40,993 nucleotides of DNA from Verrucomicrobiota bacterium (GTDB lineage Bacteria > Verrucomicrobiota > Verrucomicrobiia > Opitutales > UBA2995), in contig JAQBYJ010000049.1 in assembly GCA_027622555.1 (NCBI GenBank), positions 1-40,993 on the forward strand, given 5' to 3'. The notes under the pieces are model-generated. The model did no database searches. It was not told the DNA's origin and saw only the letters and a program-made list of their open reading frames with translations. Positions 1 through 40,993 of the stretch are shown in pieces; position 1 is the stretch's first letter; each line of letters starts with the position of its first letter. A program made the position numbers and the translations under genes.

Positions 1-64
1 CAACGAATCAAATGAATCTAAATTATAACCTAAGCACAACGGGTCTCCATTTTTCGGGGCAATC

Positions 65-886
65 TCAGATCAACCCGTTTGCTTTTCCAGCAGCCGATTC
101 CAAAGATTCACGGATATCAGCCATCATAGGCGCAGTGAAAAAGTTAAAACGCAGATACAATATATCGCCTTCCAAATAGGTTTCCTCAAATTCAATTCTT
201 TGAGGAGGCAGATATCCTACAGATACCGACAGCTCCCGAACATCGGCTTTCGGTATGAGGTAGGTCTTTAGCACTTTACCTTCAAGTGGATACCAATCAG
301 TTCGAATTTTGCGACCGCTAGTACCTTGCACGATCGCGTTCAGGTAAAAATCGATATCGAAGCGAATACGCTTCTCCAGGATATCTCGTTTAAAAAAAGG
401 CGCAATAAGGCTTTTGACAGATTTTTGATGAATGGACTTGAGCTTCCAACCTACTTTTATTCCGGCGGCAGCGGCAGGAGATTCCTTATCCACGCCAGTC
501 ACGTAAACCTGACCTTCAAAATATTTAAGGTTGAGGCCTACATACCCACCTCGCGGATAACGATCCAATGGTTTTGCCGAACTGCTGATTATATTATAGT
601 GAGATAAATCGAGCTCATTGAGCATGTCCTGAAGAAGCGTAACCAAGTCGGTTCGATTCCGCACCTTTCTCAACCTGGACCGATACTCATTTCGAATGGC
701 ACCCCAATCCAATCCCCCAAAGGTCTCATCCCAATGGGATTCCTGAACCGTTTCCCAAACCAAATCAAAGGACTGCTCAAATGCTTCTTCTCTGGTTAGG
801 AACCCGAAAGAAACCAGCGGAAAAATAACTGTCCACAGACTCAGCCAGACGAACTTCTGAACATATAATTTAAACTTCCTAAACAT
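65..886 (-). pseudogene. S41 (C-terminal processing) peptidase-like protein, truncated before the catalytic core
   Basis: The product has an N-terminal hydrophobic export segment (KFVWLSLWTVIFPLVSFGF), a helical region typical of tail-specific/Ctp proteases, and a PDZ-like domain (GGYVGLNLKYFEG, then ESPAAAAGIKVGWKLKSI, about residues 115-160). The reading frame stops at 65-67 right after KANGLI. In S41 peptidases this is the strand that leads into the DLRGNPGG motif, and the catalytic Ser and Lys lie further on. The visible protein therefore lacks the whole catalytic half. The ATG at 886 has AGGAG 13 bases upstream; a GTG at 901 overlaps that AGGAG and is less likely. The gene is divergent from the HAD gene at 952. 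It is either a frameshifted pseudogene whose remainder lies beyond the window edge, or a PDZ-only remnant. The family call is good; the broken state is read directly from the sequence. Confidence 0.7.
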
Positions 887-951
887 TTGTTGTAAAAACA
901 CTCCTGATTCGGGCGAAAATATTCAATTCTTTATCATCTAGGAGCTTCCCC

Positions 952-1704
952 TTGAGATTTAATCCCAGAAAATATCGTATTGAAACTAATCTGTTATCTC
1001 AAATGAGCTTCAATACTATTCATACTATCAGCTTCGATGCCACCGGAACCTTATTCGATCCTTTTCCTTCGATAGGTGCAATCTACTCAGAAATCCTCCA
1101 AGAGCATGGTGTGAGTATTTCGGAACCAGACCTGGAAATGCGCTTTATGGTCGAATTCCATAAATCGAGGAATCTACCAATGAAATCCATAGACGAGACC
1201 AGCGAAAAGAATCGTTGGAGATGCGTTCTGGAAAGTATTCTCAAGGAAGACTATTCAGAGGCTATCTTTGATTCCCTATGGGAAACGATGGGACAAGGAA
1301 ACCGATGGAAAGCAAAACCTATGCTGCGAAGGACCCTGCAAGCGCTTAAGGAAGCTGGATTCCGTCTAGTGGTTGTTTCAAATTGGGATAATCGGCTCTA
1401 CCGGATTTTGTCCGATTTGAATATCGATGGCTATTTCGACCAGGTGTTTATTTCAACCGAGTTGGGTGCCGAAAAACCATCGGAAGAGGTATTCACCCGT
1501 GTTTCCCGCAATTTGGCCGCGGCTCCGCGAACTTTGCTTCATATTGGGAATAGTCCGGCCAATGACTTCAAGCCTGCCATCCGCGCTGGCTGGAATGCGT
1601 TATTGCTCCACAACCGGATTCCTCATGGATTGGAACCAGGCAACGTTTTGGGATCTATAGATCAACTACCTGAAGTTCTCAAATCGGAACAAACGGTCAG
1701 TTAA
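952..1704 (+). CDS. HAD-superfamily hydrolase (HDHD3/REG-2-like, subfamily IA)
   Basis: This is a predicted cytoplasmic phosphatase/dehalogenase-fold enzyme with unknown substrate. Motif I is SFDATGTLF (nucleophile Asp at residue 29 from the TTG start), followed by a helical cap. Motif II is VVVSNWDNR, motif III is the Lys in GAEKPSEEVF near residue 174, and motif IV is HIGNSPANDFKPAIRAG near residue 198. The second Asp of the usual DxD is replaced by Thr, and motif IV opens GNS rather than GDS, as in REG-2/HDHD3-like members, so phosphatase activity is not certain. The TTG at 952 has TAGGAG seven bases upstream and is the supported start; an ATG at 1003 would remove 17 residues but keep every motif. 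Divergent from the S41 remnant. Confidence 0.8.
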   Translation: MRFNPRKYRIETNLLSQMSFNTIHTISFDATGTLFDPFPSIGAIYSEILQEHGVSISEPDLEMRFMVEFHKSRNLPMKSIDETSEKNRWRCVLESILKEDYSEAIFDSLWETMGQGNRWKAKPMLRRTLQALKEAGFRLVVVSNWDNRLYRILSDLNIDGYFDQVFISTELGAEKPSEEVFTRVSRNLAAAPRTLLHIGNSPANDFKPAIRAGWNALLLHNRIPHGLEPGNVLGSIDQLPEVLKSEQTVS

Positions 1705-1818
1705 AAATACCATTCAGGCAAAAAAGACTTAACAATGAACCCGGAATGATTTCGGTTTCACTGGACAGGTGTGAATACCAGGCCTTAAGAGTGGTCTAGT
1801 TTCGAAGAATAAACTGCC

Positions 1819-2199
1819 ATGCCCAAATCCAGCAACTTCAGTCGTAAAACCAACAACTTGATAGCTTCCCTAAGAGGATTGCCCAGAGATAAATCGAGGG
1901 CATTTTGGAAAGATGAGAAGGATCTCGACTCGGTAATGGACAGGGTGATTCAGAAGTTTCAAATCACTGAATCGCGCCCCGAAGAAGCCATATTGGCAGA
2001 CTGGACATCTATTGTCGGAGATCGCAACGCTTCCCATTCGCACCCTCATCGCCTGGATCATGGATTCCGCTTGTACGTGCTGGTAAACAACCCCGTGGTT
2101 AAACAGGAAATGCAATTTCATAAAAAAATGATATTGGCCCGGCTCACCAACATTCCCGGGTGTGAGGGAATTCGGGAGATCATTTTTCGGGCGGGATAG
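1819..2199 (+). CDS. dciA: DUF721 / DciA-like protein
   Basis: This 126-residue protein matches the DUF721 (DciA) pattern: a basic N-terminal stretch, the W-x-x-I-V-G block (ADWTSIVGDRNASHSHP, about residues 59-75), then a strand-helix part (FRLYVLVNNPVVKQEMQF) and a C-terminal I-x-F-R-x-G (IREIIFRAG). DciA is the ancestral loader or activator of the replicative helicase DnaB in bacteria that lack DnaC/DnaI. Members are short with low identity, so the family is recognised by pattern and the helicase role is inferred from the family. It stands alone, 114 bases after the HAD gene and about 200 bases before korA. About 120-130 aa is within the usual size range. Confidence 0.72.
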   Translation: MPKSSNFSRKTNNLIASLRGLPRDKSRAFWKDEKDLDSVMDRVIQKFQITESRPEEAILADWTSIVGDRNASHSHPHRLDHGFRLYVLVNNPVVKQEMQFHKKMILARLTNIPGCEGIREIIFRAG

Positions 2200-2401
2200 C
2201 CCCTGAAAAGGTTAAGGCAGATGTAAACCTTGGACAATTACTTCAGCAGTTAATTACAACTCAGCCCGGCAGTATAAATAATTAATTCTGTGACTGTACA
2301 GAGTAACAAAATCTTATAGCCATAGATATTGACTATACGGAAATAACCAATTGGATTAACGCGTTTTACACCTTAATTCAATCGCCGCCAAAAAACATCC
2401 C

Positions 2402-4255
2402 ATGGGCACTGAGTCCACTTTCGCCGAAGAATTTAAAGAACTAAAGAGTGTCGTAATACGTTTCGCAGGAGATTCCGGAGACGGCATGCAAACCATCGGG
2501 GAGCGATTTACGGATAGTAGCGCCGCTTTTGGAAACGACCTGGCTACATTTCCGGATTTTCCAGCGGAAATTCGTGCACCAGCCGGAACCATTCCGGGAG
2601 TATCTGCATTCCAGATACAAATTGGAAGTACGGAGATCCTGACAGCGGGCGACTCACCTGATACTTTGATTGCCATGAACCCGGCCGCGCTCAAAGTGCA
2701 CCTCCGTGATTTGGAAAAGGAAGGCTTGCTGATTGTAAACTCTGCGGCCTTCACTCCAGAGAATCTAAAGATGGCTGGTTATGAATCCAACCCTTTGAAA
2801 GACCCGGAGCTAATGGCAAAGTATGAGGTGATCCAGATCGATATCAATCACTTCACTAAAGAGTCTTTAAACGAAACCGAACTGTCTGCGAAGGATAAGC
2901 TCCGCTGTAAGAATTTCTTTGCTCTTGGTTACATTTATTGGATTTACAGCCGCCCGATTGATACAACGGTAGAATTTATCAGATCAAAGTGGAGCCGTCG
3001 TTCACCCATTTTGGCAGAAGCAAATATCAAGGTTTTGAAGTCCGGTTACTACTTTGGCGAAACCACAGAAACTTCCAGAAACCGTTACATGGTGGCCAAA
3101 GCCGAGGTGGAGACAGGGCTTTATAGAAAGATTTCCGGCAACGAAGCTTTGGTTCTTGGATTGATCGCCGGTGCTAAAAAGGCAGATCGAAAATTATTTT
3201 ATTCCGGTTATCCGATAACTCCTGCCTCTTCGATTCTGGAGATGCTATCCAGTTACAAACATTTTGGCGTTAAGACCCTCCAAGCAGAGGACGAAATTGC
3301 CGCCATCGGTGCAGCCATTGGTGCAAGTTTCGTGGGGAGCCTGGGAGTCACTGGAACCAGTGGACCGGGCATGTGTTTAAAGGCGGAATTTATTGGATTG
3401 GCCACATCAACCGAATTACCTCTTGTTATTCTAAATATTCAACGCGGAGGACCGAGCACCGGTCTGCCAACCAAGACAGAGCAAAGCGATCTGCTCCAAG
3501 CTGTGTATGGTCGCCATAGCGATGCAACTATCCCCGTAATAGCAGCCAACAGCGCTTCCAACTGTTTTGAAACGGCCATTGAAGCCATTCGTATCGCATT
3601 AACCTATTCCACACCGGTTATCGTGCTGAGCGACCTTTATATAGCCAACGGCGCCGAACCGTGGAAAATTCCATCCGTTGAATCTATTCCTGAAATAAAG
3701 GTGGCGTTTGCAAAAGAAGGTGAGCCTTACAAAACCTTTGCCCGTAACGAAGAAACGCTTGCCCGAACACTGGCAATTCCTGGTCAAAAAGGATTGGAAC
3801 ACAGAATCGGTGGATTGGAAAAAGACGAAGCGGGCAGTGTGAGCTATGATCCGGAAAACCACGAAGAAATGACTCAGATTCGTAATGATAAGATAGCACG
3901 CATTGCAAATTCGATTCCGCCAACAAAACTAATTGGTGAAGATTCTGGTAAAGTTCTGGTAGTTGGGTGGGGTGGAACATATGGATCCATCACGGCTGCG
4001 GTTAGTGCCATGCAAGCTGAAGGCTTTTCTGTCAGCAGCGCACACCTCACCCACTTACATCCACTCCCGAAGGACCTAAAAGAAATCATGGGACGGTTCG
4101 AAAAAGTGATGATTCCTGAATTAAATATGGGGCAACTAAATGTCCTCATTCGTTCGCAGCTTTTGGTAGAAACAATTCCATTCAATAAAGTACAAGGCCA
4201 ACCATTTAAGGTAAAAGAACTTACCCAAAAGATCCACGAATTGCTTCAAGACTGA
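2402..4255 (+). CDS. korA: 2-oxoacid:acceptor oxidoreductase, fused gamma-alpha subunit (KorA)
   Basis: Together with KorB this forms a CoA-dependent 2-oxoacid (most likely 2-oxoglutarate):ferredoxin oxidoreductase of the TCA cycle or its reverse. The N-terminal gamma domain starts with RFAGDSGDGMQ (residues 20-30) and continues with PDFPAEIRAP. The alpha (pyrimidine-binding) domain follows from about residue 225, with the SGYPITPASSILE block near 270 and GTSGPGM near 317; the transketolase C-terminal-like domain begins near 515 (VLVVGWGGTYGS). The length (617 aa) and gamma-alpha order match the KorA type that works with a separate beta subunit. No canonical Shine-Dalgarno precedes the ATG. 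korB follows after 34 bases, so one operon is likely. Substrate (2-oxoglutarate versus pyruvate) is inferred from overall similarity. Confidence 0.93.
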   Translation: MGTESTFAEEFKELKSVVIRFAGDSGDGMQTIGERFTDSSAAFGNDLATFPDFPAEIRAPAGTIPGVSAFQIQIGSTEILTAGDSPDTLIAMNPAALKVHLRDLEKEGLLIVNSAAFTPENLKMAGYESNPLKDPELMAKYEVIQIDINHFTKESLNETELSAKDKLRCKNFFALGYIYWIYSRPIDTTVEFIRSKWSRRSPILAEANIKVLKSGYYFGETTETSRNRYMVAKAEVETGLYRKISGNEALVLGLIAGAKKADRKLFYSGYPITPASSILEMLSSYKHFGVKTLQAEDEIAAIGAAIGASFVGSLGVTGTSGPGMCLKAEFIGLATSTELPLVILNIQRGGPSTGLPTKTEQSDLLQAVYGRHSDATIPVIAANSASNCFETAIEAIRIALTYSTPVIVLSDLYIANGAEPWKIPSVESIPEIKVAFAKEGEPYKTFARNEETLARTLAIPGQKGLEHRIGGLEKDEAGSVSYDPENHEEMTQIRNDKIARIANSIPPTKLIGEDSGKVLVVGWGGTYGSITAAVSAMQAEGFSVSSAHLTHLHPLPKDLKEIMGRFEKVMIPELNMGQLNVLIRSQLLVETIPFNKVQGQPFKVKELTQKIHELLQD

Positions 4256-4289
4256 AGCACCTACCTGCCCACCTCCAGCATTTCCCGCC

Positions 4290-5315
4290 ATGACTACTGA
4301 AATAATAGAAGAAAAACAGACTAAAAAAGATTTTGTAACGCCCAATGACGTTCGTTGGTGCCCCGGTTGCGGAGACTATGCCATTTTGAACTCGCTGCAA
4401 CGAACGTTGCCAGAGTTGGGCATTCCCAAGGAAAACTATGTGGTGGTGAGTGGCATTGGTTGTTCGAGCCGGTTCCCCTACTATATGAATACCTACGGGT
4501 TTCACACGATTCATGGTCGGGCACCCACCGTAACAACTGGAGTAAAAGTTGCGAATCCCGATCTTTCCGTATGGATGATTACCGGAGACGGAGATGGATT
4601 AAGCATTGGTGGTAATCATTTGATGCACGTATTGCGTCGTAATGTGAATATCAACATCTTACTGTTCAACAACCGCGTGTATGGTCTGACCAAAGGCCAA
4701 TATAGCCCCACTTCGCCGGTTGGAACGAAAACCAAAACTACGCCCATGGGTTCTATCGACAACCCTTTGAATCCCATCCTTTTCGCCCTGGGAGCCGAAG
4801 CTACTTTTATAGCCAGGACAATTGATACCAACCCGAAGCATATGATGGAGACCTTCAAAGCTGCCCATGAGCACCAGGGAGTTTCATTTGTAGAAATCCT
4901 TCAGAACTGCGTGATCTTCAACGACAAGACGTGGGATCCGGTTTATGGGCGCGAAAATCGGGATAACAACCTCCTGCACCTTGAAGATGGTCAACCAATG
5001 GTTTTCGGGAAAGAGGAGAAAAAAGGAATTGTATGGAATGGCTCCCAACCGGAAATCATCACATTGGGAGATGCCTCCCCTGAAGAAAAAAATGTGATGA
5101 TCCATACACCTGACCGGCCGGGCTCCCTATATACCGCGATGCTCGCCGAAATGACCTTCCCGGATTTCCCTACTCCCATTGGCGTACTAAGGAAAGTTGA
5201 AAAACCGACCTACGATGCTCAGATCAACCAACAGGTGGATGCAGCAATTGACCAACGTGACGGTAAAGCCGATTTGCAGGAGCTGATTAACGGAGCACAT
5301 ACCTGGACGGTTTAA
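4290..5315 (+). CDS. korB: 2-oxoacid:ferredoxin oxidoreductase, beta subunit (KorB)
   Basis: This is the TPP- and [4Fe-4S]-binding partner of KorA. WCPGCGDYAIL carries the CxxC pair (Cys24, Cys27) and GIGCSSR a further Cys near 56; the last expected cluster ligand is plausibly the Cys in LQNCVIFND near 205. The TPP/Mg motif GDGDGLSIGGNH lies at about 97-108, followed by NNRVYGLTKGQYSPTS, typical of the beta subunit of 2-oxoacid oxidoreductases. At 341 aa it has the normal length with the usual C-terminal extension. No delta (ferredoxin-like) subunit gene adjoins it, so electrons presumably go to a free ferredoxin. Confidence 0.93.
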   Translation: MTTEIIEEKQTKKDFVTPNDVRWCPGCGDYAILNSLQRTLPELGIPKENYVVVSGIGCSSRFPYYMNTYGFHTIHGRAPTVTTGVKVANPDLSVWMITGDGDGLSIGGNHLMHVLRRNVNINILLFNNRVYGLTKGQYSPTSPVGTKTKTTPMGSIDNPLNPILFALGAEATFIARTIDTNPKHMMETFKAAHEHQGVSFVEILQNCVIFNDKTWDPVYGRENRDNNLLHLEDGQPMVFGKEEKKGIVWNGSQPEIITLGDASPEEKNVMIHTPDRPGSLYTAMLAEMTFPDFPTPIGVLRKVEKPTYDAQINQQVDAAIDQRDGKADLQELINGAHTWTV

Positions 5316-5560
5316 CCGGAATACCAGTCAGCTAAACCTGGGCTGGAATCCCCGAAAACCCTGAGATTTTAAGGTTTCAAATCCAGATAGAAAAACCTTG
5401 CCAAGCAAATTGTGCATGCGCATTTTTACGCGCTTACCGTTAGGGTAGAAGCCTCCGACAAGGACTTCTCTCCGCGACACCCATCCGGGAAAACGGTGGA
5501 TTTGGCTCCGGCTAGGTCCAGGCAATCAAGCCAATCGTCGTGAAAATCCAAATTAACATT

Positions 5561-5833
5561 ATGTCGAAGAATAGCAAAATAGATAAACAACCCATCATTC
5601 AGAAGTTTCGCAAAAGCGATGCTGACACCGGATCATCAGAAGTCCAAATCGCTCTATTGAGTGCAAGGATCACACAACTGACCGATCACCTGCGTGTTCA
5701 CCGGAAAGACTATCACTCCCGTCGTGGACTGATCGCCTTGGCTAGCCGGAGACGCAAACTCCTTGATTACGTAAAGCGGCACGATCTCAACAAATACAAA
5801 CATATGTTGGAACAGCTCAAGCTACGCCGTTAA
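5561..5833 (+). CDS. rpsO: 30S ribosomal protein S15
   Basis: S15 is a primary 16S rRNA-binding protein of the small-subunit platform. The diagnostic blocks are all present: DTGSSEVQIALLSARITQLT, HLRVHRKDYHSRRGL, and ASRRRKLLDYVKR followed by a basic C-terminus. Starting at the ATG at 5561 gives 90 residues, close to the usual 88-90. A GTG at 5540 in the same frame would add seven residues with no family support. pnp follows in the same orientation after a hairpin-containing spacer, the classical rpsO-pnp pair. Confidence 0.96.
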   Translation: MSKNSKIDKQPIIQKFRKSDADTGSSEVQIALLSARITQLTDHLRVHRKDYHSRRGLIALASRRRKLLDYVKRHDLNKYKHMLEQLKLRR

Positions 5834-5921
5834 CCCGTATTCAAACCTACACACATTGTGCATAGAATAGTCTCTGATCTCATACGAGGCAGGCGCATGA
5901 TTCTTGTACCTATTAGAAGAA

Positions 5922-5983
5922 AGGCGGGTTCAGTGATCGTAGGCTAATTGCCTCATATCACTAATTCTTGAAAGTCCCCGCCT
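5922..5983 (+). promoter_or_regulatory. Nested stem-loop in the rpsO-pnp spacer (possible RNase III/PNPase control site)
   Basis: Three nested complementary pairs are visible. The outer pair is AGGCGGG at 5922-5928 with CCCGCCT at 5977-5983. The middle pair is AGTGAT at 5932-5937 with ATCACT at 5957-5962. The inner pair is AGGC at 5941-5944 with GCCT at 5950-5953 around a TAATT loop. There is no U-run after it, so it is not a typical intrinsic terminator. In E. coli the pnp leader forms a long stem cut by RNase III and then used by PNPase for autoregulation; the same position here makes a similar role plausible. The base pairing is seen directly; the function is inferred. Confidence 0.6.
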
Positions 5984-6007
5984 GTAACACTGAGAAAAAA
6001 TCATATA

Positions 6008-8182
6008 ATGAAGCAAAAACATTCAGTTACAGTCGACGGACTAGGAATCACAATTTCCACCGGCGATATAGCAAAACAGTCAAGCGGTGCCGTCACCGTT
6101 AGTCTTGGGGAAACTACCCTATTCGTATCCGCAACCGTGGCCGAGGAGCTGCGCCCGGACCAAAATTGGTTTCCGCTCACCGTAGATTATCGCGAAAAAT
6201 ACTCAGCCGCAGGTCGTTTTCCTGGTGGCTACTTCAAACGCGAAGGTCGACCAAGCGAGAAGGAAATATTAACCTCCCGCTTATGCGATCGACCACTCCG
6301 TCCGTTGTTTCCAAAAGGCTTTTTGAATGAGATCCAAGTTATTGGCATCTTGCTCTCTACCGATCTGGTCAACGATGCCGATATCCTCATGGTTAACGGT
6401 GCTTCCGCCGCGATCTTGATTTCTGACATTCCCTGGAATGGCCCAGTAGGTTGTATTCGTTTGGCCCAAATTGATGGTGAGTTTGTCGTCAATCCGACCA
6501 ATGAACAACAGTGTGACTCGGATCTCGACCTCATTTATGTAGGAACGGAAACCGAAATGCTTATGATCGAAGGTTCTGCCGATCAGATTCCAGAAGCTCG
6601 TTTCATTGAAGCACTGGAGTATTCACAAAAAGCTATCCAACCGATCATCGCTTCTCAAAGAGAATTGGCGAAGTTAGCCGGCAAAGAAAAACGTGAATTT
6701 GCTCTTTATAATGTAACAGACGAAAACTTGAAGATCGTGCGCGATCTTATCGGTGACCGCCTGAAAGCGGCCGTCTACACCTCCAAAAAGACGGAGCGTC
6801 GCGCAGCGGTTAAGGCTTTGAAAGAAGAAGCTGAGGCAGCACTGATCGAAGCTAACGCCGAGGGAGAATACGACAAAAACCAACTGAGTATTGCCATGGA
6901 AATCCTGCAAGAAGAAGTCTACCGAAGCGGTATTCTTGCGGATAAGACACGCGCTGACGGACGAGCTCCTTTGGACCTTCGCAAAATCACTTGTGACGTA
7001 GACATACTTCCAACGGTACACGGTTCTGCCATGTTTTCACGGGGTGAAACACAAACGCTTGGATTACTAACCTTGGGCGGAATGAGCGATGCTCAATCAC
7101 TGGATGCCATTACTGGAGGAAGCAAAGAAAAGTCATTCATACTTCATTACAATTTCCCTCCCTATTCGGTCGGTGAAACAGGGCGCTTTGGCATTCCTGG
7201 TCGCCGTGAAATTGGGCATGGAGCATTGGCAGAACGTTCCCTTCTACCCGTAATTCCTGCGGAAGAAGAGTTCCCCTACTCTGTCCGAATCGTTTCTGAA
7301 ATCATGGAATCCAACGGTTCCACCTCGATGGCTTCTGTTTGTGCAGGTTGTTTGGCCCTTATGGACGCAGGCGTTCCGATCATTGCTCCTGTCGCAGGCA
7401 TTTCAACCGGACTTGTAACAGAAAAAAATGAAGCCGGTGAATACACGAAGAAGATCGTACTGGTCGACATCATAGGTGACGAAGACCATTTCGGAGACAT
7501 GGATTTTAAGATCTGTGGCACTCGTGAAGGTATTACGGGCTTCCAGCTCGACTTGAAAATTAATGGTCTACCACACGACACCATGGTTGAGGCGGTAAAA
7601 GAGTCTTTCGATGCTCGTATGAAGATTCTGGACGCCATGGCGGAAGCCATGCCCCAGGCCCGGGCTGAAGTGAAAGAAAATGCACCTCGCATCCAGACCA
7701 TTCAAATCGATCCTGAAAAGATCGGTCTCCTCATCGGACCTGGCGGAAAGAACATTCGCAGGATGACTGAGGTATCTGGAGCAAATATTGAAATCGATAG
7801 CGACAACAGCGGAAAGGTCTACATTTACAGTAACAACAAACAATCGCTTGAAATTGCGTTTAACGAAATCAAGATGCTTACGGCTGAGATTGAGGTTGGC
7901 GCGATTTACCGGGGAACTGTTAAATCTGTAAAAGATTTCGGCGTATTCGTTGAAGCGCTTCCAGGAAAGGAAGGTCTGGTTCACATTTCTGAACTGGCCG
8001 ACTTCCGCGTTAACAAAACAGAAGATGTTGCCAAATTGGGCGACGAAATCTGGGTGAAATGCATAGGTATCGACGACAAAGGTCGCGTAAAGCTAAGCCG
8101 AAAGGCAGCCATGGCTGAGCGCGAAGCTGCATCAGAAGAACCAGCGGGAGTAGCCGCGGAGGATGAGTCTGAAAACTCATAA
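6008..8182 (+). CDS. pnp: Polyribonucleotide nucleotidyltransferase (PNPase)
   Basis: PNPase is the trimeric, phosphorolytic 3'-5' exoribonuclease of RNA turnover. The domains are in the standard order: a first RNase PH domain from residue 1, a helical linker (about 240-310), a second catalytic RNase PH core from about 325 ([14 protein letters not shown], then [17 protein letters not shown]), the metal-binding acidic block [11 protein letters not shown] near 488-498, a KH domain ([15 protein letters not shown] near 571) and an S1 domain ([17 protein letters not shown] near 630). At 724 aa it is full length. The ATG at 6008 lies 24 bases after the leader hairpin, and a strong terminator follows the gene. 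Confidence 0.97.
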
Positions 8183-8208
8183 CTGAAAGCAATCCATTTA
8201 GGAAAAAA

Positions 8209-8236
8209 AGCCCGCTATTTTAGCGGGCTTTTTTTA
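8209..8236. terminator. Strong intrinsic terminator, probably bidirectional
   Basis: A perfect 9-bp stem, AGCCCGCTA at 8209-8217 and TAGCGGGCT at 8221-8229, encloses a TTT loop. It is followed by a T-run to about 8236 on the plus strand and preceded by an A-run (8203-8209) that acts as a T-run on the minus strand. It ends the rpsO-pnp transcript and may also stop transcripts arriving from the minus-strand gene at 8277-8504. Confidence 0.92.
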
Positions 8237-8276
8237 TTGATCGAGGAGCTAGCAGAAATAGTTCAGATCCAATGCT

Positions 8277-8504
8277 TTAAACTTTCAGTTTCTTGATTTT
8301 GATAAAGCGACAGAGCCGGTCAGATTTTGCCTCTTCAAATATCTGATCAAGTAACTCATCTTTGGAACCGACAAAAAGGGGTAATGGCATTTCAAAGTCG
8401 TCTGAAGGAACGGTTTGGTCTTGTAGCATGGTTCCAGAAAACAAACACACAAAAGATGTGGATAGAATCAGGAAGCGATTGTTAAAAGAAAACGACTTTG
8501 GCAT
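8277..8504 (-). CDS. Small exported hypothetical protein
   Basis: I recognise no family. The 75-residue product has a basic N-terminus and one hydrophobic segment (FLILSTSFVCLFSGTM, about residues 11-26) that looks like a signal peptide or a single membrane anchor. A short acidic middle (DELLDQIFEEAKSD) and a basic tail (IKIKKLKV) follow. AAGGA lies just upstream of the ATG, closer than ideal. It is convergent to pnp with the bidirectional terminator between them, which fits a real transcribed gene, but a short unconserved frame cannot be excluded. Confidence 0.4.
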   Translation of the reverse strand: MPKSFSFNNRFLILSTSFVCLFSGTMLQDQTVPSDDFEMPLPLFVGSKDELLDQIFEEAKSDRLCRFIKIKKLKV

Positions 8505-8679
8505 TTCCTTTTAGAGAAGAGGTAAAACAACAATAATCAATGGATAACGTGCACCTGACCCCCAATTTAGGTATTACCCCTATAGTGTTTATCAGGGTTA
8601 ACGGAAGAATTGGCTGAAATAGATATAAATCATTGCAGTTGAAATCGTGTGAATGTCTTTTACCTACAAAACTTCCTTT

Positions 8680-9453
8680 ATGACAGAACCCACATTTCTA
8701 GTAACTAATGACGATGGAATCCATGTCTATTTCATTCACGCATTGGTGAAAGCACTCTCCAATTATGGTACCACTTATGTTGCTGCCCCGGCAGATGAAC
8801 AGAGTTGGGTCGGGAGGAAAGTATCGCGAACAGGAGAAGTAAAAGTTTGGCCTTATACTGGAATCGAAGGGATAAAAGGCTGGCAAGTAGAAGGTACTCC
8901 CAGTGACGCTATCAATATTGCACTGAGCCACCTACTTCCTGTTAAACCAGATGTGGTCGTGTCGGGTATCAATGTGGGATGGAATGCCATGTTACCCATC
9001 TTGTATAGCTCAGGAACAGTAGCTGGAGCTTTAGAAGGGGCAAGCTGGGGTTTGCCAGGCATCGCTCTATCAATCCATCTGGAGGGAACCGATTTCGATT
9101 TAGTTAAAAACGATTCCGTCAATCCGTCAGAATCGATTAAAAATCGAATCGATATTGCAGCGGAACTTGGAGCGAAATTTGCTTCCGAGAAAGTAGGTGA
9201 AGTTAATAAAAGTAACCTCGTTTATAATGTTAATTTTCCGACTCACCCCAAGCCCGATACACCTTGGATCCTGACGCAACCAGGACACATCAAACTAGGT
9301 GCCTTGTTCCGTGAAACGGAGGCAGGCACTTTCACTTTTCATTATAATGAAGACACTGAAAGAACCTCGCCCAATGGCCTTCCTTCAGATTTCGAAGTGT
9401 TCTCACAGGGTAACATTAGTCTGTCCAAGCTAAACTTTAACAACTTAAGTTAA
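8680..9453 (+). CDS. surE: 5'/3'-nucleotidase SurE-like
   Basis: SurE proteins are metal-dependent phosphatases acting on nucleoside 5'- and 3'-monophosphates. Starting from the ATG at 8680, the N-terminus reads FLVTNDDGI with the metal-binding Asp11-Asp12 pair. A Ser follows near 42 (ADEQSWVG), then the metal Asn in SGINVGWN near 95 and the YSSGTVAGALEG block. The upstream in-frame ATG at 8653 would add nine residues before the family's usual start. The protein (257 aa) is normal in length. The flexible loop reads SWVGRKVS rather than the common GSGxS, so substrate preference may differ. The GT2 gene follows on the same strand after 56 bases. Confidence 0.9.
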   Translation: MTEPTFLVTNDDGIHVYFIHALVKALSNYGTTYVAAPADEQSWVGRKVSRTGEVKVWPYTGIEGIKGWQVEGTPSDAINIALSHLLPVKPDVVVSGINVGWNAMLPILYSSGTVAGALEGASWGLPGIALSIHLEGTDFDLVKNDSVNPSESIKNRIDIAAELGAKFASEKVGEVNKSNLVYNVNFPTHPKPDTPWILTQPGHIKLGALFRETEAGTFTFHYNEDTERTSPNGLPSDFEVFSQGNISLSKLNFNNLS

Positions 9454-9509
9454 AGTTCGATTTTGATCACAGCATGCGATTAGCGTTTTGAAAAATCTAT
9501 TATCTGAGA

Positions 9510-10319
9510 ATGAAAATATCAGTGATTATTACTGCTTACGGAGCACCTCAAGTTTTGAAGCGCGTTTTGACGGGTTACCTGAATCAAAAACAGCAACCAC
9601 ATGAGATAATAATTGCCGAAGATGCTGAAGCATTAAACCTGAAAGAAATAGTTCCATCAAACCTCAAACGAAACCAGAAGTTTGTTCATGTTACTCAACC
9701 GGACTCCGGTTACCGTAGGTCTTTGATTTTAAATAAGGCGATTGTAGCGAGTGAAGGTGACTACCTTATTCTAACAGACTCAGATTGTATTCCTCATAAA
9801 CACTTCGTCAAAGACCATGCCAGCTACGCAAAGCCCAATCAATATCTCCTCGGGGCAAGATCGTATGTGAAAGAAGAAGTGCTTGATGATTTTAACACCA
9901 CATTTTTTGCCCGCCTTTCACAGTCACTTAAAGGAAACCTTTACCCGAAGAAAGTTGCGTTCAGAATACCCTTTGTAAATTGGGACTCCAATACATCCGC
10001 ATTGGGTGCCAACATGTCGTTTTGGAAAAACGACCTGATCGAGGTGAATGGATTTGATAATGAATTCATAGGTTGGGGCCATGAAGATATGGAATTACTG
10101 GACCGACTTAAGATCTCAGGGCTCACCGAAAAGTTTCTTCATCAACAATGTATTCTTTATCACCTGAATCATCCCATTCTTTCGAAGAGCAACGATTTGA
10201 TCAATACAGAGCGATGGAATGAATCGAAAGCTCAAGGACTCAAAAGGTCAAAAAATGGATTGGATCAGTTTTTATCCAGTGAAAAAGATTCACTTATTCA
10301 CCAGACCTTTGTGCATTGA
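9510..10319 (+). CDS. Family 2 glycosyltransferase with galactosyltransferase-type C-terminal block
   Basis: The start MKISVIITAYGAP is the GT-A nucleotide-binding strand of GT2 enzymes. The DxD-type metal motif appears as LTDSDCIP near residue 88. GWGHEDMELLDRL near 188 is the acceptor/catalytic block of the Glyco_transf_7C (galactosyltransferase-like) region, followed by LYHLNHP. The protein is soluble, 269 aa, with no membrane segment, and probably acts at the cytoplasmic face on a lipid- or polysaccharide-linked acceptor. No other polysaccharide genes adjoin it, so the acceptor and sugar cannot be told. Confidence 0.87.
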   Translation: MKISVIITAYGAPQVLKRVLTGYLNQKQQPHEIIIAEDAEALNLKEIVPSNLKRNQKFVHVTQPDSGYRRSLILNKAIVASEGDYLILTDSDCIPHKHFVKDHASYAKPNQYLLGARSYVKEEVLDDFNTTFFARLSQSLKGNLYPKKVAFRIPFVNWDSNTSALGANMSFWKNDLIEVNGFDNEFIGWGHEDMELLDRLKISGLTEKFLHQQCILYHLNHPILSKSNDLINTERWNESKAQGLKRSKNGLDQFLSSEKDSLIHQTFVH

Positions 10320-10334
10320 TATTCTGATACGCCT

Positions 10335-10392
10335 TTTAGCTGTGCTTTGGCTAAACTGGGGCACCCGAACCTAGTTTAACTAATCTAAACTA
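10335..10392. terminator. Two small hairpins between convergent genes (weak terminator candidates)
   Basis: TTTAGC at 10335-10340 pairs with GCTAAA at 10350-10355, and TAGTTTA at 10372-10378 pairs with TAAACTA at 10386-10392. They lie in the 80-base gap between the convergent GT2 gene and lpdA. Neither has a long T-run, so termination is only a guess from position. Confidence 0.3.
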
Positions 10393-10399
10393 ACAGATC

Positions 10400-11800
10400 C
10401 TAGATGTGGATCGCTTCATTATGCGTAGCAGCTGCGGCTTCCATCAAAGCTTCACTTAAGGTAGGATGAGCATGGATCGTCTCCTGGATTTCCGATGGAG
10501 TAGCCTCCAGTTCCATCGCGAGCGCATACTCCGCAATCAGTTCGGTAGCATCCGCTCCAATAATGTGAACGCCAAGAATTTCACCATCCGTTTCAGAGGA
10601 TAACACTTTTACAAAACCTTCCGAGGCATTTGAAGCTACCGCCTTGCCAGAAGCAGCGAATGGAAACTTGCCAATCTTGTAAGCGACGCCTTCGGCTTTG
10701 AGTGCTTGTTCTGTTTTCCCTATACTCGCAACTTGAGGTAAACAATAGGTACAACCGGGAAATAATCCAACTCGTTTAGGTTCTCCAGCCCCAAACATAC
10801 CATTAACCGCTTGAATGGCTTCGTAAGTTGCTACGTGCGCCAACCAAGGCGGACCAATAATATCACCCGCGGCATAGATGCCTTCTACGTTGGTTGCGTA
10901 ACGATCATTAACTGTCAAATACCCGCGATCTTGATTGAGCTTGATTTTTGAGGAAAGTGCACCTTCCAAGTTTGGAACAACTCCAATAGCGGATAAAACG
11001 GCATCTACTTTAATTGGAGTGATCTTGTCTCCTTTTACCAAATCGGCAGTCACCCCGGTTTTAGTCACTTTTACATTATCGACTTTGGTTCCGAGATGAA
11101 CACTCACGCCTTGTTTCTTAAAAGAGCGTCCAAGCAGCTTCGCCACTTCTTCATCTTCTACTGGAAGCACCTGGTCGAGAACTTCCACCAAGGTGACCTC
11201 TGTCCCCAAAGCGTTGTAGAAATAGGCGAACTCAACCCCGATGGCTCCTGCCCCAATTATTAAAATACTTCCCGGTTGCTTCTTTTGTGCGAGAGCCTCG
11301 CGTGAAGTCATCACACGCTCACCATCGAGCTTCAAGCCAGGGAAAGGACGCATTTTGCAACCGGTCGCCAGTAATATATTTTTAGCCTTAAGAAATTTTC
11401 CTTTATCAGGGCCGTCTTTGATTTCCACCATACCAGGCACGTTAACCTGACCGGTTCCACGAAAGTGATCTACTTTGTTTTTCTTGAAGAGAAACTCGAT
11501 ACCCGTCGCCATCTGTTCAGCTACTTTGCGCGATCGTGAGACAATTTTCTCGAAATCAAATCCTACTGATTCAGCACTCAATCCAAAGTCGGAAGCATGG
11601 AGCATTTTTTGGTAGAGTTCAGCGCTTTTCAACAACGCTTTGGATGGGATACATCCCCAATTCAAGCATGTGCCACCTGGTCGCTCCATTTCAACACAGG
11701 CAACTTTTTTACCCAGCTGGCCAGCACGAATGGCGCCTGCATAACCTGCAGGGCCACCTCCGATAACTACTAAATCGTATTCACTTGTTACTTCTTCCAT
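10400..11800 (-). CDS. lpdA: Dihydrolipoyl dehydrogenase
   Basis: This is the E3 flavoenzyme that re-oxidises dihydrolipoamide with NAD+ in 2-oxoacid dehydrogenase and glycine cleavage complexes. The FAD site GGGPAGYAGAIRA lies at 14-26 and the redox disulfide in GGTCLNWGCIPSK (Cys45/Cys50). The NAD-binding GAGAIGVEFAYFY and the second FAD block YAAGDI follow, and the active-site His-Glu pair is in HAHPTLSEAL (His445, Glu450). At 466 aa it is complete. No E1/E2 genes lie next to it in this window. The minus-strand ATG at 11800 begins directly with the Rossmann fold. Confidence 0.95.
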   Translation of the reverse strand: MEEVTSEYDLVVIGGGPAGYAGAIRAGQLGKKVACVEMERPGGTCLNWGCIPSKALLKSAELYQKMLHASDFGLSAESVGFDFEKIVSRSRKVAEQMATGIEFLFKKNKVDHFRGTGQVNVPGMVEIKDGPDKGKFLKAKNILLATGCKMRPFPGLKLDGERVMTSREALAQKKQPGSILIIGAGAIGVEFAYFYNALGTEVTLVEVLDQVLPVEDEEVAKLLGRSFKKQGVSVHLGTKVDNVKVTKTGVTADLVKGDKITPIKVDAVLSAIGVVPNLEGALSSKIKLNQDRGYLTVNDRYATNVEGIYAAGDIIGPPWLAHVATYEAIQAVNGMFGAGEPKRVGLFPGCTYCLPQVASIGKTEQALKAEGVAYKIGKFPFAASGKAVASNASEGFVKVLSSETDGEILGVHIIGADATELIAEYALAMELEATPSEIQETIHAHPTLSEALMEAAAATHNEAIHI

Positions 11801-11923
11801 AGCTTTAAAATGATGAAGGCAGAGACAATCTATTCCCTTTTGGAATTATACAAGTGAGAAACCGGAATGCACTTTCTCTCAATTTAAAACTGAATAGCAC
11901 CCAAAATGTCGCGATTCCAATCT

Positions 11924-12391
11924 TCAAACGTCGATCACGTCGTCGTCCAGTTTACCACGATATTCTTTAGCACCTCCCGCAACTCTTGGAGCACGAGTAT
12001 GCGTTCGCTGCACAGTGATTTTTGGCTTACTCAACAAAATATTTACGAGCATAGTCGTCAGGCTTACTACAAAAGCACCCCAGAAGGCAGCCCCGAATCC
12101 CAAGACATGGAATCCAGGAACAAGGTAGCCGGCCAGCGCAAATATCACGGCATTAATCAACAGGATGCCGAGCCCCAAAGTCATCATTATAAAGGGTAAC
12201 CCAAATAGGACGAGAATCGGTTTAAGAAACACGTTGAAGAGTGAGATAAAAAGGACTGCGAGTATCAAACTTGAGATAGACTCGAAGCGAATTCCATCAT
12301 TCAGAAATGAGGCAATTGCTACACCGGCAGCTATCAAAAGCCATTGTTTCAATAAAATCCGGAAATCAAGCGGCCTTCTGTTTATTTTCAT
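11924..12391 (-). CDS. PF04020-type (phage-holin-like) four-helix membrane protein
   Basis: The 155-residue protein has four hydrophobic segments (about residues 14-32, 38-60, 63-88 and 94-118). Its sequence pattern (FNVFLKPILVLFGLPF, then TLGLGILLINAVIFALAGYLVPGF) matches the family often labelled phage holin family / PF04020. The holin name is only a database label: members are chromosomal and of unknown function. The polar C-terminus is cytoplasmic and basic. It starts three bases after the stop of the upstream exported-protein gene, so the two are probably translated from one message with rarA. Confidence 0.75.
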   Translation of the reverse strand: MKINRRPLDFRILLKQWLLIAAGVAIASFLNDGIRFESISSLILAVLFISLFNVFLKPILVLFGLPFIMMTLGLGILLINAVIFALAGYLVPGFHVLGFGAAFWGAFVVSLTTMLVNILLSKPKITVQRTHTRAPRVAGGAKEYRGKLDDDVIDV

Positions 12392-12394
12392 TAT

Positions 12395-12841
12395 TTAGCT
12401 CTTAGGTAATGGAGTTACCGTCACCTCTTCAACCGTATGTTGATTATATTGTATATTAAATGCTTCACCAACTTTGTCATCTTCTCCCTTAAAGAGACGT
12501 CCGTTTATTTTAAGAAGATGGGGCTTTTTAATCAACTTTGAGCTTTTTAAAGAAATACCGTCTCCGGTTGATTGGATAACCATCCGAATACTCGATTTAC
12601 CTTTGGGATTCACCGTCATAACACCGCGGGTAAAAACGTTCTCAATCTCGTGATGATCTTTATCGAGCAGCTTAAAGATCATTTGAATACCGACCATTTC
12701 AACATGGAGGTAGGTATTATCGGACCGTTTAATGAAATAACCCTTAAGAGTTTCCGACTCCGTGGAGTCCTTCGCGTAGGATAGTTGAGATCCAAAAAGT
12801 AGACCAAGCAGTAAAAAGATGCTCCAGATGCGTGTTTTCAT
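12395..12841 (-). CDS. Small secreted/periplasmic hypothetical protein
   Basis: I recognise no family. The 148-residue product has a clear signal peptide (RIWSIFLLLGLLFGSQLSYAKD, cleavage probably after SYA) and a mature part rich in beta-type alternation (TYLHVEMVGIQMIFKLLD, SSIRMVIQSTGDGISLKS), suggesting a small beta-sandwich. It lies 16 bases after the rarA stop and 3 bases before the PF04020 gene, all on the minus strand. Its place in a tight operon and its clean signal peptide make it a convincing gene. Confidence 0.7.
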   Translation of the reverse strand: MKTRIWSIFLLLGLLFGSQLSYAKDSTESETLKGYFIKRSDNTYLHVEMVGIQMIFKLLDKDHHEIENVFTRGVMTVNPKGKSSIRMVIQSTGDGISLKSSKLIKKPHLLKINGRLFKGEDDKVGEAFNIQYNQHTVEEVTVTPLPKS

Positions 12842-12857
12842 AAATATATGGGAGTTT

Positions 12858-14195
12858 CTATTGAGTTTGAGTCTTTAGCTGCTCTTTCAGTTCCCTCCAA
12901 TAGCGAAGTCGTTCTAATATAAATTTTTCACGACCTGATTCACCGGCTGTATAAAATTGTTTGGGATTCTCCATATAGTCCTGCCCTGAAACCGCTTCAG
13001 GAAAATCGTGGCTATACTGGTATCCTGCTCCCTGCCCCATGCTCTTGGAGACCTTGCTATGACTATCTTGCAACCAGATCGGAACACTCTGAAGCGGATT
13101 GTCTTTTATTTCTTTTTTTACATTACCAAGTGCGGTCGTTGCAGAATTACTTTTCGGAGCAGTAGCCAGGTAGATTACGGCATGGGCTAAATTGAGTTCG
13201 CATTCCGGCTGACCGACAAACTCGCAGGCTTCTTTGGCGGCAACTGCCAGAGGCAACGCCATCGGATCGGCCAAACCCACGTCTTCACTAGCCAGAATAA
13301 CCAATCTCCGTGCAATGAATCGTGGATCCTCCCCCCCTGCTAACATTTTTGCCATCCAGTAAAGAGCCGCATCAGGATCTCCACCTCGCATACTTTTGAT
13401 AAACGCTGATGCCGTATTGTAATGTTCGTCTTCATCTGCGTCATAACGAATCTGTCTTTCGCTGGCGAAAGCCTCTAGATCCTCCGAAGAAAGCACATGC
13501 CCCTGTTCAACACTTTCAACAAGGACCTCAAGCGCATTCAAAGCTCGTCGTAAGTCGCCGTCGCACAATTTGGCGAGCGAGAGAAGCAACTCGTAATCGG
13601 CTTTAACGCGTCTTTCGCCCAATCCCCTTTCATCATCTTTCAGCGCACGTTCCAAAGCCAAAGCCACCTCCTCTTTGGTCAAAGGCTCTAATTTAAAAAG
13701 ATGACTCCGGCTAACCAGCGGGGGAATAATGTAGAATCCTGGATTATGGGTCGTTGCACCTATCAGTCGGATATTTCCCTCCTCAACATCCGGTAAGAGC
13801 AGATCCTGTTGCGCTTTGTTAAACCGATGGAGTTCATCAATAAAGAGGACCGTTCGAGCCGAGGGATTACTGCGCGCTGATAACAGAATTTGCTTTAATT
13901 CCGCAGCATTTGATAGAACAGCGTTGATCTGGATGAAATGGCTTTGAGTTTCCTGAGCGATCACACGTGCAAATGTGGTTTTTCCACAACCCGGAGGACC
14001 CCAGAAGAGTAAACTGCCAAACCGGTCCGATTGAATGAGCTTGGGCAGCAGGGCACCATCCTTTAATAGATGCTGTTGACCAATAATTTCTCCCAACAAT
14101 CGAGGCCGCATCCGCGCAGCCAGCGGTTTAAAGGCATGGTCGACCTGACTTTTTGAGCCGGTCTCAAAGAAGGAAGCCTGAAAGGAATCTGCCAT
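12858..14195 (-). CDS. rarA: Replication-associated recombination protein A (RarA/MgsA AAA+ ATPase)
   Basis: RarA is a clamp-loader-like AAA+ protein that acts at stalled replication forks. From the ATG at 14195 the protein has the family N-terminus (PLAARMRPRLLGEIIGQQHLL), Walker A GPPGCGKTT at 66-74, Walker B TVLFIDELHRF near 115-125, sensor 1 LIGATTHNP and the C-terminal tetramerisation part (MRGGDPDAALYWMAKMLAGG, then the SQGQDY-like SGQDYMENP). The upstream TTG at 14237 would add 14 residues outside the family and is rejected. At 445 aa it is full length. The gene heads a minus-strand run with two small membrane/exported genes and is divergent from comEC. Confidence 0.95.
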   Translation of the reverse strand: MADSFQASFFETGSKSQVDHAFKPLAARMRPRLLGEIIGQQHLLKDGALLPKLIQSDRFGSLLFWGPPGCGKTTFARVIAQETQSHFIQINAVLSNAAELKQILLSARSNPSARTVLFIDELHRFNKAQQDLLLPDVEEGNIRLIGATTHNPGFYIIPPLVSRSHLFKLEPLTKEEVALALERALKDDERGLGERRVKADYELLLSLAKLCDGDLRRALNALEVLVESVEQGHVLSSEDLEAFASERQIRYDADEDEHYNTASAFIKSMRGGDPDAALYWMAKMLAGGEDPRFIARRLVILASEDVGLADPMALPLAVAAKEACEFVGQPECELNLAHAVIYLATAPKSNSATTALGNVKKEIKDNPLQSVPIWLQDSHSKVSKSMGQGAGYQYSHDFPEAVSGQDYMENPKQFYTAGESGREKFILERLRYWRELKEQLKTQTQ

Positions 14196-14301
14196 TTTGA
14201 AAAGTGTTAGCACCAGGACCGTATACCTGCAAACCAAAGATAGTCAGGACCTGAAATAGAAAGTGTTTTACACTATCCACCAAATTCCAATCCTTAAGGA
14301 A

Positions 14302-15942
14302 ATGTCCGTCACCTCCTATAGAGCTCCTCTCCTTTGGCTCCTAATACCAATGATCGGTGGCTATACCATGGGACATTTCCTACCACCTTTACCTGTACTA
14401 CCCACCCTACTTTTAGCATTTATCTGCCTGGCCATTGCCTTCTGGGTAAGCCGAAAAAGAGCAAATTTGGGTAGACAGGATTATTGGGCGTATTTCATGA
14501 TATTAGGAGTATCCGTCGCCTCACTACTTTATTATCAGCAGAACAGACAGTTTCCCGAGCTATGGAATCATTTACCACCGCGAGAAGCATTCCTTGAACT
14601 GAAAGTTAAGCAGCTATATGCCAGCAACGATCCTGAAATTATCAGTGGACTGGCTACTGTAATTAAAACCGAAGCACACCTTAATCCACTTTTAAACTAT
14701 CCCATCTATTTTTCTGCCAATGGTGAAGACCACCAAATTGACCGAGGAGATAGCCTGCAGTTAAGAGGAGTCTTAAATTACCTTCCTTCAAAAGAGGATC
14801 ATTCACTCTTTGAACAATACTTAATCGGACAATCAATTTCACTTACACTCACGAGGGCATACCTCACAGAAACTCCAGAGAAAGGAAATCTGTTCGAACA
14901 ATTGATCGGAAGTTTAAGAAGCAAAGCCATAAACACCCTCCAGATTGATCTATCTGATTACCCTGAGGAGCTCTCCATTTATCGCGGAATGCTGCTGGGC
15001 ATAAAAGGAGAACTCAGTGCGGAGAATAAAGAAATATTTCTTAAAACCGGCACCCTTCACCTTTTTGCTATTAGCGGATTACACATAGGAATAATTGCAA
15101 TTACAGTAGCTAGTATCTTTCTCGTATTGAGAGTCCCAAGACGAATATCAGTTATCTTGGGCATTGGTCTCGTTTATCTTTATGTTGAAATCACGGGGGC
15201 AAGCCCATCAGCAGTTCGAGCTTTCGCCATGACTGCATTTTTCTGGATCGGGAAATCGCTAATCCGCCAAATGCCACCGTTTCAAGCGCTCGTGGCTTCT
15301 GCGGTAGCAGTCCTCATTGTCTCACCGACCCAACTGTTCTCAGCCGGATTTCAATTATCCTACACGGTTGTCTCTGGCATTTTGCTTTGGGGAATACCGC
15401 TCTACCAATCATTGCGCGAATCCTGGCATGCCAGGATTCCACAAAAACAGGTTGAATTATCTAAAGGCCGTGCGTTCTTAAACAAGTCCTTGGAAATCAT
15501 TGGAGGTACCTTTTGTATCAGCCTTTCAGCAACCCTGGCAAGTGCCCCATTAAGTATTCTATATTTCGGAATCCTGGCCCCATTTGCAGTGTTTCTAAAT
15601 ATGGTCTTAATTCCCATGGCCTCATTAGTTATTATCGCAGGTTTGTTTTCTATCATCGGGAGCTTGTTCTTCTTACCTACTGTTTCAGGTTTTTTAAATC
15701 ACGGACCATTGCTGTTGATCCAGATCATGGATGGATTGCTGGGGAACGCTTCCCGCTTGCCGAACACTTTTGTAAATACCACTTGGGCGACTAATAGCTT
15801 AGGTATAGCTACGGTCATACTTTTTCTGGGAAGTCTTTTGTTTGTTCATAGTTCAAGTTGGCGCAAACGATGGAAATTTGCCTTTCCGATTGTCATCACA
15901 GTTGGAATGATCTTAGTAAATAGCCTGATACCACACACATGA
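14302..15942 (+). CDS. ComEC/Rec2-family DNA-uptake channel-like protein without a metallo-beta-lactamase domain
   Basis: ComEC forms the inner-membrane channel for single-stranded DNA in natural transformation. The N-terminal membrane segments and OB-like soluble part (about 30-230) precede the Competence domain, whose signature TGTLHLFAISGLHIGI and TGASPSAVRAFAMT are clear; roughly ten further hydrophobic segments follow. The protein ends after the last segment, about 200-250 residues short of full ComEC, so the C-terminal metallo-beta-lactamase-like domain is missing. The ATG at 14302 has AAGGA immediately upstream; the alternative GTG at 14263 adds 13 residues. The next gene starts one base after its stop. 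Confidence 0.85.
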   Translation: MSVTSYRAPLLWLLIPMIGGYTMGHFLPPLPVLPTLLLAFICLAIAFWVSRKRANLGRQDYWAYFMILGVSVASLLYYQQNRQFPELWNHLPPREAFLELKVKQLYASNDPEIISGLATVIKTEAHLNPLLNYPIYFSANGEDHQIDRGDSLQLRGVLNYLPSKEDHSLFEQYLIGQSISLTLTRAYLTETPEKGNLFEQLIGSLRSKAINTLQIDLSDYPEELSIYRGMLLGIKGELSAENKEIFLKTGTLHLFAISGLHIGIIAITVASIFLVLRVPRRISVILGIGLVYLYVEITGASPSAVRAFAMTAFFWIGKSLIRQMPPFQALVASAVAVLIVSPTQLFSAGFQLSYTVVSGILLWGIPLYQSLRESWHARIPQKQVELSKGRAFLNKSLEIIGGTFCISLSATLASAPLSILYFGILAPFAVFLNMVLIPMASLVIIAGLFSIIGSLFFLPTVSGFLNHGPLLLIQIMDGLLGNASRLPNTFVNTTWATNSLGIATVILFLGSLLFVHSSSWRKRWKFAFPIVITVGMILVNSLIPHT

Positions 15943-15943
15943 T

Positions 15944-16240
15944 ATGAAATCTGCCTACGAACTTGCAATGGATCGGTTGAAAACCGCCAGTCCTGATGAA
16001 AACACTCCGCTCACCGATGCTCAAAAAGAGGAATTAGCTGATCTGGACAACAAGTATACAGCAAAGATTGCGGAGAAGAAAATCGCTGCTAAACAACGGA
16101 TTTCTGAAGCATCGATCAAACGTGACTATAAAGCGATTACTCTGGCGGAAAAAGAGCTGGCAATTGACATTGGACGAATTGAATCAGATAGAGAATCGGC
16201 CAAAGACCGAGTTCGCCAAGGTAAACAACATGGCGTCTAA
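15944..16240 (+). CDS. Small charged coiled-coil protein translationally coupled to the ComEC-like gene
   Basis: I recognise no family. The 98-residue product is almost entirely helical and highly charged (DAQKEELADLDNKYTAKIAEK, KAITLAEKELAIDIGRIESD), with heptad-like spacing and no signal or membrane segment. Its ATG begins one base after the TGA of the ComEC-like gene, so translation is probably coupled. Its stop overlaps that of the convergent EEP gene by a few bases. A structural or accessory role beside the channel is possible but not shown. Confidence 0.65.
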   Translation: MKSAYELAMDRLKTASPDENTPLTDAQKEELADLDNKYTAKIAEKKIAAKQRISEASIKRDYKAITLAEKELAIDIGRIESDRESAKDRVRQGKQHGV

Positions 16241-17004
16241 TATTTGAATTCCGCCACCAACATGTGATGATCTGAAGCGGTTACTTCGTCGACTGTTCCA
16301 CCCTTAAGGATCAATTCGTCATTATAAAAGATATGGTCGAGTACATGGGGCATACGTTTCCAGGTGACCGTATCTTTTTGCACAGTGTGCAATCCCGCAT
16401 TTTCATAGTGGGCGACTAGTCCTTCGCTGGCTACCGAATTGAAATCGCCGGCCAGCACCATAGGACCTTCAATCGCCATAGCTTCTTTCAATACAATATT
16501 TCGTTGCTCTGGATAATCATCGCTTGAAGCGTTGATCATAAAATAGGCCTGCAAATGGGTATTGAGAAATGTCACAATTCGACCTTCAATCTCAATATCT
16601 GCAACAAGTAACACTCTATCAGTTGGAGTAGTATTCTTACCATCAAACTCAAAAATAACCGGGGCACCTGGCAGGTTGATCGTTCGAGTATTCATAATCG
16701 GATACTTTGAAAAAATGCCTAACCCAATCCCAAATGGTAATTCACGCGCATCTTCAGGAGGATATGCAAAAGCACTATGATATCCTTCCAATTTACTTTG
16801 AAGATAAGTGAAATTATCCGGAGGTTGCTTTTGCACACCACCTGGCAGGGCCTGTTCGACTTCCTGAAGGATCACAATATCTCCGTCATAAAGATTCAAC
16901 AAACGAGCGGTTGCTTCGATGTCGACGGGGGAATTGTCAGGATCAGAGGAATCCCACAATTGACCAAACTGCATATTGAACTGTAGTAGCCGAAACGAAC
17001 CCAT
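16237..17004 (-). CDS. Endonuclease/exonuclease/phosphatase (EEP) family hydrolase
   Basis: The protein has the EEP fold signatures in order: RLLQFNMQFGQ (catalytic Asn10), DIVILQEVEQ (metal-binding Glu48), LNTHLQ near 148, LAGDFNS near 180 (Asp/Asn) and the terminal ASDHHMLVAEFKY (Asp-His near 243). It is 255 aa with no signal peptide. Such proteins hydrolyse phosphodiesters in DNA, RNA or lipids; the sequence does not separate these. It lies 44 bases downstream of a small secreted-protein gene on the same strand and overlaps the convergent coiled-coil gene at the stop codons. Confidence 0.85.
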   Translation of the reverse strand: MGSFRLLQFNMQFGQLWDSSDPDNSPVDIEATARLLNLYDGDIVILQEVEQALPGGVQKQPPDNFTYLQSKLEGYHSAFAYPPEDARELPFGIGLGIFSKYPIMNTRTINLPGAPVIFEFDGKNTTPTDRVLLVADIEIEGRIVTFLNTHLQAYFMINASSDDYPEQRNIVLKEAMAIEGPMVLAGDFNSVASEGLVAHYENAGLHTVQKDTVTWKRMPHVLDHIFYNDELILKGGTVDEVTASDHHMLVAEFKY

Positions 17005-17048
17005 GAATAAATCTAAGTGATACTATTAGAAGCTTTTGTGATTGAAGT

Positions 17049-17459
17049 CTAGGGGGAACTCGAGTTCCGAAGATAATTAAATCGATTAAAGTTCTTAAGT
17101 GCCAATGGGCTTCGAATACGCTCAAAATCTTTACTTTTTTCATACAGTTTCACCGCATTTCCGGGTTGCCACTCCTTAAATTCGAAAAAAGTTTGTTCGC
17201 GCGATGGATATCGAACGGGGAAGGACACGAGATTAAAGTCTTGAGATTGATTCGCCGGATTCAAAATGGTTTTTACTGGATTTATCCAAGATCGGTAAAG
17301 CCCGGAAGCTGGTGTAGCAGGAATGGTATTTAGATTATTAACTGTTTTATCAATCACCAGTTTCTGTTCCTGATAAAGCTTCGGACTTCCCGGATCAACC
17401 GGCTCGATACCAACTAATGGTATTGAAATCAGTAGTAATCCTATCAGTAGCAATTTCAT
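17049..17459 (-). CDS. Small secreted hypothetical protein
   Basis: I recognise no family. The 136-residue product begins with a short signal peptide (MKLLLIGLLLISIPLVG) and has a polar, basic mature part with aromatic residues (FFEFKEWQPGNAVKLYEKS). It starts seven bases after the stop of the ThyX-like gene, so the two probably share a transcript, although nothing suggests a common function. The tight spacing and good signal peptide support a real gene. Confidence 0.62.
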   Translation of the reverse strand: MKLLLIGLLLISIPLVGIEPVDPGSPKLYQEQKLVIDKTVNNLNTIPATPASGLYRSWINPVKTILNPANQSQDFNLVSFPVRYPSREQTFFEFKEWQPGNAVKLYEKSKDFERIRSPLALKNFNRFNYLRNSSSP

Positions 17460-17466
17460 GAATACT

Positions 17467-18813
17467 CTATTCAGGCTCAGCAGTGCCCTCCGTAATAAAC
17501 GGTTTGGATTCGGGAACCAATTCCCAAAACTTATGCAGCGCCTTGCTTAGGTGTTCAGCATAACGAAAGTGCGCACCCATTCCTGTTCTGAGTTCGGCTT
17601 CGTAGACAAATTTATCAGCATGAGTGCTATGCTCGAAAGGCGTCTGAGACCCCAAGAGAAGACCGTAAACATAAGCGGGTGATTTTAATTCCATCAATGT
17701 TTTCAATAACGCTTTTTGACGAATCAACAGTTCCTGATGCGGAGCAGGATCAACTTCAGGCGGTAAATAGAAACCATTTTGTATCATGGGTGTAAATCGA
17801 TGACCGGTCCGGTGACGGTTCAAATCACGTAACTCGGCGATCGCCATGTTATTCCAGGCAAATGAAACGCGCATGCGGCGAATCGAATAACCACATCGAC
17901 CGTAACGATTCGCCCGGTGCCCCAGAGCGTCTTTCATCGACTGGGTATCGGGGAGAAAGTCAGGAACCTCGTTATCAACTTTCACCCAAACTTCGTCAGC
18001 AAGATTGTCTGTCGAAAGCGTTTCCAATCCCAACTTCAAACTGTAATCAAATTCCTGGCGAGCTTGAGCCTCATAAGAATATTCCGACTTACTATGTTTC
18101 ACCAACCTTGGAGAAAATTTAGTTAACTCCTCCCGGATGGCATTAGCGCAAGCGTGGGCTTCGATTTGAGGCAGCGATTCGAGGTGCTTGATTGCTTCAG
18201 TCCACATTCTTGAACTCATAACCAGAGCCATACTCGTCTTGCAAGCAAAGGGCATAAAGTAGCGAGCTCGATCGAGAGCGTAGTTCTTGCGAATTCGTTT
18301 TATTACAAGCGGATTCGCATTTTCCGGATAACGGATTAACTCGGGATTCTCAGTCGCCAATACATCCAAGCGATCGTACTCGGCCTGATAAGCCCGGAAG
18401 CTTTCGAGCATGATTGATTTCCATTCACCAGCCAGGCCTGCTGGAACACCCACATCTTCAGGCTCCAGTAGGCTGCTCTCGTCCATGCTGATGTACCGCG
18501 TGCTGGATTCCTGCCCATCACCCATCTGAGCGATTTCAAATAATTTATAAGCCAACCACATGGACACGTCATCGATCGCCATAGCGATTCCACCAGTCAG
18601 GCCCGCAATAGAAGCGTGACCATAATCAACGAACTTCAAAATACGGTCGATCGATGCATCCGCTTCATTAAGATCAACCTTTTCAAGGATTTTTTCCAAA
18701 CCAATATTTGACCTCGAATAACGCGCCAATACGGAGGCAAGTAGCTCTGGTGTTAACTTGGGATTGTCTTTGGCGGCGTCGGGGGAGACCAGTGCGATTC
18801 CGGTTACATTCAT
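17467..18813 (-). CDS. Double-length ThyX-like (flavin-dependent thymidylate synthase family) protein
   Basis: ThyX converts dUMP to dTMP using FAD and methylene-tetrahydrofolate. This 448-residue protein holds two ThyX-like halves. In the first (about 1-235) DYGHASIAG is followed by the substrate-site block QESSTRY (101-107), but the place of the RHR triad reads IAQ (94-96); the closing helix region is ARYFMPFACKTSMALVMSSR. In the second (about 240-448) the triad is present (RHRTGHR, 333-339) but the S-x-R-Y part reads PMIQNGFY. One half thus keeps the nucleotide-binding motif and the other the flavin-binding motif. Chlamydial ThyX proteins are also about twice the usual length, so this may be the PVC form of the enzyme. 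Activity is inferred. The start at 18813 gives the natural N-terminus. Confidence 0.75.
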   Translation of the reverse strand: MNVTGIALVSPDAAKDNPKLTPELLASVLARYSRSNIGLEKILEKVDLNEADASIDRILKFVDYGHASIAGLTGGIAMAIDDVSMWLAYKLFEIAQMGDGQESSTRYISMDESSLLEPEDVGVPAGLAGEWKSIMLESFRAYQAEYDRLDVLATENPELIRYPENANPLVIKRIRKNYALDRARYFMPFACKTSMALVMSSRMWTEAIKHLESLPQIEAHACANAIREELTKFSPRLVKHSKSEYSYEAQARQEFDYSLKLGLETLSTDNLADEVWVKVDNEVPDFLPDTQSMKDALGHRANRYGRCGYSIRRMRVSFAWNNMAIAELRDLNRHRTGHRFTPMIQNGFYLPPEVDPAPHQELLIRQKALLKTLMELKSPAYVYGLLLGSQTPFEHSTHADKFVYEAELRTGMGAHFRYAEHLSKALHKFWELVPESKPFITEGTAEPE

Positions 18814-18905
18814 AGGTTTTTTTGAAGCCTAGAACTTTGCAATTCAAGGGCGAGGAAAAATCCAAAACCCGGCCCTCTTTTTGATGAAAATAAAAAATGC
18901 CAGCC

Positions 18906-20423
18906 TCAACCACCGATTAAGGAGCTGAGTGGACCTTGGTAAAATCCAAGCAACAGGGTTAGTAGTGCGAGCCCACCCAAAGTCAATTTGGCAAGATTGG
19001 AAACATCCGGCCAATCGCGAAGAGCTTCAGCTTCCTCGCCATCCAAAACGGGTAGTTTCCAAAACCGGAAGGTCGCTTCCTTAATCCAACCAAAATAATA
19101 ATAGATCGAAATTACCACACCAACAATTGCCACTCCAAGTAAACTGTACAATCCAGCTTGGAAGGCTGCGTAGAATAGGAGCAGTTTCCCAATGAATCCC
19201 GCGAGCGGAGGAATACCAGCCAGAGAACCCAGCCCGAGCACCAGTACGCCTGAAAGAAAAGGTCTTTCTTCCAACAGGTCCTGGTAGTCACTAAGCTGTT
19301 GAATGTCATCTTTTCCTTTACTTGAAAGATGAGCCATTACTCCAAATACCGCGTAGGAGGCCAACAGGTAGGTGATAAGGTAAAACACCACAGCATTTTG
19401 AGCTGCCGGAATCGTGAACATTGCGACAATTCCCATCAGCAAGTACCCCGCATGCGAAACTCCCGATAAACCGATGAGTCGCTTCACGTTTCTCTGGGTC
19501 AACGCGGCGATATTTCCAAAAAGTATGGTGGCGATAGCCATGACGCTAAGCACAGGAACCAATAACTGAGCCATCGGCTTGAACGGTCCGGTAACCAAAA
19601 CGATAAGGATGGCAAATCCTCCGGCTTTCGAAGTAACGGCCAAGGCCGCAGTTACGGGGGTGGGTGCGCCTTGATAAACATCGGGAATCCAAATCTGAAA
19701 CGGCACGGATCCAATTTTGAATGCGATACCGGCAAAAACCATAAGCACTCCGGTCTTCACAATTAGATTGTCACTATTGAGTCCAAGAAACAATTGGAGG
19801 TCAGAAAACTTCAAAGCTTCTCCAGACATTCCAGCCAATCCCGGAGTACTGGCGATGCCATAAATCAGCACAATACCCATAAGGAGTATCGCGGTGCTGA
19901 ATCCACCCATAATCAAATACTTCAAGCCCGCTTCCAAACTATTGGAGCGATCGCGATTATAACTCACCAAAACATAGAAACCGATCGTCACAGTTTCCAA
20001 CGCAACAAACAGCATGACGAAATGATTACTCTGAGCCAACAGCATGATCGCGGAGGTCACCAATAGCAGGATGGCGTAAAACTCCGTTCCAGGAAGCCCG
20101 TGCTTTCTCAGAAAAATAGATCCGAGAAATGAGGTGAGAATCGAACTGGTTAAAAAGAACAGCCGCATCACCTGGCCAAATTCCGAGTGATAGAGCATTC
20201 CGGAAAATGTTTCCTGATTGAGGATTCCCAGATTGTCACTCAACACCGTCAATCCCAAGCCTAACAATACAAGCTGACCAACAACCGCAACTTTGCCGAC
20301 CAGGTCTTTTCCTTTTTCGCCGCCGAACATATCGATCAACAAAAGAGATAAAGCCAGTACCACTAAAATAATCTCCGGGAGAATAGCACTCCACGTATTA
20401 GTATCTATATAATCTCCAGTCAT
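18906..20423 (-). CDS. nuoN: NADH-quinone oxidoreductase subunit N
   Basis: This is an antiporter-like proton-pumping subunit of the complex I membrane arm. It has about 14 hydrophobic segments. The family features include the Lys-bearing FAGIAFKIGSVPFQIWIPDVYQGAPTPV region (written here in two parts: FAGIAFKIGSVPF and QIWIPDVYQGAPTPV), RLIGLSGVSHAGYLLMG and SLAGIPPLAGFIGKLLLF. At 505 aa it is full length. It is the last gene of the nuo run, seven bases after nuoM, and is followed after 92 bases by the thyX-like gene on the same strand. Confidence 0.96.
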   Translation of the reverse strand: MTGDYIDTNTWSAILPEIILVVLALSLLLIDMFGGEKGKDLVGKVAVVGQLVLLGLGLTVLSDNLGILNQETFSGMLYHSEFGQVMRLFFLTSSILTSFLGSIFLRKHGLPGTEFYAILLLVTSAIMLLAQSNHFVMLFVALETVTIGFYVLVSYNRDRSNSLEAGLKYLIMGGFSTAILLMGIVLIYGIASTPGLAGMSGEALKFSDLQLFLGLNSDNLIVKTGVLMVFAGIAFKIGSVPFQIWIPDVYQGAPTPVTAALAVTSKAGGFAILIVLVTGPFKPMAQLLVPVLSVMAIATILFGNIAALTQRNVKRLIGLSGVSHAGYLLMGIVAMFTIPAAQNAVVFYLITYLLASYAVFGVMAHLSSKGKDDIQQLSDYQDLLEERPFLSGVLVLGLGSLAGIPPLAGFIGKLLLFYAAFQAGLYSLLGVAIVGVVISIYYYFGWIKEATFRFWKLPVLDGEEAEALRDWPDVSNLAKLTLGGLALLTLLLGFYQGPLSSLIGG

Positions 20424-20430
20424 ATTCGTG

Positions 20431-22023
20431 CTATTTGGCCGAGGGTTCGATAGATTGCGCCAATTCCAACGCAGACTTCGCAGGCTCTTCGATGGCCAGT
20501 TGTTTCAACTCCGAATTGATGGATAAAAAATTATCCTCAAGGCTGGTGTTCATGTTGTCCGTCATCATCCGCGGAAAAAGACCGATAACCACAAGTGTTA
20601 TAAGTAATAGTAAAGTAGGAATTTTTTCAGCCGTGGAAATATCCTTGATCGAATTTTCCTTAAGATGCTTTTCAAACACTTCAGAAGGTGAGCCAAAGAA
20701 GATGCGACCAATCGCGCGCAGTCCATAAACCGCTGAAATAATCACACCCAAAACGGCAATGGCAGTGATCGGTCTACTGAATTCCCAAAGCGCCGTGAAT
20801 ACGGTAAACTCCCCAAAGAAATTCAAAAGTCCGGGTCCTGGCAGACCGATACTCGCGAAAACAGCGGCTGAAAATAGTGCTGCCAAAGCCGGTGCATGTT
20901 TTACCAAACCACCCATGTCGTGCATGTCGTAGGTCTCCGTTCGTTTATACACAACATGCCCGAGTAGGAACAGCAACGCCACGGTTAATCCATGAGCAAC
21001 CATGGTAATGATTACGCCCGCAGATCCGAGAACAGACATACAGGCAATTCCCAGGAAACAATAGCCCATGTGCATAACCGAGCTGAATCCAACCATTTCC
21101 TTCAGGTCTCGTTGAGCGATAGTGATTAGGCCGATAATCAAAACACTTCCAAGTGCCAGCCAGGCAAGGACCATGCTCCAGTGATTTGCTCCCAATGGAA
21201 CGAGTGGTAATGCCACCTGGATAAATCCATACAGTCCAAATTTCTTTAAGACTCCCGCATGTAACATGGCCACAGAGGTAGGTGCCGATGCGTATCCACG
21301 GGGTGCCCAGGAATGAAAGGGGAACAAGGAAACAAGAATTCCGAATCCAAAGAGTAGCAGTCCGAAAATTATTGTCTGCGCTCCACCGTCGATGGGCGAA
21401 GCCAGCACCGCAGCTTTGAGCGAGATAATGTCAAAAGACTCAGCTCCGCTTTGAAAATAAATCGCGAGCAAGCCGAGCAAGGAAAGCATAGCTCCCAAAG
21501 TCAGATATATCGTCATCTCCATCGCAGCAGAGTGACGATCCCTTCCACCCCATACTCCGATACAAATAAAGGTAGGTATCAAAGCAAGCTCGTGGAAAAA
21601 GTAGAAAAAGAAAATATCAACCGAAGCAAAAACGCCCATCAATCCAGCCTGCATGAAAAGAATCAACATCAGGTACTGTTGCAGGCGTTCAGCTCCACTC
21701 TGCATCGCATAAATTCCAGCAGCCAGGCCAACGATTCCAGCCAGGAAAAACAAAGGAACGGAAATCCCATTTAATCCGAGTTTCAATGTAATGCCCAAGG
21801 CTTCAAGTCCGGTCGGCAAGGTCATCAGGTAATCGTAACCGGAGGCATCAGTTGGAACAAAATTCACCCAAAGAATCAAAGCACCCAGGGCAGGGAAACA
21901 AAACCCAAGCGTTGCCAGAAATTGCGTTACGCTCTTCGGCAATTTTCCAAAGCCAAGTAAAATGATAGCAATTACCAAAGGAACCAGGATGGTGCTGAGA
22001 AGAAGTATGGAATAATTGTTCAT
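20431..22023 (-). CDS. nuoM: NADH-quinone oxidoreductase subunit M
   Basis: This is the middle antiporter-like proton-pumping subunit of complex I. Recognisable blocks are FFFYFFHELALIPTFICIGVWGG (carrying the Glu essential in NuoM; seen as FHELALIPTF), FPFHSWAPRGYASAPTSVAM, LKEMVGFSSVMHMGYC and GLPGPGLLNFFGEF. It has about 14 transmembrane segments in 530 aa, the usual length. CTAGGAGAGCGC lies just before the ATG, a good ribosome binding site. It sits between nuoL and nuoN with gaps of eight and seven bases. Confidence 0.96.
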   Translation of the reverse strand: MNNYSILLLSTILVPLVIAIILLGFGKLPKSVTQFLATLGFCFPALGALILWVNFVPTDASGYDYLMTLPTGLEALGITLKLGLNGISVPLFFLAGIVGLAAGIYAMQSGAERLQQYLMLILFMQAGLMGVFASVDIFFFYFFHELALIPTFICIGVWGGRDRHSAAMEMTIYLTLGAMLSLLGLLAIYFQSGAESFDIISLKAAVLASPIDGGAQTIIFGLLLFGFGILVSLFPFHSWAPRGYASAPTSVAMLHAGVLKKFGLYGFIQVALPLVPLGANHWSMVLAWLALGSVLIIGLITIAQRDLKEMVGFSSVMHMGYCFLGIACMSVLGSAGVIITMVAHGLTVALLFLLGHVVYKRTETYDMHDMGGLVKHAPALAALFSAAVFASIGLPGPGLLNFFGEFTVFTALWEFSRPITAIAVLGVIISAVYGLRAIGRIFFGSPSEVFEKHLKENSIKDISTAEKIPTLLLLITLVVIGLFPRMMTDNMNTSLEDNFLSINSELKQLAIEEPAKSALELAQSIEPSAK

Positions 22024-22031
22024 GCGCTCTC

Positions 22032-23942
22032 CTAGAATGTTATGGTTCCAAATGCGATGGCGCCCAGCACCAACACGCCAATGGCGAACCAGTAAGCATA
22101 GCCCCCCAGATTACCTGTATGCATCGATCGTGAAATGATTCCAAACAAACCTACAATTCCTGCGGTGCCCCGAACCATGAGTCCGGAAATAAACAGTTGA
22201 TCCAGAAAACTCAGAATCAAAGAGACGCGATCCTGAACTTTTTCAACATACCAATCGTAAACGGCATCAAAGTATAATCGTTTGCCCAACGCTTTAAACA
22301 AGACCGGCGCGCCTGACTCCAGGGTATCTGTTTCTTTATTCGGACTCCAAATCAACCAGGCCAGAATGATTCCTCCGACTGAGAAAAGTGTCCCCGTTAT
22401 TATCATCAAGGTCTTAAACGATCCTTCCGCCATATGGATGGAATGAAACACTCCATCGAAACTATGACCATAAATCCCTGTGTACCCACCGATCACAGAC
22501 AGCACAGCGAGAATCACTAACGGAATGACCATGGCAGGCCCGCTTTCCTTCGCATGGGCCGCATGATCCGAGCGGGCTTTTCCGAAAAACGTAACCACGA
22601 ACAATCGCCCCATGTAGAGACCGGTAAGAGCTGCAGTTCCCAAAAGAATATAAAAAGGAACTGAACTGCCTCCATGTGCCGAGGCTGAATGCGCCAGATG
22701 TAGAATAGTATCCTTACTAAAGAATCCGGCGAGGAATGGAAATCCACCAATCGCCAATACACCTATCGTAAAAGTCGCAAAGGTAAGTTTCATTTTTCCC
22801 GATAATCCACCCATTTTATAAATATTCTGCTCATGGTGGCAGGCGTGGATGATTGATCCTGAGTTGAGAAAGAGTAAGGCCTTAAAAAATGCGTGCGTCG
22901 TCAGGTGAAACATGGCGACGGCCGCCCCAACTGCTAAACCTGCTTCGACGCCGTGTCCGGTCGACTCCGCGTATCGGCCTAATCCAAGTGCAGCCACCAT
23001 ATAGCCGAGCTGTGAGAGAGTCGAAAACGCCAGCACTTTCTTGATATCGTTCTGTCCAAAAGCGACGATGGCGGCGAAGAGGGCAGTAATGGTTCCGATC
23101 CACATCACCACATTCAAGACTTCGTCCGTCATCAGGAAATAGACGCGAGCGGTAAAATAGATACCTGCCGCTACCATCGTTGCGGCGTGGATCAGAGCAG
23201 AGATCGGTGTCGGACCTTCCATCGCATCGGGCAACCACACATGCAAAGGCATTTGTGCGGATTTGCCCAAGACGCCGCAAAAAAGTAACAGCCCCATTCC
23301 GGTTGAAAGCAGACCCGGACTCAACGCTGCTTTGGCTTCGAGCTCAACCAGGTTGAAGGTGCCGAACTGCCAGTATACAAACACAATCCCCAAGAGAAAA
23401 CCGAAGTCCCCTACCCGATTAACGATAAACGCTTTCTTGGAAGCCGCCACCGCCGCCGGCTTATCAAAATAGTGATTGATCAACACGTAAGAGCTAAATC
23501 CAACCAGCTCCCAAAAGATAAAAATCATAACCAGGTTATCAGCCAGCACGATTCCCAACATGGAAAACATGAAGATGGATAAACCAGCAAAGAAACGTGC
23601 CTTGCTCGGGTCCTCCTTCATATATCCGAGACTGAATACCTGAACCAGAAGACCGACAATGATCAGAACCAAAAGCATCAATGCCGACAAGTCGTTGAAT
23701 AACACTCCAAAGTTCAAGTCGAACGCGCGACCTTCCGAACCACCGAGTGATAACCAGGACACAGACCAGGCCGTCCGTTCCGAAGCAAAAATCAAGTAGA
23801 GTCCGAGTCCAGAGAATACGGTTGCGGAAATCACGGAAAACACAGCTGCCAGCGTGTGCTTCTTTCTCATCAAGCAGGCAATCATACCAGCTGTTACCAG
23901 AGGCAACAGGAACAAAAGTTTATAAATGAGCGCTGAGTCCAT
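22032..23942 (-). CDS. nuoL: NADH-quinone oxidoreductase subunit L
   Basis: NuoL is the distal antiporter-like subunit with the long lateral helix of complex I. The blocks FIFWELVGFSSYVLINH, LGKSAQMPLHVWLPDAMEGP, TPISALIHAATMVAAGIY and FSTLSQLGYMVAALGLG are characteristic. The C-terminal 150 residues, after the FFGKARSDHAAHAKES loop, hold the lateral helix and last membrane segments. At 636 aa it is a complete NuoL. One base separates it from nuoK upstream. Confidence 0.97.
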   Translation of the reverse strand: MDSALIYKLLFLLPLVTAGMIACLMRKKHTLAAVFSVISATVFSGLGLYLIFASERTAWSVSWLSLGGSEGRAFDLNFGVLFNDLSALMLLVLIIVGLLVQVFSLGYMKEDPSKARFFAGLSIFMFSMLGIVLADNLVMIFIFWELVGFSSYVLINHYFDKPAAVAASKKAFIVNRVGDFGFLLGIVFVYWQFGTFNLVELEAKAALSPGLLSTGMGLLLFCGVLGKSAQMPLHVWLPDAMEGPTPISALIHAATMVAAGIYFTARVYFLMTDEVLNVVMWIGTITALFAAIVAFGQNDIKKVLAFSTLSQLGYMVAALGLGRYAESTGHGVEAGLAVGAAVAMFHLTTHAFFKALLFLNSGSIIHACHHEQNIYKMGGLSGKMKLTFATFTIGVLAIGGFPFLAGFFSKDTILHLAHSASAHGGSSVPFYILLGTAALTGLYMGRLFVVTFFGKARSDHAAHAKESGPAMVIPLVILAVLSVIGGYTGIYGHSFDGVFHSIHMAEGSFKTLMIITGTLFSVGGIILAWLIWSPNKETDTLESGAPVLFKALGKRLYFDAVYDWYVEKVQDRVSLILSFLDQLFISGLMVRGTAGIVGLFGIISRSMHTGNLGGYAYWFAIGVLVLGAIAFGTITF

Positions 23943-23943
23943 A

Positions 23944-24249
23944 CTAGTTCTTTAACGCATTGAGTTCCTGAACATAAACGGTTTGTCGTTTACGGAATAG
24001 CGCTACAATAATGGCCAGTCCAACCGCCACTTCAGCCGCAGCAACTGTGATGATAAAAAAGACCAGGAGATTGCCGTCCATGGAACCGTTGTAACGTGAG
24101 AATGAAACCAAAGCCAGGTTTACGCCATTGAGCATCATTTCCAAACACATGAAGATGATAAGCGTGTTGCGCCTCACCAGAATTCCTACAAATCCGATCG
24201 TGAACAAAATACCACTCACCACTAAAAATTCATTAAGGCCGATTGTCAT
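23944..24249 (-). CDS. nuoK: NADH-quinone oxidoreductase subunit K
   Basis: This small three-helix subunit belongs to the proton path near the quinone arm. [20 protein letters not shown] carries the conserved Glu of helix 2, and [23 protein letters not shown] (the second Glu in [11 protein letters not shown]) completes the family pattern. The 101-aa length is exact for the family. Its start overlaps the stop of nuoJ by four bases, typical of translational coupling. Confidence 0.97.
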
Positions 24250-24767
24250 ACCGTTCCCTTTCTGGCTGCCGCGGTGCGCTTACTAATAAAGATGACACCC
24301 AACATGGCGATAAGGAGAAGAATGCCCGCCACCTGGAAAGGCAGCATGTAGGTAGTGAATAGTTCTTCACCGAACAGTCTGGTAGTGGCGCCGACGGGCT
24401 CAACTTCACCGAGAGTAGCCATGGTAAAATTGTCGCCCCGTTTGAAAAGCTTGAGCACGCCAAGTATCATAAGGAGTCCGGCTATCGCTCCGGCTGCGAT
24501 GGTTATATAATTTGGCCTTACCTTTGTCGCAGCATCCACATTCAGAAGCATGATGATAAACAGGAACAGCACGATCACCGCACCGGCGTAAACGGCCAGC
24601 TGAACCGCAGCCAGAAAATAGGCCCCCAACAAAATAAATAGAGAAGCGGTTCCCACAAAGGACACGATCAACAACATGGCTGCATTTACCGGGTTGTTAC
24701 TGAAAACAACCGAGGCAGCGCCAAGAAGCGTAATCAAAGCAAATAGGTAAAATAAGAAATCAACCAT
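24246..24767 (-). CDS. nuoJ: NADH-quinone oxidoreductase subunit J
   Basis: This five-helix membrane subunit shows the conserved segment [20 protein letters not shown] (the pi-bulge helix 3 that gates the quinone-to-proton coupling) preceded by [20 protein letters not shown]. The C-terminal segment is [19 protein letters not shown]. It is 173 aa, within the normal range. Its last four bases overlap nuoK, and nuoI lies 31 bases upstream. Confidence 0.96.
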
Positions 24768-24798
24768 GCTTTATAAGTGAGTGAATAGGTAGATGGTA

Positions 24799-25338
24799 TT
24801 AATGCGGGTTACCGGTTTCCTCCGCGTCCTTTTTCTTATCCCACTTGTAATGGGTGTCAGGCAAGGTTCCGCCAAGTTCGTAAAGTTTATCTTTTTGGTA
24901 AATGAGTTCCTCACGGGTGTAGCCCGAAACGGAAAAAGTATCCTGAAGCCAAATGGCTTCCTCCGGACAAACTTCCTGGCAGAGACCGCAGTAGATGCAG
25001 CGGAGCATATTAATCTCAAATTCCTGAGGACCTTTTTCCACGTGTGCGTTTTCGCTTTCCTCATCAATTTCACCCGGAGTAATCCGGATGGCTTTGGGTG
25101 GGCAGACAAATTCGCAAAGCTGGCAGGACACGCATTTTTCGCGACCATTGGGATCTTTCACCAAGGTTGGAACACCACGGTAGTTTTCAGGAATTTCCGG
25201 CCGTTCCTCTGGATACTGCAAGGTGATGGTCGGGCGAAACATGTTCTGGAAAGTAATCTTTAACCCAGAAGCGATTTGCGGAAGGTAGGTCTTCTCCGCG
25301 AGGGTCAGTGGTTTTCTTTCTATTTTTTTAATAGCCAT
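24799..25338 (-). CDS. nuoI: NADH-quinone oxidoreductase subunit I
   Basis: NuoI carries clusters N6a and N6b, which bridge the peripheral arm to the quinone site. Two ferredoxin-type motifs are intact: Cys69, 72, 75, 79 in CVSCQLCEFVCP and Cys114, 117, 120, 124 in CIYCGLCQEVCP. An N-terminal amphipathic part (GLKITFQNMFRPTITLQYPEE) is family-typical. At 179 aa it is full length. AGGAG lies nine bases or so before the ATG, and nuoH ends 11 bases upstream. Confidence 0.97.
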   Translation of the reverse strand: MAIKKIERKPLTLAEKTYLPQIASGLKITFQNMFRPTITLQYPEERPEIPENYRGVPTLVKDPNGREKCVSCQLCEFVCPPKAIRITPGEIDEESENAHVEKGPQEFEINMLRCIYCGLCQEVCPEEAIWLQDTFSVSGYTREELIYQKDKLYELGGTLPDTHYKWDKKKDAEETGNPH

Positions 25339-25349
25339 ATCAAACTCCT

Positions 25350-26441
25350 CTATTTTGGTGAATCCATGAACGCGAAAATAAGCGCGTACAGAATCAGGTT
25401 AATTACCGCCAGAGGCAACATCATGGTCCAACCAAGTTTCATAACCTGGTCATAACGGAAGCGTGGAAGGGTCCAGCGAATCCACATAAAGAAAAATACC
25501 ATGAAGAATGTCTTACCCAGGAAGATGCCAACAGATAGCACCGCGCCCAACCATCCTTCGATAGCCATTGGGAAGCCAGGCAACCAATGCCAGCCTCCGA
25601 GAAACAGAACCGCGAAAATCCCGGAACCTACAATTATGTGAGCGTACTCGGCCGCAAAAAATAATCCAAATTTGAAGCTGCCGTACTCGGTATTGAATCC
25701 CGCCACCAGCTCGGACTCCGATTCCGGCATATCAAATGGCAGGCGATTGGTTTCTGCGAATAATGAAACAAGGAATAACAAAGCCGATGCTGGCATGAAG
25801 ATAATTCCCCAGTAGTGTTCCTGGTTTTGAACAACAGCAAACAGACTCAGCCCACTATCCACTCCAGGTGCATTTGCCCACATGAATACTGGCAGAATGG
25901 AAAGCCCCATCGACAATTCGTAGGAGATCATCTGAGCAGACGAACGAATACCACCAAGAAAAGGATATTTACTGTTTGACGCCCAACCGGCCAGAATCAT
26001 GCCGTAGACTCCAAGCGAGGAAACCGCAAAAACGAACAGAATACCAATATCCAGATCCGCCAGGACTAACGGAACAGCTATTCCATCGGTCATGATTTGC
26101 CCAATCGGCAGGACAGCCACAGTTGTAATGGCCGGGATCATTGCCGCGACTGGAGCGAGAAAAAAGTAGAACTTGTTTACATGATCCGGAACGGGATCTT
26201 CCTTAAGCAACAGTTTTAATCCATCGGCCACGGGTTGAAATAATCCAAGCCCCGTCAACAGCGGTCCGATAATCGGGATCGCCCCAATGATGGGAATCGA
26301 GGTGCGATTAGGTCCAACCCGACCCTGAATCCAGCTGGAAACTTTACGTTCACCAAGCACCGCCAGGTTGCTGATGGACAGCAATCCGACCGCCATAATG
26401 ACTGCCTTCACAATTACCCAGATGATATCGATCAGATCCAT
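25350..26441 (-). CDS. nuoH: NADH-quinone oxidoreductase subunit H
   Basis: NuoH forms much of the quinone-binding chamber in the membrane heel. Family blocks are seen: GERKVSSWIQGRVGPNRT, FQPVADGLKLLLKED, LAGWASNSKYPFLGGIRSSA, FAETNRLPFDMPESESELVA and GFNTEYGSFKFGLFFAAEY. There are about eight membrane segments and 363 residues, a complete protein. It lies between nuoG (6 bases upstream) and nuoI (11 bases downstream). Confidence 0.97.
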   Translation of the reverse strand: MDLIDIIWVIVKAVIMAVGLLSISNLAVLGERKVSSWIQGRVGPNRTSIPIIGAIPIIGPLLTGLGLFQPVADGLKLLLKEDPVPDHVNKFYFFLAPVAAMIPAITTVAVLPIGQIMTDGIAVPLVLADLDIGILFVFAVSSLGVYGMILAGWASNSKYPFLGGIRSSAQMISYELSMGLSILPVFMWANAPGVDSGLSLFAVVQNQEHYWGIIFMPASALLFLVSLFAETNRLPFDMPESESELVAGFNTEYGSFKFGLFFAAEYAHIIVGSGIFAVLFLGGWHWLPGFPMAIEGWLGAVLSVGIFLGKTFFMVFFFMWIRWTLPRFRYDQVMKLGWTMMLPLAVINLILYALIFAFMDSPK

Positions 26442-26446
26442 TGGGT

Positions 26447-28126
26447 TTAAGCTTCTGCCTCCACGGTTTCGGCTGCAGGTGAGTAGTGAAGCGTTTTGCC
26501 TTCACTGAATTTCAGATGAGCAAAAGCGGAGCCATCCAATTGAAGACCTTCTGGAGAAAGCGTTCCAAACGACAGGTCGTTAAACATGCTCACTTCCTTG
26601 GAAAGTTCCGCCCAGATCTTGTTTACAGAATCCAAAGCGCCCGTGTCAGGTTCAATGTGATTTAACAATTGAGAAAGCGAAACCAGATCATTCACCACAC
26701 CTGTAGGTCCAGGAACTGCCTCGAGGAATTTTTGTAAACGAAACTGCTGATTGATAAAAGTGCCTTGTTTTTCAAATACGCTTAAAGTCGGAAGCACAAC
26801 TTCGGCTACCTCAGCAGTGGCATTGGAATGCGTACCAAAATAGATCACTTTCACTTTGGCCAATTGCTCGCTGCTGATCCCTGCTACCGTAAAATCTTCG
26901 TTGTAGACAACTACTGTATCCACTTCCCCGGTATCGATCTTTGAACCCAGTTCGTTCAGTGCTGTTTCCGGTAGGGATTCAATAAACCCTACGCTCAATG
27001 CACCACGTGTATTGGGGTTCGCGTCAGTGGAAATCAACAGATCATCGCCTTCCTGGGTGCGACCAACAATAAAATTGGCAACGCTCTTGGTTGCGCGACT
27101 GAGTCGGTTAAATAAATACAGCTCTTCTACACTGGATTTACCGGAACCAACAAACGCCAGTTTTTCACTTTCGAGTAAGGCCTGGACTTGCTGAACAGTG
27201 CCCGCCTCAGTCAGGCGATTCGCAGCTTCGACTTCTTTATAAAGAACACGTCCACTGTCTGACATCCAGGTGTCGTTTACTTCGTCATTACGACGCGGCG
27301 TGATTCGATAAATCTTTCCTTCGCGACTCGCGACCAGGGTATTAACACCCACACTGCTTTCGGTGCAAATACTGGGAGTTTCCTTCAGGAACCATACCCG
27401 CATTTTGAAACGGAAGTCCCGACTGGTCAGCGCACCCACCGGACAAATATCCACGGTGTTCAAAGAATAATTATTTTCCAGTTGTTTTCCGGGATAACAG
27501 GTAAGCGTTGAATAACTGCCACGGTCCACAAATCCCAGAACATCGTCTTTGGCCACTTCCTGTGAAAAACGAATACAACGTGAACAAAGCACACAACGCT
27601 CGTCATCCAACATCACACGTGGTCCTAAAACCGTGCGTTTCGGCTTAACAACTTTCTGTTCAATAAAACGGCTGTAACCTTTGCCATAATCGGTTGCAAA
27701 TTCCTGCAGACGACATTCTCCGGCCTGGTCACAAATAGGGCAATCCAACGGGTGGTTGATGAGCAGAAACTCCATCACACCTTCACGGCACTTCTTCACC
27801 ATTTCCGACTTGGTACGCACATGCATTCCAGGACTGGCTTTGGTGCCGCAAGCGATTGCCGGATTCGGGAAAAACATGATCTGCGGCGTCCCATCCTCAT
27901 TGAGTAATGGGTCACCCGTTGCGCGATCCCGGCCCGGCATACCCATTTCAATCAGACACATCCGGCAATTTCCGGAAACGCTTAGCTTCGGGTGGTAACA
28001 GTAGTGCGGAATCTCCTGGCCAACGCTTGCTACAAGATCCACCAAATTCGTACCCGGCTTGCAGCGTACTTCCTCGTCATCGATGAAGACGCTGATCAAT
28101 CCATCATCTTTTTGTCCTTCGCTCAT
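26447..28126 (-). CDS. nuoG: NADH-quinone oxidoreductase subunit G, short form
   Basis: NuoG holds the N1b, N5 and N4 iron-sulfur clusters of the NADH-oxidising arm. Visible ligands are Cys43, 54, 57, 93 ([2Fe-2S]); His125, Cys129, 132, 138 (N5); and Cys178, 181, 184, 228 (N4). The extra N7 motif C-x2-C-x3-C, present in some bacteria, is reduced to Cys254 with Ser257 and Val261 (SICTESSVGVN), so N7 is absent. The molybdopterin-fold remainder is short: 559 aa against about 700-900 in many homologues. Its ATG overlaps the nuoF stop by four bases. Confidence 0.93.
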   Translation of the reverse strand: MSEGQKDDGLISVFIDDEEVRCKPGTNLVDLVASVGQEIPHYCYHPKLSVSGNCRMCLIEMGMPGRDRATGDPLLNEDGTPQIMFFPNPAIACGTKASPGMHVRTKSEMVKKCREGVMEFLLINHPLDCPICDQAGECRLQEFATDYGKGYSRFIEQKVVKPKRTVLGPRVMLDDERCVLCSRCIRFSQEVAKDDVLGFVDRGSYSTLTCYPGKQLENNYSLNTVDICPVGALTSRDFRFKMRVWFLKETPSICTESSVGVNTLVASREGKIYRITPRRNDEVNDTWMSDSGRVLYKEVEAANRLTEAGTVQQVQALLESEKLAFVGSGKSSVEELYLFNRLSRATKSVANFIVGRTQEGDDLLISTDANPNTRGALSVGFIESLPETALNELGSKIDTGEVDTVVVYNEDFTVAGISSEQLAKVKVIYFGTHSNATAEVAEVVLPTLSVFEKQGTFINQQFRLQKFLEAVPGPTGVVNDLVSLSQLLNHIEPDTGALDSVNKIWAELSKEVSMFNDLSFGTLSPEGLQLDGSAFAHLKFSEGKTLHYSPAAETVEAEA

Positions 28127-29460
28127 TTCTCAATCAGCCTTTCATCGTACGATTTCATACCACAGGTGTTCGCTTTGGCGTTTGCCATGATTTCATCGCG
28201 AAATTTATCAATATAACTTTGAACCGGCCAGGTCGTGGAATAGCCCATGGGACAAACGGTTCGGCCACCAATGTTACCGGCCATGTCGTAAAGCAGATTC
28301 ACGTCCTCCTCGCGAGCGCCTCCCGTGCACATACGCGCCGTAATTTTCTTACTCCAGAGTGAGCCTTCGCGACAAGGAGTGCACTGACCACAACTTTCGT
28401 GAGCATAAAACGCGGTGATGTTTGCGAGAGCCTCCGTAATATCCGTGCTGTCATCAAGGATCATCATCCCGGACGAACCGGACATGGAACCAGCGGCCAT
28501 GATGCCGTCGTAATCAACGATGATTTCATCAAACGAAAATTTCTTTCCTACTCGATCCCTGAAGCTTTCTTCAGCGCCCAGGATTTTCATGGAACCACCA
28601 CCGGGAATACAGGCCTTGAACTTACGTCCGGGGAGTGGTCCTCCACAAATGTCGTAAAGCAACTCCCGCATGCTCATGGGTTCAATTTCGTAGTAACCCG
28701 GCTTTTGAACCAGGCCACTCACGCACCAGATGCGCGTACCGGTATTTCCAGGACGACCGATAAGGGAATACTTGTAGGCACCCATATTCACGATGTGGAC
28801 GACATTACAGAGTGTCTCCACATTGTTAACAATGGTTGGGCACTGATAGAGACCGAGCACCGCCGGGAAAAATGGGGGTTTAATACGTGGGTAAGGACGC
28901 TTGCCTTCGAGCGACTCGATAAGTCCCGTCTCTTCACCACAGATGTAAGCACCGGCGCCGCGGTGAACCACAATGTCGCAGGAGTAATCCGATCCCAGGA
29001 TATTTTCTCCGACAAAATTCTTTTCCCGCGCTTCCTCAATCGCCTTCTCCAGGATCTTCGCACCGAGAGGCATTTCTTCCCGGATATAGATAAACGCAAG
29101 TTTCACATCGTTGGCAAAAGCAGAGATCATCATGCCTTCGATCAACTGATGGGGATCCTTGTGAACCAACTGGCGATCCTTGAAAGTGCCGGGCTCAGAT
29201 TCGTCGCAATTGCAAATCAGGTAAATGGGTTTGCCACTCTTTCGATCAACCAGGCCCCATTTGACTCCACAGGAAAATCCGGCTCCTCCGCGACCTCGCA
29301 GCCCGGAATCTTTGACCTCCTCACGCAAGTCCTCAGGTTTCTCACCAAGCGACTTTTTAAGAGCTTCGTAACCTCCATGTTCGAGGTAGCTATCAATGCT
29401 CGGCGAGTAATAGTCCTCGTCGGCATGTTTCAGTAAAATTTTTCGTTCAACGGCTGCCAT
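28123..29460 (-). CDS. nuoF: NADH-quinone oxidoreductase subunit F
   Basis: NuoF binds NADH and FMN and carries cluster N3. The NADH/FMN loop GLRGRGGAGFSCGVKW is at about 53-68, the second FMN/NADH block YICGEETGLIESLEGKRP near 170-190, and the [4Fe-4S] motif ESCGQCTPCREGS near 352-364, with the fourth Cys in TVCPMGYS. The 445-aa protein is full length. TAGGAG lies just before the ATG. It follows nuoE by nine bases and overlaps nuoG by four. Confidence 0.97.
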   Translation of the reverse strand: MAAVERKILLKHADEDYYSPSIDSYLEHGGYEALKKSLGEKPEDLREEVKDSGLRGRGGAGFSCGVKWGLVDRKSGKPIYLICNCDESEPGTFKDRQLVHKDPHQLIEGMMISAFANDVKLAFIYIREEMPLGAKILEKAIEEAREKNFVGENILGSDYSCDIVVHRGAGAYICGEETGLIESLEGKRPYPRIKPPFFPAVLGLYQCPTIVNNVETLCNVVHIVNMGAYKYSLIGRPGNTGTRIWCVSGLVQKPGYYEIEPMSMRELLYDICGGPLPGRKFKACIPGGGSMKILGAEESFRDRVGKKFSFDEIIVDYDGIMAAGSMSGSSGMMILDDSTDITEALANITAFYAHESCGQCTPCREGSLWSKKITARMCTGGAREEDVNLLYDMAGNIGGRTVCPMGYSTTWPVQSYIDKFRDEIMANAKANTCGMKSYDERLIEK

Positions 29461-29469
29461 GATAATCTC

Positions 29470-29973
29470 CTACTCCGCTGCGGACACCCCCACACGAGCC
29501 CGTTTGTTAATTTCTTGAATCATTGGCTCAACCGTTCCGGCTTTGCTCAAGTTTTCGTATAAATCTTCATCGACCAAAACCACTGGTCCTGTTCCGCAAG
29601 CGGCGAGACATTCGCCATATTCGAGAGTCAGGGACCCGTCTTCCTTGGTGTGCCCCATCTTGCAATCGAGCGCTTTTTCCAACTCGTCACCCAGCTTGTA
29701 GGCACCCATCAACGCACATGAAAGCGTGCGGCATACCCGAACGTGAACCTTGCCCAACTTCTTTTGCCGATAATAAGGAAAGAAAGTAACCACCTCCAGA
29801 ACGTTGATCGGCTGGAGCTCCAATTTTTCGGCCACCCACTCGATCGCTTCATTCGAGATATAACCCTGATCACTCTGAATAAAGTGCAGCAGCGGCATGA
29901 CGGCACTGCGCTTTTCCGGATATTTGGGAATAGAGCCATCAATCTTTTGAAATGTTTCCTGGGATAAATTCAT
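29470..29973 (-). CDS. nuoE: NADH-quinone oxidoreductase subunit E
   Basis: This 24-kDa-type thioredoxin-fold subunit carries the off-path [2Fe-2S] cluster N1a. The ligands are Cys81 and Cys86 (VCRTLSC) and Cys122 and Cys126 (GECLAACG). The N-terminal helical part (RSAVMPLLHFIQSDQGYIS) and LEVVTFFPYYRQ are standard. It is 167 aa. Its start overlaps the end of nuoD by four bases. Confidence 0.96.
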   Translation of the reverse strand: MNLSQETFQKIDGSIPKYPEKRSAVMPLLHFIQSDQGYISNEAIEWVAEKLELQPINVLEVVTFFPYYRQKKLGKVHVRVCRTLSCALMGAYKLGDELEKALDCKMGHTKEDGSLTLEYGECLAACGTGPVVLVDEDLYENLSKAGTVEPMIQEINKRARVGVSAAE

Positions 29974-31205
29974 CGATCACACTCCCCCATCACAAAATCC
30001 AGACTTCCAAGAATTGAAACTACGTCGGAGAGCATGGCTCCCACACAAACTTTAGGTAGAATGCTCAAATTACAAAACGACGGACCACGGATTTTCATTC
30101 TATAAGGTACGCCTCCTCCTTTGGAGTGGATAAAAAATCCTAACGCTCCTTTGGGATTCTCCGCCTCAAAGTAAACCTCACCAGCCGGCATTTGAGGCCC
30201 TTGGGTCGTGATCATAAAATTCTGAATGAGCTCTTCCATACTGCTCATTACCTTGTCCTTGGTTGGCGGAAAAATCTTTTTCGCGTGTTCCGCAAAGTAC
30301 GGGCCTTCAGGAATGGTTTTAATCACCTGCTCAACGATACGGGCACTCTGTCGAATTTCTTCCATCCTGACCAAATAGCGGTCATAACAATCTCCAACCG
30401 TTCCGACCGGAATGTCGAAATCATACTGTTCGTAACCCGAATAGGGCCGATCCTTGCGCAGGTCGACTGGAACTCCCGATCCACGAAGGTTCGGACCGGT
30501 TAATCCATAACTGATCGCATCTTCTTTTGAAATAACACCTACGTCTTTGGTGCGATCCACGAAGATACGGTTGCGGGTTAACAAGGCATCAACTTCGTCA
30601 ATAATTGGAATGAGTTGAACCAGAAATTTTGAAACTTCCTCAAGCCAGTCTTTCGGCAGATCCCGTACAACACCACCTATTCTCGTAAAACTGGTCGTGA
30701 GCCGGGCTCCCGTCAGTTTTTCAAACAAGGTGTAGAGTTTTTCACGCTCGGTGAAGGTAAACATGAAAACCGTCAGTGCACCGGTATCCATGGCGTAGGC
30801 ACCCAAGCCCAACAGGTGCGCCGATATTCTGGCCAATTCTGAAACTAAAACCCGAATCGCCTCGCAACGCGGTGGAACCTTAAGCTTGGCCAAATTCTCA
30901 ACCGCAATGGCGTAGGCCACATTATTGGCAAGTGGCGCCAAATAATCCAAACGGTCAGTGTACGGCACAAACTGATTATAGGTCATGTTCTCGGCAATCT
31001 TTTCGTCCCCACGATGGAGGTAGCCGAGTTCAGGGTCGCACACCGTAACCACTTCACCATCGAGCTCCAGTTTGAGTCGGAGAACTCCGTGCGTACTGGG
31101 GTGGGATGGCCCCATACTCAGGGTCATCGTTTCAGTATCCAACTCGTGCTCGAAGTCGGACGAACGGGCCAAAACATCCCCAATTGAAATTTCTTTTGTA
31201 GCCAT
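29970..31205 (-). CDS. nuoD: NADH-quinone oxidoreductase subunit D
   Basis: NuoD is the 49-kDa-type subunit lining the quinone pocket together with NuoB. Recognisable blocks: MGPSHPSTHGVLRLKLELDG (quinone-pocket His), PELGYLHRGDEKIAE, YTDRLDYLAPLANNVAYA, GLTGPNLRGSGV, and the C-terminal DVVSILGSLDFVMGECDR with the conserved final Asp-Arg. At 411 aa it is complete and separate from NuoC, not fused. AGGAG lies about 12 bases before the ATG; nuoC ends two bases upstream. Confidence 0.97.
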   Translation of the reverse strand: MATKEISIGDVLARSSDFEHELDTETMTLSMGPSHPSTHGVLRLKLELDGEVVTVCDPELGYLHRGDEKIAENMTYNQFVPYTDRLDYLAPLANNVAYAIAVENLAKLKVPPRCEAIRVLVSELARISAHLLGLGAYAMDTGALTVFMFTFTEREKLYTLFEKLTGARLTTSFTRIGGVVRDLPKDWLEEVSKFLVQLIPIIDEVDALLTRNRIFVDRTKDVGVISKEDAISYGLTGPNLRGSGVPVDLRKDRPYSGYEQYDFDIPVGTVGDCYDRYLVRMEEIRQSARIVEQVIKTIPEGPYFAEHAKKIFPPTKDKVMSSMEELIQNFMITTQGPQMPAGEVYFEAENPKGALGFFIHSKGGGVPYRMKIRGPSFCNLSILPKVCVGAMLSDVVSILGSLDFVMGECDR

Positions 31206-31207
31206 CT

Positions 31208-31819
31208 TTAGCGTTTCTCCTCTTCCTCGTTCCAGGATTGATCTGCTCCACGGGGCTCGTTCTTGCTCATCATGCCGACTTGCTGACTTGAGACAAATGG
31301 ACCACCCGCCATCGGTGCAGGAATAACCGGCGTTCCGGTTTCTTCGCTCACTTCCAAATCAGGAAGATCGGTTTCGTGACCCGCGAGAGGAAATTCCTTG
31401 CGCAGGGGATGCCAGGGATAACTGTCCCACATCAAAATACGGCGCAGGTCAGGATGATTTTCAAACGAAACTCCAAACATGTCGTAGGCTTCGCGCTCAT
31501 GCCAATTGGCGGCGTCCCAAAGGCTGGTAACAGAAGGCACGGACGGGTTTTCGTCGTCCAGAGCATCAACAACTATGCGGATATAATTGTGAGTCGTCGT
31601 AGAAAACAGATGATACACCGCGCTGAAACGGGGACTCTCTTTATCCCAATCAATACAGGTGGCATCGGACAACAGATCGAACCCGTGCTCCTCTTTCAAG
31701 CTGGTGGCGCAATCGAGCCATCGCTCAGCGGGACAATTTACGGCCGGGTGATCGGCGCTGTCACGTTGAGTTAGATAATTTTGGGAGTTTAAAAGCTTGG
31801 ACAAAAAATCGTCGTCCAT
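31208..31819 (-). CDS. nuoC: NADH-quinone oxidoreductase subunit C
   Basis: This is the 30-kDa-type structural subunit of the quinone-reducing module. The signature is WHEREAYDMFGVSFENHPDL, followed by RRILMWDSYPWHPLRKEFPL. The 203-residue length includes a C-terminal extension (about 45 residues, rich in Pro, Gly and acidic residues, ending NEEEEKR) that goes beyond the core and is of unknown use. Its first base overlaps the last base of nuoB's stop. Confidence 0.95.
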   Translation of the reverse strand: MDDDFLSKLLNSQNYLTQRDSADHPAVNCPAERWLDCATSLKEEHGFDLLSDATCIDWDKESPRFSAVYHLFSTTTHNYIRIVVDALDDENPSVPSVTSLWDAANWHEREAYDMFGVSFENHPDLRRILMWDSYPWHPLRKEFPLAGHETDLPDLEVSEETGTPVIPAPMAGGPFVSSQQVGMMSKNEPRGADQSWNEEEEKR

Positions 31820-32328
31820 CAGGCGGATACGAGGTGTTTCGCGGACCGTTCAGTACCAATTTTCTTTTGAAGTTTTATGAGCGCATCCAACAATGCTTCC
31901 GGGCGTGGAGGACATCCACTCACATAGACATCGACCGGCAAAATCCGATCAACTCCCTGCATAGTCGCATAGGAACGATACATGCCTCCGGTTGAAGCAC
32001 AGGCACCCATGGCAATTACCCATTTGGGTTCAGCCATCTGATCGTAGATACGTCTTACAGCAGGAGCCATCTTGTAGGTCACCGTCCCGGCCACGATCAT
32101 GCAATCGGATTGACGGGGCGAAAAACGCATCACTTCGGCACCAAATCGACTGATATCGAAGCGGGAAGCACCCACAGCCATGAGCTCAATTCCACAGCAG
32201 GCAAGGCCCATAGGCATTGGCCAAATTGAATTCGAACGTACCCAGTTTATGACAGAATCGAGGCGGCTTGTTACAACTCCGCCTTCAACTTTGGAATTAT
32301 AGGCTATTTCCTTGTCGGACTGACTCAT
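31819..32328 (-). CDS. nuoB: NADH-quinone oxidoreductase subunit B
   Basis: NuoB carries the terminal cluster N2 that reduces quinone. Ligands are the tandem Cys44-Cys45 in GLACCGIE, Cys110 in AMGACAST, and Cys139 in [10 protein letters not shown]. The 169-aa length is normal. It is the first gene of this nuo run. The usual partner nuoA (about 120 aa) is not upstream: only 211 bases separate nuoB from the divergent sulfatase gene. Confidence 0.97.
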
Positions 32329-32382
32329 ATTAATAAGCGGGCTAAGTTAGTGGGCTCGTTCGAAAACGATCAAGGAAAATAG

Positions 32383-32408
32383 CCAGCTTTGCGCCAATTT
32401 AAAGCTGG
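32383..32408 (-). promoter_or_regulatory. Perfect 8-bp inverted repeat in the nuo operon leader
   Basis: CCAGCTTT at 32383-32390 and AAAGCTGG at 32401-32408 enclose a 10-base loop. The repeat lies 55 bases upstream of the nuoB start, in the gap shared with the divergent sulfatase gene. On the minus strand it is followed by CTATTTTCC, too weak a T-run for a confident terminator. It could be a leader hairpin or a dyad binding site. AT-rich sequence upstream (ATATTTTAAAC on the minus strand) may hold the promoter, but no clear -35/-10 pair was found. Confidence 0.4.
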
Positions 32409-32539
32409 GGTCGCGTTTTGTTTAAAATATCGCACTTTATGCAAATCCATGGTCTAACGCTTATCAGTGATAAAGCCTCGGGGATCGGCAAAAAATCAGC
32501 CATGCCCATTATTTCATGTTACCCTAAAAATAATTATCT

Positions 32540-34138
32540 ATGAAACCAACCTCTTTTCTATTAGTACTCTTATTTGCCGCTGCCGGTAGTTTTGGTTTTG
32601 GCAACAGCCATTCCTCAAAGCGTCCCCTGAATGTTCTATTCATCGCCATAGACGATTTGAAACCGATCGGTTCGGTCTTCGCTGAGGACCCGGGAAACTT
32701 CCTCCAGCATATTTATCCTGACAAGAAGCTGCGTACCGAAGTGGCCAAACGGATGACCCCCAATATTCAGCGCCTGGCCGACCAGGGAATTACTTTCATG
32801 AATGCCTATTGCGCAGCGCCGGCCTGTAATCCCAGTCGCGCAGCATTGATGACCGGAATCCGCCCTCACAAATCAGGCCTGACCACCAATGCAGGCGGAA
32901 CCTTCTTTCGGGAGTACGAATACGAAGGCGTCCGCTATTTGGCTGACGCGCAGACCATGCCCGAGTACCTGCGGAAACATGGCTGGTATGCGGCCTCAAC
33001 CGGCAAGATTTTCCACAATCGTACTAGCGCTAAAGACTCCGACAACCCCCGATCCTGGACCGACTGGACCAATGTTTCAGGCGACGCCGGCGAACGGGTA
33101 CCCTCCAAATGGAAAAGCGATGGCCTGGACTGGGGACAGGAAGGTGACGACCACACCAGCCTTACCCTGCTGGATGATTACCGGAAAGCAGACTTCATGG
33201 CCCGGGTGCTCGAAACAGGCCAGGCAAGTTTTGAAGGCACCACTTTTAAAGTGTCCGAAGATGAGCCCTTCTTTTTGGCCCTCGGAATTTTTAGACCGCA
33301 CCTCCCCTATTATGCCACCAGGGATTTGCTGGATCTATTCCCGGCGAAGGAAATGACGGTCACCTACGATCTGCTTGAACTGTTTAAGCAGGACGCGGAC
33401 GATGTTCCCGAGTACGCCTTCAAGTGGTCGGGGCTTTCAAGAGACAAAAAAGGGAAACCGGAATTGGGCAGAGACCGATTCACCGCCATGCTTGAACACG
33501 GGCTGAGCATCGATTCCGATCAAGGCGACCTCAAGGGCTGGAAAAACATGCTCACCCATTACTTCGCCAGCTGCGCGGTGGCTGACCGTGCAGTGGGACG
33601 CATTCTCGATGGATTGGAAAACAGCCCTTACGCCGACAACACCATGATTATTCTTTGGAGTGACCATGGCTATGCCCTGGGCGAAAAATTGCACATCTCC
33701 AAGTTTGCCCTTTGGGACGACGCAAACCAGGTGAACTTTTTTATCAAAGACCCGCGCAATCCTCAAAGTGCCGGGCAAATGTGTTTCCGGCCAGTGAGTC
33801 TGATCGACATCTATCCCACCGTCATGGCCATGGCTGGCCTGAAGTTGCCCGATGATCGCATCACTGGCCACGACCTCACTCCCTTACTCAAGGATCCCAA
33901 AGCAGCCTGGCATATCCCGGCCCAATCGACCTACGGTCAGGTTAACAACAACATGATCCGCACCGAGAGACACAAACTCATCCAGTACGAAGACGGCAGC
34001 CGCGAGATCTACGACATCCCCGCCGATCCGGAAGAATTTAACAACTTGGCCGGCAAGCCCTCCATCGCCAAAACAGAAGCCGCCCTGAAAAAACTCCACC
34101 GCATCGCCATTGAGGAAGGCGAATATCCAAACCGTTAA
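32540..34138 (+). CDS. Secreted sulfatase, iduronate-2-sulfatase-like
   Basis: The 532-residue protein has a signal peptide (SFLLVLLFAAAGSFGFG) and a type I sulfatase fold. Metal-binding Asp38-Asp39 lies in FIAIDDLKP. The formylglycine site is Cys96 in CNPSRAALMTG, the C-x-P-S-R form matured by formylglycine-generating enzyme. GKIFHN, GIFRPHLPYYA and WSDHGYALGEK (Asp/His near 375) complete the active site. The overall pattern is that of iduronate-2-sulfatase-like (S1_7 type) enzymes of marine polysaccharide degraders. No maturase or glycoside hydrolase adjoins it. The base composition is richer in GC than the nuo genes. It is divergent from nuoB. Confidence 0.92.
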   Translation: MKPTSFLLVLLFAAAGSFGFGNSHSSKRPLNVLFIAIDDLKPIGSVFAEDPGNFLQHIYPDKKLRTEVAKRMTPNIQRLADQGITFMNAYCAAPACNPSRAALMTGIRPHKSGLTTNAGGTFFREYEYEGVRYLADAQTMPEYLRKHGWYAASTGKIFHNRTSAKDSDNPRSWTDWTNVSGDAGERVPSKWKSDGLDWGQEGDDHTSLTLLDDYRKADFMARVLETGQASFEGTTFKVSEDEPFFLALGIFRPHLPYYATRDLLDLFPAKEMTVTYDLLELFKQDADDVPEYAFKWSGLSRDKKGKPELGRDRFTAMLEHGLSIDSDQGDLKGWKNMLTHYFASCAVADRAVGRILDGLENSPYADNTMIILWSDHGYALGEKLHISKFALWDDANQVNFFIKDPRNPQSAGQMCFRPVSLIDIYPTVMAMAGLKLPDDRITGHDLTPLLKDPKAAWHIPAQSTYGQVNNNMIRTERHKLIQYEDGSREIYDIPADPEEFNNLAGKPSIAKTEAALKKLHRIAIEEGEYPNR

Positions 34139-34192
34139 ATTTCCAGTAGCGAAATAAGAGCCAACAAGTAGGTCCCTCTTTGCCGAGCACGG

Positions 34193-34993
34193 CTACTTGC
34201 CGTATTTGAATTCGATCCAAATTGCCCGTGGGTTTCCGGACACGACCTCCTCTTCGTGAGGTACTCGCATGGGTTCGGCCGGCGCGGAATTCCCTACTGG
34301 GGGAATGTCCTTTATGTCACGCACCGGTGTGGTCGTCTGTTCAGCCACTCCTCCTATGTAGCCCACATAGCGCAAACGCCCCGGGCCCGGCGGTTGGCCC
34401 CAGTCGCGGACGCGATGGTATCCCTCCTGAATGTAGACCCAGTAGGCGTCGGTGTAGTGAAGATGCATAGTCACTGGCCGGTTTGGCAACCAAGCCTGGT
34501 CCCACACGCCAATCCGCTCGTTTTCGAACAACTTGGTTGCGTCGAGACGCGGAAATCGTCCAGGGATGCCTTCGACCATGGGTGTCGTGCTGGGCGGAAC
34601 ATAGTCCTTGAGCTGGAAAACAATTTCACGGCTGGGGATGTCGCTGAGCCCCTCGTCCTGGACGACGGTGCCTTTCGACTCAAAGCGTACGGCACCGATA
34701 CGCAGTTGCTGCATTTCATAGGAACCGTCCGGTCGCGTGAATTTGACTGCCCCTTCCGTCAAAACAACGGAGACCTGGTCGAGAGGAAGCCGGTACATGG
34801 GAGACGGCTTTCCTTTCTCGCGTTGCACTTCCCAGATCGTCACGCGTTCGTTGTCAGCGCGCACAAACGCTCCACTCCTGGGATAGGCCGGCACCGGAGA
34901 CGCAGCCACCTGACCGAAGGCAACTGATGGAAGGACCGAAAGAACAGCAAGGACCGTGATTACCCATAGGAAATTGCCAGGGCGATTACGCAT
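34193..34993 (-). CDS. Secreted two-repeat cupin-like protein
   Basis: I do not know a named family for the whole protein. From the ATG at 34993 a signal peptide is clear (NFLWVITVLAVLSVLPSVAFGQ). The mature part has two similar halves, each opening with an R/E-N-E-R-V/I-x-(I/V)-W block (DNERVTIWEVQ and ENERIGVWDQAW) and ending in an aromatic strand (REIVFQLKDY and RAIWIEFKY). The second has HLHYTDAYWVYIQEG, a cupin-type His strand. This suggests a periplasmic bicupin. An upstream ATG at 35119 would add 42 residues before the signal peptide. The gene is clearly GC-richer than most of the window, which may mean recent transfer. It is convergent with the sulfatase. Confidence 0.7.
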   Translation of the reverse strand: MRNRPGNFLWVITVLAVLSVLPSVAFGQVAASPVPAYPRSGAFVRADNERVTIWEVQREKGKPSPMYRLPLDQVSVVLTEGAVKFTRPDGSYEMQQLRIGAVRFESKGTVVQDEGLSDIPSREIVFQLKDYVPPSTTPMVEGIPGRFPRLDATKLFENERIGVWDQAWLPNRPVTMHLHYTDAYWVYIQEGYHRVRDWGQPPGPGRLRYVGYIGGVAEQTTTPVRDIKDIPPVGNSAPAEPMRVPHEEEVVSGNPRAIWIEFKYGK

Positions 34994-35231
34994 CCAGCTC
35001 GGTAAGATGATGTTCTTAAAGAATCGGTACAGCGGCGTGTGTTCCGGGGCATGGGTTGTCCGTCTGTGTTCGGGAGCAACGTGACGACAGGCGGTATAAA
35101 AAATGAAAACTGGATCCATAACTAGTAAGATCTGAAGATTGATTCAGAGCGAATGATGCGCATTTGCGACTAAATGCTTATAACCCTAAAAACGCTCAGG
35201 AAGTCAATTCTTTGGTCATCTTAAGGAGATA

Positions 35232-35438
35232 AGGGTTGTGATTCTTTCTGCGGGGAGGTTCGAGATATTTTTGCCTCTTTTTCTTCAAACTCATCTGAAA
35301 CAGACCGCTCGGCGATCGGTCCCTACCCTGGATTTGTCTAACTTAGGTAGGGCGGTTTTGCCATACCGAGCCGAAGGCGACAGCGAAGCGAACAACAACC
35401 GCAGTCAGGGATTTACCCCGTAGAAAGAATCACACCCT
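35232..35438. repeat. Structured non-coding element bounded by imperfect 24-bp inverted repeats
   Basis: The left arm at 35232-35255 (core TGTGATTCTTTCTGCGGGG) and the right arm at 35416-35438 (core CCCCGTAGAAAGAATCACA) are inverted copies differing by one mismatch and one single-base gap. Inside are a second inverted repeat, CCCTACC at 35321-35327 and GGTAGGG at 35346-35352, and a GC-rich dyad GACCG...CGGTC at 35303-35321. No convincing gene lies within. It fills most of the gap of about 380 bases between the bicupin gene and the higBA locus and looks like a MITE or REP-type mobile repeat; no clear target-site duplication was seen. Confidence 0.6.
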
Positions 35439-35454
35439 CCCTTTTCTGCCACAC

Positions 35455-35477
35455 CTAATTACGCTTGACGTAATTAG
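35455..35477. promoter_or_regulatory. Perfect 9-bp inverted repeat upstream of the higBA locus (probable HigA operator)
   Basis: CTAATTACG at 35455-35463 and CGTAATTAG at 35469-35477 are perfect inverted copies with a five-base spacer. A TTGACG hexamer at 35465-35470 falls inside and could be the -35 element, with a poor -10 (TAGTTT) 16 bases later. HigA-type antitoxins repress their own promoter by binding such palindromes, so this is the expected operator; binding is inferred. Confidence 0.6.
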
Positions 35478-35498
35478 AGTAATTTCTAGTTTCCCTCA

Positions 35499-35654
35499 GT
35501 GATTGAATCGTTCGGAGATAAAGAGACTGAAAATGTCTTTGAAGGTCGTCGATCACGGAAATTGCCTTACGATATCCAACAACGAGCGCGCAGAAAACTT
35601 AGGATGATTGATCAAGCTGTAGGGAAACAGGGATTGCTCGCGAAGTATCGATAA
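35499..35654 (+). pseudogene. Truncated HigB-type (RelE-superfamily) toxin
   Basis: The GTG at 35499 opens a 51-residue frame whose first 40 residues match the HigB family start: an SFGDKETENVF block, then RRSRKLPYDIQQRARRKLR and MIDQA. An intact HigB is about 92 residues; here the protein ends at LLAKYR. The second half, with the PPGNRLE block, the RINDQWRICF strand and the C-terminal residues needed for mRNA cleavage, is missing. higA starts only 18 bases further on, which is the usual higB-higA spacing, so an internal deletion of about 45 codons fits better than a simple frameshift. The shortened product is very unlikely to be a working toxin. The frame cannot extend upstream because of a stop at 35487. 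Confidence 0.75.
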
Positions 35655-35672
35655 CCGATTATCATTAAACAC

Positions 35673-35984
35673 ATGGCTAAAACAGAGAAACTACCCTTGG
35701 TTACCCCTGGTGAAATTCTTCGAGAAGAATTTTTAATCCCCATGGGTCTCACTCAAATTCAGGTGGCACACGACTCAGGAATTCCGGCCTCCCGATTGAC
35801 TGAGATTATTAAGGGGCGAAGGTCCATTACCGCTGAGACAGCACTTCGTTTATCGTCTTACTTTGGAACCACGCCAGGCTTTTGGCTTGGGTTGCAAACA
35901 GCTCATGACCTGGAGGTTGCCCAGCGCACCTATGGGCAAAGAATCAGATCCGCAGTTAACAGGCTCGTTGTAGCCGAAGATTGA
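35673..35984 (+). CDS. higA: HigA-family antitoxin
   Basis: The 103-residue protein is an XRE-type helix-turn-helix antitoxin: TPGEILREEFLIPMGLTQIQ, then HDSGIPASRLTEIIKGRRS (recognition helix, about residues 38-56), ITAETALRLSSYFGTTPGFW and LGLQTAHDLEVA, the pattern typical of HigA. It is complete and follows a truncated toxin frame by 18 bases. It probably still binds the palindrome at 35455-35477. A retained antitoxin without its toxin can act as a plain repressor or neutralise related toxins elsewhere. Confidence 0.92.
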   Translation: MAKTEKLPLVTPGEILREEFLIPMGLTQIQVAHDSGIPASRLTEIIKGRRSITAETALRLSSYFGTTPGFWLGLQTAHDLEVAQRTYGQRIRSAVNRLVVAED

Positions 35985-36128
35985 TATCCACCTTGTTATA
36001 AGTACCAATAATTGACATTTGACTCCCTTCGCAGAGGCCTTGCTCTGACCGAAGTTATGTAATAAAGGATGCAGTCAAAGAATGAAAACACCCTACCTTT
36101 AAGTTAACCTAGCTAGTATCCATTTACC

Positions 36129-36986
36129 ATGAGCGAAACCGTCAGTTATCCCTGTTTTGAAGTTTCCATCGAAAATCAGATTGCACATATTCAGCTGAAC
36201 CGTCCGGAAAAAAGAAACTGCATGTCACGGTCATTCTGGAATGACCTTCCTGCAGTGGTTAAGGATATCGATCACAATGCAAAAGCGCGGGTGATTGTTA
36301 TTTCTTCAACGGGTCCTCACTTTACCGCCGGTCTGGACCTGAAGGAATTTGCCGTGACCGAAGGCGCTATCCTGGTCGATGAAAACACAAAAGACACCCA
36401 GGCCGCAGCAGATTTTTACAGCCATGTATCTCTGATGCAGGATAGTTTTACTACGCTGGAACAATGTCGCCTTCCCATATTGGCGGCAATCCAGGGCGGA
36501 TGTATCGGAGGTGGTGTTGATTTCACAACAGCCTGCGATATTCGGTATGCCTGCGAGGGTGCCTTTTTCACCATCTATGAAATCAAAATCGCCATGACAG
36601 CCGATGTTGGAACATTTCCCAGAATTGTAAAACTACTGCCCGAAGGGATTGTTCGTGAACTTGCTTATACGGGTAGGCCTTTGCCGGCCGAGGAAGCGTT
36701 GAGTTTAGGTTTTGTAAACAAAGTTTTCCCGGATCAGGAATCGATGCTTGAGGGCGTAATGAAGATTGCTGAGGAAATTGCATCGAACGCGCCGCTGGCT
36801 GTTTACGGCTGCAAAAAGATGATCAACTATGCGCGTGATCACTCAACCGCGGACGGCTTGGACTATGTAGCAGTCTGGAATATGAGTATGCTGAAGAGCG
36901 AAGAAATGATCGAATCTCAAATGGCCAAGATGGAGAAACGTGCGGGGAAGTTTGTAGATTTGCCCGTTGTTAAGGATAAAATTTAA
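36129..36986 (+). CDS. Crotonase-family enzyme, delta(3,5)-delta(2,4)-dienoyl-CoA isomerase-like
   Basis: The protein has the crotonase CoA-binding and oxyanion-hole blocks (HFTAGLDLKEF at 64-74; IQGGCIGGGVDFTTACDIRY at 121-140). It keeps three acidic residues, Asp131, Glu151 and Asp159, with the same spacing as the catalytic Asp176, Glu196 and Asp204 of mammalian dienoyl-CoA isomerase (ECH1). The C-terminal stretch ARDHSTADGLDYVAVWNMSML is also ECH1-like. This points to isomerisation of 3,5-dienoyl-CoA during beta-oxidation of unsaturated fatty acids. At 285 aa, without a targeting signal, it is complete. No other beta-oxidation gene adjoins it. A TTGACA at 36012-36017 has no fitting -10. 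Confidence 0.9.
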   Translation: MSETVSYPCFEVSIENQIAHIQLNRPEKRNCMSRSFWNDLPAVVKDIDHNAKARVIVISSTGPHFTAGLDLKEFAVTEGAILVDENTKDTQAAADFYSHVSLMQDSFTTLEQCRLPILAAIQGGCIGGGVDFTTACDIRYACEGAFFTIYEIKIAMTADVGTFPRIVKLLPEGIVRELAYTGRPLPAEEALSLGFVNKVFPDQESMLEGVMKIAEEIASNAPLAVYGCKKMINYARDHSTADGLDYVAVWNMSMLKSEEMIESQMAKMEKRAGKFVDLPVVKDKI

Positions 36987-37096
36987 AACCGCCAATAGAG
37001 TCAGATAAGGGAATTGGATCGTCCCTTTGCTCCGTCCATATTTAAATGATTGTATGGTTGTCACTCGTTACAACCTTCGTCCTCTTTCCTGCGCCT

Positions 37097-37270
37097 CTAC
37101 CCATTCCCAGATTCGGAACAGAACAAGAGTTTGTTTCCCTCGCTGTCGAGGAAGGCACCGATGGGATTGCCTCCGAAAACTTCCACCGGATCGGACACGG
37201 TGACGCCTCGTTCAATGAGCGCCTTTTGGGCGGCATAGGCATCATTATTCGCGACTCGTAAATCAAAAAC
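37097..37270 (-). pseudogene. Remnant of a VOC (glyoxalase/bleomycin-resistance) family gene, C-terminal half
   Basis: The minus strand codes for 57 residues that match the last half of a VOC domain: VFDLRVANNDAYAAQKALIE, RGVTVSDPVEVFGGNPIGAF and LDSEGNKLLFCSESG, ending with TAG at 37097-37099. The block D-S-E-G-N-K-L-L-F is the metal-site/C-terminal strand of the fold. Upstream in the frame comes a TAG (37271-37273) that lies in a REP-like repeat; no start codon or N-terminal half follows within reach. The gene has therefore lost its 5' part. VOC proteins include glyoxalases, dioxygenases and resistance proteins; which this was cannot be told. Confidence 0.72.
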
Positions 37271-37299
37271 CTACGGGTCGCGACTAAAAGTGCTCCTAC
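37270..37299 (-). repeat. REP-like palindromic element
   Basis: Read on the minus strand the element starts GTAGGAGCACTTTTAGTCGC and continues GACCCGTAGG. It resembles REP sequences of the GTAGGAGCGGCTTTAGCCGCGAC kind found in several bacterial genomes, with a stem GCACT/AGTcGC around a TTTT loop and a CCTAC repeat at each end on the plus strand. It sits exactly where the VOC reading frame is lost. Only one copy is visible in this window, so its repetitive nature is inferred. Confidence 0.5.
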
Positions 37300-37429
37300 A
37301 AATGGAGGGAGGTGAATTTTTCTTTAGTGAATCAGCCCAAAGAATTCTGTGCGAAAACGGAAGGTAGCTTCGCCCGAATAATGCTTAAACTTAGTGCCAT
37401 CCAGGTCCGTCTCCATTTTCCAAGTTCAC

Positions 37430-38617
37430 TCAATCAGCCATGCGGTTGGCTTCCATCGATTCAAGGATCTTTTCGAAAAGCGCGGGGGCGGTGGTCCGGC
37501 CAAGTGGGAAGCCACCGTTGGCCATGAATACCAGCCCCGTTTTTGCTTCCCTGGAAAACGTGAAGAAAGATGCGTATCCATCGATCCTTCCATTGTGCCC
37601 GATCATGGTATGCCCGTCCCTGTATCCTATATCCACCGACACACCCATACGATGTTGACCTTCCTGAAAATACACAGACGCCAGGTCGCGAATAACAGAG
37701 GCATTGATCGGCAGGCTAGCTGAATGAGATTCGTCCACGGCGAGCTGAAAGAGCCCCATCAATTTTGCCATGTCCTGCCCCGTGGAGTACATACCTCCGA
37801 CCGGGGCGTAACCTTGCAGGTCGGGATCGACAGCCGGTTGAAAATGGGGGAAGTAGCCCGTTGTCTTCAGCTTAAGATCGATGTCGCGGGTGTGGAACCA
37901 GGTATGATGCATCTCGAGAGGATTAAGAATCTCAACCTGAATAAAGGCCTCGTATGGCAGTTCCTGCACGCGACTTACGACTTCCGCAAGGAGGAGTATG
38001 CCCACATTCGAATAGGCGTATTGATCGATTTTCGATGAGTCAGGAGACAAGGTTGCCGCGTTTTCGACAATCTCGGCCATGGTGGCCTGGGTAACCTCGT
38101 CGTCCCGCTCCCGCAAACCGGGCTTGTGCAGCAAGGGTAGGCCTCCGGTATGGGTGAAAAGCTGCTTCAAAGTCAGTTTCCCGACTTCTTTTTTCCGGAG
38201 ATCATCAATATAGTTGGATACCGGAGCCTCATAATCTACGAGTCCCTGGTCCTTGCAGAGAGCCAGGGCGAGCCCGACGAAAAGCTTGCTTGTAGATCCC
38301 AGCCGAAATAACGAATCCTGCCTGACCGGTTGGCCCAACGCGGGATCGATCAGGTCGGCGGGTTGATTGACCAACGCCTCTACATTCGAAGCTTCACCAT
38401 AGCCAAATGGACGGCAAACGACCAACTCCCCGTTTGCGACGATACCGATCACCCCGCCCGGCGCGTAATAAGTATCGGGAGTAAAGGCATTCTTGTCCCC
38501 CTGCATCAGTTTCAATTCAGAAAGAAACTCATCCGTAACCGCAATGAACGATTCCTCCTCTCGCTGAGTAGAACAGGATACAGCAAAAAGCAGTAGAAGA
38601 AGGACGGACCTCTTCAT
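37430..38617 (-). CDS. Serine hydrolase of the beta-lactamase/penicillin-binding (class C-like) family, lipoprotein
   Basis: From the ATG at 38617 (preceded by GAAGGA) the protein opens with a lipoprotein signal, KRSVLLLLLFAVSCSTQ, with the lipidated Cys at 15. The catalytic S-x-x-K is Ser108-Thr-Ser-Lys111 in RLGSTSKLFVG, the Y-x-N motif is Tyr202-Ser-Asn204 in YAYSNVGILLL, and HTGGLP is the usual block between them. HNGRIDGYASFF near the end replaces the KTG box with HxG, as in esterase-type (EstB/DD-peptidase-like) members. It is 395 aa. Substrate could be an ester, a D-peptide or a beta-lactam; esterase or peptidase is more likely than resistance. An upstream ATG at 38650 would spoil the signal. 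Confidence 0.88.
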   Translation of the reverse strand: MKRSVLLLLLFAVSCSTQREEESFIAVTDEFLSELKLMQGDKNAFTPDTYYAPGGVIGIVANGELVVCRPFGYGEASNVEALVNQPADLIDPALGQPVRQDSLFRLGSTSKLFVGLALALCKDQGLVDYEAPVSNYIDDLRKKEVGKLTLKQLFTHTGGLPLLHKPGLRERDDEVTQATMAEIVENAATLSPDSSKIDQYAYSNVGILLLAEVVSRVQELPYEAFIQVEILNPLEMHHTWFHTRDIDLKLKTTGYFPHFQPAVDPDLQGYAPVGGMYSTGQDMAKLMGLFQLAVDESHSASLPINASVIRDLASVYFQEGQHRMGVSVDIGYRDGHTMIGHNGRIDGYASFFTFSREAKTGLVFMANGGFPLGRTTAPALFEKILESMEANRMAD

Positions 38618-38701
38618 GATTCCTTCAAACTTTGAATTACCAAAAATCATGCAAAGAACCTATATCGCAGGAAACGATCAGGTAAATACCAGACTACCTT
38701 G

Positions 38702-38810
38702 TCCCCATCATCTTCCTCCTAATCTTCGTCTTCCTCCTCTTCGTCTTCCTCCTAATATTCCTCTTAATCTTAATCTTAATCCAACCCCTGAACTTTTCCA
38801 ACCCCTGAAC
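38702..38810. repeat. Pyrimidine-rich tandem repeat tract
   Basis: From 38702 to 38780 the plus strand is almost only C and T with some A. It contains two exact tandem copies of CTTCGTCTTCCTCCT (38724-38738 and 38739-38753), a diverged copy before them, and CTTAAT repeats to 38780. Then CCAACCCCTGAAC occurs twice (38781-38793 and 38798-38810), a 17-base period. The tract fills most of the gap between the serine hydrolase and the DMT transporter gene. It has no convincing reading frame. It could vary in length between strains. Confidence 0.75.
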
Positions 38811-38836
38811 CTGTTAAACCTTAAAACCCTTATTTC

Positions 38837-39739
38837 CTAGTCTATCGTCGCAACGGCAGGCGGAGTCGAAGCATGCTTGCGTTCCCGCATTTCGCGATGT
38901 GAGATATAGGTGGCTGCTGTGATCACAATCACGCTGCCCAACACAACAAAGGGATCAATCGGTTCACTAAACAACATGACTCCCATCGCGGTTGCCCAAA
39001 CCAATTGTAGAAAAGAAAGCGGTTGGGTCACCGTAATCGGCGCGGCGGCAAACGCTTTGGTCAAAGCGTAGTGACCAAAAGTTGCCAGCAAAGCGCTCAA
39101 AGACAACCAGCCAACTTCCGCGACGGTGGGCGGGCGCCATTGAAGGATCGCACCCGGTAACAAGGTCAAAGTGCATCCGACGGAGAGCAGGCCCACAATC
39201 ATGGAGGGGTCTTCCCGTGCCGTCAGTTTTTTCGCAATAATGAACGATGCTGCGAATAGCGGGGCGGCGCTTAATTGTGCCAGTTGCCCAAGATTAACCT
39301 CCTCAAACCCAGGCCGGATAATAACCATCGCTCCGACAAAGCCAGCTACAACCCCGATGATCCGCCTGAGATGCAAACGCTCCCCCAGAAACATAGCCGC
39401 TCCAATCGTCACGAAAATGGGCGCTACATAACCAAGTGCGGTGACTTCAGCCATCGGGACACGCGCCATGGCAAAAAACCACAAGATGACGGCGACCCCG
39501 TGAATCAGGCTACGTCCTATATACAGTTGCAATGTTTTGCGTTCCGGTAGTCCCGTCCAGTTTCGCAAAATGATGGGCGCAATCATCAAGGTGCCAATTC
39601 CATATCTGATAAACGCGCCTTCAATGGCGGGCATATCTGACCCCAGGTAACGAATAACTCCGGTTACGCAGGCAAACATCAGGTTGGTCAACAGCATCCA
39701 TAAGATGCCCTGACGAGTGTTACCTGGATTCACTCGCAC
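38837..39739 (-). CDS. EamA/DMT-family transporter
   Basis: The 300-residue protein has ten hydrophobic segments in two EamA repeats (about 8-135 and 150-285). Family features are LMFACVTGVIRYLG at the first helix, MARVPMAEVTALGYVAPIFV in helices 3-4, and the second-repeat counterpart KAFAAAPITVTQPLSFLQLVWA. DMT proteins export metabolites or amino acids, or take up nucleotide sugars; the substrate is not readable. The start is a GTG at 39739 without a clear ribosome binding site; a second GTG lies two codons later. The pyrimidine-rich tract lies just after its stop. Confidence 0.88.
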   Translation of the reverse strand: MRVNPGNTRQGILWMLLTNLMFACVTGVIRYLGSDMPAIEGAFIRYGIGTLMIAPIILRNWTGLPERKTLQLYIGRSLIHGVAVILWFFAMARVPMAEVTALGYVAPIFVTIGAAMFLGERLHLRRIIGVVAGFVGAMVIIRPGFEEVNLGQLAQLSAAPLFAASFIIAKKLTAREDPSMIVGLLSVGCTLTLLPGAILQWRPPTVAEVGWLSLSALLATFGHYALTKAFAAAPITVTQPLSFLQLVWATAMGVMLFSEPIDPFVVLGSVIVITAATYISHREMRERKHASTPPAVATID

Positions 39740-39901
39740 TGGTTGTTAATAGCAGATTCAATGGGATCGATTCAGTTCGTGAAAAACCGTGTTTGCTTAA
39801 TTGAACCTTAGCAAGCGGGGAATCAACCTGGCACCCTCCTTTTGTCGACCGTCACTATTTTCACTTGCGTTTCGTGGGACAATTGAAGCTGATCTCTCAC
39901 C

Positions 39902-40360
39902 ATGAAACTTACCCCAAAACTTACTCCGCTTACCTTTCTTCTAATCAGCCTGACGGTCTGTGCATTCGCTGACGCGAAGTCTGACCCCGCCATTGCTGCC
40001 GTCCTTGCCGCCAACGAGGCGCGAAACACAGCCCTCGTTTCTCACGACCTTAAAGCGCTGAATAAAATTCTCGCATCCGATTTCAATTACACCCACAGCA
40101 ACAATTTTCAGGAGACCAAGGAATCGCATATCGGTTCACTAAAAGAAGGCCTGCGCTACACGAAATTCGAGACATCCGAATTGCGGGCCAACATCCTCAC
40201 GCCCGATATCGTCACGCTCAATGGTTTCTTCGACCAGACCAAGGGCAAGGATGGCAATATGAAGTCAGGTAAATATCTCTTTATGGCGGTCTGGCGCCGA
40301 GCAGGAAATACCTGGCAACTAACCAGCTTTCAGTCTGCCCTTCCGCCACCCGTCAAATAA
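39902..40360 (+). CDS. Secreted NTF2-like (DUF4440/SnoaL-type) protein
   Basis: The protein starts with a signal peptide (LTFLLISLTVCAFADAKS) and continues with a DUF4440-type NTF2-like fold: AAVLAANEARNTALVSHDLK, LNKILASDFNYTHSNN, then the strand MKSGKYLFMAVWRRAGNTWQ and the closing TSFQSA. It is 152 aa, complete. Members bind small molecules or act as ketosteroid-isomerase-like enzymes; many have no known function. It is convergent with the ParS/MbcA-type antitoxin gene. Confidence 0.82.
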   Translation: MKLTPKLTPLTFLLISLTVCAFADAKSDPAIAAVLAANEARNTALVSHDLKALNKILASDFNYTHSNNFQETKESHIGSLKEGLRYTKFETSELRANILTPDIVTLNGFFDQTKGKDGNMKSGKYLFMAVWRRAGNTWQLTSFQSALPPPVK

Positions 40361-40475
40361 GGGATTTGGATCGACCTTTCCTTAACTTGTTTAGCCACCG
40401 GCGGACAAGAAAATCGCTAAGAAAACAATTAGCTATTCGGACCACCCCCTTTGGCGTCCCTTTTGGTCAGCCGTA

Positions 40476-40856
40476 TCAGCTAAAGGCACCCATACGGATT
40501 TCATGAATCATCCTCCAAAGCCGATCACTTTCCCCTCGCTCAATCACCTGTAAGGGAGTCGAACCCTCAAATGCTTCATTCGGGGCCTTCAGCCACTCGC
40601 CCACATAGTTCGTTTCCATCTGGTCAGCCAGGGCATCGAACAAACGCACTAACTCTTTAAGTTGTTTTTGAGCGGCGGCACTGGGTTTATCTCCAGCCGC
40701 CCACTTGTCTACGGCACGCAGGGAATACCCGGTCAGACGGGTCAGATCAGGCCGGACGACCTTGTAGCGTCTGCAAAACTGTTTTACGTCAAAAGAGCTT
40801 GTTCCAGGAATTCCAAGCCCCTTGGCAGAAGTCGGTTTCTTTGATTTGGTTGCCAT
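40476..40856 (-). CDS. MbcA/ParS/Xre-type antitoxin (DUF2384 C-terminal domain)
   Basis: The N-terminal half holds a short helix-turn-helix-like region (FCRRYKVVRPDLTRLTGYSL, then RAVDKWAAGDKPSAAAQKQL; about residues 27-66). The C-terminal half carries the toxin-binding domain pattern WLKAPNEAFEGSTPLQVIERGESDRLWRMI (here in parts: WLKAPNEAF, GSTPLQVIERGE, DRLWRMIHEIRMG). Such antitoxins pair with RES-domain NAD-degrading toxins, whose gene normally follows. Here the next gene downstream is an unrelated convergent one, so no partner is seen. A 16-bp palindrome lies 25 bases upstream of the ATG. The gene starts 41 bases after the stop of a partial gene at the window edge. Confidence 0.82.
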   Translation of the reverse strand: MATKSKKPTSAKGLGIPGTSSFDVKQFCRRYKVVRPDLTRLTGYSLRAVDKWAAGDKPSAAAQKQLKELVRLFDALADQMETNYVGEWLKAPNEAFEGSTPLQVIERGESDRLWRMIHEIRMGAFS

Positions 40857-40881
40857 GAGTCAATTTTGATTATTCCATCAG

Positions 40882-40897
40882 CATGCACATGTGCATG
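40882..40897. promoter_or_regulatory. Perfect 16-bp palindrome upstream of the antitoxin gene (probable operator)
   Basis: CATGCACATGTGCATG is its own reverse complement. It lies 25 bases before the start of the antitoxin gene and directly after the stop codon of the partial gene upstream. Antitoxins with helix-turn-helix domains usually repress their own promoter through such a site, so an operator role is inferred. Confidence 0.6.
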
Positions 40898-40993
40898 TTA
40901 TTTTGCAAGCCATTGTTCAAGCCATTGTTGAACGAAGCCGCTGTCGCGGCAGGTGGTGTTTTTGGGGTTCAAAACTGTGGGGTGGTAAAAGAC
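40898..40993 (-). CDS. C-terminal end of an unidentified protein (cut by the window edge)
   Basis: The minus strand is open from the window edge to a TAA at 40898-40900, giving the last 31 residues: VFYHPTVLNPKNTTCRDSGF followed by VQQWLEQWLAK. The amphipathic helical ending looks like a real protein tail. An exact 12-base tandem repeat (CAAGCCATTGTT at 40906-40917 and 40918-40929) encodes the duplicated QQWL/EQWL. I do not recognise the family. It is in the same direction as the antitoxin gene 41 bases downstream and could share its transcript. Confidence 0.45.
   Translation of the reverse strand, partial: VFYHPTVLNPKNTTCRDSGFVQQWLEQWLAK

Follow-up and report, generated by a model that had tools for sequence, protein, structure and literature searches.

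The window, a stretch of 40,993 nucleotides from a Verrucomicrobiota genome, holds on its minus strand an open reading frame with an ATG start whose product we call tandem ThyX, with a nuoN-like gene upstream that is adjoined by further complex I genes. The genes and domains are placed as follows.

17467..18813, minus strand: tandem ThyX gene, 448 aa (ORF, Pfam and AlphaFold2 model)
18906..20423, minus strand: nuoN-like gene (Proton_antipo_M), a conserved neighbour lying 92 bases upstream of thyX
18070..18813, minus strand: half 1 of ThyX, about residues 1-248 (VIA-align Z 12.5 and hhalign)
18007..18069, minus strand: linker, about residues 249-269, roughly between the two fold-matched ranges
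17470..18006, minus strand: half 2 of ThyX, about residues 270-448 (VIA-align Z 12.8 and a weak profile)

Relatives of the protein were taken as the best 80 of 312 confirmed, and by title these were mostly Opitutia, Opitutales or Opitutaceae, with others named only as Verrucomicrobia and one as Akkermansia; the closest among them were from Opitutales (90%, 85% and 77% identity). The nuoN-thyX neighbourhood is conserved among the loci fetched from genome_contigs, as the window nuoN was matched in 52 of 80, several of the loci being too short to hold nuoN, and in none of the four viral loci covered by the same search. Immediately 3' of thyX lies an ORF of 136 aa (17049-17459, minus strand) that had no Pfam match and was matched by tblastn in only five of the 80 loci. 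No match to tandem ThyX was found in the plasmid collection.

ThyX, its fold and its three-subunit active site are well known. Thy1 (PF02511) was the sole Pfam family matched by the window protein, over residues 22-235 (52.8 bits, cut-off 24.8) and with no match in half 2, a region that the Thy1 match reached below cut-off in two relatives (G136, 22.4 bits; G186, 20.8 bits). The NCBIfam thyX equivalog (TIGR02170) scored 31.2 bits, short of its cut-off of 87.9. We also compared each half with canonical ThyX using hhalign, which gave prob 97 (E 9.4e-11) for half 1 and prob 15 (E 0.0018) for half 2, the latter with the register right at RHR and at the Arg in the R174 place. By sequence profile half 1 is clearly ThyX, whereas half 2 is not secure on profile evidence alone. 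A PDB search with the single window protein as query returned no ThyX, and an 18-row profile matched ThyX chains, M. tuberculosis (Mtb) ThyX best, in half 1 only.

The predicted structure covered both halves. The AlphaFold2 model, built from an alignment of 44 sequences, had a pLDDT of 92.9 and a pTM of 0.89; its residues 1-255 matched Mtb ThyX (3gwc_D; VIA-align Z 12.5, rmsd 4.5, 212 aligned) and residues 271-445 matched T. maritima (Tm) ThyX (4gtf; Z 12.8, rmsd 2.6, 164 aligned), with the best unrelated structure at Z 2.9. A model of a viral relative only 24% identical (L153, pLDDT 84.3) likewise showed two ThyX matches, at residues 4-221 (Z 11.6) and 237-412 (Z 10.5), with the best unrelated structure at Z 4.1. 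Because hhalign between the two halves failed, the halves not finding each other, the case for their homology is made by the fold and by the separate link of each half to ThyX. The preliminary description had read the protein as two ThyX-like halves, with the fold of both set beforehand as a point on which this reading could fall, and both halves do adopt the ThyX fold in the predicted model. Computation thus shows a chain of two ThyX folds, and so not a single-domain ThyX.

We then located the places of known active-site residues along the chain, with counts of aligned rows in brackets.

18610..18621, minus strand: GHAS, residues 65-68, His66 at the Tm H53 place and Ser68 at the Mtb Ser71 place (159/159)
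18526..18534, minus strand: IAQ, residues 94-96, replacing RHR in half 1 (Arg at 93-96 in 0/159)
18493..18513, minus strand: QESSTRY, residues 101-107, half 1, at the Tm E86/S88/R90/Y91 places (Q, E, S104, T, R and Y each 159/159)
18262..18264, minus strand: Arg184, half 1, at the Tm R147 / Mtb R172 place (158/159)
18208..18210, minus strand: Arg202, half 1, at the Mtb R190 place (154/159)
17809..17817, minus strand: RHR, residues 333-335, half 2 (157/157 rows reaching RHR)
17587..17589, minus strand: Arg409, half 2, at the Tm R174 / Mtb R199 place (157/157; register by hhalign)

The 159 aligned rows correspond to 139 distinct cores, some genes entering twice from two collections, and exclude L001 and L002, which are the window's own gene again. 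A non-redundant set of 44 rows (<80% identity) was drawn from Verrucomicrobiota and viral contigs, leaving out L064 and all loci below L050. The half-1 alignment has 29 rows, compared to 31 in another, since the insert-bearing L144 and L149 were left out. The register of GHAS was taken from the 18-row profile search of the PDB.

We found that H66, S68, E102, S104, R106 and Y107 were present in all 159 rows and R333, H334, R335 and R409 in 157 of 157, the remaining two rows ending earlier; these ten residues were invariant in the non-redundant set (44/44), in which R184 was kept in 43 rows and R202 in 40. The preliminary description had held that half 1 keeps QESSTRY with IAQ in place of RHR, and that half 2 keeps RHRTGHR (residues 333-339) with no S-x-R-Y downstream of it, and the sequences bore out both statements. 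A one-residue insert in half 1 in the hhalign register places R-H-R on residues 93, 95 and 96 (E, A and Q), and RHR is absent from half 1 in this register as well as in the one read by eye (94-96). None of the 159 rows carries Arg at residues 93-96, nor at residue 211, where half 1 has its R174 place. In half 2 the S88 place is mostly occupied by Leu, Phe, Met or Cys and the R90 place mostly by Gln or Pro. Thus the canonical RHR-x7-S-x-R-Y occurs in neither half of any of the 159 rows and is divided between the halves in 157 of 157. As frames were read stop to stop, four rows carry an RHR ahead of the aligned start, 176-258 residues upstream of QESSTRY. Beyond what had been described before, R409 accompanies RHR in half 2, and the half with S-x-R-Y also retains H66, S68 and R184. 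Arg87 of Mtb ThyX, a dUMP contact, is replaced by Met85 and so lost. Judged from these alignments, the conservation of the split residue set is beyond chance, and computation shows both the complementary losses in the two halves and their conservation.

These losses follow the subunit source of each residue in solved ThyX. For the Mtb enzyme PMC6514825 presents a homotetramer in which three subunits build each site: subunit A gives RHR 95-97, which holds FAD, and Arg199, which touches dUMP, subunit B gives Ser71 and Arg190 to the FAD phosphates, and subunit C gives the Gln103 backbone, Arg87, Ser105, Arg107 and the Tyr108 lid. In PMC3498832 a dUMP-pocket inhibitor contacts monomer A at Gln75 and Arg182 and monomer B at Ser88, and PMC4632503 names the site residues A:Arg197, C:Arg109 and C:Tyr110. 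In tandem ThyX all role-A residues fall in half 2 and all kept role-B or role-C residues in half 1. The earlier suggestion that the motif is shared across the halves thus gains support from conservation together with the subunit source of each residue (PMC6514825, PMC3498832). The division of roles A and C between the halves is solid. The assignment of role B to half 1 is thin, because only S68 and R202 carry it and R202 fails in 4 of 44 rows; in one type of canonical ThyX the Arg190 place is taken by His or Lys, and half 2 was assessed at its Ser71 place by eye.

We propose that a ThyX gene underwent duplication and fusion and that the halves then shed the active-site residues each no longer needed. 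Half 2 would play role A alone, holding FAD through RHR and touching dUMP with R409, and half 1 would play roles B and C, providing the dUMP side and the FAD phosphate clamp. Two chains would pair as a pseudo-tetramer in which each kind of half occurs twice. Two of its sites would be live, each drawing on both first halves and a single second half and binding one FAD and one dUMP, and the other two positions would be dead. Should half 2 have lost role B, no two second halves could be A-B neighbours, and they would stand at diagonal places with first halves between. Neither half should then work without the other. That the protein is the organism's thymidylate synthase, made by duplication, fusion and reciprocal loss and acting as a chain dimer with two live sites, is in our assessment probable, and activity, chain dimer, placing of the halves and FAD count are all predictions from this arrangement.

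A simpler assembly would have the live site wholly within one chain, the halves forming a self-contained pseudo-dimer with one complete pocket and no second chain. One chain does carry both complementary residue sets, the model has high confidence along the entire chain, and the thin role-B evidence leaves the need for a second first half less firm. We nevertheless consider this unlikely, given that three subunits form each site in solved ThyX (PMC6514825) and that the role-B residues S68 and, in most rows, R202 share half 1 with the role-C residues, as a single copy of half 1 cannot occupy two places.

The genomic distribution was assessed for the proposed chain-dimer synthase and for ThyA. 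A check for a separate thyA or thyX in the organism's own genome (95.8% complete) found neither: the one Thy1 match was the tandem ThyX gene itself, and PF00303 (ThyA) was without a match. By sequence content, tandem ThyX is the only thymidylate synthase candidate of this genome. The genome also has thymidine kinase and DHFR; because of the kinase, thymidine salvage is possible and the essentiality of tandem thyX unproved.

Among 53 relatives, double ThyX was present in 12 genomes and a PF00303 match in 39, with a single overlap (G019, where the PF00303 match was partial, at 39 bits); 38 had ThyA and no double, and three had neither, one of them 64% complete and two of 0.8-0.9 Mb. G031 and G048, of 0.8-0.9 Mb and each given as at least 90% complete, have no double ThyX and no PF00303 match, and in both a DHFR match lies inside a frame of 365-376 aa. 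In the related family f13, 52 of 61 genomes had double ThyX, six had full-length ThyA and none had both (Fisher p 1.5e-6, with genomes counted as independent despite their relatedness), the three genomes with neither being 80-84% complete. Partial PF00303 matches of 33.7-65.5 bits, above the Pfam cut-off of 24.3, occurred in five of the 52 double-ThyX genomes of f13. Double-ThyX genomes with such partial matches are G019, G147, G426, G450 and G464, and the matches are perhaps to a distant ThyA-fold protein with another role. A replacement pattern between double ThyX and ThyA is thus established computationally. DHFR was missing from 5 of 12 double-ThyX genomes compared to 3 of 38 ThyA genomes, a weak signal. 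Across Verrucomicrobiota, PF02511 was matched in 204 of 387 genomes, doubles included, and a single ordinary ThyX is common elsewhere in the phylum.

Versions of the gene also occur in viruses. A scan of viral contigs, 'viral' being the label of the collection, gave 31 loci on contigs of up to 479 kb, some of them near-copies of one another, and in every one half 1 had QExSxRY and half 2 had RHR. Two of the viral proteins (L144:5001-6551 and L149:4504-6192) have extra residues after family-profile position ~58-67. Distant versions whose half 1 has QE[R/S]STRY and whose half 2 has RHR were found in the phages Ma-LMM01, Mvi-JY20 and Tunturi_5, where they are annotated as thymidylate synthase or, in Mvi-JY20, as hypothetical.

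Some viral neighbours of tandem thyX make dUMP: a dUTPase overlaps its start in locus L130, and a dCMP deaminase precedes it in phage Tunturi_5. We surveyed 55 viral neighbour proteins, 54 hand-picked from 80 mechanical picks plus the L130 dUTPase; these gave 27 Pfam families, of which the 25 listed included one dUTPase, one dCTP deaminase-like protein (perhaps the same protein as the dUTPase), one PTPS and one ribonucleotide reductase insertion domain. Because the survey gave little else of the pathway, the dUMP link rests on few loci. The L130 locus also encodes, at 7638-10043, an 801-aa RtcB-like protein that matches an HNH endonuclease profile as well (E 6.6e-5) and could be an intein.

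The predicted FAD-dependent methylation of dUMP by tandem ThyX has some support from the alternation with ThyA and from the few neighbours. The protein could instead be a decayed ThyX paralogue with another role, whether structural, regulatory or as another uracil methylase, as its fold matches include, by entry title, ThyX-fold proteins with other tasks: the UMP/dUMP methylase PolB and a ThyX of C. glutamicum that is dispensable for thymidylate. Such decay is very improbable in light of the invariance of ten catalytic-site residues over 44 non-redundant rows, a genome with no other Thy1 and no ThyA, alternation with full-length ThyA across 61 genomes, and the dUTPase or dCMP deaminase beside the gene in two viral records.

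We also assessed the relationships between bacterial and viral carriers of the putative synthase. In a tree of whole proteins (45 chosen rows), the Opitutales rows formed one group (99/100), and the verrucomicrobial L042 grouped with the viral L147 and L149 (96/94). The starred branches of this tree, in which long branches meet, force a minimum of two switches of carrier between bacteria and viruses. In a tree of halves (36 chosen rows), first halves from Opitutales and phages grouped together (92/90), as did second halves (99/94), a grouping that would be expected from one old duplication. We tentatively extend the chain-dimer reading to a history to which we give somewhat less than even weight: ThyX would have been asymmetrised from a homotetramer to a dimer of two-role chains with one FAD each and two live and two dead sites, would have had a phage-borne origin and spread in large phages, would have been captured at least twice by Verrucomicrobiota, and would have displaced ThyA in Opitutales as the only thymidylate synthase.

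A second tandem ThyX was found in the verrucomicrobial genome G055 (L205:1215-2810, minus strand). Its half 1 has HNH with SEQVSQRY and its half 2 has RHR with RMR, the same kind of complementary losses as in the window protein; unlike the latter, both of its halves exceed the Thy1 cut-off (124.8 and 73.3 bits). Used as a query at E 1e-12, it was found in 1 of 387 genomes, and a viral search with the same query gave no relative. The two G055 halves were not securely joined to the Opitutales and phage halves in the tree, which, with their higher Thy1 scores, favors independent duplications, an Opitutales/phage type and a G055 type, with losses in the same direction. A split that arose more than once would be compatible with the duplicated, reciprocally decayed synthase that we favor, and is possible, if on balance doubtful: the branches are long, a single duplication remains compatible with the tree, and, as read from the alignment by eye, the two types agree in their order of roles and in having Asp at the half-2 Arg190 place.

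Other ThyX forms were also observed. Weak Thy1 matches in family f55 were considered as separate halves and rejected, as they resemble a permuted ThyX relative: ORFs of 251-323 aa (L195-L199) match canonical ThyX in swapped order, with the later profile stretch before the early one, which suggests from sequence order a circularly permuted relative with THR for RHR. Genome G157 encodes a single ThyX-like protein (L191) in which RHE replaces the expected RHR and QQSSRY comes after it.

Compared to ThyX/FDTS (PF02511, TIGR02170; T. maritima TM0449 and M. tuberculosis ThyX), tandem ThyX is alike in the fold of each half and in having most active-site residues within the whole chain, with both motif parts in register; it differs in its two copies per chain, the never contiguous RHR-x7-S-x-R-Y, the half-specific losses, the loss of Mtb Arg87 and the score below the NCBIfam equivalog cut-off. 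Among the closest known proteins are the thymidylate synthases of Microcystis phage Ma-LMM01 (YP_851034.1, PHROG 36506) and of phage Tunturi_5 (XOB77493.1), which are likewise of double length, half 1 having QERSTRY and half 2 having RHR and LR[S/T], and are only 23-28% identical to the window protein (tblastn, 47-80% of the query); their annotation as thymidylate synthase leaves the two halves unmentioned. The PHROG 36506 profile matched the window protein at 60.7 bits, covering residues 24-213 only. Chlamydial ThyX is also roughly double length. Of six Chlamydiae genomes in PMC5954106, all are listed with ThyX and none with ThyA. Among the best-ranked matches in the openly licensed PMC literature, none described a tandem ThyX or a split motif, so the split tandem variant appears new, though the literature on chlamydial ThyX may already describe such a form.

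Because each ThyX site is assembled from three identical subunits, the role of each subunit is hard to assign by mutation, and the tandem variant separates the roles onto two halves, such that each can be mutated alone. The divided motif also provides an annotation rule for Opitutales and phage genes that current models score only partly, as NCBIfam misses the window protein and Pfam sees one half. If the proposed chain dimer is true, it would show how a symmetric enzyme turns into an obligate partnership through reciprocal loss after fusion, and it bears on the exchange of essential genes between hosts and large phages.
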